Shown one piece after another: positions 1-42,637 of a stretch of 42,637 bases of DNA. Under the pieces are notes generated by a model. That model saw nothing but the letters and a program-made list of their open reading frames with translations, searched no databases and was not told the origin of the DNA. Within the stretch, counting starts at the first letter, position 1. Every line of letters begins with the position of its first letter. Made by a program: the position numbers and the translations under genes. Source of the DNA: Bacteroidota bacterium (GTDB lineage Bacteria; Bacteroidota; Ignavibacteria; Palsa-1295); the NCBI GenBank assembly GCA_030706385.1, contig JAUZOQ010000022.1, forward strand, positions 1 through 42,637. Direction: 5' to 3'.

Positions 1-656
1 GAAAGCACCATGGCGAACCACGACGTAACCGATGTCTCTTTTCTGCGGCGATAGTAGATGAGCATGAAGCACGGGAATACGGCAAGCAGTGCAAGCTGAT
101 GCACTCCGAGCGAAAGGCCGATGACATAGGAAACAAGCAGAAGATATTTCTCGCTATGTTCTTCTTCGGCATGATCGTACCATACGAGCATCAGCCACGG
201 AATGATAGAGATGAAGAGCGATCCGAATGCATACACTTCGCATTCGAGTGCGTTGAACCAGAAACTATCGGTGAAGCAATATGCCAATGCGGCAATAAGT
301 GCTCCGCCATAGGTCGTGAGTTCATCGGCAAAAGACTTCGGTTCGCCGCGCCATAATTTGATGAGGCGTGCCGTCGTCAGATAGAGTAACAAGATCGAAA
401 GTGCCGATGCCAGAACGGAGAAGAGGTTGTAGCGAGCGACGTGATCAGCGAAGGTCGGAAGCATGATGGCAACTCGCCCGATGATCGTCCACAGCGGCGA
501 CCCGGGAGGATGGCCGATCTGCAAGCCTGCTGCAGCGGCGGCGAACTCGCCGCAATCCCAGAACGAGATCGAGGGCTGCATCGTCAGCAAGTATGTGAAG
601 AACGCCACAAAGAAGGCGATTCCCGCAAAAATATAATGATTCCGTTTAGATGGCAT
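1..656 (-). CDS. DUF2723 family membrane protein, N-terminal part (cut by left edge)
   Basis: About 218 codons of a second DUF2723 gene are present; the 3' end lies outside the window. Translation from the ATG at 654-656 gives a hydrophobic N-terminus, the conserved FWDCGEF motif and HPPGSPLW, then several membrane segments. These match the first ~215 residues of the complete neighbour (818-3709) almost residue for residue, including HAEEEHSEKYLLL and CFMLIYYRRR. DUF2723 proteins are GT-C-type membrane proteins; the eukaryotic member TMEM260 is a protein O-mannosyltransferase, so a lipid-linked sugar transferase role is possible but inferred. It lies 161 bp downstream of its paralogue on the same strand, so the pair looks like a tandem duplication, possibly co-transcribed. 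No clear Shine-Dalgarno sequence precedes the start. Confidence 0.85.
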   Translation of the reverse strand, partial: MPSKRNHYIFAGIAFFVAFFTYLLTMQPSISFWDCGEFAAAAAGLQIGHPPGSPLWTIIGRVAIMLPTFADHVARYNLFSVLASALSILLLYLTTARLIKLWRGEPKSFADELTTYGGALIAALAYCFTDSFWFNALECEVYAFGSLFISIIPWLMLVWYDHAEEEHSEKYLLLVSYVIGLSLGVHQLALLAVFPCFMLIYYRRRKETSVTSWFAMVL

Positions 657-756
657 CAGAGAGTTAGTTATAAAAAAAGCGTCGTAAGTAAACCGAAATT
701 GCCGGAAGAGCAATCCCGGATTTATGGCGTTTTGCAGCTAATTCCACTGCCCGAAG

Positions 757-776
757 CCGGAACGCTGACGCTCCGG
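757..776. repeat. short GC-rich inverted repeat between the DUF2723 paralogues
   Basis: CCGGAACG and CGCTCCGG flank a 4-base loop and form an 8-bp stem with one wobble pair. No T-run follows on either strand, so it is not a classic terminator. It could be an mRNA processing or stability structure between the two DUF2723 genes. Nothing else is recognisable in the 161-bp gap. Confidence 0.4.
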
Positions 777-817
777 AGCAAACAGTATCAGTTCATTCGA
801 CCTTCGGGGGAAACCTG

Positions 818-3709
818 TTATTTCAATGCATCTCGTTTTTCGATCAGGTACTTGAACTCCGGCGGGATCTGCTCTTCGGGAACACCGAGCATCTTGATCG
901 CCTCATCGTATTTTGCCATCGCAGCAGCCTTGTTTCCGGCTTTGAGGAATTTCAATGCTTGTGCTTCATCCGCTTTAATGGCAAAGGATTTATCGTTCGT
1001 TGCCTTTTGAAGTTCGTTGAAGAGTGCGATCGCTTCGTCATACTTTCCAAGAATAACATAGAGACCCGACCGCATATAATTGAAGGATAGATGCCGGCGC
1101 TCATCGTTCTCCGTTCCGCCAGGAACATACTTATCGAGAACATCAATATTCTTCAACGCAATGTTCGCATAGCGAACGGCCTTTGCAGAATTTCCGGCCT
1201 GGTCGTAATCCTCGGCGATCATACTGAAGAGCACATCTTCCGTATTGACGATCTCCGGTGGCAGCCGGTTATCCAATGTATCGAGTACACGCAGGACTTC
1301 TGCTTTATTTCCTTTTTGCAATTCAAATGTTGCAAGTTTGAGGAAGCAAAGGTAGTAGCTCTGCGCATAGGCTCCGTCGAGATAACTGTGATGCGCTTTC
1401 GGATCGTTATAGGTTCTTATGAGCATTCCCTTTCGCGGCTCTTGTGCCGGAGTTTGCGGCGGATTGTAGAGATATTCTTTCAAGCGATCTTCGATGATCG
1501 GGCCTCCGTAATCGGAGCGATAATCCGGATGGCGATCCGGAGTCAGGCGAAGCGCCATGCCTTCGGCAGCTAAATACGGATCGAGGCCGGAGCGGTAATT
1601 ATCCGGAACGGATGTGGAAAAATAGATCGGACGATCGTCAATATTATTTTTCAGAATATCGACGATAAGCTGATCACTGACGGTGAAGATGTAGTTCTTG
1701 CCATCGCCGAATGTTCCGGTCTGATTCCAGCTTAGTGTCACTCCTCCGCGTGTCGAATCACCGGTAATGTGGCGAACTGCAGCAGCGCTTATCGGAACAC
1801 TCTGGGGTCTTGGAGTGCCCTGGTCATAGTGCGGAGCAAGTGGCGAATCCTGCGGGGCAGTCAGCGAGGCATCGCTGAATCCGGAAAGCGTTACCTTCTT
1901 TGCTCCCCACGGAGATTCGTTCTTCAACTCATCGATATACCAGCCGATGTTCGAAAGCGATAGCTGCACAATGCGCACATCGCGACGAATGCTGTAAACA
2001 TCCTGCAGACACCAGAGAGGGAATGTATCATTATCTCCGAAGGTGAAGAGGATGGCATCTTTCTCGCAGCTTTGCAAAATGTTGTAGCCGTAATCGAATG
2101 GAATGTAATTCCTTGCTCGAGAATACTCGGCCCATTTCGAAGTCTCGGAGAAATTCTTACCCATGGCAAGCCCTGCAAGACCTACACATTGGTTGAGTGG
2201 CACAAGGATAAGTGCTGCAAGCAGAGTTGCACCAAGCACAGCGGTGTTCCCTTCTCCCGTTGCGATCGGGAATGCTGCACGCTCTTCGCCTTTGGATTCA
2301 CCTTTCTTCTTTGCGCGTAGAACTTCCATGATGCCGGTTGCACCGATGCCGATCCACATAGCATAGACATAGAAGGCTCCGACATAAAAATAGTCGCGCT
2401 CGCGAGGCTGCGGATCCTGTTGGTTTTGATACCATGCCGTCATCCATCCGAGCATGATGAATGCGGCGAGTAACGTGAGTGCGCGTTTTTTATCGCGTTT
2501 GAAATGCCAGTAGATTCCGAAAAGCCCGAGCAAGAACGGAATGCCGAATGTCTTCGACCAATCGACTCCTGCATCTTGCTTATCGTTCTCTCTTCCGATG
2601 AAATTCCATTCGAGATAGCGATGATACATATGATCGGTCTGGTAACGCCAGAAGAAATCCATGTCGCTCGAATAGTTCGTCCACGTCGGGCCGGATTTTT
2701 GCCCTTCATCGTTAAGTGCGCGGCGAGGCAGCGGCGGACGGTAGCCATACTGATCGCGATTGATAAAACTCGTAAGCCGTGCAAGAGTACGCGGAGCATT
2801 CTCATTCATCGGCGGATTCTGATTGGCTCTAACAACCATCATCGTATACGTCGAGTATCCGACGAATAGAAGCATCGAAGCCCATAAGCTCAGGTTCAGA
2901 ACCGATTTCCGTTTCTTCTGCGAATACCAGATGCCGTAGATCGAACCACCGATCAGCGCCAGGCCGACGACTCTGCCGATCCCATCGGCGCCGAGCCACT
3001 CGACAAGCTGCGAGAGCACGATCTTATAGGCGATCAGGAATGCAACGATCGAAGCGGCAACCATTCCGAGCCACGAAGCTGTCGTCACATTCGCTCTTCT
3101 TCTATAATAGATGAGCATGAAGCACGGGAAGATCGTCAGCAGTGCAAGCTGGTGGACGCCCATGGAGAGTCCGATCACGTAGGCAACAAGCAGCAAGTAT
3201 TTTTCCGAATGCTCTTCTTCAGCATGATCGTACCATATAAACATCAGCCAGGGAATCAGAGCGATGAAGAATGTTCCGAAGGCATACACTTCGCATTCCA
3301 ATGCATTGAACCAGAAGCTATCGGTGAAGCAATAGGCAAGTGCTCCAACGAGTGCTCCGCCGAAATGCGTGAAGATATCGGCAGTTGATTTCGGCTCGCC
3401 TCTCCAAAGCTTGATGATGCGAACAAGTGTCAGATAGAGAATTACGACGGTCGCAGCAGATGCGAGAACGGAGAAAAGATTGTAGCGGGCGACAGGATCG
3501 GCCATTGTCGGCAGCATCATGGCAATCCGGCCGACGATCGTCCAGAGCGGGGAACCCGGAGGATGCGGGATCTGCATAGCCCAGGCAGCGGCGGCGAATT
3601 CGCCGCAATCCCAGAATGGGATCGATGGCTGCATCGTGCTGAAATACGTGAAGAAGGCTACGAGAAAGGCGAAGCCTGCAAATAAATAGTGGGTTCTTTT
3701 CAGATTCAT
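818..3709 (-). CDS. DUF2723 family membrane protein with C-terminal TPR-like region
   Basis: This 963-residue protein begins with a membrane segment followed by the family's FWDCGEFAAAA motif (about residues 32-42) and HPPGSPLW. About 10-12 hydrophobic segments fill the first ~500 residues. The middle carries the periplasmic motif FGDNDTFPLWCLQ. The last ~170 residues are soluble, alpha-helical and TPR-like (AEDYDQAGNSAKAVRYANIAL; KYDEAIALFNELQ). DUF2723 proteins are common in Bacteroidota and related to the protein O-mannosyltransferase TMEM260. A glycosyltransferase acting on exported proteins is plausible but not shown by the sequence. A TATTTTTG -10-type box lies just upstream. It heads a tandem pair with the gene at 1-656. 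Family is confident; substrate is unknown. Confidence 0.92.
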   Translation of the reverse strand: MNLKRTHYLFAGFAFLVAFFTYFSTMQPSIPFWDCGEFAAAAWAMQIPHPPGSPLWTIVGRIAMMLPTMADPVARYNLFSVLASAATVVILYLTLVRIIKLWRGEPKSTADIFTHFGGALVGALAYCFTDSFWFNALECEVYAFGTFFIALIPWLMFIWYDHAEEEHSEKYLLLVAYVIGLSMGVHQLALLTIFPCFMLIYYRRRANVTTASWLGMVAASIVAFLIAYKIVLSQLVEWLGADGIGRVVGLALIGGSIYGIWYSQKKRKSVLNLSLWASMLLFVGYSTYTMMVVRANQNPPMNENAPRTLARLTSFINRDQYGYRPPLPRRALNDEGQKSGPTWTNYSSDMDFFWRYQTDHMYHRYLEWNFIGRENDKQDAGVDWSKTFGIPFLLGLFGIYWHFKRDKKRALTLLAAFIMLGWMTAWYQNQQDPQPRERDYFYVGAFYVYAMWIGIGATGIMEVLRAKKKGESKGEERAAFPIATGEGNTAVLGATLLAALILVPLNQCVGLAGLAMGKNFSETSKWAEYSRARNYIPFDYGYNILQSCEKDAILFTFGDNDTFPLWCLQDVYSIRRDVRIVQLSLSNIGWYIDELKNESPWGAKKVTLSGFSDASLTAPQDSPLAPHYDQGTPRPQSVPISAAAVRHITGDSTRGGVTLSWNQTGTFGDGKNYIFTVSDQLIVDILKNNIDDRPIYFSTSVPDNYRSGLDPYLAAEGMALRLTPDRHPDYRSDYGGPIIEDRLKEYLYNPPQTPAQEPRKGMLIRTYNDPKAHHSYLDGAYAQSYYLCFLKLATFELQKGNKAEVLRVLDTLDNRLPPEIVNTEDVLFSMIAEDYDQAGNSAKAVRYANIALKNIDVLDKYVPGGTENDERRHLSFNYMRSGLYVILGKYDEAIALFNELQKATNDKSFAIKADEAQALKFLKAGNKAAAMAKYDEAIKMLGVPEEQIPPEFKYLIEKRDALK

Positions 3710-3730
3710 CGTATGGTGAATTTAGAATCT

Positions 3731-3738
3731 CAAAAATA
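3731..3738 (-). promoter_or_regulatory. Bacteroidota-type -7 box (TATTTTTG) for the DUF2723 gene
   Basis: On the minus strand the box reads TATTTTTG, matching TAnnTTTG, and lies 21 bp upstream of the ATG at 3709. That would give a leader of about 15 nt. I see no convincing TTG at the expected upstream distance, so the call rests on the -7 box and its position. Confidence 0.45.
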
Positions 3739-3842
3739 CGACGGATACGGGACTTTGTTACCGAATCGGAGTAATGAATAATTCAAATGAATCTTTATTT
3801 GTCCGGCCTGTTAGCTAATCTAAAGTCATTAATAACGAGAGT

Positions 3843-4445
3843 ATGGTCAAGACGCTCATTATTTTATTTCCGGTTTTGATTGTCCTAGCATTCATAGTGT
3901 CAGAGAGCCATGCTCAAATGAGTGATTCTTCATCTGCGAAGGGCGATTCCCTCTCACAAATGCCATCGCATTTTTTTTGGACGACATTTGGCCTCGGAGG
4001 TAGTACTATCAAAGATGACGAGGCTCCCATAGGACTAGCGATTATTGAATGCGCTCAATATGGATCAAATACATATCTGGCACGCATCACTTATGGCACG
4101 GGTGGGCAGGAGAATAAATTACCTCACGAAAGGGTGTTCGATGCAGGATTATTATATGGAAAGCAAGGAAGACACAATCTATGGTATGGTTCGATAGCTA
4201 TAGGATTAGCTTATGTATTTGTTACGAAAAGGATTTTTGATCATCAGGTGCCAGGAACATTTGAACCGGAAGATGTTTATCGCGCTGAAACAACTCATAC
4301 TGTTGGAGTGCCAATACACCTCCAATTCTTTTCCAAGTTTTCAGAATCTACTGGCGCAGGGATTGGGTTAACCATTTGCGCCAATGTCAATCTTAGCCGC
4401 TCATTCGGACTGTTCCTGTTCTCGTTAGTCTTCGGGACTTTTTGA
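3843..4445 (+). CDS. exported protein of unknown function, 200 aa
   Basis: The N-terminus is a clear signal peptide (MVKTL, then a hydrophobic stretch ending SESHAQ) with cleavage probably after the Ala-Gln region. The mature part has no motif I can name. Its last third has alternating hydrophobic stretches and ends in Phe (FGTF), which resembles small outer-membrane or surface proteins of unknown function in Bacteroidota. It is followed 55 bp later by another small exported protein on the same strand, so the two may be co-transcribed. A weak promoter-like TTTATTTG sits about 45 bp upstream. It has lower GC than the housekeeping genes nearby. No function is assigned. Confidence 0.7.
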   Translation: MVKTLIILFPVLIVLAFIVSESHAQMSDSSSAKGDSLSQMPSHFFWTTFGLGGSTIKDDEAPIGLAIIECAQYGSNTYLARITYGTGGQENKLPHERVFDAGLLYGKQGRHNLWYGSIAIGLAYVFVTKRIFDHQVPGTFEPEDVYRAETTHTVGVPIHLQFFSKFSESTGAGIGLTICANVNLSRSFGLFLFSLVFGTF

Positions 4446-4500
4446 TTGATCTGTCGCGCTGAATACCTAAAGAACTCGGTCATGTAAACTAATTTTGGTG

Positions 4501-5010
4501 ATGAAATCGAGAAACGCAAAAGATATTCAAGTATTACTGACGATTTTCTTCGCTACATTTTTTTTCGCCTCCGATGTATTTTCACAATATGTAAAAATCG
4601 GGAAAGACTCGCTTTATGTATCCAAAGATTCACTTATTGACGAATTCAAGAGTGCCTTGTCCAATCCGTTCAGGTCGATATCATTGGTAGATAAGAAGGA
4701 TAGCATCCACAGATCTATCGCACATTTTGACGGCAATGTATTCTTCTTCCGTTTTTCGAATAGCAGCATACCGATCAACGATGTATCGTATGTTTTTGAG
4801 GAACGTACGTTTAGTACCGTTGGCACATTCATAGGAATCGGAGCAGGCATCGCGACATGGGGCATCCTGGATGCGAAACTCGGTCAACAATTCGGCATCA
4901 ACATCCTGGGATGTCTCTCCTTCGCTGCATTGGAAGGGTATATCGGTTATCTCATAGGAGATCACTATCCACGAAGTGGGATGACTTTTCCCATCGAGTT
5001 AATTCGTTAA
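4501..5010 (+). CDS. exported protein of unknown function with C-terminal glycine-rich membrane segment
   Basis: I take the ATG at 4501 as the start; two upstream codons (TTG, GTG) in the same frame could also serve. The 169-residue product has a signal peptide (MKSRNAKD, hydrophobic core, FASDVFSQ). A soluble part follows with repeated KDSL motifs (IGKDSLYVSKDSL). Near residues 105-150 are Gly-rich hydrophobic stretches (GTFIGIGAGIATWGILD and a second helix) that resemble glycine-zipper or membrane hairpin segments. It follows the exported protein at 3843-4445 on the same strand. I recognise no family; function unknown. Confidence 0.68.
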   Translation: MKSRNAKDIQVLLTIFFATFFFASDVFSQYVKIGKDSLYVSKDSLIDEFKSALSNPFRSISLVDKKDSIHRSIAHFDGNVFFFRFSNSSIPINDVSYVFEERTFSTVGTFIGIGAGIATWGILDAKLGQQFGINILGCLSFAALEGYIGYLIGDHYPRSGMTFPIELIR

Positions 5011-5065
5011 CCGATTCGAATAAATGGAATTCCCATTCCATGTAACAACATCTAATGTTTTGACG

Positions 5066-5073
5066 TATATTTG
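5066..5073 (+). promoter_or_regulatory. -7 box (TATATTTG) upstream of marR
   Basis: TATATTTG matches the TAnnTTTG pattern of Bacteroidota primary promoters and lies ~97 bp before the marR ATG. Transcription starting ~7 bp downstream would place the whole 5081-5162 heptamer hairpin in the marR leader. No clear -33 TTG is seen at the ideal distance. Confidence 0.45.
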
Positions 5074-5080
5074 CAGGACT

Positions 5081-5162
5081 AGTCAATAGTCTTTAGTCGT
5101 TAGTCTTTAGCAGATAAGGGCTTATGAACTTGTGCTAACGGCTAAGAACTAACGACTAATAA
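5081..5162. repeat. degenerate heptamer tandem repeats forming two arms of a large hairpin
   Basis: The left arm holds four 7-bp units of type AGTCNNT (5081-5108). The right arm holds four 7-bp units of type CTAANNN (5135-5162). The arms are imperfectly complementary: the reverse complement of the left arm is also a CTAANGA heptamer series. The structure lies between the putative marR promoter and the marR start codon at 5171, so it may form a long imperfect stem-loop in the marR mRNA. It belongs to the set of 7-bp-period repeats at 5906, 7142, 7321, 8415 and 10266. Confidence 0.75.
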
Positions 5163-5170
5163 CTCCTCGT

Positions 5171-5620
5171 ATGGGAATCGGCGAAGAAATAAAGCAAAGC
5201 ACATTCAAGAGCGAGTATCAGAAGCTTCTGATCAATGTGGGCTTTACATCGAGTTGGATGGAGCGCACGGCTTCGTGCAAGCTACGCGCCTATAAGCTGA
5301 CTCCGCAGCAATTCAACGTTCTGCGCATCTTGCGCGGGCAGAAGGGCAATCCGGCCACGATCAACTTGCTGACCGAGCGGATGATCGATAAAAGCTCGAA
5401 TGCTTCACGCCTGGTAGATAAATTAGTCAAGAAAGATCTCGTCAAGCGGCAGGAATGCCCATCCGATAGAAGGCAAGTTGACGTATTCATAACTAAAAAA
5501 GGCCTGGACCTTCTTTCGAAGATCGATAAAGAAGAGGAAAAATGGCTTGCCGAGTTCAAGGGCTTATCCGTTACCGAGGCAAAAGAGTTGAACAGGCTGC
5601 TGGATAAATTGCGAGGGTAG
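5171..5620 (+). CDS. MarR family transcriptional regulator
   Basis: The 149-residue length and layout match MarR regulators: an N-terminal helix for dimerisation, then a winged helix-turn-helix. LTPQQFNVLRIL (about 42-53) is the usual first helix of the DNA-binding part. INLLTERMIDKSSNASRLVDKLVKKDLVKR is the recognition region, and CPSDRRQVDVFITKKG is the beta-wing with its conserved Asp-Arg-Arg. The C-terminal helix completes the dimer interface. It is followed 14 bp later by a small iron-sulfur protein gene, so the pair is probably one operon. Its leader contains the 5081-5162 hairpin repeat. Ligand and targets are not visible; autoregulation is possible. Confidence 0.9.
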   Translation: MGIGEEIKQSTFKSEYQKLLINVGFTSSWMERTASCKLRAYKLTPQQFNVLRILRGQKGNPATINLLTERMIDKSSNASRLVDKLVKKDLVKRQECPSDRRQVDVFITKKGLDLLSKIDKEEEKWLAEFKGLSVTEAKELNRLLDKLRG

Positions 5621-5634
5621 ATGAGGATACAAAT

Positions 5635-5874
5635 ATGAAAACTGTCGTAAAAGAATATTCGAACGGTGAAGTAACCGTCATCTGGCAAAATGCCCTATGC
5701 GCTCATTCGGGAAATTGTTTTAGAGGCCTACCCGTCGTCTTTCATCCGCTACGAATGCCGTGGGTCACACCGAAGGAATCGACGACAGAGAAGATCGTCG
5801 AACAAGTGAAACGATGCCCTTCGGGTGCGCTGAGTTATTATATGAATGACGAAAGGCCGATACATAAGAGTTGA
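5635..5874 (+). CDS. small divergent 4Fe-4S mono-cluster protein (Fer4_19 / YjdI type)
   Basis: This 79-residue protein matches the divergent iron-sulfur family PF06902. It has CAHSGNC (Cys22, His24, Cys28) near the N-terminus, the family's GLPVVF and W43, and the C-terminal CPSGAL motif with Cys61. The family typically has this three-Cys-plus-His arrangement, so the absence of a fourth cysteine is normal. The cluster probably has an electron-transfer or sensing role in the cytoplasm, but no partner is known from the sequence. It lies 14 bp after marR on the same strand and is followed by a strong terminator at 5955-5985, so marR and this gene form a complete short transcription unit. Confidence 0.87.
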   Translation: MKTVVKEYSNGEVTVIWQNALCAHSGNCFRGLPVVFHPLRMPWVTPKESTTEKIVEQVKRCPSGALSYYMNDERPIHKS

Positions 5875-5896
5875 AGCAATGCCTCCAGAGGCACAC

Positions 5897-5943
5897 GTGA
5901 ACTGCGGATGATGGATGATGAATAGGGGATGATGGCAGTTCAC
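5897..5943. repeat. heptamer repeats enclosed by a perfect 9-bp inverted repeat
   Basis: GTGAACTGC (5897-5905) and its exact reverse complement (5935-5943) enclose a loop made of 7-bp units: GGATGAT twice, a diverged GAATAGG, then GGATGAT again (5906-5933). The site lies between the converging iron-sulfur gene and hemW, just before the terminator. The unit differs from those at neighbouring sites but the period is the same. Confidence 0.75.
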
Positions 5944-5954
5944 GCTTCTAAAGG

Positions 5955-5985
5955 CGGTGCGGAGCGATCCGCACCGTTTATTTTT
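5955..5985 (+). terminator. intrinsic terminator after the marR / Fe-S operon
   Basis: A perfect 9-bp stem (CGGTGCGGA at 5955-5963 and its complement at 5968-5976) closes a GCGA tetraloop of the stable GNRA class. It is followed directly by TTTATTTTT. The orientation fits termination of the plus-strand operon; it ends 1 bp before the hemW stop codon on the other strand. Confidence 0.88.
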
Positions 5986-5986
5986 C

Positions 5987-7204
5987 TCACTTCATCAAGC
6001 GAATCACCACTCCATCGCAGAACCGGTACCCCTTTTTGGTGAGCTTCAGATAATCCCCTTCCACTACTACCATTCCTTCGTGAAGTAGCATTGGAAGCTC
6101 GGCATGCCGAAGCAAATCTTCTCCGAATATTTTCTTGAATTGCCGAAGCGCAATTCCCGTTGCGCGCAATTGGCAAAAAAGGACTTCGGTTTTTCTATTC
6201 TCGATCGGAAGCTCTTCGGAATTAATGCGCGGGAGTTTTCCGCCTTCGATCATCGCGCCATACTGCTCAAGCGAGGATACATTCCAGGCCCGCATGCCGC
6301 CTAAAAATTCATGAGCCGATGGGCCAAAGGAAACATACTCCTTAAAGCCATCCCAGTAGACGAGATTATGATGCGCGCGAGTTGCCGGGCTCTTAGCATA
6401 ATTAGAGATCTCATACTGACTATATCCTGCTTCTGCAAGCCTTGTCTGCACCATTTCGAATAACTCTGCCGCTTCTTCCTGCGCCATCTCGCCAACCTGG
6501 CCGAGCTTGACCATGCGATTAAGCGGAGTGCCTTCTTCTACAGTAAGATTATACGCACTGATATGATCGGTGCCGAGCGCAAGCGCTTCATCGAGCGAAT
6601 ACGAAAGTTTTTCCTTCGTCTGGTTCGGTAATGCGAACATGAGATCGAGACTGACATTCTCGAATCCGGCTTCCCGTGCAAGTTTGATCGCAATTCTCGC
6701 TTCATCGGCGCTATGGATTCGCGATAGCCACTGGAGTTCATCGGCATTAAAGGACTGGACTCCGAAGCTGAGCCGGTTAACTCCGAGCTTTCTGTAGCCG
6801 GAAAGTTTTTCAAGGGTTACTGTTCCGGGATTGCATTCGAGGGTGAACTCCACATCCCTTGCAATAATGAAATTCTTTTTTATTTCGGAAATGATCGAAG
6901 ATAATTCTTCCGGCGAAAGCAAGGAAGGCGTTCCGCCTCCGAAAAATATCGTATGGAGTTCGCGGCCAAGGAGTTCCGGATGCTCTTCGATCTTCAAAGC
7001 TATTTCCTTCTTCAATAGCGAAACGAATTTCGATTGCGAACTGCGATCTTCGATCGAATAGAAATCGCAGTACACACATTTCGTCTCACAGAATGGAATG
7101 TGAAAATAGGCGGAGAGTGCAGAGAAGTCCGAAGCGGAGAAGTCCGATGTCCGATGTCCGACGTCCGAAGTCGAAGAAGTTGAAGATGTTGGGCTCAAAG
7201 TCAT
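5987..7204 (-). CDS. hemW: HemW, radical SAM heme chaperone (coproporphyrinogen III oxidase-like)
   Basis: The radical SAM cluster motif is C-E-T-K-C-V-Y-C (Cys39, Cys43, Cys46) after AYFHIPF. The spacing and following DF are typical of HemW rather than of true HemN. IFFGGGTPSLL and LECNPGT follow, and the C-terminal HemN_C-like domain includes VYWDGFKEYVSFGPSAHEF. HemW proteins bind heme and S-adenosylmethionine and deliver heme to respiratory proteins; older annotations call them HemN-like oxidases. The length, 405 residues, includes an odd ~28-residue Ser/Thr/Asp-rich N-terminal extension. That extension is encoded by heptamer repeats (7127-7176) and is not expected in the family. A later start at a non-ATG codon closer to residue 30 is possible. 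Confidence 0.92.
   Translation of the reverse strand: MTLSPTSSTSSTSDVGHRTSDFSASDFSALSAYFHIPFCETKCVYCDFYSIEDRSSQSKFVSLLKKEIALKIEEHPELLGRELHTIFFGGGTPSLLSPEELSSIISEIKKNFIIARDVEFTLECNPGTVTLEKLSGYRKLGVNRLSFGVQSFNADELQWLSRIHSADEARIAIKLAREAGFENVSLDLMFALPNQTKEKLSYSLDEALALGTDHISAYNLTVEEGTPLNRMVKLGQVGEMAQEEAAELFEMVQTRLAEAGYSQYEISNYAKSPATRAHHNLVYWDGFKEYVSFGPSAHEFLGGMRAWNVSSLEQYGAMIEGGKLPRINSEELPIENRKTEVLFCQLRATGIALRQFKKIFGEDLLRHAELPMLLHEGMVVVEGDYLKLTKKGYRFCDGVVIRLMK
7127..7176. repeat. GTCCGAN heptamer repeats within the 5' end of hemW
   Basis: On the plus strand units GTCCGAT, GTCCGAT, GTCCGAC, GTCCGAA and a diverged fifth unit run without gaps from 7142 to 7176, with another GTCCGAA at 7127. In the hemW frame they encode the Ser/Asp-rich extension. 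Same 7-bp period as the intergenic repeats nearby. Confidence 0.75.
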
Positions 7205-7269
7205 TTGTGATCTCTCTTTTTGAGATAGGCTTACGCTATTTCAGACTGGTGCAAGTATTCCAGCGCTTA

Positions 7270-7308
7270 AGATTGCCGCGTCGGGCTAAAGCCCTCCTCG
7301 CAATGACG
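7270..7308. repeat. REP-like palindromic element (copy 1)
   Basis: An outer stem ATTGC/GCAAT (7272-7276 and 7300-7304) surrounds an inner stem GGGCT/AGCCC (7283-7287 and 7290-7294). A diverged second copy lies at 24893-24931. I recall near-identical palindromes (minus strand starting GTCATTGCGAGGAG) as dispersed intergenic repeats in many unrelated bacterial genomes. It sits between lepB and hemW. Confidence 0.65.
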
Positions 7309-7320
7309 TTGTTTTACTCC

Positions 7321-7355
7321 CGACAATCGACTATCGACCATCGACAATCGACACT
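7321..7355. repeat. CGACNAT heptamer repeats after lepB
   Basis: Five contiguous 7-bp units follow CGACNAT, with the variable base A, T, C, A, and a last unit CGACACT. The array ends 4 bp from the lepB stop codon. There is no complementary arm, unlike the arrays at 5081 and 10266. Confidence 0.8.
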
Positions 7356-7359
7356 CCGT

Positions 7360-8313
7360 CTAGTGCACTCCGTTAAGAATCCTTCCCCATCGGATATTGA
7401 ATTTCTGCACTTCGTCGGGATCGCCTTCGCCGGGAGCGTAGGGCGGGTTGAACATCGACCAATAGATGAAGAGCGCATTGCCGACAACATTCTCGACCGG
7501 CGCAAAACCCCAGTATCTTGAGTCCAGCGAATTATCGCGGTTATCGCCCATCATCCAAAGATAATCTTTTTCGATGGTATAACTCTTGACGGGTTTTTCG
7601 TCGATAAGGATCGTGCCGTTATCGCCAAGGCGCATCGTATGTCCTTCGCGCTGAATAATGACGGCCCAGGCATCGTAGGTATTTGCATCGAGTTGGATAA
7701 CATCGCCTTTTTTCGGAATGCGAATGGGTCCGTAGTTATCGCGATTCCAGGTATTGTTGCCTTTCGGAAAAAGATTGCCGCCCGGTTCGGGATGACCTTT
7801 CGGCATCGTATCGGTCGAAGCGATCATCATCTCCGGATTCTTCATCGGAGCGCCATTCACGTAGACTTGCTTATTTCGCACTTCGATAGTATCTCCGGAG
7901 AGGCCGATGCAGCGCTTGATATAATTCACATTTTTATCATGCGGATCGACTTCATCGCGATTACCCGGAAATTCGAAAACGACGACATCACCGCGGCTAA
8001 CATGAAACGTATTGAAGCCGAAATGCGGGATCGGAAGGTTTGTGAACGGCAAGTACTTAGGAGTCTTGAAACTGTAGGCAAGTTTATTGACAAAGAGATA
8101 ATCGCCGACTAGCAGCGAGTTCTTCATCGAACCCGTAGGAATCCGGAATGCTTCGACAAAGAAAGAGCGGATACCGATAGCGATCAGCGCGGCGATAAGC
8201 AGCGATCTCCAGAACCCGTCTTTTTTCTTGACCGGTTTTTTCGGTGCGCTCGTGCTGCCGCCATCTTTGCGGATCTGATCCAATGTTCTCGTTCTCGGCT
8301 CGTTATTTGCCAT
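7360..8313 (-). CDS. lepB: signal peptidase I
   Basis: The product removes signal peptides from proteins exported across the inner membrane. A single membrane anchor (about residues 36-53) is followed by IPTGSMKNSLLVGD with the catalytic Ser62. YIKRCIGLSGD carries the general-base Lys133, and GDNRDNSLDSRYWG is the conserved C-terminal box. At 317 residues it is longer than the E. coli-type core because of an insertion between the Lys region and the GDNRDNS box, as is usual in Bacteroidota. lepA lies upstream on the same strand, a common order, with 132 bp between. The heptamer array at 7321-7355 follows its stop codon directly. Confidence 0.95.
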   Translation of the reverse strand: MANNEPRTRTLDQIRKDGGSTSAPKKPVKKKDGFWRSLLIAALIAIGIRSFFVEAFRIPTGSMKNSLLVGDYLFVNKLAYSFKTPKYLPFTNLPIPHFGFNTFHVSRGDVVVFEFPGNRDEVDPHDKNVNYIKRCIGLSGDTIEVRNKQVYVNGAPMKNPEMMIASTDTMPKGHPEPGGNLFPKGNNTWNRDNYGPIRIPKKGDVIQLDANTYDAWAVIIQREGHTMRLGDNGTILIDEKPVKSYTIEKDYLWMMGDNRDNSLDSRYWGFAPVENVVGNALFIYWSMFNPPYAPGEGDPDEVQKFNIRWGRILNGVH

Positions 8314-8410
8314 TTTGTATAATAAAAAAATCTTTTAGCTTTGCGCAAGTCTTTCGTCTGCAGAGCGTGATCAGAAATTCGTGCGGATGAAAGCCATCCA
8401 TAATCCCCTA

Positions 8411-8435
8411 CCATCGACTATCGACCATCGACTAC
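8411..8435. repeat. CGACNAT heptamer repeats between lepA and lepB
   Basis: A CCAT remnant is followed by CGACTAT, CGACCAT and CGACTAC. The unit is the same as at 7321-7355, so these two sites are sister arrays, both just downstream of minus-strand stop codons (lepA here). No hairpin arm is seen. Confidence 0.75.
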
Positions 8436-8445
8436 ACGACTCCCC

Positions 8446-10248
8446 CTAATCCGTAATCTGTAATATCGCCAGGAAAGCTTCTTGCGGTACTTCAATCCTG
8501 CCGACCTGTTTCATACGCTTCTTGCCTTCTTTCTGTTTCTCAAGCAATTTGCGCTTACGCGAGATATCGCCGCCGTAACACTTAGCAGTAACATCCTTGC
8601 GAAGAGCCTTCACGCTTTCTCTGGCAATGATCTTCGCGCCGATAGCGGCCTGGATCGCAACTTCGAACATGTGGCGCGGAATAAGCTCGCGAAGTTTAGT
8701 GCACAATTTTTTGCCCCATTCGAATGCCTTATCCCGGTGAACGATCGTGCTGAATGCATCGACGGGATCACCATTGAGCAAGATGTCGAGCTTGACAAGA
8801 TCGGATTGCCGGTATTCCAAAAATTCATAGTCGAGCGAGGCGTAACCACGAGAAATCGATTTCAGCTTATCGTAGAAATCGAAGATGATCTCCGAAAGCG
8901 GAAATTCATATTGAATATCGGCACGCGTTGCATCGAGATAGGTCGTTGTCTTGTATACGGCACGGCGTTCGGTAGCAAGCTTCATGATGGCGCCGACATA
9001 TTCGCTCGGCACAATGATCTGCGCTTTGACGAAGGGCTCTTCGATATACTCGATATGCCCAGGAGGCGGCATTGCAGAAGGATTATCGACGGTGATAATC
9101 TCATTCGAAGTTGTCATCACTTTATACTCTACGTTCGGAACGGTGGTGACAAGGCTTTGATTGAACTCGCGCTCCAATCGCTCCTGGATGATCTCCATGT
9201 GCAGGAGGCCAATGAAGCCGCAGCGGAATCCGAAACCGAGAGCTACGGAAGTTTCCGGTTCGAATTGGAGTGACGAATCGTTAAGCGTGAGCTTATCGAG
9301 CGAGTCGCGAAGCTCCGTATAGGCTTCGGCATTCTGCGGATAAAGTCCGGCGAATACCATGGGCTTCGATTCTTTGAATCCGGAGATCGCAGCAGGCGCG
9401 GGATTCCGATAGGATGTAACGGTATCACCGACACGCGTCTCTTTCACATTCTTCACGCCTGCGATCAGGTAGCCGACATCGCCTGCCGAAAGCGATTTCT
9501 TCTGCTCTCTTCCGAGGCGCAGTGTGCCGATCTCTTCGACGCGATACTTCATGCGGCTATGCATGAACATGATCTCGTCGCCTTCGTTGATCGTGCCGTC
9601 AAAGACGCGCATGTAAACGATAGAGCCGCGATAGGAATCGAAAAGCGAATCGAAGATGAGGCAGCGAAGCGTTCCATCGGGATCGCCTTCGGGCGCGGGA
9701 ATGCGTTTATGGATTGCCTCTAAAATTTCCGGAATTCCGATTCCCGCTTTTGCGCTGGCAAGCAGAATATCCTCTTTCTTGCAGCCGATAAGCTCGATGA
9801 TCTGATTGCTGACTTCATCGATCATTGCAGATTGAAGATCGACCTTATTAAGCACAGGAATGATCTCGAGTCCTGCATCGATGGCTAGATAAAGATTTGT
9901 GATCGTCTGTGCCTCGACGCCTTGTGTTGCATCGACAACAAGAATGGCGCCTTCGCAGGCAGCCAGAGAACGTGAAACTTCGTACGTGAAATCGACGTGG
10001 CCCGGAGTATCGACCATATTATAGGTATACTCTTTGCCGTCAGAGCCCTTATACTTCATCATGATGGCATGGAGCTTGATCGTGATACCACGCTCCTGCT
10101 CGAGATCCATATCGTCAAGGACCTGATTATACTCCATTTCGCGCACGGCGATCGTATGCGTTTCCAGCAGCAATTTATCGGCAAGTGTGGACTTACCGTG
10201 ATCGATATGCGCAATAATGCAGAAATTCCGGATGTGATCGAGCGTCAT
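8446..10248 (-). CDS. lepA: elongation factor 4 (LepA GTPase)
   Basis: At 600 residues this is a full-length LepA. The GTPase motifs are AHIDHGKST (13-21), DTPGHVDF (about 80) and NKVD. Domains II and V follow, and the LepA-specific C-terminal domain is seen in [24 protein letters not shown] near the end. It is a ribosome-associated translation factor thought to act on stalled or initiating ribosomes; it is cytoplasmic or loosely membrane-bound. It is upstream of lepB on the same strand. A heptamer hairpin (10266-10322) lies 18 bp before its ATG, so it may be in the leader. Confidence 0.97.
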
Positions 10249-10265
10249 TCTGAAGTATAGAGTTT

Positions 10266-10322
10266 GCAGTAAACAGTTGACAGCATTGGCTTTCCTGTTA
10301 ACTGCCTTCTGCTTACTGTCAT
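10266..10322. repeat. heptamer repeats forming hairpin arms before lepA
   Basis: The left arm has three 7-bp units of ACAGTNN type (10266-10286). The right arm has four units of CTGNNNN type (10295-10322). GCAGTAAACAGTTGACAG pairs imperfectly with the right arm. The hairpin lies between the stop of the T9SS propeller gene (10426) and the lepA start, so it could act at the end of one transcript or in the lepA leader. No long T-run follows. Confidence 0.72.
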
Positions 10323-10425
10323 CTATTTTAAATAGCTTGATAGAACACGGCGGAGAGGGGAAATGCTCCGAGCGAGAGGTAATCCGTGATTTTGCGAGCT
10401 AGGAGGACCGATGTCGAAGAAATAC

Positions 10426-11781
10426 TTACTTCGCCACTTCCAGCTTCTGCGTCAGGATCTTTCCTCCTGAAATGAGCCGGACATAGTAAACTCCGGCTGG
10501 AAAATTGCCTAATGGGATTTCACAGTGCGACCGGCCAGATGGAGTGCTTATCCTATACATTTGCCTTCCGAGGGCATCGGAAATGCATAGAGAAGACTTC
10601 TCTTCAAGCTGATCAGGCAACTCAATAGAGACGGAACTTCCCGATGCCGGATTGGGGCGAACGAGGATATTCTCAACATCTTGTGAAGGGGTATTCTCAA
10701 CTCCGGCATCCTGAAGTGTGCCATACATGAGAGCTGCAAAAAAACCCCGATTGTAGATCGCAAGAAGATTTTTTCTGCCGACGAAGAATATTCCATCTAC
10801 ATAAAGGTGCTGCGAATCGATGACATCGTACTCCCACGTCTTTCCGCCGTCTCTTGTCAAAATAATTGATCCGTTCACGGAGGAGGCAACGCCCAAAAGA
10901 GAATCGGCAAAACAAACCGAACGGAGTTCATGGTAATTAAAATTCGAGTCCATAACCTGTGACCAGGTTGCTCCTCCATCCGATGTGCGGATAGAATAAA
11001 AGTTGAAATTGGCCGACCAGGAATGGCCTCCTACGACTATAAAATGCAAACTGTCGAAAAAATGCACTGCAGTAAGAGGAGTCCATGAGGAATCCTTCAG
11101 CGAATGATCAACGATCGGAATGCTGTCCCACGTCAAACCGGCATCAAAACTGCGAAAGAACCGAAGATAATATTTATCGAATACATAAAAACATCCATTC
11201 TTAAATGCCTTACAGATGTGGAATAATGACGAAGTGAGATGAGGCCGTGCCCTCCATGACTTCCCTCCGTCGGAAGTTATGCATACTAGTCCGTTACCTC
11301 CGACCGCTATGCCATGATCATCATCTGCAAAACTCACATCAAAAAGAGGCTCCGTTACCTTTGCGCTTTGTCGGTGCCATGTTATCCCGGCATCGGTGGT
11401 GCGGATGATTAGGCCGCTATCTCCGACTGCAACGATATTCGATGAATCAATTGCGAATACTTTTTCAAGATGAGCATCATGAATTGACTGAAAGTATGGG
11501 ATGCCGCTTTCCTGTCCTTCCCAGGATAATCCCCCATCTGTCGATCTTTTGATGATCACGCTCATCCGATGATTCGTTGTATCGGTAAGTTCTCCGACCA
11601 CCGTACAGTTCTTGCCTTCGGTGATCGAGAGTGATCGGTAATTATATTCCAACAGCGTTGGATCTGAAGTTTTCCACGGCAAAACTTCAGTCCAGGTAAC
11701 TTGGGCTCTTAGATCATTAGGTGTGATACCGACCAAAATACTACACAGTAGCATACCGAAAACATAAGGGATGTATCGCAT
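10426..11781 (-). CDS. T9SS-exported Asp-box/Ycf48-like beta-propeller protein (paralogue A1)
   Basis: I place the start at the ATG at 11779-11781, giving 451 residues and a good signal peptide (MRYIPYVFGMLLCSIL...LRAQ). An in-frame ATG at 11829 lies upstream of the likely transcription start and is disfavoured. The body contains repeated Asp-box motifs (STDGGLSWE, TTDAGITWH, TSDGGKSWR, TSDGGATWS, TRDGGKTWE), typical of BNR/sialidase-like and Ycf48-like propellers. The last ~75 residues (RPNPASGSS ... GVYYVRLISGGKILTQKLEV) are a type A T9SS sorting domain, so the protein is probably secreted or anchored at the cell surface. Paralogues lie at 15310 and 16754. Ligand is unknown. Confidence 0.9.
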   Translation of the reverse strand: MRYIPYVFGMLLCSILVGITPNDLRAQVTWTEVLPWKTSDPTLLEYNYRSLSITEGKNCTVVGELTDTTNHRMSVIIKRSTDGGLSWEGQESGIPYFQSIHDAHLEKVFAIDSSNIVAVGDSGLIIRTTDAGITWHRQSAKVTEPLFDVSFADDDHGIAVGGNGLVCITSDGGKSWRARPHLTSSLFHICKAFKNGCFYVFDKYYLRFFRSFDAGLTWDSIPIVDHSLKDSSWTPLTAVHFFDSLHFIVVGGHSWSANFNFYSIRTSDGGATWSQVMDSNFNYHELRSVCFADSLLGVASSVNGSIILTRDGGKTWEYDVIDSQHLYVDGIFFVGRKNLLAIYNRGFFAALMYGTLQDAGVENTPSQDVENILVRPNPASGSSVSIELPDQLEEKSSLCISDALGRQMYRISTPSGRSHCEIPLGNFPAGVYYVRLISGGKILTQKLEVAK

Positions 11782-11833
11782 AATTTCCGATCTAACACAT
11801 TGTGGGAAAATACAGTGAGCAAGGGACAACTCT

Positions 11834-11841
11834 CAAAAATA
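11834..11841 (-). promoter_or_regulatory. -7 box (TATTTTTG) for the 10426-11781 gene
   Basis: The minus strand reads TATTTTTG, matching TAnnTTTG, ~52 bp upstream of the chosen ATG at 11781. The predicted transcription start (~11827) falls inside the longer reading-frame extension, which supports the shorter start. No good -33 TTG is seen. Confidence 0.45.
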
Positions 11842-11894
11842 GCCCACGCTAATCATATCTGTATCATAAAATCAAGAGTAAGGTTATGTCTTCC

Positions 11895-14800
11895 TTACTT
11901 CGTCACTTCCAGCTTCTGCGTCATTACGCCGTTTGCTGAGGTTACGCGGATGTAGTAGATTCCTTCGTGCAAGCTGCGCAAAGGGATCTCGATCTTGGAT
12001 ATTCCCGTAGGAATCGGACCTTTCGAGATCTCTCTTCCGAGGATATCGATAATGGCTAGCGTTGCCATTCCTTGAAGAGGTTCGGAGAAATAACAGACTG
12101 CAGAATTTCCTGAGGCCGGGTTCGGACGGATCGATAGCGTTTGCGCTGCGATCTTCGAAGAATGGACGGATTCGATGATCTCCGGAATTCCCGTTCCGCT
12201 TATGATCGAATAATCCTTGATCGTATGCATAAACTGCGGCTCGAGATCGGTGCTCCAATCGATACGTCCGCTATCCCTTCCTACTGCTCGCGGATGGAAA
12301 CAGACTCCGAGCGAAAAACTCTTTCCCGGCTGGATCAGAACCGGAAGCGAAGCCCCTGAGCGCGTATCGACGGAAAAATTTGCCGTATCCGATAGCAACC
12401 ATGATTTCTCCAGGGTGAACGGAGCCTGGCCGACATTATGGATAATAACATTCTGGCAATATTGCTTGCCCACGGTGACTGAGCCGAACTCGAGGTCTTC
12501 CGCATTAATATATCCAGTCGTCGATCCGTGTGCATCGATCGATATGCCGACAGTGAAACAATCCGATTTAACGATGAGCGAATCGCGATGACGAAGCGAA
12601 TCATTCGGTTTGTAGCAGACTCTCATCAAGAGCGAATCTCCGGCAGCAATGGCATGCGGAAGCGGCGGAGTAACCGATTGAAGCGTAAATGAAGGATCAC
12701 CTCCGTGAAGCACTGCGGAATTCAGATTGATCGCCGGACTTCCGACGGCAGCGGTATTCTTGAAGACGAACGTCGTGCAAACTTCCGATCCGATCTTCTG
12801 AACAGGAAAGACGATACTATCGGCCCTGCCGGATGTCGGAGGATTCGTCGATAACTTAAGCGGAGATGCACTCCGACTCAGGACGAGAATCGACGTATTG
12901 CCAAGATTATCGATAATGGCAAGCGGAGCCATAGCTGGAGCCAGCGGATTCGGAAGAGAAACATCGAAGCAATATGCCTGCGAGCTGTGCCAGTGCGGAT
13001 GCAACTCCCCGGCAACATAATCGGTCGAACCCGTATCGAGGCTGGTATTATTGTACTTCAATCCAACCTTGTCGAAATAGACTCCATCGGGATCGTCAAT
13101 GAGTATGACGGCTTTAATACCCGGATCGTTCTTGCCCGTATCGCGGATGCAGACATGCCATGCCGAGCAGGAATCGATCGAGACCGCAAAGTTCGGAACG
13201 ATGCCTGTATTGAGTTGCATGCCGCCCGTTGTTGCAAATTCCGTTTCGTAGGTCCAGTAATAACTTCCGCCGAATCCCCATGGCTCAAGCTGATTCATGC
13301 CGTAGACATAAGCGATAAAGGGATAATCCGAATGCAGGTAATACGATCCGGCACCGATACGGTACTGCGCGCCTTTGAGTGAGTATTGCTTCGATACGGA
13401 AGCATACGTCTTCATGTTTGTCACGTTGCCGACAAGGTTCTTTTCCGGACCGCCATCGACGGAGACCTTGATGTCATTCAGGCTATCGGAAATGATATTC
13501 ATGAACTGGTTATCCGTCACTCCGAAGATCTGTGCAGGAAGTTGCACGGAGAAATTATATTCTTTTCTCCAGCGGGATTTGGGTACAACCGTAACCATGC
13601 TCGGAGCAGGCGTGGGGCTCTTATCGGTCTGGCTGCGCTCATCGTATTGCATTACGCTGATCTTCTTCCCGTTCGTCGTGTAGATATCGACGGGATCGGT
13701 AATATCGAACTTCTGAGGCGGCGTGCTAAGCCGCGATGTTGCCATGGAGTATCCGCCCGATATTCCGAGCACGTCCATCTGCGCTCGTGCAGCTACGGTA
13801 TCGTAGGTATAGACGCGATAACTATCGCCATGCCCTTCTGTTCCGGGAGTTGAAGCCTCGACGAGCGGGATCGAAAGATATCCGACCGAATCCCAAAATT
13901 CCACCGGAGTCATTTGCTCGATCATGAAGTCGCGAGCTTCCATCGTATACGGATCGACTCCTCCGAGGCCGGCATCTTCATGTCCGGCGATCACGACGAT
14001 CGGTTTCGAAGCAGTGACGATCGAACCGGAAATATCGGCGCTCGGATCTAATCCGTTCGAACGAACAAGATAGCATTCACCTTTTCCGAGAGAGATGGTA
14101 TATGGGTGAGCCGCTCCTGTTGCTCCTGCTCCAGTCCGGACGCCTGTGTGTCCGCCCGTCGTTGTTGTGGTCGGAATGATCGTCACACCGGTCTGCCCTT
14201 CCGTACCGATGATGAGGAATTGGCCGCCGGCCGGATCGAAATCTTTCGGATAGTAGTAGCCGCCATAAATTCCGCCATAAAGTGCGCCATCGCCGGCGTT
14301 ATCGTTGTAACTGGAAATGACGTAGTTCTTTCCGAGTGCAAGCGCCGGAAGCGCTAAGTAACTGCCTCCGCAGTTGACGCCTGAACTCAAGTATTGCACG
14401 CTTACTGGATACTTCGATGTGATATGGCAGGATTTGAATGCCGATGCTTCGGCGGATGTATCCATTTGCATCGCTGCAACATTCAAAGAAATTTGCAAAG
14501 AGCGGCGTGCGGGGACTTTATATGGGATCTTATTCACTTCCTCTCCGCCTGTCGTGAAGTAGGAGACCGTAACATCGTTATCGTAATACGTCGTGATGAT
14601 AGCCATTGCAGCGAATGTTCCGCTTGCTTTGCCGATGGCAACATAGTTGTAGCTGGGATAGAGCATTCCCAGGAAAAATTCGCGGCCTTCGTTCGTCATG
14701 CCGCCATGCGGCAAGTAAACGGCAGTAATGCTGCCTGTCATGCCGATCGGAGCATAGATTTTATTCTGGTAATTATATGTCCCTCCTACACCGGCAATGT

Positions 14801-15077
14801 AACTAAAACTTGTGCCTGAGTTTACGGGACCCAAAGGTTTCGCGCCGGGTGGCAGAGAGACAGATTCAAGAGGATAAGTAGTGAAGTCGCCTTTCCATAC
14901 GATCGTATCGCCAACCTCAACGGTTAACGTTTTCGGTGAATAGCCATAGCCATATGTCCCGCCAAAATTAACGGTATGAGAAGTCAGTCCGTATCCTGGA
15001 ATGCCGAGAACAGAGAAAGCTAAGAATACGGAAACAGCTATGAAGTCACGGAGCCTCTTATCTATCGGAATCAACAT
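11895..15077 (-). CDS. giant T9SS-exported protein: cupredoxin-like + IgGFc-binding-like + choice-of-anchor domains (paralogue B1)
   Basis: The 1,060-residue product starts with a signal peptide (about 1-31). Residues ~33-118 form a cupredoxin-like domain (LTVEVGDTIVW ... YNYQNKIYAPIGMTGSI). The positions of the copper Cys and His are taken by Asn105 and Tyr108; only the GM motif remains. Residues ~125-420 resemble the IgGFc-binding N-terminal domain (NEGREFFLGML, HITSKYPVSVQYLSSG, LPALALGKNYVISSYN, SKPIVVIAGHEDA). Residues ~770-965 hold two choice-of-anchor/ASPM-like beta domains (DLEFGSVTVGKQYC). The end (RPNPASGNS ... MTQKLEVTK) is a type A T9SS sorting domain. It is surface-exposed or secreted, probably adhesive. 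The paralogue at 19194 has the same layout. Exact function is unknown. Confidence 0.9.
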   Translation of the reverse strand: MLIPIDKRLRDFIAVSVFLAFSVLGIPGYGLTSHTVNFGGTYGYGYSPKTLTVEVGDTIVWKGDFTTYPLESVSLPPGAKPLGPVNSGTSFSYIAGVGGTYNYQNKIYAPIGMTGSITAVYLPHGGMTNEGREFFLGMLYPSYNYVAIGKASGTFAAMAIITTYYDNDVTVSYFTTGGEEVNKIPYKVPARRSLQISLNVAAMQMDTSAEASAFKSCHITSKYPVSVQYLSSGVNCGGSYLALPALALGKNYVISSYNDNAGDGALYGGIYGGYYYPKDFDPAGGQFLIIGTEGQTGVTIIPTTTTTGGHTGVRTGAGATGAAHPYTISLGKGECYLVRSNGLDPSADISGSIVTASKPIVVIAGHEDAGLGGVDPYTMEARDFMIEQMTPVEFWDSVGYLSIPLVEASTPGTEGHGDSYRVYTYDTVAARAQMDVLGISGGYSMATSRLSTPPQKFDITDPVDIYTTNGKKISVMQYDERSQTDKSPTPAPSMVTVVPKSRWRKEYNFSVQLPAQIFGVTDNQFMNIISDSLNDIKVSVDGGPEKNLVGNVTNMKTYASVSKQYSLKGAQYRIGAGSYYLHSDYPFIAYVYGMNQLEPWGFGGSYYWTYETEFATTGGMQLNTGIVPNFAVSIDSCSAWHVCIRDTGKNDPGIKAVILIDDPDGVYFDKVGLKYNNTSLDTGSTDYVAGELHPHWHSSQAYCFDVSLPNPLAPAMAPLAIIDNLGNTSILVLSRSASPLKLSTNPPTSGRADSIVFPVQKIGSEVCTTFVFKNTAAVGSPAINLNSAVLHGGDPSFTLQSVTPPLPHAIAAGDSLLMRVCYKPNDSLRHRDSLIVKSDCFTVGISIDAHGSTTGYINAEDLEFGSVTVGKQYCQNVIIHNVGQAPFTLEKSWLLSDTANFSVDTRSGASLPVLIQPGKSFSLGVCFHPRAVGRDSGRIDWSTDLEPQFMHTIKDYSIISGTGIPEIIESVHSSKIAAQTLSIRPNPASGNSAVCYFSEPLQGMATLAIIDILGREISKGPIPTGISKIEIPLRSLHEGIYYIRVTSANGVMTQKLEVTK

Positions 15078-15181
15078 ACGATAACCATATTTATTGGTGC
15101 ACCAAAAAAGAAATCAGGCGTAATGGCATGGCCCTGATGAAGTAAGACACGAACCCATCGAAAAGAAGGACAAATCTTAAA

Positions 15182-15195
15182 GGAATTTAGTGCCC
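15182..15195 (-). promoter_or_regulatory. conserved upstream element shared by the two giant T9SS paralogues (copy 1)
   Basis: The minus strand carries GGGCACTAAATTCC about 105 bp upstream of the B1 ATG. Almost the same sequence (GGGCACTAAATCC) lies ~78 bp upstream of the B2 ATG. It could be an operator or an ancestral duplication remnant. I see no textbook -7 box in this 232-bp gap; a near match (AAGATTTG) follows the element. Confidence 0.35.
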
Positions 15196-15309
15196 AAAGA
15201 GGGGGTAGTGTGATTATGCACGATCCTATACTATTCTAAGCCTCAAGGACTATGCTGGCATCGGGATACTCGTCAGCAAGTGGGAAATTCGATGATGGAA
15301 GTGATCATT

Positions 15310-16716
15310 CTATTCCACAACAACTTTGCCAGCATTCAAAAGCCTTCCTTTGCGGTCAAGGAGGACATCGTAAATTCCCCTGGGAAGGAATGAAAGATTA
15401 ATATGCTGCGAACCTTGGTCATTGGTCATACTTCGCAGGACTTCACGTCCATAAATATCCAAGATATGAATAGGTCGAAGAGGGTCAAGTGCCGATACAT
15501 TGATGAAACTTGTGGCCGGATTTGGATAAACATGAGGCATCAACACAGGTAAGTCAATTCGCTGAGCACCTAATTTCTGAGCATCGCCTCGCACAAGAAT
15601 AGATGGCGTTCCATAGTAGCCAAGATTCGCAAAAATTGCTACCGGATGACCATCCAGGGCCCAACCTAACCCAGTGCAACCATCTATATCATAGTATTTG
15701 TCGAGAAGAAGTGAATGCACATTCCAAGAATATCCTCGGTCAGTGCTCACCGCAATTTTGTTAGCTCCGCAGAATGCAAGCACGGTATCGCGTTCGAGCG
15801 ATGTCATATTAGTCAATCCGGGAACAGTTCTAGAAAATTTTACAGGCTCCTCCCAATTTTTTCCGCCGTTTGTCGAACGAACGATTGTTGCACCATTACT
15901 GAGAGTGTCGAGGAAATAGTTACCGTAAGCAACGATAGTATCCCCACCGGTAAAATTACAGGAAGTAAAATTAAAATGACGGTAAGTCGTGTCTTTGGCA
16001 GTATCGATCAAAAGGTCGGTAGAATCGTAGGTTTGCCAATTATTGTATGTTGTGTAAAGTGGTCCGCGCAAGTCCTTGTAAACTCGAAACATTCCTCCGC
16101 CATACGAATGACAGCTCACCAGACCGCCCGCAACATTCGGATTAAATTCATTTAAGGATTTCACTTTCCATTTTTTTCCGCCATCTGTTGTTGTGAGTAT
16201 TGTTACTTCTCCAGCGCCGCCAATAACTACTCCGCCAGTAGTAAAACTGCTCCGACTAAGAATGATACCATTCGATGGATCAGAGAAATGCATATCGACA
16301 ATATCTCCGATGGAATCGGTCTGTTGCCACGATTTTCCCCCATCTTCAGTACGAATAAAGAATCCGGCGTCTCCACCAGCGATTACATTTAACGAATCAA
16401 TCTGCTGAACAACATTCAAATGCATCCGACCACGCAAATCGGAGGATACAGGCAGCGAAGGGTTTTGGATATCCCAAGTTAAGCCACCATCGTCGCTGCG
16501 CCATAAATAATAAGTAATCGTCTGTGCGACAGTATCAATTACCTCACCACTAGCAGTACAGCTATTGCCCGAGCAGGAAATTCCATCAAAGGCAAAATAA
16601 TCCCGGCCTTCTTGATCACCATGTTCTATATGCCATACGAATTGGGCATGAATACTTGACGCGCTAGATAGAATCATCGCGATTACAAAAAGCAACTTAA
16701 TAGATTTATTTGCCAT
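15310..16716 (-). CDS. T9SS-exported Asp-box/Ycf48-like beta-propeller protein (paralogue A2)
   Basis: The 468-residue product has a signal peptide (MANKSIKLLFVIAMILSSAS...HAQ). Asp-box motifs recur (SDDGGLTWD, TEDGGKSWQ, TTDGGKKWK, STNGGKNWE, STDRGYSWN), as expected of a seven-bladed Ycf48/BNR-like propeller. The final ~75 residues (VYPNPATSFINVS ... GREVLRS ... LPRGIYDVLLD) are a type A T9SS sorting domain. It begins 37 bp after the stop of the paralogue at 16754, so the two are probably co-transcribed with the Cys-rich gene at 18130. In plants and cyanobacteria Ycf48 assists photosystem II, but this exported version with a sorting tail is most likely a surface-binding or enzyme-like propeller. 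Substrate unknown. Confidence 0.9.
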   Translation of the reverse strand: MANKSIKLLFVIAMILSSASSIHAQFVWHIEHGDQEGRDYFAFDGISCSGNSCTASGEVIDTVAQTITYYLWRSDDGGLTWDIQNPSLPVSSDLRGRMHLNVVQQIDSLNVIAGGDAGFFIRTEDGGKSWQQTDSIGDIVDMHFSDPSNGIILSRSSFTTGGVVIGGAGEVTILTTTDGGKKWKVKSLNEFNPNVAGGLVSCHSYGGGMFRVYKDLRGPLYTTYNNWQTYDSTDLLIDTAKDTTYRHFNFTSCNFTGGDTIVAYGNYFLDTLSNGATIVRSTNGGKNWEEPVKFSRTVPGLTNMTSLERDTVLAFCGANKIAVSTDRGYSWNVHSLLLDKYYDIDGCTGLGWALDGHPVAIFANLGYYGTPSILVRGDAQKLGAQRIDLPVLMPHVYPNPATSFINVSALDPLRPIHILDIYGREVLRSMTNDQGSQHINLSFLPRGIYDVLLDRKGRLLNAGKVVVE

Positions 16717-16753
16717 CTCGCTTCGATGTTATGGACACCTGCTAATCATTCAT

Positions 16754-18130
16754 TTATTGACTTCCTATGACTTCAAATTTTCCTTCACGCAGTACTTTTC
16801 CCTTGTCGTAAAGAAAGATATTATAATAGCCACGTGGAAGTTTACGAGTGTCGAAAGTCAACTTTCCAGCATTTGACAATTCACCTTGCAATACTTGTCT
16901 GCCAAGCACATCAAAGACACGTGCACTTTCATTACCGATAGTTGAGGCTATCGTAACTTCATTTGTTGCCGGGTTGGGAAATATTCTCATTCGCTCGATC
17001 TCACCGGGAGCAGTCACGCTCAACTTAACATTCTGACCTTTGACTAAAACCCCCGGAAAACTCAAACCACCAGGGATTCCCCGACCGGGGAGTTCGGGGT
17101 AAACTCCGACGAATCCGCCATCACCAACAGCTTCCAAACCAAAACAGTAAACTAAATGGTAATCCGTATCAAGCACCAGAGAGTCATCCCTCCATGATGA
17201 GCCACGGTCAGAGCTGAAAAGGATATGGTTGAGACTTCCTCCGGCAGCAAGGACGGTATCCCGAGAAAGTGAAGTCATAAAACGAAGGTATGTGAATGAC
17301 GGGAAAAGCATGGGTTGCTCCCAGGTCGAACCATTGTTTACCGATCGCATTAGGACACCTCCACCTCCATTTGGGTTAAACTGATTTCCGCAGACAAAGA
17401 TGGTATCTCCATCGGTATACTTGCAATAGCTAATGTAATATCCACTTTTCCGAGCGGTAGAATCCAAGATTGGACTTGTCGAATCTACGGTAAGCCAATT
17501 ATCTCTCGTCCTGTAGAATCGTCCCTGACCAATATCAAATACACTGTAATCTCCAGGCCCGTAGCAATGGCACTGAACAATGTTCGCTGAACTGAATGCT
17601 GATGTCCTCCATTGCCTTCCGCCATCAGAAGTTGTATAAATATTTGCAGAAGTATCACTTGATATAACGATGCCGGAATAAGGATTGGCAAAATGAACAT
17701 TCCTTAGAAATGCCGAACTGTTGCACTGCTGCCTCTCCCAGGAGATTCCTCCATCGAATGTGCGGAGGATCAGACCCGTGTCTCCGACTGCGATAATATT
17801 TTGTGCATCAATCTGTTGGATCGCAATACACTGGTTTTGGTTGTCACCAAGTTCAAATGGAAGCTCCGGATCCTGAATTTCCCATGTGCTACCTCCATCG
17901 TCACTACGCCAGAAAATAATGCGCACTTTGTCCGTTAGGGCATCGCGGATTAAGCCCGTCGCTGTACAATCCTCTCCATTGCACGAAACGGCATTAAAAG
18001 TATAACTAAATCTCCAATCCGAAGCTAGATGAGTTATCTGCCATGACAACTGTGCTCTCGCGCCGAGTGTGCAGAACATCGGCGCGAGAGTAATGAATAT
18101 AATTACAAGTTTAATATTGATCTTTACCAT
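16754..18130 (-). CDS. T9SS-exported Asp-box/Ycf48-like beta-propeller protein (paralogue A3)
   Basis: The ATG at 18128-18130 overlaps the stop codon of the upstream Cys-rich gene (TAATG), which together with the signal peptide (MVKINIKLVIIFITLAP...ARAQ) fixes the start and gives 458 residues. The longer in-frame ATG at 18205 would lie inside the upstream gene. Asp-box motifs are SDDGGSTWE, TFDGGISWE, TSDGGRQWR, SVNNGSTWE and SSDRGSSWR. The tail (IFPNPATNEVTIAS ... VLGRQVLQ ... LPRGYYNIFLYDKGK) is a type A T9SS sorting domain. The overlap suggests translational coupling to the Cys-rich protein. It is closest in layout to the gene at 15310 just downstream; the two look like a tandem duplication. 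Confidence 0.9.
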   Translation of the reverse strand: MVKINIKLVIIFITLAPMFCTLGARAQLSWQITHLASDWRFSYTFNAVSCNGEDCTATGLIRDALTDKVRIIFWRSDDGGSTWEIQDPELPFELGDNQNQCIAIQQIDAQNIIAVGDTGLILRTFDGGISWERQQCNSSAFLRNVHFANPYSGIVISSDTSANIYTTSDGGRQWRTSAFSSANIVQCHCYGPGDYSVFDIGQGRFYRTRDNWLTVDSTSPILDSTARKSGYYISYCKYTDGDTIFVCGNQFNPNGGGGVLMRSVNNGSTWEQPMLFPSFTYLRFMTSLSRDTVLAAGGSLNHILFSSDRGSSWRDDSLVLDTDYHLVYCFGLEAVGDGGFVGVYPELPGRGIPGGLSFPGVLVKGQNVKLSVTAPGEIERMRIFPNPATNEVTIASTIGNESARVFDVLGRQVLQGELSNAGKLTFDTRKLPRGYYNIFLYDKGKVLREGKFEVIGSQ

Positions 18131-18759
18131 TATTCGCAGGAAACCTGGAATCCCCCGGTAGGGCATGATGAGCAATCCGGCGTGCCTATCGTAGAAAAAG
18201 AACAATCAGTAGCCGTTACAACACCACTACTGTAGCATAGTTGGCAAGTCTCCTCACAATAACTGCTACTGCTTCCGCAAGGTTCGAGTGCAGTCCCCCC
18301 TCCTTCCAAGGTAGTCGAAAAATAACAACTTGATAGATATACATTCCCTGTAATGCGATCAGTTGTCGTACAGTCTGGTAGAGAGCCTCCAATTACATCC
18401 CAAATATGTTGTTTGGCATCGCTAAACAGTTCCGAGGCAGTAAGACAATCACAAGCTCCAGAAGCTCCTGGATTCTTGTCTATTTGTTGAATATAGACTT
18501 CAAGAGTGTATTGAGAAGCAGGTGGAGGGTTGGATATGTAACGATAGCAATAGTGTACAGTTATTGAACAGTAGCTCACACCACCACAGGATCTGGTCCA
18601 AGTAATATTTGTGCCATGCGACCATGGCACCCCAGTTGGAGGAATATTGCTAGGACAGGCTGGCTGAGCCTTTAGCGCTGATCCAAGTAAACAAGAATAG
18701 AATAGTCCGAGCAGTATTGTTCGAGTAGCTTTGAGTAAAGATTGATTAGTAGGTTTCAT
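18130..18759 (-). CDS. cysteine-rich secreted protein of unknown function
   Basis: This 209-residue protein has a signal peptide (about residues 1-32, ending SALKAQ). The mature part contains 16 cysteines, an even number, with clustered pairs such as CDC, CEETCQLC and CSSC. Disulfide-rich folding outside the cytoplasm is likely. There is no T9SS sorting tail, so it may stay in the periplasm, be secreted another way, or act with its operon partners. I recognise no family. Its stop overlaps the start of the T9SS propeller gene at 16754-18130 (TAATG), pointing to coupled translation. It is the first gene of the operon and follows a ~330-nt structured leader. Confidence 0.8.
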   Translation of the reverse strand: MKPTNQSLLKATRTILLGLFYSCLLGSALKAQPACPSNIPPTGVPWSHGTNITWTRSCGGVSYCSITVHYCYRYISNPPPASQYTLEVYIQQIDKNPGASGACDCLTASELFSDAKQHIWDVIGGSLPDCTTTDRITGNVYLSSCYFSTTLEGGGTALEPCGSSSSYCEETCQLCYSSGVVTATDCSFSTIGTPDCSSCPTGGFQVSCE

Positions 18760-18813
18760 ATCTCAGAATTAAATAGGACACCAGCTTGTTTTTGAAGGGC
18801 AGAACTGCAAGAC

Positions 18814-18900
18814 CCGCCACACAAAAGCTCGTGTCCAACGAACGTGTGGCGGACTTTGTAGTCTGTATATTGAATGACCGGAGCCTGAAAGCGCTCCGGT
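18814..18900. other. two strong hairpins in the long leader of the Cys-rich gene (gap 18760-19193)
   Basis: In the 434-bp gap upstream of the Cys-rich gene, two perfect inverted repeats stand out. CCGCCACAC (18814-18822) pairs with 18844-18852. ACCGGAGC (18877-18884) pairs with 18893-18900. The second is followed by TTTTGTTT on the plus strand and so looks like a plus-strand terminator, though no plus-strand gene is evident. If transcription starts at the 19096-19126 promoter, both hairpins fall in the minus-strand leader. This could be a regulatory leader or a small RNA; no known riboswitch consensus is recognised. Confidence 0.5.
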
Positions 18901-19095
18901 TTTGTTTAGGCAAAAACGAAACGGTTTGCCCAAAGAAAAATATCGGGTTAATATGATGGAGTCTGTCCTACCGGAAAGCCATGCTCTCATAAAAAAGGGG
19001 ACAAGATTGCGATCACCAATTCTAGCCTACGGCAGATAATGGATTGGGAGCTTTAGGCGCATTCTCAAGGCATTAGGAGCCACTAACACATAGTG

Positions 19096-19126
19096 CAAAG
19101 ATACGACAAGAAGAGAAAAAATCCAA
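19096..19126 (-). promoter_or_regulatory. Bacteroidota-type promoter for the Cys-rich / T9SS propeller operon
   Basis: On the minus strand TTG (19124-19126), a 20-bp spacer and TATCTTTG (19096-19103) match the TTG-N20-TAnnTTTG pattern of Bacteroidota primary promoters. This is the best complete promoter in the window. Transcription would start near 19089, leaving a ~330-nt leader before the ATG at 18759. Confidence 0.6.
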
Positions 19127-19134
19127 GCCTTTGC

Positions 19135-19178
19135 AAAAAAAAAAAAATGATTCCTAACTTATTATAAATCAATAAGTT
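19135..19178 (-). terminator. intrinsic terminator after the giant T9SS gene (19194-22361)
   Basis: On the minus strand AACTTATT and AATAAGTT enclose a 7-base loop (19156-19178). Eight bases later comes a run of 13 T residues (19135-19147 on the plus strand as A). It starts 15 bp after the stop codon. The stem is AT-rich, but the long T-run and position support termination. The promoter of the next operon follows at once. Confidence 0.7.
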
Positions 19179-19193
19179 AATTGAATCGCTTCA

Positions 19194-22100
19194 CTATCTC
19201 ACAACCTGCAACTTCTCCGTCAGTACTCCATGGCCGGAGGTGAGACGGACGTAGTAAAGTCCTTCAGTAAGCGTGCGAAGAGGGAGTTCGATCTCTGCTA
19301 AGCCAGCAGGGATATCTTCCTTGATTATTTCTCTTCCAAGCACATCGAAAAGCGATAGAGTTGAAGAACTTTGAAGAGGTTCTCCGAAATCGCAGATCGC
19401 AGAAGTGCCCGATGCAGGATTCGGGCGAATGGAGAATGACGATGGAGCCGAAGGCTCGTGTACCGATTTCACGATAACGGGTGTTGCCGTTCCGCTGAGA
19501 AGCGAGTAGTGCTTATAGCTATCGGCATAAATAGAATCGATGTTCGTCGACCAATCGATCCGTGCGCTATCTTTCCCGACAACGGTCGGATGGAAGCAGA
19601 GCTTGATCGCAGTGCTCTTCGATGGAAGAATCGTAACAGGTAGGAGTGCGGCAGAAAGAGAATCGACGGAGAAATTCACCGTATCGGAAAGGATCCACGA
19701 ACGCGTTAATGTGAACGGCGCAAGTCCGGCATTATGGATCAGAAGCGTCTTGCAAATTTCGGTGCCAACAGTTATTGAGCCGAAATCCAAGTTATCGGCA
19801 TTGATAAGTCCGGTCTCGCTATGAGCATCGAGGAAGATCGTAACATCGAAGCAGCCTGTCGTGACGATAAGCGAATCCCTGTGGCGAAGCGAATCTTCCG
19901 AACTGTAGCATACTTCCACTTTGAACGAATCCTGTGCGCCGACTCCGTATGGAAGTGCGGGCCTGATCGAATCGATCGTGAACGCCGGATCCCCTTTCCT
20001 CAGCTTCACTGAGAGAAAATCGATCGGAGTGCTTCCGGCAGCTGCAGTATTCTTAAAGACAAATGTCGTACAGATCCGGCTGCCGACGTTTTGCTGAGGG
20101 AAGAAAATGCTATCGGGATGCGGAGAAGCGATAGGGCTCGACTTCAAAGAGAATTCCGGCGCGCTGCGCTTAAGCTGCACGATGATTCCGTTGCCGTTAT
20201 TATCGATGATGCCGATCGGTGCTGAAGCCGATGCCTGGCGATTCGTGATCTTAATGCTGAAGCAGTAAGCTTGTGAGGAATGCCAGTGCGGCATGAGTTC
20301 GCCGCGGTAAAGATCGGTGGAAGATGAATCGAATGTTACGTTATGGTATTTCGCACCAATCCTATCGTAATACACACCATCGGAATCATCGATAAGCGAA
20401 ACAACGCGAACGCCGGGATCGCCTTTGCTCGTATCGCGTACGCAGATATTCCAACCTGCACAGTTTGGCAAGGTATCGATGAAAACAACAAATGAAGGAG
20501 TTGCGCCTGTATTGAGTTGCATTCCAGCCGGCGCAGCAGATTCGGACTCGAATTGTTCGTACACCTTATCGCCGAAATACCAGTACTCATTCATTCCGTA
20601 TGAATACACGGCGAAAGGATAATCCGAATGCAGATAGAACGGGCCGGAGCCGATACGGTAACGCGCACCTTTAATGTTCGGATAATTTTTCGAGACAACG
20701 TTTACAGTGCCGACATTTGCCAGAGCTGTGGTGATCGTATGCTCAACACCTCCGTTAGCCGAGACCATGATCGTCTGAAGGCTATCGGCGATAACATCGA
20801 GGAATTGATCGCCGACTACTCCGTGATCGGTCGGTGGAATCAACACAGAGAAATTGTAGGCCTTGCGCCAACGTGCATGCGGCACGATCGTCATCATGCC
20901 CGGAGCGCAGTACGGTTTATTCGTCGGCTGCGTGCGCTCGTCATATTGCATGACGTTAAACTTCCGGCCATTCGTCGAATAAATATCGACGGGTGCCGTA
21001 ATATCGAATTTTTCGGGTGTGGGCGAGGCGAGCCGCGATGTATTCATCGTGTATCCTCCGCCGATTCCGATCACATCGGCCTGCACCTTTACCGGAAGGG
21101 TATCGAACGCATAGACACGATAGTTATCTCCGTGGCCTTCGAGTGAGGCAGGAGTCCCTTCGATAAATGGGATTGAGAGATAGCCCGTCGTATCCCAGAC
21201 TTCAACGGGCGTCATTTCTTCGATCATGAAATCGCGGGCATCGAGCAATGCTCCGGCAACTCCGCCGATCGTCGCATCCTCCGCTCCGGCAAGAACAACG
21301 ACAGGCTTCGATGCTTCGACCAGAGAGCCCGACATATCCTGGCTTGCATCCTTGCCGCTCGAGCGGACTAGGTAACACTGACCGCGCGCGAGCCCCGCAG
21401 AGAACGGCACGACTTTGTTCTTCGCACCGGGGCCGGTATGAACGCCAACGTGGCCGCCAGTAGTTGTCGAGTTCGGAGTGATCTTTACCGAAGTATTATC
21501 TTCCGTTGCGATTACCATGAAAAGTCCTCCTGCCACATCAATATTTGCCGGATAGCCCATCGATGTTCCCGATAACGCTCCGTTGCCCGCATCATCGTTG
21601 TAACTGGCAACGACGTAATTCTTCCCTAAAGCCTGAACAGGTAACGCAAGATAGCTACCGCCGGAATTCGCTCCTACCGAAACGCATTGAACGGTTATCG
21701 GATATTTCGAAGTGATATGATATGACCTGGGAAGCGGAATCTCCGGGAAGGAATCCATCCGCATGTTCGATGTGACCAATTGAATTTGCAATGTTCCGCG
21801 AGCCGGAACTTGCAGCATCGTCGGAAATACTTCGAGGCCGTTTGCATCGAAATAGGAAACATTTACCGTATTGGCATAATACGATGTGATAAGTGCGTAG
21901 ACTTTGTAATAAGGAGCTGTCTGCATTTGCACGACATTATTGAACGTCGGGTAGAGCAATCCCAGATAGAACTCACGTCCTTCATTGGTCAGGCTTCCAT
22001 GAGGCAGTCGGATGCCGCTAAAACTCCCTTTCATTCCGAGCGAGGCATAGATCTTATTCTGATATGCATAATTGCCAGGGACATCAACAACGTAGGTGAA

Positions 22101-22361
22101 GGTTGTGCCAGAGTTTATCGGACCGAACGGCAATGCTCCGGTAGGAACGGATGTCGATACGAGAGGATAGGTTGCGAAGTCGCCGCGGAAAACTATCGTA
22201 TCGCCGACTTCGACCGTCAGCGCGTTCGGTACGTAATTATAACCATGCCCTCCTCCGAAATCAACATAATATAGCGTCGGAAGAGCAGCAAATGATGTGT
22301 TTGCTGAAATAAAAAAAATAAGGGATACAAAAACAAAGGAAAGCGATTTCAAACGGATCAT
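19194..22361 (-). CDS. giant T9SS-exported protein: cupredoxin-like + IgGFc-binding-like + choice-of-anchor domains (paralogue B2)
   Basis: I use the ATG at 22359-22361 because it begins a good signal peptide (MIRLKSLSFVFVSLIFF...SFAA), giving 1,055 residues; an in-frame ATG at 22412 adds 17 unlikely residues. Domain order equals that of the 11895-15077 gene: a cupredoxin-like domain (LTVEVGDTIVF ... YAYQNKIYASLGMKGSF, again without copper Cys and His), an IgGFc-binding-like region (NEGREFYLGLL, HITSKYPITVQ, SKPVVVLAGAEDA), two choice-of-anchor domains (NLDFGSITVGTEIC) and a type A T9SS sorting domain (RPNPASGTS ... GLYYVRLTSG). It should be exported through the outer membrane. A terminator follows its stop. 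It sits ~90 bp downstream of murA on the same strand. Confidence 0.9.
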   Translation of the reverse strand: MIRLKSLSFVFVSLIFFISANTSFAALPTLYYVDFGGGHGYNYVPNALTVEVGDTIVFRGDFATYPLVSTSVPTGALPFGPINSGTTFTYVVDVPGNYAYQNKIYASLGMKGSFSGIRLPHGSLTNEGREFYLGLLYPTFNNVVQMQTAPYYKVYALITSYYANTVNVSYFDANGLEVFPTMLQVPARGTLQIQLVTSNMRMDSFPEIPLPRSYHITSKYPITVQCVSVGANSGGSYLALPVQALGKNYVVASYNDDAGNGALSGTSMGYPANIDVAGGLFMVIATEDNTSVKITPNSTTTGGHVGVHTGPGAKNKVVPFSAGLARGQCYLVRSSGKDASQDMSGSLVEASKPVVVLAGAEDATIGGVAGALLDARDFMIEEMTPVEVWDTTGYLSIPFIEGTPASLEGHGDNYRVYAFDTLPVKVQADVIGIGGGYTMNTSRLASPTPEKFDITAPVDIYSTNGRKFNVMQYDERTQPTNKPYCAPGMMTIVPHARWRKAYNFSVLIPPTDHGVVGDQFLDVIADSLQTIMVSANGGVEHTITTALANVGTVNVVSKNYPNIKGARYRIGSGPFYLHSDYPFAVYSYGMNEYWYFGDKVYEQFESESAAPAGMQLNTGATPSFVVFIDTLPNCAGWNICVRDTSKGDPGVRVVSLIDDSDGVYYDRIGAKYHNVTFDSSSTDLYRGELMPHWHSSQAYCFSIKITNRQASASAPIGIIDNNGNGIIVQLKRSAPEFSLKSSPIASPHPDSIFFPQQNVGSRICTTFVFKNTAAAGSTPIDFLSVKLRKGDPAFTIDSIRPALPYGVGAQDSFKVEVCYSSEDSLRHRDSLIVTTGCFDVTIFLDAHSETGLINADNLDFGSITVGTEICKTLLIHNAGLAPFTLTRSWILSDTVNFSVDSLSAALLPVTILPSKSTAIKLCFHPTVVGKDSARIDWSTNIDSIYADSYKHYSLLSGTATPVIVKSVHEPSAPSSFSIRPNPASGTSAICDFGEPLQSSSTLSLFDVLGREIIKEDIPAGLAEIELPLRTLTEGLYYVRLTSGHGVLTEKLQVVR

Positions 22362-22438
22362 CCGGCCTGCTGTGAAACGGTGTGCATAGTGATCAAGAAA
22401 CAAACACGACAACTCAAGAAAAACTACAATATTGCCTA

Positions 22439-22451
22439 GGATTTAGTGCCC
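22439..22451 (-). promoter_or_regulatory. conserved upstream element of the giant T9SS paralogues (copy 2)
   Basis: GGGCACTAAATCC on the minus strand overlaps the murA stop by one base and lies ~78 bp upstream of the B2 ATG. It differs by one base insertion from the copy at 15182-15195, upstream of B1. Role unknown. Confidence 0.35.
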
Positions 22452-23758
22452 TAAGCTTCGATCCGTTCGATATCGACTCCGAGGCCTTTGAGTTTCTTTT
22501 CGATATGCTCATAGCCGCGCTCAACGTGATGGATTCCCGTGATCGTGCTCTGCCCTTGCGCAAGTGCTGCGGCGATCAGATAAACGAATCCGGCGCGAAG
22601 ATCGGGAATATTAATATCGGCACCTTTAAGTTTTGTCGGGCCGAAGATGACGGCAGAATGAGGATTCGATAAGGTCGTAAACCTGCACTCCGATCCGCCG
22701 AGACAAGAATTATAGAGTTCAATATGTGCGCCCATTTTCCGCAGTTCCGATACATAGCCGAACCGGTTCTCATAGACTGTTTCGTGAACAACGGAAAGGC
22801 CTTCGGCCTGAGTCATCATCAGTACCCAGGGTTGCTGCCAATCGGTCATGAATCCGGGATGCACATTGGTTTCGATGGCCGTTGCTTTCAGTTTTCCTTT
22901 ATAATAAAATCGGATCCCGCCATCGAGGATATCGAAATCGCCGCCCGCACGGCGCATGGTATTAAGGAAGGTCAGCATTGCCGATTGATCGGCATCTTCG
23001 ATGAAGACATCGCCTTTCGATGCAACGGCTGCGCATGCGAACGATGCCGCTTCGATACGGTCGGGCATGATATGATGCTCAGCTCCGTGAAGTGAGCCTA
23101 CACCTTCGATGATGATCCTTCTATTGGTTTCGATGGAGATGATCGCTCCCATCTTCTGCAGATACTTTACAAGCTCGATGATCTCGGGTTCGACTGCAGC
23201 ATTATCAATGATCGTTGTGCCCTTGGCAAGAGTTGCAGCAATAATGATATTCTCCGTTGCTCCGACGCTGGGAAAATTAAGTCCGATCTTTGCACCTTTG
23301 AGCCCATCGGCTTCGCAATGATAGAAATGGCGTTTCAGATCGATCCGCGCTCCCATTTTTTTCAGGGCATTGATATGGAAATCGACAGGCCGCGCTCCGA
23401 TCTTATCGCCGCCGGGAATCGGCACTTCGGCTTTGCCCGTCCTGTGCAGAAGCGGACCGATGAGGAGAATTGGAATTCGATTGAGAAGAGCAAATCTTTC
23501 CGGCACTTGCGATGTCGCAAACTTCGGAGTATGGATGAGCATGGTGCCGTCATCTGCGCCTCGGATACCAGCGCCGAGAGATTGAATGATATCGGAGGTG
23601 ATCTCCGTTTCGCCAAGGTGCAGAGGAACATTGGTGAATGTGCTCTCGCCTTCGGCAAGAGTGGAGGCAACCATAAGCTTTGAGATCAGATTCTTCGTGC
23701 CGCTAATGCGAACTGCACCGTGCAGCGGCTTTCCTCCGGTAATGCGAAATGCTTGCAT
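22451..23758 (-). CDS. murA: UDP-N-acetylglucosamine 1-carboxyvinyltransferase with Asp in place of catalytic Cys
   Basis: This is the first committed enzyme of peptidoglycan synthesis, transferring enolpyruvate from PEP to UDP-GlcNAc in the cytoplasm. The 435-residue protein has the usual start (FRITGGKPLHGAVRISGTKN, with catalytic Lys22) and the EPSP-synthase double-barrel pattern. The active-site loop reads PGGDKIGARPVDFHI: Asp118 replaces the Cys115 of E. coli, while the conserved Arg (R123) is kept. In Mycobacterium, Chlamydia and Borrelia the same Cys-to-Asp change gives an active, fosfomycin-resistant enzyme. It lies 19 bp after the 23778-24797 gene on the same strand, probably in one operon. 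The stop is TAG at 22451. Confidence 0.95.
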   Translation of the reverse strand: MQAFRITGGKPLHGAVRISGTKNLISKLMVASTLAEGESTFTNVPLHLGETEITSDIIQSLGAGIRGADDGTMLIHTPKFATSQVPERFALLNRIPILLIGPLLHRTGKAEVPIPGGDKIGARPVDFHINALKKMGARIDLKRHFYHCEADGLKGAKIGLNFPSVGATENIIIAATLAKGTTIIDNAAVEPEIIELVKYLQKMGAIISIETNRRIIIEGVGSLHGAEHHIMPDRIEAASFACAAVASKGDVFIEDADQSAMLTFLNTMRRAGGDFDILDGGIRFYYKGKLKATAIETNVHPGFMTDWQQPWVLMMTQAEGLSVVHETVYENRFGYVSELRKMGAHIELYNSCLGGSECRFTTLSNPHSAVIFGPTKLKGADINIPDLRAGFVYLIAAALAQGQSTITGIHHVERGYEHIEKKLKGLGVDIERIEA

Positions 23759-23777
23759 TGATCGTGTGTGTGAGAGT

Positions 23778-24797
23778 TTACTTGATAACCGCTAATTCTT
23801 TTGCCGCCTTCTTCGCGATATCATAGAGATACAGTTTCTTGGCAACACCATCATTCATAACGTAGAGAACGGAAAGCTCTTTCGGTCCGACGACCTCATC
23901 ATACGCACCGGCCGGAATTTCGACGAACGCCCGCGAAGAATTATCGAGCACCTTTTCGGATTTATCCATAACAAGATGAAAATATTTCGCATTCAGGGAG
24001 AGATTTGCATTCATCACGCCTGCCCAGTTCGGACCGGTTTCTACATCGGAAGTACCCGCAGATGTGATCTTGCTTTTCGTCAATTGATTTCCCTTATTGA
24101 TCATGTATATCGAAGTATTCGGCGGATCGTAGAATGCAGTCTTCAGTTCATCTCCGGCAAATGGCAGGTCGAGCTTTTGTTTATCCGTCGTTTCGATGCT
24201 ATAGTTGTATACTACTCCCAACTTCGGATCCCTTAGTAAGAGATGCGTCTGATCTTTGCTCCAGCACAGAGTCTCGAAGTCCTTGTCATTTGCAAAGGCG
24301 AGTTCCGTAATGTATTGTGCAGCATCGTACCGATAGGTATCGGTTTTGGAGCCCGGTCCTCGATCTGCCAAATAGTACACATAACTTCCATTAGCTGCCA
24401 TTCCGAGGATCTTTCTTGTCGATGGACCTTCCTTCGGAGTAAAGTCAACGGGCGGATCGGTCGTTGTCACGTTGATACGATAGAGATGGATATCATCTCC
24501 TTTAGCCGTAGAAGCCCTTGCATATACGACGGCCGGTTTTCCGAAAAGCACGATACCGCTTAGGACAGGACGTTCCATAAAATTGGTGACCGGACTGACG
24601 GTATTCGTCTTTAACTCAACTTTATAGATATTATCGATTCCTGCGTCATTCTTCTGGATAAAGAATGCCCATTTCTCATCGGAGGATAAGCCGAGCGCAT
24701 TGTTTCCCGTTTTATGCCAGACACTCCAATATTGTGCATGGGCAGTGAGAGAGAAAAAAGTGCAGATACAAATTACAAGTATAGCTTTTGTTTTCAT
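23778..24797 (-). CDS. exported propeller-like protein of unknown function
   Basis: The 339-residue protein begins with a signal peptide (MKTKAILVICICTFFSLTAHAQ). The rest is rich in short beta-like stretches with repeated motifs of the WD40-like/TolB-like kind (SSDEKWAFFIQKND, GSYVYYLADRGPG, SLNAKYFHLVMDKS). The pattern recalls periplasmic or outer-membrane beta-propellers such as the N-terminal part of dipeptidyl-peptidase-like proteins, but there is no hydrolase domain. No T9SS tail and no lipobox are present, so periplasmic location is likely. It is 19 bp upstream of murA, which suggests co-transcription, but a cell-wall role is only inferred from context. Confidence 0.75.
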   Translation of the reverse strand: MKTKAILVICICTFFSLTAHAQYWSVWHKTGNNALGLSSDEKWAFFIQKNDAGIDNIYKVELKTNTVSPVTNFMERPVLSGIVLFGKPAVVYARASTAKGDDIHLYRINVTTTDPPVDFTPKEGPSTRKILGMAANGSYVYYLADRGPGSKTDTYRYDAAQYITELAFANDKDFETLCWSKDQTHLLLRDPKLGVVYNYSIETTDKQKLDLPFAGDELKTAFYDPPNTSIYMINKGNQLTKSKITSAGTSDVETGPNWAGVMNANLSLNAKYFHLVMDKSEKVLDNSSRAFVEIPAGAYDEVVGPKELSVLYVMNDGVAKKLYLYDIAKKAAKELAVIK

Positions 24798-24892
24798 ACA
24801 TGCGAATGTTTACTAGGGATGTCATCGTCATCGAACGAAGCAAGTGTCTGGCCGTCAAATTGTTGGTATTAATGGCGCTTCTTCCATGGCTC

Positions 24893-24931
24893 GAGATTGC
24901 CGCGGTGGCCTACAGCCTTTTTGGCAACGAC
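24893..24931. repeat. REP-like palindromic element (diverged copy 2)
   Basis: GAGATTGCCGCG, then a GGCCT/GCC inner palindrome and GGCAACGAC match the element at 7270-7308 with several substitutions. Similarity continues a little past the palindrome (TTTTAC in both). It lies in the divergent gap between the 24797 gene and miaB, inside a false N-terminal extension of the miaB frame. Confidence 0.55.
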
Positions 24932-24991
24932 ATCGCTGTTTTACCTCTTAGTGAACGCGAATCCTCCTTGCAAAGTTATAGGATTCCTTGC

Positions 24992-26458
24992 ATGAAGACG
25001 AAAAAAGTTTATATTGAAACCTACGGCTGCCAGATGAACGTGGCAGATACGGAAGTTGTGCTTTCTGTGCTGGATAAGGCAGGATATACACCCACCCTGA
25101 CCTTGGATGATGCCGATCTGGCATTCATGAATACGTGCGCAATTCGCGAAAATGCCGAGGAAAAAGTATGGAATCGCCTCAATCATTGGAAAGGGCTAAA
25201 ACGCCGTAATCCGGAAATGATCATGGGTCTGCTTGGATGCATGGCGGAGCATCTGCGCAAAGATCTGCTTCAAAGCAAGGATAATATTATCGATCTTGTC
25301 GTTGGCCCGGATGAATACCGAAAGCTTCCGGCACTTGTCGAAGCTACGCGCGATTCGGGCGAGAGTGGTATTGCCGTAAAGCTCTCGAGAACCGAAACCT
25401 ATGATGACATCCTCCCTTTCCGTGCCGAAGGCATCAGCGCTTTCATTTCCGTGATGCGCGGCTGCGATAAGTTCTGCACATTCTGCGTCGTCCCTTTTAC
25501 TCGCGGAAGAGAGCGCTCGCGCACTCTTTCCTCGATCGTCGATGAATGCAAACAACTTGAGCAGCAAGGCTTCAAAGAAATCACCTTACTCGGCCAGAAC
25601 GTCAACTCGTATGATGACGAGGCACGGGATTTTTCCGATCTCCTCGCTGCATGTGCCCGCGCAGTACCGAATGTACGTCTTCGATATACAACAAGCCATC
25701 CGCAGGACTTCGACCAGAAGCTTACCGATACGATGGCAGGCTATGATAATATCTGCAAGTATATCCATCTTCCGTTGCAATCGGGATCCGATCGCATCTT
25801 GAAGCTCATGAACCGGACGTATACGCGCGCTCATTATATGTCGATCATCGAGATGATCAAGAAAGCGATGCCGGATGTAGCACTTTCAACCGATATCATC
25901 GTCGGCTTCTGCAGTGAGACTCTCGAAGATCATCTGCTAACAATGGATGTCATGCGTGAAGTCGAGTACGAAGGCGCCTATATGTTCAACTACTCGCCTC
26001 GTCCGAATACGAAAGCTTTCGATACACTGGCCGACGACGTTCCGCTCGAGGAAAAGACAAGACGGTTAAATCAGATCATTGCATTACAGAATAAGATCTC
26101 CGAGCAGAAGAATCTTATCGAGATCGGTAAGGAACATACCGTTCTTATCGAAGGGCGTTCCAAAAAGAACGAAGCCGAGTGGAAAGGCAGAACCGATTCC
26201 AATAAAATGGTGGTCTTTCCCCGCATCGATGCAGAAGTGGGCGAATACCGGAGGGTCAGGATCCTTCGCTCAAACTCCGCCACACTTTTCGGAGAATTGA
26301 TCGACATTAAAAAATCAAAGAAGATTTCTCAAACTTCCCAGGATCGCGGAGAAGTGATCTACGATATGACTCCGCTTGTCATATCATCGGTAGATCAGAG
26401 CGAACATTCCGGAATAGATCAACCGGCAGCGCTCTTACCGATCCTATCGTCGAGGTAG
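24992..26458 (+). CDS. miaB: tRNA-2-methylthio-N6-dimethylallyladenosine synthase
   Basis: MiaB adds a methylthio group to i6A37 of tRNAs reading UNN codons, using two 4Fe-4S clusters. The ATG at 24992 begins MKTKKVYIETYGCQMN directly at the family's N-terminus. The frame is open 68 codons further upstream, but that stretch includes a REP-like repeat and is not MiaB-like. Cys13, Cys49 and Cys83 bind the auxiliary cluster. GCDKFCTFCVVPFTRGRERS (Cys158, Cys162, Cys165) is the radical SAM site. The C-terminal TRAM region is present. The last ~45 residues are a poorly conserved tail. It is divergent from the 24797 gene. Its substrate is made by miaA in this window. Confidence 0.95.
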   Translation: MKTKKVYIETYGCQMNVADTEVVLSVLDKAGYTPTLTLDDADLAFMNTCAIRENAEEKVWNRLNHWKGLKRRNPEMIMGLLGCMAEHLRKDLLQSKDNIIDLVVGPDEYRKLPALVEATRDSGESGIAVKLSRTETYDDILPFRAEGISAFISVMRGCDKFCTFCVVPFTRGRERSRTLSSIVDECKQLEQQGFKEITLLGQNVNSYDDEARDFSDLLAACARAVPNVRLRYTTSHPQDFDQKLTDTMAGYDNICKYIHLPLQSGSDRILKLMNRTYTRAHYMSIIEMIKKAMPDVALSTDIIVGFCSETLEDHLLTMDVMREVEYEGAYMFNYSPRPNTKAFDTLADDVPLEEKTRRLNQIIALQNKISEQKNLIEIGKEHTVLIEGRSKKNEAEWKGRTDSNKMVVFPRIDAEVGEYRRVRILRSNSATLFGELIDIKKSKKISQTSQDRGEVIYDMTPLVISSVDQSEHSGIDQPAALLPILSSR

Positions 26459-26538
26459 GCCTCATTTCGTGACTTACGGGAATCGAAACCGAAGCAGCGC
26501 CCACCACGTTAGTTTGGCTTCACTACTATAACCAGCGT

Positions 26539-27174
26539 ATGACAAAGTATTTCCTCCTTACATTATGCCTCTTCACAATTTCCTGCAAGAGTAGTACAGA
26601 TTCAAATGGCACTCAAAGTCAGGGAGTCATCATGCCCCTTGCCGTTGGAAATATGTGGGCCTATACTGATCATTTCTATGGTAATGGTTCGGTCTCGACG
26701 AGCACGACTGATACGCTGCGATTAGTAAGCAAAATTTCGTTAGGAGCCGATACTGCCTGCTTGTCGCCGGAAGAAACATATTTCATTAATCGTGCAGAGG
26801 GATTATGGTCGCGACTATTTTTTGCCGACACATTAAAGCTTATTGCGAAGTATCCTGCCAGCCAAGGTGAGATCTTCGGACACGATTCGTTTGTTCTCAC
26901 ATCTGAATCAAGCCCGGATCCGATCGATTCCGGTGTCGCCGACATTATTGTCGACTCAACTAACGCTGCCGTCACTGTTCCGGCCGGAAACTACTCATGC
27001 TATAAGTATAAGGCCGATTATTATGATTCTAAGCATGTCATCATCAGCCGCGAGAATACGTATTATTCGGTGAATGTTGGTCTGATCAAGCGTGATAGGT
27101 ATATGCTGGATAGTGCTACACAGATCCTGAAGCTCCGTCAATCCGATCAACTGACGAAGGTCGATCTGCATTAG
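26539..27174 (+). CDS. putative lipoprotein of unknown function
   Basis: The 211-residue product starts with a lipoprotein-type signal (MTKYFLLTLCLFTISC, lipid Cys at about residue 16) followed by a Ser/Asn/Gly linker. The mature domain begins MPLAVGNMWAY, a motif I associate with small Bacteroidota and Chlorobiota lipoproteins, and continues as a predicted all-beta domain (VPAGNYSCYKYKADYY). It is probably anchored in the periplasm or outer membrane. It lies between miaB and the TonB-receptor operon on the same strand, 126 bp from the receptor, and could belong to that operon. A TTAGTTTG sequence ~30 bp upstream is only a partial promoter match. Function unknown. Confidence 0.75.
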   Translation: MTKYFLLTLCLFTISCKSSTDSNGTQSQGVIMPLAVGNMWAYTDHFYGNGSVSTSTTDTLRLVSKISLGADTACLSPEETYFINRAEGLWSRLFFADTLKLIAKYPASQGEIFGHDSFVLTSESSPDPIDSGVADIIVDSTNAAVTVPAGNYSCYKYKADYYDSKHVIISRENTYYSVNVGLIKRDRYMLDSATQILKLRQSDQLTKVDLH

Positions 27175-27300
27175 AAAATATGAATGGAGTCAGAGGCAAA
27201 ACTTCCCGTAACAATAGCCTTATTCTATTCGTATCAGGCAACAAGACCTAATTCATTACGAACTTCCACCTAAAATAATATCCATACTCGTTCGTCTTCC

Positions 27301-29583
27301 ATGAAGATGTTTCGGCATTTACTTGCATTTGTACTCTTGCTTGGATGCAGTTTTGCAGCCCAAAACCCGGCCCGCGCTTCTGTAGTTAGAGCTACGGATT
27401 CGCTGGATGCAGTTATCTCAGGCTACATCAAGGATTCTCTTTCCGGCGAGACGATCATCGGAGCCACGGTACGTGTAAGGTCACTCAAGCGAGGCGCTGT
27501 AACCAATAAGAGCGGATATTATGTCTTGCATCTTCCGAGCGAGACCGAACTGCTACTGGAAGTAAATTCACTCGGATACCGTTCTGAATTCCACAAGATC
27601 CGGCTTTCCTCCGGAGAGAAACTTACTCTGGATTTTAACCTTGCCACCGAAAGCATTCAGGGTGGCGAGATCACTGTCGAGACCGATAAAGAGAAAGAAG
27701 AACGCGAAGCTCCGCAAGTATCACGTGTCGAGATCAAACCGTCGCAGATCGCATCGCTTCCAAAAGCCGGCGAATCCGATATTTTTCGCATCCTGCAGCT
27801 CATTCCCGGAGTCCAGACAATAAGCGAAATATCTGCCGGCCTCTATGTGCGCGGAGGATCACCTGATCAGAACCTTATTCTTCTCGATGGGAGTGTCTTG
27901 TATAATCCGAGTCACTTTTTCGGATTTTTCTCAACATTCAATTCCGATGCGATCAAAGATGTAGAACTGATCAAAGGCGGATATCCGGCCGAGTATGGCG
28001 GCAGATTATCGGCCGTTCTCAATGTTACCGATAAGGATGGCGATCTCTATAAAACCAACGGCAAGATCACTCTCGGGCTGATCTCCAGCCGCGGCACGAT
28101 CGAAACGCCGATCGGTGATGGTGCACTTACTCTTTCCGGCAGAAGAACGTATATTGATTTGATACTCTCCGGCATCGGTCTGCAGCAAAGCCTCGATCTT
28201 CCGAACTATCATTTTTACGACCTGAACGGAAAATTCACTCAGACACTCGGGCCGTATGATAAGATCGCTGTCTCCGCTTACGGTGGATCCGATAATTTGA
28301 ACTTCGAGAATGGAAAAGCCGCATCGTCAGTCGAAATGGATTGGGGCAATCAGTCCGGCAATGCAAGCTGGACGCATCTCTTCTCGAATGAGCTATTCAT
28401 GAAGTTGAATCTCAATACGAGCCACTATTTTTCCGTACTCAATTTCGGGCTTGGCACAAACTCGTTCAATTTCAATAATCAGATCTATGATTATACCATG
28501 CATAGCGATTTCGAATATTCGCTCGGAAATCAAAATAACTTCAAGACCGGAATTCAACTGTCATCCTATCATTTTCAATTAAAGATAACACAGGGTAATA
28601 ATCCGCCGAATTCCAATATCGATCTGAAGCCCCTCTACTATGCCGTTTACCTTTCCGACGAATGGAAACCTGATGAGAAATGGGCGATCAGCCCGGGATT
28701 GAGAGTCGATGGAATAACGACTCGCCCCGAACTCGGCATCGATCCACGCATCACAATTCGATACATCCTAAGTCCTGACATCACACTGAAAGCGAGTTAT
28801 GGAATCTATCACCAATACCTGAAACTCGCTTCCAATCCCCTCTTCTCGGCATCTGATATTTGGCTACCCGTCGATCCGACTCAGGCTGCATCGGTTGCAG
28901 ATCAATATGTCATAGGTGTTTCGACCGCACCTTGGGATGGGTTCACGTTTGATGTAGAAACATATTACAAGAACTTTACGAATCTTGTCGAACTGAAACC
29001 GAACGTACTCGGCGGCAGCAGCTTGAATGATATTTTCTTTCTCGGAAATGGATTTTCCTACGGCATCGAATTCTTTCTGCAAAAGAGAGTTGGCAATTGG
29101 ACGGGCTGGCTGGGCTATACGCTTGCCTATACGCGGCGGAAATTTCCGGACATCGATAAGGGCGCTGTCTATCCGCCAACCTACGACAGAAGAAATGATC
29201 TCAATCTTGTCGTAACCTACAAGGTGAATGACCGCTGGACTCTCGGCTCAACATTCGTCTATGCAACAGGCCAGGCATACTCACAGACCACGGCACTCTA
29301 TAATGCCGTCGAGCCCGATTATTCCGGGAAGCTCATTCCGATCGATGGTTCAATGAATGGCCTGAGGCTGGAGCCCTACAACAGGCTCGATGTTTCGGCT
29401 ACGTATTCCTGCAGTTTCTTCAGCGAGAAACGGAATGCCGAACTGAATTTCGATATTTATAATGTCTATAATCACCGGAATGTCTGGTTCAGACGGATTG
29501 ATACGAGCGTTGATCCGGCAGTCAGTGAAGATATCAGGTTATTGCCGATACTTCCCACGTTCGGCTTTCAAATAAAATTTTAG
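27301..29583 (+). CDS. TonB-dependent outer-membrane receptor with CarboxypepD_reg-like N-terminal domain
   Basis: The 760-residue protein has a signal peptide (about 1-27). A carboxypeptidase-regulatory-like domain follows (GYIKDSLSGETIIGATVRV ... SGYYVLHL), typical of Bacteroidota receptors. The plug domain is seen in DIFRILQLIPGVQTISEISAGLYVRGGSPDQNLILLDGSVLYNP and EYGGRLSAVLNV. The rest is a beta-barrel ending in an aromatic residue (FGFQIKF). Such receptors import ligands across the outer membrane using TonB energy. The following DUF4249 lipoprotein (7 bp later) and barrel protein suggest a dedicated uptake or export locus, but the ligand is unknown. No ECF sigma or anti-sigma gene is adjacent. 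Confidence 0.93.
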   Translation: MKMFRHLLAFVLLLGCSFAAQNPARASVVRATDSLDAVISGYIKDSLSGETIIGATVRVRSLKRGAVTNKSGYYVLHLPSETELLLEVNSLGYRSEFHKIRLSSGEKLTLDFNLATESIQGGEITVETDKEKEEREAPQVSRVEIKPSQIASLPKAGESDIFRILQLIPGVQTISEISAGLYVRGGSPDQNLILLDGSVLYNPSHFFGFFSTFNSDAIKDVELIKGGYPAEYGGRLSAVLNVTDKDGDLYKTNGKITLGLISSRGTIETPIGDGALTLSGRRTYIDLILSGIGLQQSLDLPNYHFYDLNGKFTQTLGPYDKIAVSAYGGSDNLNFENGKAASSVEMDWGNQSGNASWTHLFSNELFMKLNLNTSHYFSVLNFGLGTNSFNFNNQIYDYTMHSDFEYSLGNQNNFKTGIQLSSYHFQLKITQGNNPPNSNIDLKPLYYAVYLSDEWKPDEKWAISPGLRVDGITTRPELGIDPRITIRYILSPDITLKASYGIYHQYLKLASNPLFSASDIWLPVDPTQAASVADQYVIGVSTAPWDGFTFDVETYYKNFTNLVELKPNVLGGSSLNDIFFLGNGFSYGIEFFLQKRVGNWTGWLGYTLAYTRRKFPDIDKGAVYPPTYDRRNDLNLVVTYKVNDRWTLGSTFVYATGQAYSQTTALYNAVEPDYSGKLIPIDGSMNGLRLEPYNRLDVSATYSCSFFSEKRNAELNFDIYNVYNHRNVWFRRIDTSVDPAVSEDIRLLPILPTFGFQIKF

Positions 29584-29590
29584 ATAAGGG

Positions 29591-30448
29591 ATGAGATTAT
29601 ATCATATAAATAAAATAATAGGTATCTGGGCCATCGGCTTCATCTTTGTAACAGGCCTCGTCGGATGTGACGGTGCGATCGAATCGCAGTACCAGGAGCA
29701 AGTAGTGGTTGAAGGATTCATTTATCCTGGCGGAGGAATCGATTCCGTGATACTGCATTATACAACTCCCTTCACACTTTCGTATGATGATTCAACCTAC
29801 GCGATTACCGACGCCGATGTTCGGGTTTCCGATGGAGCAAACGAATACGTCTTACTCCCGCGTACGGCAAGAGGGAGATACTATCTCCCCGCCTCAACGC
29901 TACGGATCCAAAGCGGCAAGACGTATTCTTTGACTGTGAGAGTAAAAGATCACGTTGTGAGTGCACACACGACTGTACCTGCTCAGATCAAGTACCTCAA
30001 TCTCGATAGCACGCTACCGAAGAACCTCGTATTGCTCCTTGATACTGTGAATCCTTCGTCGTTCAGCTACCAACTAATTGCCGGACCGGTTGATGTTCCG
30101 ACACGAAGGTATATGCTTGAAGTAAGCGCTCAGGATACGAATTACGGCAAGGTCGCCACCAATCTCTTCGGGCCGCCCGTCGATACGTCGGCTTATGTCC
30201 GCTATTCCTTTATTCAAACCGGCCCCGTCATCACTCTCTATTCACGACTGTTTGGATGGTACGGTCCTAATAATCTGACCTTTCTTGCACTCGATAGCAA
30301 CTGGGTAGACTATAAGCGCCAGGTCGGATATGGCGAACGTGCACAGATCCATTATCAATCGTCACTGAATCATGTTACCGGAGGAATCGGAGTATGGGCA
30401 AGCGCAGCTCGAGATGTCGTGCAAGTGTTTCTCAAACCGAAACCATAG
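29591..30448 (+). CDS. DUF4249 family lipoprotein, partner of the TonB-dependent receptor
   Basis: The 285-residue product has a lipoprotein signal (hydrophobic segment ending GLVGC, lipid Cys26). DUF4249-like features follow: VVVEGFIYPGGGIDSVILHYTTPF, ITDADVRVSDGANEYVLLP, and SGKTYSLTVRVKDHVVSAHTTVP. Genes of this family are regularly found directly after TonB-dependent receptors with a regulatory-like domain in Bacteroidota. It starts 7 bp after the receptor stop, so co-expression is expected. It is probably anchored to the outer membrane. The family's molecular role is not established. The next gene follows after 30 bp. Confidence 0.85.
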   Translation: MRLYHINKIIGIWAIGFIFVTGLVGCDGAIESQYQEQVVVEGFIYPGGGIDSVILHYTTPFTLSYDDSTYAITDADVRVSDGANEYVLLPRTARGRYYLPASTLRIQSGKTYSLTVRVKDHVVSAHTTVPAQIKYLNLDSTLPKNLVLLLDTVNPSSFSYQLIAGPVDVPTRRYMLEVSAQDTNYGKVATNLFGPPVDTSAYVRYSFIQTGPVITLYSRLFGWYGPNNLTFLALDSNWVDYKRQVGYGERAQIHYQSSLNHVTGGIGVWASAARDVVQVFLKPKP

Positions 30449-30478
30449 GGTATCCGGCCCCAAGTCAAGTGATCGTGG

Positions 30479-32638
30479 ATGGGAGCTAAGGACGGTACAG
30501 AATGGTTGGAATACCCAAAAGACACCTTGCCCCGAAGAGCTTTATTGTTCGGTATCATTGCCCTTTCATTTTTGCTGGAAGCAGGGTCTCTTTGTGCTCA
30601 AGTTTTTCCCCAGAGATTTTGGTGGACGCCCGGTTCACTTTCCTCCCTTCCCGTTATTGATTCTCTTCAAAACTCAAATTCCCTAAGCATCATTAATTTT
30701 GATTTTCAGCATGCTCTGTCGCTTTATAGCTGGGGTACGAGCTTGCGGCTTGGCTCGAACAGCTTTCTGACTTCAGGCCCGACGTTACCTCGATTTTCCG
30801 TAAGCGCCGAGGGGCGTTCTCGGCTTCGGGAAGACACACGCGTTCGCACCAGCGAGGCGAATGCTCTCATTGATGCAGACTATCCGTTCGATTCGGCACG
30901 GAACGGACTGACCCTTTCCTTTTTCGGAACAACGTACTCTTTGCAATCCGGCCCCGAACAGGCAATATCACAGATCGGAACATTGAGCGATGTTACCGAT
31001 GGGTACGGCGTTCTCGGCGGACAGTATTTTCCCAGTTCGAAGATAAAGATCACAGCTGGTGGTGGCATTGCACGCAAATCTTTTGCAGGCGGTACGGGCT
31101 CAGGGACGATCTTCAAAGCCGGAATATTTTCCGATCCGACAATCCTATCGGAGGAAAATACGCTTGATGGCGCGGCAGCGTTGGACGAACGCCATTTCAA
31201 TCTTGCAGATGAGACATTGCGAAATGACAACGTTCATCTCCATCTCCTCTCGAATTTTGGTGAAAGCGGAAATAACGATGCGTTCGGAGGAGTTGCCTTC
31301 AAACGCCGTGATTTCTTCTTTCTGAAAGATACATCGGGATCTCTTGCAAAACAGGAGCGCTCTGAAGTCGATTTCGAATTGCATGATGCACTGCTCTTTC
31401 CCATCATCAAAAAGCGACTGATCAGCAATTTCAGAGTCGATCTCATCCCTCAGCAAATAACTCGGCGAACTCCAAGTGTTGATCTATCCTCACTTCCAAC
31501 GACAACTCTCGTCACCTCGACCTTCCTGGTCCCATCGACAACCAATGCGTTAGAGGCGGCTTTTTCCGGAAGGCTGGATCTCGCAGTCGGCGATCTGAAC
31601 GGCACTGACCGATTGATGCAATTTAGCGCCGAAATGAAATTCGACGAACGAAGTGAGGCGAATGATATTCTCAAAGGGGAGACCGGTGCACTTTCTGCGC
31701 TTGAAGTCCAGAAACTCTCCAGTACGCTCGATCAGACAAGTTTTGACGGCAAGCTTACATCATTGCAACTCTCTGCGAATTTCCCGATTGCTGAGAAGGA
31801 TTCGCTCCACGCAGATTTCAGCTCCCGTATTTATCGGTACGATACGCCAAGTTCGGATAACCATGATGACAGAGACGAACTCAACCTTGCAAGTACGCTT
31901 CAGTATATTCATTTCTTTTCACGATCGCTGGAAATGACTAGTGAGATCCGGCTTGCACAAAGTCATCTTGTATATCTTGAAAGCGATAGGAGCCTTCAGA
32001 ATTATGTAAGTAAGACCATTGCACTGGCCTCACAAGTAGAATTCCGGATTCCCTCGTTCGAGCATCAGGTCAGAGCCGAAGTCTTTGCGAATTATTCTGT
32101 CTATGATTTTTCAGCGCCGGTGACGAGCCCGGATGGAGCGCGCGATTATCTTATTCGTGGTATCAATGGTTCGGATAGCGTACGCTTATCGCTTGGCAGA
32201 TTTCCGATACTCTGGGATGCGCTCACACAGATCGAAGGGATATTCGATCTGCGACTTTATGAGCGGGGGGCTTATAATGTTCAGGCATTCACCGAACGTC
32301 CGATTCTGCGGACGACAGAATTCTCGGGAGACCTGACATGTAATCTGGCCGATCGGGCCTCAAAATCACCGACGTTGGTTAAGCTCGGTGCCAGGGTCTT
32401 TCTGCAACGCAGATATGCGCCTGTGGCTGCATCCGCTGAGACTTCGCTTTCATTACAAGAACGACTGGACCGGATTGGGCCACTGCTCATCGTGACGATC
32501 GATCAACTTGCTGCGTTAGGGCCCAGGCTGTATGGTTCGATCTGGTATAGCTTTGTCAGCCAGCAAACGTTCGATACGGTTTCATCTAGCTCTTCCCGGC
32601 AGGTTGAAGCAAGGCTCGCTGCGCAGTGGAGTTTCTGA
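30479..32638 (+). CDS. outer-membrane beta-barrel-like protein of unknown function
   Basis: The 719-residue product has an export signal (RRALLFGIIALSFLLEAGSLCAQ) preceded by ~19 extra residues from the ATG at 30479. A TTG at 30527 would begin right at the signal, so the start is uncertain. The remainder is rich in alternating hydrophobic/polar beta-strand patterns and ends in Phe (AAQWSF), as expected of a BAM-assembled barrel. I recognise no named family. It is the third gene of the receptor / DUF4249 operon (30 bp after DUF4249) and converges with the minus-strand small membrane protein 7 bp away. A channel or assembly role with the receptor is possible but inferred. Confidence 0.78.
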   Translation: MGAKDGTEWLEYPKDTLPRRALLFGIIALSFLLEAGSLCAQVFPQRFWWTPGSLSSLPVIDSLQNSNSLSIINFDFQHALSLYSWGTSLRLGSNSFLTSGPTLPRFSVSAEGRSRLREDTRVRTSEANALIDADYPFDSARNGLTLSFFGTTYSLQSGPEQAISQIGTLSDVTDGYGVLGGQYFPSSKIKITAGGGIARKSFAGGTGSGTIFKAGIFSDPTILSEENTLDGAAALDERHFNLADETLRNDNVHLHLLSNFGESGNNDAFGGVAFKRRDFFFLKDTSGSLAKQERSEVDFELHDALLFPIIKKRLISNFRVDLIPQQITRRTPSVDLSSLPTTTLVTSTFLVPSTTNALEAAFSGRLDLAVGDLNGTDRLMQFSAEMKFDERSEANDILKGETGALSALEVQKLSSTLDQTSFDGKLTSLQLSANFPIAEKDSLHADFSSRIYRYDTPSSDNHDDRDELNLASTLQYIHFFSRSLEMTSEIRLAQSHLVYLESDRSLQNYVSKTIALASQVEFRIPSFEHQVRAEVFANYSVYDFSAPVTSPDGARDYLIRGINGSDSVRLSLGRFPILWDALTQIEGIFDLRLYERGAYNVQAFTERPILRTTEFSGDLTCNLADRASKSPTLVKLGARVFLQRRYAPVAASAETSLSLQERLDRIGPLLIVTIDQLAALGPRLYGSIWYSFVSQQTFDTVSSSSSRQVEARLAAQWSF

Positions 32639-32645
32639 AAGATGT

Positions 32646-32864
32646 CTATTTGATTTCTTCGAATTCTGCATCCTGAATTTTTTTTGGATCCGGATGCTCA
32701 ATAGCCATTTTGGGTGGCGGGGAGCGAAATGTTGGTCTTTGCGGAGAGTCCTGATTATATGGCTTTCTTTTGTCCTTGAATCCTTCGAAGAATGGCTCAA
32801 TTAGCCGGCGATAGATCGTCAGAACTGCAAAGGAAACTGCGAATAACTCTAAAAAAATACGCAT
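32646..32864 (-). CDS. small membrane protein, DUF4834-like
   Basis: This 72-residue frame has a single N-terminal membrane segment (MRIFLELFAVSFAVLTIYR). A charged, Pro-rich cytoplasmic tail follows, ending DAEFEEIK. The layout matches short DUF4834-like membrane proteins in Bacteroidota. It begins 21 bp after the dNK stop on the same strand and ends 7 bp from the stop of the convergent barrel gene, so its position fits the last gene of the operon. It has no homologue I can name with certainty. A shorter overlapping frame in the same region is a shadow. Confidence 0.65.
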   Translation of the reverse strand: MRIFLELFAVSFAVLTIYRRLIEPFFEGFKDKRKPYNQDSPQRPTFRSPPPKMAIEHPDPKKIQDAEFEEIK

Positions 32865-32885
32865 AACGCCGGAATTGGTGACATC

Positions 32886-33617
32886 TCAACTTGCTGTGCC
32901 CGTAAGCTCAAAGAACGGTTCGCCTCTGGAGAGATACTCAACGGGTGGATACGGGCTGCGCAGGATCGTTGTTACAAGCCTCTGGAAATGCTCCGGCATC
33001 CGAAGAAAATCGAAGTCATCACAGCTTGCAACGATAAGCCGCGTATCGCGGTAGTGAAAGAAGAAATCGTTATAGGCACTCACGATCTGCTCTAAATATT
33101 CCCGGTTCATATTTTTTTCGAAATTGCGTCCGCGTTTCTTTATATTCTGCTGCAGGAGGCTCACGCTGCCCTGCAAATAGATTACAACATCGGGAATGGG
33201 CACGGTCTTATCCAAGGCCGAAGTTACTTCTTCATAGAGTTTCAGTTCGTCCCGCGTCAGATTGACTTCAGCAAAAATACGGTCCTTATTGAAGAGATAA
33301 TCGCTAACACAGCTTTCATAAAAAAGATCGGTATGGATCAATTCCTGTTGCTGGCGGTATCGTGAAAGCAAAAAGAAAAGCTGAGTCTGAAATGCCGTTC
33401 GGCGACGATCATCATAAAATGATTGCAGGAAAGGGTTCTCTTCGTAGCGCTCCAGGATCAGCCGTGCACGAAAATGCTGAGCAAGCATATCGGCCAGTGT
33501 TGATTTTCCAACTCCGATCGGACCCTCAACAGCAATATAGCGGATAGGCTGCGCTTCCTGCTTCATTGAGCGGGACACTGCATACGCACCGTCGTTCGTG
33601 ATCGCCATTTTGTTCAC
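32886..33617 (-). CDS. deoxynucleoside kinase
   Basis: The P-loop EGPIGVGKST (about 31-40) begins a dNK-family (PF01712) fold. ERYEENPFLQSFYDD, FLLSRYRQQ, VVIYLQGSVSLLQQNIKKRGRNFEKNM (lid) and EYLEQIVSAYNDFFFHY follow as in deoxyadenosine/deoxyguanosine kinases. These phosphorylate deoxynucleosides for DNA precursor salvage in the cytoplasm. Which nucleoside is used cannot be read here. The first codon is GTG at 33615-33617, overlapping the folK stop (GTGA); an ATG 9 bp later (33608) is the alternative. The folK-dNK order is frequent in Bacteroidota/Chlorobi. The 243-residue length is slightly longer than bacterial relatives of ~205-220 because of the N-terminus. Confidence 0.93.
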   Translation of the reverse strand: MNKMAITNDGAYAVSRSMKQEAQPIRYIAVEGPIGVGKSTLADMLAQHFRARLILERYEENPFLQSFYDDRRRTAFQTQLFFLLSRYRQQQELIHTDLFYESCVSDYLFNKDRIFAEVNLTRDELKLYEEVTSALDKTVPIPDVVIYLQGSVSLLQQNIKKRGRNFEKNMNREYLEQIVSAYNDFFFHYRDTRLIVASCDDFDFLRMPEHFQRLVTTILRSPYPPVEYLSRGEPFFELTGTAS

Positions 33618-34105
33618 ACGTTCCCGGGGATTGGATGAATGCTCTTTGTATCAAACGATAATTCGTCGAGCAGTTCCGCAACTGTCTTTTGGAGCACCGG
33701 ATGCCGAAGATCATTTGCGATCTCGTTCATCGGAACAAGGACGAAAGCCCTGTTTTGTACTTCCGCATGCGGCACTATCAATTTCGGAGAGTCAACGATA
33801 ATATCGTCAAAAAAGAGAATATCGAAATCGATCTCGCGCTCGTGCCATCGGGGCCGATCGGTGCGCCCTAACTGCTTTTCAAGCAATTTGAGTGCCTCGT
33901 GTACTTCCGGCAGTTCAAGCTCGGTTTCGAGCAATACGACTGCGTTTACAAAATCGGGTTGCTCGGTGAATCCGACCGGTGCAGTCTCGTAGAGCGAACT
34001 CTTTCTTGCCAACATTCCGAATTGTCCGAGCGCAATAAGAGCTTGCTCCATACGCTCCATGCGCGGCTCGATGTTCGTACCAATACCGATGTAGGCTTTA
34101 TGCAT
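33614..34105 (-). CDS. folK: 2-amino-4-hydroxy-6-hydroxymethyldihydropteridine pyrophosphokinase
   Basis: The enzyme transfers pyrophosphate from ATP to 6-hydroxymethyl-7,8-dihydropterin in folate synthesis. The ATG at 34103-34105 begins MHKAYIGIGTN, the family's N-terminus, giving 163 residues; a start 11 codons upstream in the same frame is inside folB and not HPPK-like. The signature is RPRWHEREIDFDIL with metal-binding Asp93 and Asp95. VPHAEVQNRAFVLVP completes the active site. The start overlaps the end of folB by 8 bp and the stop overlaps the dNK start. No folP is present in the window. Confidence 0.95.
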   Translation of the reverse strand: MHKAYIGIGTNIEPRMERMEQALIALGQFGMLARKSSLYETAPVGFTEQPDFVNAVVLLETELELPEVHEALKLLEKQLGRTDRPRWHEREIDFDILFFDDIIVDSPKLIVPHAEVQNRAFVLVPMNEIANDLRHPVLQKTVAELLDELSFDTKSIHPIPGNV

Positions 34106-34463
34106 GTTCCCTTTTCTTCCGGAGCTCCACTTCCACACTCTTGACCCTGCCGCTCATTGGCGGATCGAGCTTCCTGACCTTCACTCCTATAGAGCCGACG
34201 TCCGGAAACGAACTGAGAATATACGTACAAATATCGGAAACAAATGCCTCCAGCAAATTATATCTTCGGCTTTCCGATACGTGCAATACTGACTGGAAGA
34301 GTTTTGTATAATCAAGAGCATCATGCAATTCATCCGTCTCCGATCCCAGCGTATCCGGCACTTCTACTTCGAGATCGATCTCGAAATTATTTCCGTTCTT
34401 GATCTCCTGCTCGTAAGCTCCATGATGCGCGAAGAGAGAAATGCCGTTAAGTCTGATGAACAT
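34098..34463 (-). CDS. folB: dihydroneopterin aldolase
   Basis: This 121-residue protein matches FolB. FAHHGAYEQE (11-20) carries the conserved Glu, ALDYTKLFQSV the conserved Tyr, and VRKLDPPMSG the catalytic Lys. It splits dihydroneopterin into hydroxymethyl-dihydropterin and glycolaldehyde; the product is FolK's substrate. The ATG is 3 bp after the miaA stop and the end overlaps folK by 8 bp, giving a clear coupled order miaA-folB-folK. Homo-octameric cytoplasmic enzyme by family. Confidence 0.95.
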   Translation of the reverse strand: MFIRLNGISLFAHHGAYEQEIKNGNNFEIDLEVEVPDTLGSETDELHDALDYTKLFQSVLHVSESRRYNLLEAFVSDICTYILSSFPDVGSIGVKVRKLDPPMSGRVKSVEVELRKKREHA

Positions 34464-34466
34464 CCT

Positions 34467-35327
34467 TTATGATCGTGTATATCGTTTCATCCATGTCACC
34501 TGCCGCTTGGCGTATTGCCGAGTGCGAATGATGATCTCCTCTCGTGCTTGCTCCAGCAATTTCTCGCCTCCGATAACCGATGCAAGTTCACGGTAACCAA
34601 TGGCATTCATCGCCGGCATATCCACAGTGACTCCGGACGATAGCAAGTTCTCAACTTCCTTCAGCCACCCTGCTTCCAGCATCGTATCGATTCGCGCGAC
34701 GATCCTCGCACGAAGCTCCTCCTTCGGGAGTTCGATCACTGTAAACGACGGTTCGAATTCAAAAGGCTCCGCCTTTTCCTGACGCGCTTTGCCAAGTGGA
34801 ATACCGGTCGCATAATAGAATTCCCATGCTCGCTCCAATCGTCTCGGGTTTTTTTCTCGGGCTATTTGCTCATACATGATCGGATCGATATTCTGCAAGC
34901 GATCGAGCATACGTACAAATCCTTCAGCCTCCAATTCTGCGCTAACTTTCGATCGAGCCTGCTGCAGTTGTATTTCATCGGCTTCGACGGATGAAATGCC
35001 GAAAAAAAGAGCATCAATATAGAATCCTGTTCCACCGACGACGATAGGAGTCTTTCCTTCGGCAATAAGAGATCGTATCGTAGTACGTGCGATCTTTGCA
35101 TAGTCGGAAGCATTAAATCGCTCACTCGGCTCCAGTATGTCAATGAGGTGATGCTGTATTCGGCTGCGCAACTCCCTTGAGGGCTTAGCAGTACCGATAT
35201 CAAATCCTTCGTAAAAGAGCGAAGCATCGGCGTTAACGATCTCAATCGCTGAGTCGGAATTCGCTCTTGCAAGCGAGACTTCAGTCTTTCCCGAAGCCGT
35301 CGGTCCAGTGATGACTTCGATCCGCAT
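34467..35327 (-). CDS. miaA: tRNA dimethylallyltransferase
   Basis: MiaA adds the dimethylallyl group to A37 of tRNAs, the step before MiaB. GPTASGKTE (8-16) is the P-loop. DIGTAKPS, VVGGTGFYIDALFFGI, ATGIPLG and QYAKRQVTWMKR follow in the family order. At 286 residues it is a compact but complete member. The ATG overlaps the pcm stop (TAATG at 35325-35329), showing translational coupling, and folB follows 3 bp later. miaB lies ~10 kb away on the opposite strand. Confidence 0.95.
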   Translation of the reverse strand: MRIEVITGPTASGKTEVSLARANSDSAIEIVNADASLFYEGFDIGTAKPSRELRSRIQHHLIDILEPSERFNASDYAKIARTTIRSLIAEGKTPIVVGGTGFYIDALFFGISSVEADEIQLQQARSKVSAELEAEGFVRMLDRLQNIDPIMYEQIAREKNPRRLERAWEFYYATGIPLGKARQEKAEPFEFEPSFTVIELPKEELRARIVARIDTMLEAGWLKEVENLLSSGVTVDMPAMNAIGYRELASVIGGEKLLEQAREEIIIRTRQYAKRQVTWMKRYTRS

Positions 35328-35998
35328 TATCCGCGTTCTTCCATTGCCCAGCCTTCTTTGCCGACAAGGGGCACGAACTTGAACTCTGGCAACTCCTCAA
35401 CGCTCAGTTTTCCTTGCTCATTCTTTACCAGATACATTCGTTGAATATCAAGAGATCCGACAGGGACGAGAAGTCTTCCGCCATTAGGATTCAATTGCTT
35501 CGTCAGCGTCTCCGGTACATCGGGTGCGCCTGCAGTTACAATAATGGCATCGAATGGAGCATACTCGGCCCAGCCTCGTGAGCCATCTCCGGAACGGGAT
35601 ATAATATCGTGATATCCCAGGGCATCAAAGCGCTTCCGCGCATTTTGCAGGAGCGGAAGATGCCGCTCGATCGTAAATACCTTGCAACCCATTTCTTCGA
35701 GCACGGCAGCCTGATAGCCGGAGCCTGTGCCGATCTCCAGCACCTTTTCTCCAGGCTGCAAATGCAGCGCCTGAGTCATGTAGGCAACAGTAAAAGGTTG
35801 GGAAATTGTCTGTCCGGATCCAATCGGTAAAGCGGAATCTTCGTATGCTCGTCTGGCAAAATTCTTTTCAAGAAACTGTTCACGCGGTATTTTACCCATT
35901 GCCCGGAGCACGGCCTCATCGGTGATTCCGCGCGAGCGCAGGAATTCTCGCAAGTGTACCCGTTCGTGTGAAAAGTTGTTTGTGGCTGAATGAAGCAA
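35327..35998 (-). CDS. pcm: protein-L-isoaspartate O-methyltransferase
   Basis: It methylates L-isoaspartyl residues in damaged proteins using S-adenosylmethionine. Class I methyltransferase motif I is VLEIGTGSGYQA (86-97). The isoaspartate-specific region GSGQTISQPFTVAYMTQAL (60-78) and the later DAIIVTAGAPDVPETL and LLVPVG motifs are all present. No ATG exists near the expected N-terminus: the frame begins with TTG at 35996-35998, and a second TTG lies at residue 17. The product is ~223 residues. The stop overlaps the miaA ATG. 73 bp separate it from cdaA, with a weak GGTATC/GATACC stem and a T-run, which may attenuate read-through. Confidence 0.93.
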   Translation of the reverse strand: MLHSATNNFSHERVHLREFLRSRGITDEAVLRAMGKIPREQFLEKNFARRAYEDSALPIGSGQTISQPFTVAYMTQALHLQPGEKVLEIGTGSGYQAAVLEEMGCKVFTIERHLPLLQNARKRFDALGYHDIISRSGDGSRGWAEYAPFDAIIVTAGAPDVPETLTKQLNPNGGRLLVPVGSLDIQRMYLVKNEQGKLSVEELPEFKFVPLVGKEGWAMEERG

Positions 35999-36071
35999 TG
36001 AGGTTGTTCGTAAAAAATATATGGGTATCTGTAAATTCCTGCTCTGATCCGGATACCGATTTAGCGCTCTC

Positions 36072-36920
36072 TCATCGATCTATGCCTTCTCTGGATTCGA
36101 GTGCGTAATCTTTCGATGTACCTGTCAAATGCATATCGGCCGGCGGTATAACGATCGGTCCGGTGATCGCATTGGCGATCTTCTCTCGAAGTTCTTCACT
36201 CGAGAGATTAAGAGAAAGTTTGCCGGACTTCGCAAATGCGAATTCGCCCGTCTCCTCCGAAAGTACGAGCGCGACAACATCGGCTTGTTCAGAAATTCCG
36301 AGCGCAGCCCGGTGACGCGTGCCGAGCATCTTCTCTCCGATCGATTCAACGCCGGATAATGGCAATGTGCAACGAGCAGCCTCGATATAGCGATCCTTGA
36401 TGATGACGGCTCCGTCATGCAGCGGGCTACGCTTATTGAAGATCGTCACCAGAAGCTCCTTCGATATATGAGCATGGATCGGCAAGCCGGTATCGACAAA
36501 CAGCTTGATATCGGTCGTGCGAATGATAATGATCAGAGCCCCTTCATGCCGTTGCCGTAATTCTTCGAATGCGCGGATAATGATATCGGCATATTCCTTC
36601 ACATCGGTTCGAATGAAGAATTTCACGATCGGATTTCTTCCTAAATACAGCAGAAGCCTTCGGAGTTCAGGTTGGAATAAGACGATCAGCGCAATAACCC
36701 AAATATCGGTCAAGGTTTTTAATATCCACGAAAGCGCTTTCATATCTACAGCCCGAGCGATGATCGAGCCGACGATCACCAGGACCAATCCCAAAAAAAC
36801 CTGAGCGGCGATCGTACCGCGCATTGCTATGTAGAGCCGGTAAAAAAGAAAGGTTACGAGTAAGATGTCGAGAATATCGACCCATGTCACCGTAACAAAG
36901 CCTATCGTGAAGACTTCCAT
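36072..36920 (-). CDS. cdaA: diadenylate cyclase (CdaA type)
   Basis: CdaA makes cyclic di-AMP from two ATP at the membrane. The N-terminus has three membrane helices (about 12-30, 36-57, 68-83). The DisA_N catalytic domain (about 95-250) carries DGA at 169-171 and RHR at 202-204, the two family active-site motifs. At 282 residues it has a typical length. Its ATG overlaps the phoH stop (TAATG). The usual partner cdaR is not adjacent, and no phosphodiesterase is visible. c-di-AMP typically controls potassium and osmotic balance and cell-wall homeostasis. Confidence 0.95.
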   Translation of the reverse strand: MEVFTIGFVTVTWVDILDILLVTFLFYRLYIAMRGTIAAQVFLGLVLVIVGSIIARAVDMKALSWILKTLTDIWVIALIVLFQPELRRLLLYLGRNPIVKFFIRTDVKEYADIIIRAFEELRQRHEGALIIIIRTTDIKLFVDTGLPIHAHISKELLVTIFNKRSPLHDGAVIIKDRYIEAARCTLPLSGVESIGEKMLGTRHRAALGISEQADVVALVLSEETGEFAFAKSGKLSLNLSSEELREKIANAITGPIVIPPADMHLTGTSKDYALESREGIDR

Positions 36921-37933
36921 TATCCTTCTGCGGTCTTTTTCTCCAAACTGCCGTTTGAGGCAAGTGTCAACTCAGCACCTTTGTTATGAAACTGCTCGTA
37001 TGCTTCGATGATCTCGCGAACAAGACGGTGGCGCATGACATCACCTTTATTGAAATATACCATTGAAATACCCTCAACATGATTGAGTATTTCTTGGATT
37101 TGGACAAGGCCGCTTAGTCCGCGTGTTGGAAGATCGATCTGTGTCATGTCGCCGGTGATGATCGCCTTCGAGCCAATACCGATACGCGTGAGGAACATCT
37201 TCATCTGCATCGTCGTAGCGTTCTGGGCTTCATCAAGTATGACGAATGCATTATTCAGCGTTCTTCCTCTCATGTAGGCCAGCGGCACGACTTCCACCGT
37301 ACCCCTCTCGATATATCCGCGCAGCTTCTCCGCCGTCATCATTTCTTCTGCTGCATCGTAAAGAGGGCGAAGATATGGGTCAACTTTCTGCGAAAGATCT
37401 CCTGGCAAGAAGCCGAGGCTTTCCCCCGCTTCAACGGCGGGCCTGGCAAGAATGATTTTCGAAACTTCGCGCGTCTTCAGCGCCGAGATCGCCATTGCGA
37501 CGGCAAGATAGGTCTTACCTGTTCCCGCAGGACCGATGGCAAAGACGATATCATTATTCTTAACAGCCTTGTAGTATTCGATCTGAGTCGGAGTTTTGAC
37601 TCTGATCGGCTGATTATGCGTGAAAAGCACGATGGATTCCAGTTCGGCAAAGTTCTGCGCAACCTCTTTCCCCGCCGAGACAATATCGATGACCGTTGTC
37701 ACGTCGTTCTTTGACAGGTGTCCGGATTTAGCCAAAACAAAGGAAAGTTCACTAAAGACCTTCTCGATCAAGGCGACCTCTTGCTGCGATCCCTGTAATA
37801 AGATCACATCGCCTCTTGCGATGATGCGGGCGTCGAAGCGTTGTTCGATCAGCCGTAAGAATTGATCCTGTGGTCCGAAAAGCAAAAGAGCTTCGGTTGG
37901 TGCGACTCGTATTTTTCGTTCGATTACTTCCAT
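36920..37933 (-). CDS. phoH: PhoH family ATPase
   Basis: The 337-residue protein has an N-terminal KH-like/PhoH-specific region and then the ATPase core. Walker A is GPAGTGKT (134-141), and Walker B is VILDEAQNAT with DEAQ at 234-237. LARPAVEAGESLGFLPGDL is the PhoH signature. PhoH proteins are RNA-related ATPases; in many bacteria they are co-inherited with ybeY, which is absent here. It appears to be the first gene of the long minus-strand operon. The spacer between its ATG and the upstream terminator is only ~25 bp, so its promoter must overlap the terminator, or transcription arises by read-through. Confidence 0.94.
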   Translation of the reverse strand: MEVIERKIRVAPTEALLLFGPQDQFLRLIEQRFDARIIARGDVILLQGSQQEVALIEKVFSELSFVLAKSGHLSKNDVTTVIDIVSAGKEVAQNFAELESIVLFTHNQPIRVKTPTQIEYYKAVKNNDIVFAIGPAGTGKTYLAVAMAISALKTREVSKIILARPAVEAGESLGFLPGDLSQKVDPYLRPLYDAAEEMMTAEKLRGYIERGTVEVVPLAYMRGRTLNNAFVILDEAQNATTMQMKMFLTRIGIGSKAIITGDMTQIDLPTRGLSGLVQIQEILNHVEGISMVYFNKGDVMRHRLVREIIEAYEQFHNKGAELTLASNGSLEKKTAEG

Positions 37934-37958
37934 GTATTATATAACCAAGAAAGAGGAC

Positions 37959-38001
37959 AAAAAGTAAAAGACCGTTTCTCCTTTTCGGAAAAACGGTCTT
38001 T
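37959..38001 (-). terminator. intrinsic terminator after the LysM gene
   Basis: On the minus strand AAAGACCGTTT and AAACGGTCTTT form a perfect 11-bp stem (37967-38001) with a 13-base loop, followed by TACTTTTT. It lies 48 bp after the stop codon of the LysM protein gene and ~25 bp before phoH. The A-rich left flank could allow some bidirectional use. Confidence 0.85.
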
Positions 38002-38049
38002 CAAAGCTATTGCGCTATTTTTTTGCGTAGGCTTTGCTTGCGCTCGCAC

Positions 38050-38793
38050 TCAATGTTTGCGATGACGGTATCCTGTCATATCCTTATCTTCTTCTGTGAC
38101 AGCGGTCTTCAGAATCGAAAGCTGCTGGCCGGGATAAATGAGATCGGGATTCTTGATCTGATCGCTATTGGCATGCCAGATCTTCGGCCATGCGAAGGGA
38201 TCATTATAGATCTCGGGCTTCTTCGCAATATTCCAGAGGCAATCGCGATCCTTACGCCAGGTGCCGACCGTATAGATCGTATTCGGCGGTACCATTCCAT
38301 GCTTCATCTGCATGTAGGAATTCGACATCGCCATGACGCGGCTGTGATGATCCGGAATCAAGACAAGCTTATCGCCGCGAAGAGTGCGGATATCATTCTC
38401 CAGAGCATCGACTCTGGCCTTGTTCTGGCTCTGCTGTTCCGGCGACATAGCGCGGAGCTGGTTCAACTCAGCTTCTGAGCGGCTTAGGTGTTCGCGATAT
38501 GCATTGTAGCCGTTACGATCAGTACCGCAAAGTGCATAGAGATCGTTCTTGCATCTATCGTTATCGGCCATCCGTTGTTGAAGTTCGGTATTCGCCTTTG
38601 CAGTTGCGTCATTTGTAGACTGAATCTGCTGGTGAAGACTTGAGATCTCAGCGTTTCTCGAAGCGATGGTCGAATCTGCCTGATCCTTTGTAAAATCTTC
38701 CGGATAATTCGGATTGTATTTGTTCTGCGCCAAACCGGTTCCTGCGAGTGCAAGAACGATGAGTGCCGTAAGCATTATGGAAATTTTTTTCAT
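38050..38793 (-). CDS. exported LysM-domain protein with coiled coil
   Basis: The ATG at 38791-38793 lies 8 bp after an AGGAG ribosome binding site; another ATG two codons earlier is only 2 bp from it, so I prefer the later one. The signal peptide is MKKISIMLTALIVLALAGTGLAQ. A coiled coil rich in Gln, Asn and Asp spans ~45-150. The C-terminal LysM-like domain is seen in YTVGTWRKDRDCLWNIAKKPEIYNDPFAWPKIWHANSDQIKNPDLIYPGQQLSI. LysM domains bind peptidoglycan N-acetylglucosamine, so it likely sits in the periplasm at the wall. It follows a coiled-coil lipoprotein by 30 bp and is followed by a terminator, forming a two-gene operon. Confidence 0.88.
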   Translation of the reverse strand: MKKISIMLTALIVLALAGTGLAQNKYNPNYPEDFTKDQADSTIASRNAEISSLHQQIQSTNDATAKANTELQQRMADNDRCKNDLYALCGTDRNGYNAYREHLSRSEAELNQLRAMSPEQQSQNKARVDALENDIRTLRGDKLVLIPDHHSRVMAMSNSYMQMKHGMVPPNTIYTVGTWRKDRDCLWNIAKKPEIYNDPFAWPKIWHANSDQIKNPDLIYPGQQLSILKTAVTEEDKDMTGYRHRKH

Positions 38794-38823
38794 TTTCATT
38801 TCTCCTTTAAGTTTGGTGAGAGA

Positions 38824-39171
38824 TTAATGGCGTTTCTTCTTTGCCGGAGCTGCAGGAGGCGGCGGAGGCGGAGCGACGCGCCAATCGGCACTATCAGGCC
38901 AAATATTAGGCCAGTTCACAAGTCCTGCGCGGACTGCTGCTGTCTGGCTTTGGCAATCGGCAAGATCGCGATCTTGCGCTGCAAGTTTCCCCTGAACATC
39001 GGCAAGACTTCCTTTCGCATGCTCGAGGTCCATCTTCAATCCATCGCGGCTCTGATCGAGTTCGCGTAGTTTTTTCATCTGGTCTTCCGTTGCCTTATTC
39101 GAGCAACTGGACAAACCCAGCATCGCAATCATGGCAATGCTGAATATTTGTGCTATTAATCGTGATTTCAT
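38824..39171 (-). CDS. coiled-coil lipoprotein with Pro-rich C-terminus
   Basis: The ATG at 39169-39171 starts a lipoprotein signal (MKSRLIAQIFSIAMIAMLGLSSC, lipobox LSSC with Cys23). The frame extends 24 codons upstream, but the putative promoter lies there, so the shorter 115-residue form is chosen. The mature part is a heptad-rich coiled coil (EDQMKKLRELDQSRDGLKMD, then more), ending in a proline run and a basic KKKRH tail. It probably spans between the outer membrane and the wall. It is followed 30 bp later by the LysM protein, which also has a coiled coil, so they may form a complex; this is inferred. Confidence 0.82.
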   Translation of the reverse strand: MKSRLIAQIFSIAMIAMLGLSSCSNKATEDQMKKLRELDQSRDGLKMDLEHAKGSLADVQGKLAAQDRDLADCQSQTAAVRAGLVNWPNIWPDSADWRVAPPPPPPAAPAKKKRH

Positions 39172-39670
39172 TCTTAGACTCCTATAGTAAAGTAAAATTA
39201 CAGGGTACAATTGCAATCCCTTAGCAGTACAAAAATACAACAAAATAACCCTTCGTGGAGAGAATACGCAAATTTTATGCCGAAGGATTCTTTTGCCAAG
39301 ACATTTGCAATTATTAACTTACGAACAGACCGGTACGACAGTTCTGTGCCTAAAGGGCAACAGGGAGGAATCGAAGAAAACGGCTGGTTTGCCTGTTAGA
39401 ATCGTGATATCATACTATATTCTCTCGGCACTGGCAATAAGTAATTGCAATTCAATGTGTTATGGCGTTCTGCCGGTTCGCTGACCGCCAATTGTCAAAT
39501 TCGGATCTCTGATCTTGGCAGATAAGGATTGTTTACGCGAGTCAAATTTCTTGGCGCTAAATTCGTACGTGCATTTAATGCAAAGTGAGGAAGAAATAAC
39601 CTTCGAACTACTCCAGATGATAGTTAAAGAGTTCGAGATAGAAATATGAAATTTGTTCTCTTATATCCGA
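39172..39670. other. long intergenic stretch, mostly without recognisable features
   Basis: Apart from the promoter at 39230-39237 this ~500-bp gap holds no clear gene. A plus-strand frame opens after a TGA at 39482-39484 and runs to a TGA at 39646-39648; it encodes a short protein-like stretch ending QMIVKEFEIEI, without an early ATG. It could be a gene remnant or a 23-residue ORF from the ATG at 39578, or nothing. No RNA gene is recognised. GC is lower than in neighbouring genes. Confidence 0.35.
39230..39237 (-). promoter_or_regulatory. -7 box (TATTTTTG) for the lipoprotein / LysM operon
   Basis: The minus strand reads TATTTTTG, matching TAnnTTTG, ~58 bp upstream of the ATG at 39171. No TTG occurs at the ideal -33 distance. 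The same TATTTTTG sequence precedes the genes at 3709 and 11781. Confidence 0.5.
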
Positions 39671-42637
39671 TCAATTTGTCGAGACAACGATCCATCGTGA
39701 ATCGCTGGAATTGTAAATGAGTGTAGCAACTCCATATTGCCCAACCGTAACATTTGCTCCGCCCTTACAATAAATCCGATTACTCGCCACCGAATTATTA
39801 TCGTTATGCGATATCGTCATATTCTGATTCGTCGAATTATAGAGGATCACCATTTTTCCGTTGTTCCCTCCGGCAATTCCGGTGATCGTGAATGCAGCGT
39901 TCGGACCGGTCATTCGGACAAAACTAAAATTTCCGATACTGATATCGTTATTATTTGCATTCGACGCGGTAAATCCATTTTCGCGCATTGCCAGATCGCC
40001 GTTAATATCGGCCGTCGTATTCGGAGAAGTTGTGTTCGCCCCAAGACGTGCATTGGTATTATCCCAGGCAAGGTTCGATCCCCAATTAAGCACACCGGCT
40101 GTCGAAGAAATCAGAAGTCCGTTGTTAGCTGCGGGAAGTGCTGTAGGAAGCGTGTAATTGATATTTGCTGTCTGCGCTCCAGACTTGAACGATGAATAGT
40201 AGCTTCCACTCGATGAAGGCTCGGCTAAGCGCAACTCCCCTGCCGTGTTGTTATTATTGGAGAGCAAAATATTCCCATTCCGGATCTCAAGCGATTGTGT
40301 GGGATCACTGCGTCCGATTCCCAACTGGCCCAAACTCGTAATAGCAACCGGAGCATTGCCGCTACTGCCATCATAGAAGAAGGCGCGTTTCGTCGTCCCT
40401 ACCGTTAGATTCTCGATGTAGACTCCATTGAAATTCGTGATCGAAGAATTCTGGATGCCGAATCCGAGAAGCGGATTTTCAACATAGAGTCCGTGAGCAT
40501 TCGTGATCGTCGAGTTCGAGCTATACAATTGGAAATCAGAACGGAAAGCGGCGCCGTTAGTGATCGTCGTGTTGTTGCTCGATGAAGCTGTCTGGATACT
40601 GCCGTATGCTCCGATAGCACTTGAATGCGTGATCCCGTTTGTGGAATTTTGGGCAATATAAATTCCATCGAGTGCACGCACCGTGCTGGTGCTGGCAGTA
40701 CCCGTTACATAGACAGTAGAATTAGCGGCACAGAATACTCCCAGGGCGAATGAATTATTCACCGTCGAGTATGAAAACAATCCACCGACTGCAACGACAG
40801 GATTCGTTGCCGTTGAGGGAAATAACGTTTCGACAGTCATACCGGTGATCAGACCGGAGCCGCCGCCCGGCAGAACGCTCTTCGTATGGATGACTCCCAG
40901 AGGAGAGGTCGCTGTGGAAGCCGCTGTAGAACTTATCCGAATATGCTCCAAGCCGTTGGTTCCGAAGTACAGATCCTTTGCATCACTCGTACCGATATAA
41001 TTCTGATTCGCCCCCATGCCAGGACTTGTTCCTGAATTTCCTCCGAGCTTCCAGGCATTGGTCACTAGTGTATTTGGATCAGTCCATTGCGGTGTGTTAC
41101 CTGCGCCCTGCGAGGCCAGAACATAATTCGTTGTTCCATCCGAACCGCGAACTTTCAGAGGGCTTGTATTATTGCTGATCGTAATTCCGGCATTGGTAGT
41201 AAGAAGTCCGGCGGCGCTGGATTTAATATTCGCATTTTCGACCCATGCCGTTCCGCTCCATCGAAGGGTATTATCGGTTGAAGTGCCCGTCGGAAGAACA
41301 GCTGCATTTGTCCAGGTGGGGGTTGCTCCGGGTCCTGAGCTCATTAAGAGCTGTCCACTCGTTCCTGCAGATCCGCTAAGCAGCATTGGGCTTGCTGCAC
41401 CGTTCAAGTTCAAACCGGCATTTGTTGTGAGCAGTCCTGCAGCACTCGATTTGATGTTTGCGCTCTCCACCCAACTTGCGCCATTCCAGCGCAACGTGTT
41501 ATCGTTGGCGGTTCCGTTCGTGAGAATGTTCGCAGTCTGCCATGTTGGAGTCGCTCCTGCACCGGCACTGGTCAAGACCTGGCCTGCTGTTCCGGAAGAG
41601 CCATTCAATTGTAATGGGCTCGTCGTCCCACTTAGGCTCACGCCTGCGTTAGCGGTAACTAATCCGGCGGCGCTCGATTTCACGTTCGCACTTTCAACCC
41701 AGGAGGTGCCATTCCACCGAAGGGTATTATCAGTTGAAGATCCGGAAGGCATCAGGCTTCCTGACGTCCAAGTCGGCGTGCTCCCTGCTCCGGTACTTGT
41801 CAGGAATTGACCAACATTGCCGGCCACCCCATTCAGTTGCAACGGACTTGCCGTCCCACTCAAGTTCGCTCCGGCATTTGCTGTAATGAGACCGGCATCA
41901 CTCGACTTCACGTTTGAATTCTCAACCCATGATGTGCCATTCCACCGCAGCGTATTATCCGTCGAGGATCCGGTCGGCAATAAGTTTCCAGTTGTCCACA
42001 TTGGAGTACTCCCTGCTCCGGCGCTTGTCAGGAATTGACCTGTTGTTCCGGCCGATCCATTCAACTGTAAAGGACTTGTCGTCCCATTAAGATTCGCTCC
42101 GGCATTTGCGGTGATCAATCCGGCCGCACTCGACTTGATGTTGGCGCTCTCCACCCAGGAAGAACCGTCCCATCGAAGTGTATTATCGGTTGCAGTCCCA
42201 TTGGTAAGACCACCTGTGGAGGCGATCGTAAGTGTTCCGGCTCCGGAAGTAAGCGTAATATTGTTTCCTGCAGCAAGCGTTGTCCAGGCTGGTGTAGAAT
42301 TTGCCCCTGTGCTGGTGATGATCTGTCCCGTCGTGCCTGCCGATCCATTGAGTTGCAGCGGACTTGTCGCACCGTTCAGGTTCGCACCTGCATTTGCCGT
42401 AACTAGTCCAGCAGAACTTGATTTCACATTCGCACTCTCTACCCACGACGTGCCATTCCAGCGAAGCGTGTTATCTGTGGCACTTCCATTCGGAAGTAAA
42501 CTTCCTGTAGTCCACGTGGGAGTATTTCCCGTGCCTGCACTCGTGAGGAATTGTCCTGCTGTTCCGGCAGATCCATTTAGCTGCAGCGGACTTGCCGTGC
42601 CGTTCAGTTTCGCACCTGCATTCGCCGTAATAAGACC
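39671..42637 (-). CDS. large repeat protein of tail-fibre/adhesin type, cut by right edge
   Basis: The frame is open from the right edge (codon start at 42637) to the TAG-region stop at 39671, so at least 988 residues are present and the N-terminus is missing. At least six copies of a 76-residue unit (consensus includes TDNTLRWNGTSWVESANVKSS and PLQLNGSAGTTGQFLTSAG) fill the first ~520 residues. One unit has an inserted ~23 residues (AGNNITLTSGAGTLTIAST). A KLGGNSGTSPGM ... GTNGLEHIRISS stretch marks the start of the non-repeat part, which is Ser/Asn-rich and beta-helical in pattern. The C-terminus lacks a T9SS sorting tail. It resembles phage tail-fibre-like or surface proteins of Bacteroidota and Chlorobi. 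Export signal and function cannot be judged without the N-terminus. Confidence 0.88.
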   Translation of the reverse strand, partial: GLITANAGAKLNGTASPLQLNGSAGTAGQFLTSAGTGNTPTWTTGSLLPNGSATDNTLRWNGTSWVESANVKSSSAGLVTANAGANLNGATSPLQLNGSAGTTGQIITSTGANSTPAWTTLAAGNNITLTSGAGTLTIASTGGLTNGTATDNTLRWDGSSWVESANIKSSAAGLITANAGANLNGTTSPLQLNGSAGTTGQFLTSAGAGSTPMWTTGNLLPTGSSTDNTLRWNGTSWVENSNVKSSDAGLITANAGANLSGTASPLQLNGVAGNVGQFLTSTGAGSTPTWTSGSLMPSGSSTDNTLRWNGTSWVESANVKSSAAGLVTANAGVSLSGTTSPLQLNGSSGTAGQVLTSAGAGATPTWQTANILTNGTANDNTLRWNGASWVESANIKSSAAGLLTTNAGLNLNGAASPMLLSGSAGTSGQLLMSSGPGATPTWTNAAVLPTGTSTDNTLRWSGTAWVENANIKSSAAGLLTTNAGITISNNTSPLKVRGSDGTTNYVLASQGAGNTPQWTDPNTLVTNAWKLGGNSGTSPGMGANQNYIGTSDAKDLYFGTNGLEHIRISSTAASTATSPLGVIHTKSVLPGGGSGLITGMTVETLFPSTATNPVVAVGGLFSYSTVNNSFALGVFCAANSTVYVTGTASTSTVRALDGIYIAQNSTNGITHSSAIGAYGSIQTASSSNNTTITNGAAFRSDFQLYSSNSTITNAHGLYVENPLLGFGIQNSSITNFNGVYIENLTVGTTKRAFFYDGSSGNAPVAITSLGQLGIGRSDPTQSLEIRNGNILLSNNNNTAGELRLAEPSSSGSYYSSFKSGAQTANINYTLPTALPAANNGLLISSTAGVLNWGSNLAWDNTNARLGANTTSPNTTADINGDLAMRENGFTASNANNNDISIGNFSFVRMTGPNAAFTITGIAGGNNGKMVILYNSTNQNMTISHNDNNSVASNRIYCKGGANVTVGQYGVATLIYNSSDSRWIVVSTN
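41075..42637 (-). repeat. array of ~228-bp coding repeats
   Basis: Six or more near-identical units of 76 codons encode the TDNTLRW...VKSS repeat of the gene at 39671. Copies differ by scattered substitutions; one carries an insertion of ~23 codons. The array continues past the right edge. Such arrays can change copy number by recombination. Confidence 0.85.

Follow-up and report, generated by a model that had tools for sequence, protein, structure and literature searches.

The window analyzed here, a stretch of 42,637 nucleotides from a member of the Bacteroidota, carries on its reverse strand an intact open frame that spans 19194–22412 when counted from a TTG and encodes 1,055 residues from the ATG at 22361 (protein A, Table 1). 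We preferred this ATG, also the choice of the initial annotation, as the start because a textbook signal peptide, recognized by eye, then lies at the N-terminus. The initial annotation had described the gene as a "giant" T9SS protein combining cupredoxin, IgGFc-binding-like and choice-of-anchor parts. "Giant" is overstated for 1,055 residues, and the order of cupredoxin, IgGFc-binding-like region, Ig domains and T9SS tail was confirmed by profiles and an AlphaFold2 model. The IgGFc_binding model (PF17517) matched A with 111.1 bits against a gathering cut-off of 25.6, with a second score of 120.9 bits against the same cut-off, and the sorting tail was recognized by Por_Secre_tail (PF18962, 36.8 bits, cut-off 27) and TIGR04183 (33.1 bits, cut-off 23). 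The choice-of-anchor label was right as to the presence of ASH/HYDIN-type Ig domains (HYDIN/ASH Ig, 31.6 bits, cut-off 25.5), but the choice_anch_D model itself (NF012200, cut-off 45) remained below threshold in A with 31.3 bits and passed it in paralogue B with 50.3 bits. The same genome encodes SprA (TIGR04189, 775 bits with the neighbours in frame, cut-off 200). With a sorting tail over the cut-off and this translocon in its genome, A is a predicted T9SS type A cargo protein, and the predicted secretion route is supported by its domains and by SprA. A phmmer search of PDB sequences with A gave nothing below E 0.05, a scan of genome contigs with A alone as query found no relative, and neither viral contigs nor, across the window, Rfam gave a match; promoter and terminator scans performed no better than shuffled sequences.

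Table 1. Genes and predicted features of the locus (positions in the window; residues refer to protein A)
Feature	Position	Strand	Basis or remark
Protein A, T9SS-type surface protein of 1,055 aa	19194..22361	-	ATG 22361, stop at 19194
Signal peptide, ~residues 1-26	22284..22361	-	Sequence read by eye
Copper-dead cupredoxin domain, residues 26-122	21996..22286	-	Alignment, profile, structural match
Ex-ligand positions Tyr65, Asn102, Tyr105, Met110	Codon starts 22169, 22058, 22049, 22034	-	
IgGFc_binding-type region, residues 123-600	20562..21995	-	Pfam and model
Linker domain "mid", no name, beta, residues 601-745	20127..20561	-	Model
Two ASH/HYDIN/choice-of-anchor-like Ig domains, residues 746-960	19482..20126	-	Profiles
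T9SS type A sorting tail, residues 966-1055	19197..19466	-	Profiles
Cys-rich protein P0001, 209 aa, ~17 cysteines	18130..18759	-	Signal-peptide-like N-terminus; between A and P3
Propeller P3 (BNR/YCF48-like, T9SS tail)	16754..18130	-	ATG at 18130
Propeller P2	15310..16716	-	In tandem behind P3
Paralogue B, 1,060 aa, architecture as A	11895..15077	-	54% identical to A over the full length
Propeller P1	10426..11829	-	T9SS tail nearer to A/B tails than to P2/P3 tails

In the direction of transcription, A is followed by the Cys-rich ORF, P3, P2, B and P1. The full paralogue announced by the initial annotation is indeed present nearby, and three propellers on the same strand are interleaved with the pair as described, although the Cys-rich gene between A and P3 had been overlooked. 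The T9SS tail of P1 reached local scores of 172–176 against the tails of A and B vs. 64–69 against those of P2 and P3, a kinship which suggests that sorting tails may have been swapped between neighbours.

In neither A nor B was the cupredoxin part matched by a Pfam model. A profile built from 15 relatives matched plastocyanin and pseudoazurin (plastocyanin 1bxu, E 4e-8), and an AlphaFold2 model of 724 residues, computed without metal (mean pLDDT 89.6, pTM 0.86), aligned with plastocyanin 2plt at Z 13.1 and rmsd 1.8 over 87 residues. The domain therefore has its fold and detectable sequence kinship in common with the blue copper proteins (plastocyanin, pseudoazurin, halocyanin), from which it differs in that three of the four ligands are gone in every fused copy. 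In the alignment of 15 cupredoxin domains, the standalone ones retain His, Cys, His and Met; in the fused ones the His-Cys-His positions hold Tyr, Asn and then Tyr, Trp or Asn, and Met is retained. Among 65 distinct domains, taken from about 105 matches with the remainder left out, the upstream His together with Cys-His-Met was found in 0 of 10 fused vs. 52 of 55 non-fused domains, the three non-fused exceptions being divergent domains in L070, L075 and L093. Alignment thus shows loss of the copper ligands in every fused copy. The fused domains have the cupredoxin fold of a type 1 copper protein and lack its His-Cys-His(-Met) set, and A as a copper protein was rejected on this count. It is very improbable, in our judgment, that a metal is still bound through the Tyr/Asn/Met set in a redox or metal-storage role: Tyr and Asn are conserved in 10/10 copies and Met is kept, as would be the case for a working site, but Cys and both His are gone, and the Tyr, Trp or Asn found at the third position would be odd for a metal ligand.

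Four orthologous pairs from two species gave pN of 0.18–0.25 vs. pS of 0.67–0.83 for the cupredoxin domain; as pS is saturated, these values mean strong constraint and no precise ratio. Purifying selection on the domain is shown by these substitution patterns, and a copper-dead domain so maintained has probably been taken over as a tip with a recognition or structural function and no redox role. A precedent exists in the early nodulin-like phytocyanins of plants, described as cupredoxin relatives unable to bind copper (PMC4499708); their lineage and architecture are unrelated, and the parallel is one of kind only. Standalone cupredoxins with T9SS tails occur in the same class, and a plasmid tblastn search with the cupredoxin gave no match. 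In another family of the class, two cupredoxin-like domains (L070:3-494, reverse strand, and L075:2784-3263) adjoin a 460-residue cupredoxin protein and are also without Cys and His; there the copper site was probably lost independently.

The IgGFc_binding family was present in 85 of 395 sampled genomes of the phylum, with 26 PF17517 matches in the genome studied here and 28 first-look candidates, the most among the 105 genomes listed. The combination of IgGFc with T9SS is common. Cupredoxin and IgGFc were joined in matches from 2 of 61 genomes, both species of one genus, so that the description of the combination as unusual stands for the cupredoxin fusion. Other IgGFc proteins of the family match from the IgGFc region onward, and most do without a cupredoxin; cupredoxin-only matches elsewhere in the 61 genomes are short proteins of about 220–270 residues. 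The two paralogues first reported are both at the locus, but they undercount the group, since five fused copies were found in this genome (C77 twice, C53, C154 and C72) and five in the sister species (C263, C89, C305, C31 and C64). Many IgGFc genes are found at the ends of G000 contigs or close to them (C53, C22, C101, C125, C66 and C127); this is expected if paralogues break the assembly, and IgGFc copy numbers may be underestimated. In a relative, six or more IgGFc_binding genes without cupredoxin stand in tandem (G002:C1:551978-570875). A literature search in one open library returned no paper on a cupredoxin–IgGFc fusion.

In the IgGFc tree, the fused proteins belong to one clade of ten (support 100/99), in which two members are without cupredoxin because their contigs end too early. 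The cupredoxin tree, built from 62 rows after three degenerate domains had been removed, also united the fused domains in one clade (99/93). When the ligand columns were masked, this clade was lost from the cupredoxin tree, and a single clade was not rejected (p-AU 0.44); the claim of a single origin therefore leans on the IgGFc tree. We read these trees as indicating one fusion, with the ligands lost by the base of the clade and duplication afterwards.

The IgGFc region modelled alone gave pLDDT 87.4 and pTM 0.91. In this model, the first approximately 122 residues fold into a beta sandwich similar to TM1070/ASRT, with a best alignment to TM1070 (1nc7) at Z 10.5 and rmsd 4.2 over 102 residues and a further one to the Anabaena sensory rhodopsin transducer (2ii7) at Z 8.7 and rmsd 4.1 over 87 residues. 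The fold matches, but the rmsd is high and sequence support is absent: a profile search of PDB sequences with the IgGFc region did not reach 1nc7 or 2ii7 and found no solved relative, and the top Foldseek matches of the IgGFc model alone were all of low probability and high rmsd. The ASRT/ASRAH superfamily has been predicted to bind sugars (PMC2739507), and we take the likeness of the model as a lead for glycan binding, not as superfamily membership. By Pfam, A falls in the same family as the H domain found at the N-terminus of animal FCGBP, and bacterial proteins whose N-terminal domains are homologs of the FCGBP one have been noted (PMC9354016; PMC7350206); compared with this family, A adds a T9SS tail, an Ig stalk and a fused cupredoxin. 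IgG binding by A is not expected in an environmental bacterium, and "IgGFc" in PF17517 is a family name only.

Considering these results, we think it moderately likely that A is a T9SS surface protein whose copper-dead cupredoxin has become a recognition or packing module without redox function, and that it arose by fusion followed by duplication. A would be exported by Sec, translocated by the T9SS and anchored on the outer surface through its C-terminal tail, with the two Ig domains as a stalk, the IgGFc-type beta region as the body and the cupredoxin at the N-terminal far end. Surface display and this tip position are inferred, as is the binding of a ligand, which would probably be a glycan or the surface of a neighbouring cell. 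In the ancestor of the genus, a once copper-carrying cupredoxin would have joined an IgGFc gene, His-Cys-His would have changed to Tyr-Asn-aromatic after or around the fusion, and the fused gene would then have been duplicated to at least five copies. In the main rival to a recognition role, the cupredoxin would bind no ligand and act only as a folding cap or spacer for the IgGFc region. The high pTM of the AlphaFold2 model suggests that its placement relative to the adjoining domain is fixed, and the constraint on the cupredoxin resembles that on the rest of the protein; against this, the majority of IgGFc proteins in the same family manage without the domain, and the conservation extends beyond the core to the ex-copper site itself. 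We regard a cap or spacer as rather unlikely and continue with the recognition or packing module as the preferred reading.

The initial annotation had further suggested that the IgGFc proteins and the propellers form a dedicated surface module. The P1–P3 subfamily of propellers occurs in 12 of the 13 genomes of the taxonomic family, with none in G007. In the 12 genomes of the family that have IgGFc matches, a propeller starts within 15 kb of 4 of 79 IgGFc-family positions (from about 85 listed matches, second pieces of the same gene being left out), and these four are both copies of the present locus, the orthologue in the sister species and a G009 position with its propeller 14 kb away. Seven propellers are found in G012, which has no IgGFc match at the threshold used, and a general rule that links the two families was rejected on these counts. 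In G002, G006 and G008, IgGFc genes lie near lepA, and in G001 and G004 they lie near murA; no propeller of the P1–P3 subfamily was found near the lepA- or murA-side genes in G002, G004, G006 and G008. The sister orthologue of A stands beside murA and is directly followed by a propeller, so the order of A and propeller is kept in the sister species, but in the rest of the taxonomic family there is essentially no linkage between the two, and among the fused copies the present locus alone borders the propeller family. The lack of linkage elsewhere, which the initial annotation had named as counter-evidence, is therefore largely borne out. Joint action as a dedicated module is thus improbable, even with the shared strand, the interleaving, the retained adjacency, a BNR-like T9SS protein immediately upstream of the fused copy on C154 and a BNR-like ORF between IgGFc and murA in G004. 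Besides the low count of nearby propellers, the 51 BNR-type matches in this genome mean that chance neighbours are expected, and an IgGFc gene precedes 2 of 59 family propellers vs. 29 of 59 for a Cys-rich gene.

The 209-residue Cys-rich protein gave no Pfam, NCBIfam or PDB match, and the stop of its ORF overlaps the start of P3 (TAATG). Searching 61 genomes with it returned 13 matches, which we count as 12 genes because two pieces on G001:C47 belong together, and all 12 lie directly upstream of a P1–P3-family propeller on the same strand. Upstream of the 59 family propellers we found a profile-found Cys-rich ORF in 27 cases and another Cys-rich ORF in 2, the remaining neighbours being a propeller (7), an IgGFc gene (2), an edge (2) and something else or nothing (19). 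The 29/29 Cys-rich ORFs beside a propeller are not independent, as these loci were fetched for their propellers, and the unbiased figure is 12/12. Outside the family, 3 of 6 propellers, all in G025, follow Cys-rich ORFs missed by the profile. Another Cys-rich family member lies at G000:C21:7591-8154. A Cys-rich protein of G012 (L158:645-1679) has its own Por_Secre_tail (33.5 bits), and the family can therefore be T9SS cargo. From the 12/12 placement, the conserved module is Cys-rich plus propeller and not IgGFc plus propeller, and we regard it as a candidate new two-gene cassette, with putative TAATG-coupled translation at this locus. Its position between A and B at this locus may be due to chance. 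No paper on the Cys-rich/propeller pair was found in a literature search of one open library.

Taken together, and as a tentative proposal that we would place somewhat below an even chance, the locus would hold two unrecorded systems: cupredoxin-tip proteins with the copper site turned into a Tyr-Asn-aromatic-Met recognition pocket, and a two-gene T9SS cassette in which a disulfide-rich protein is translationally coupled to its own beta-propeller, exported alongside it and bound by it, the two forming an expanded and diversifying pair. The fused clade offers a clean natural experiment on how the metal of a redox domain is lost and the domain turns into something different, with a bounded group of proteins, a definite exchange of residues and a full-ligand relative in the same genome. 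Furthermore, with the Cys-rich gene an expanded T9SS propeller family gains a concrete partner candidate, in a bacterial group with poorly described surface proteins.
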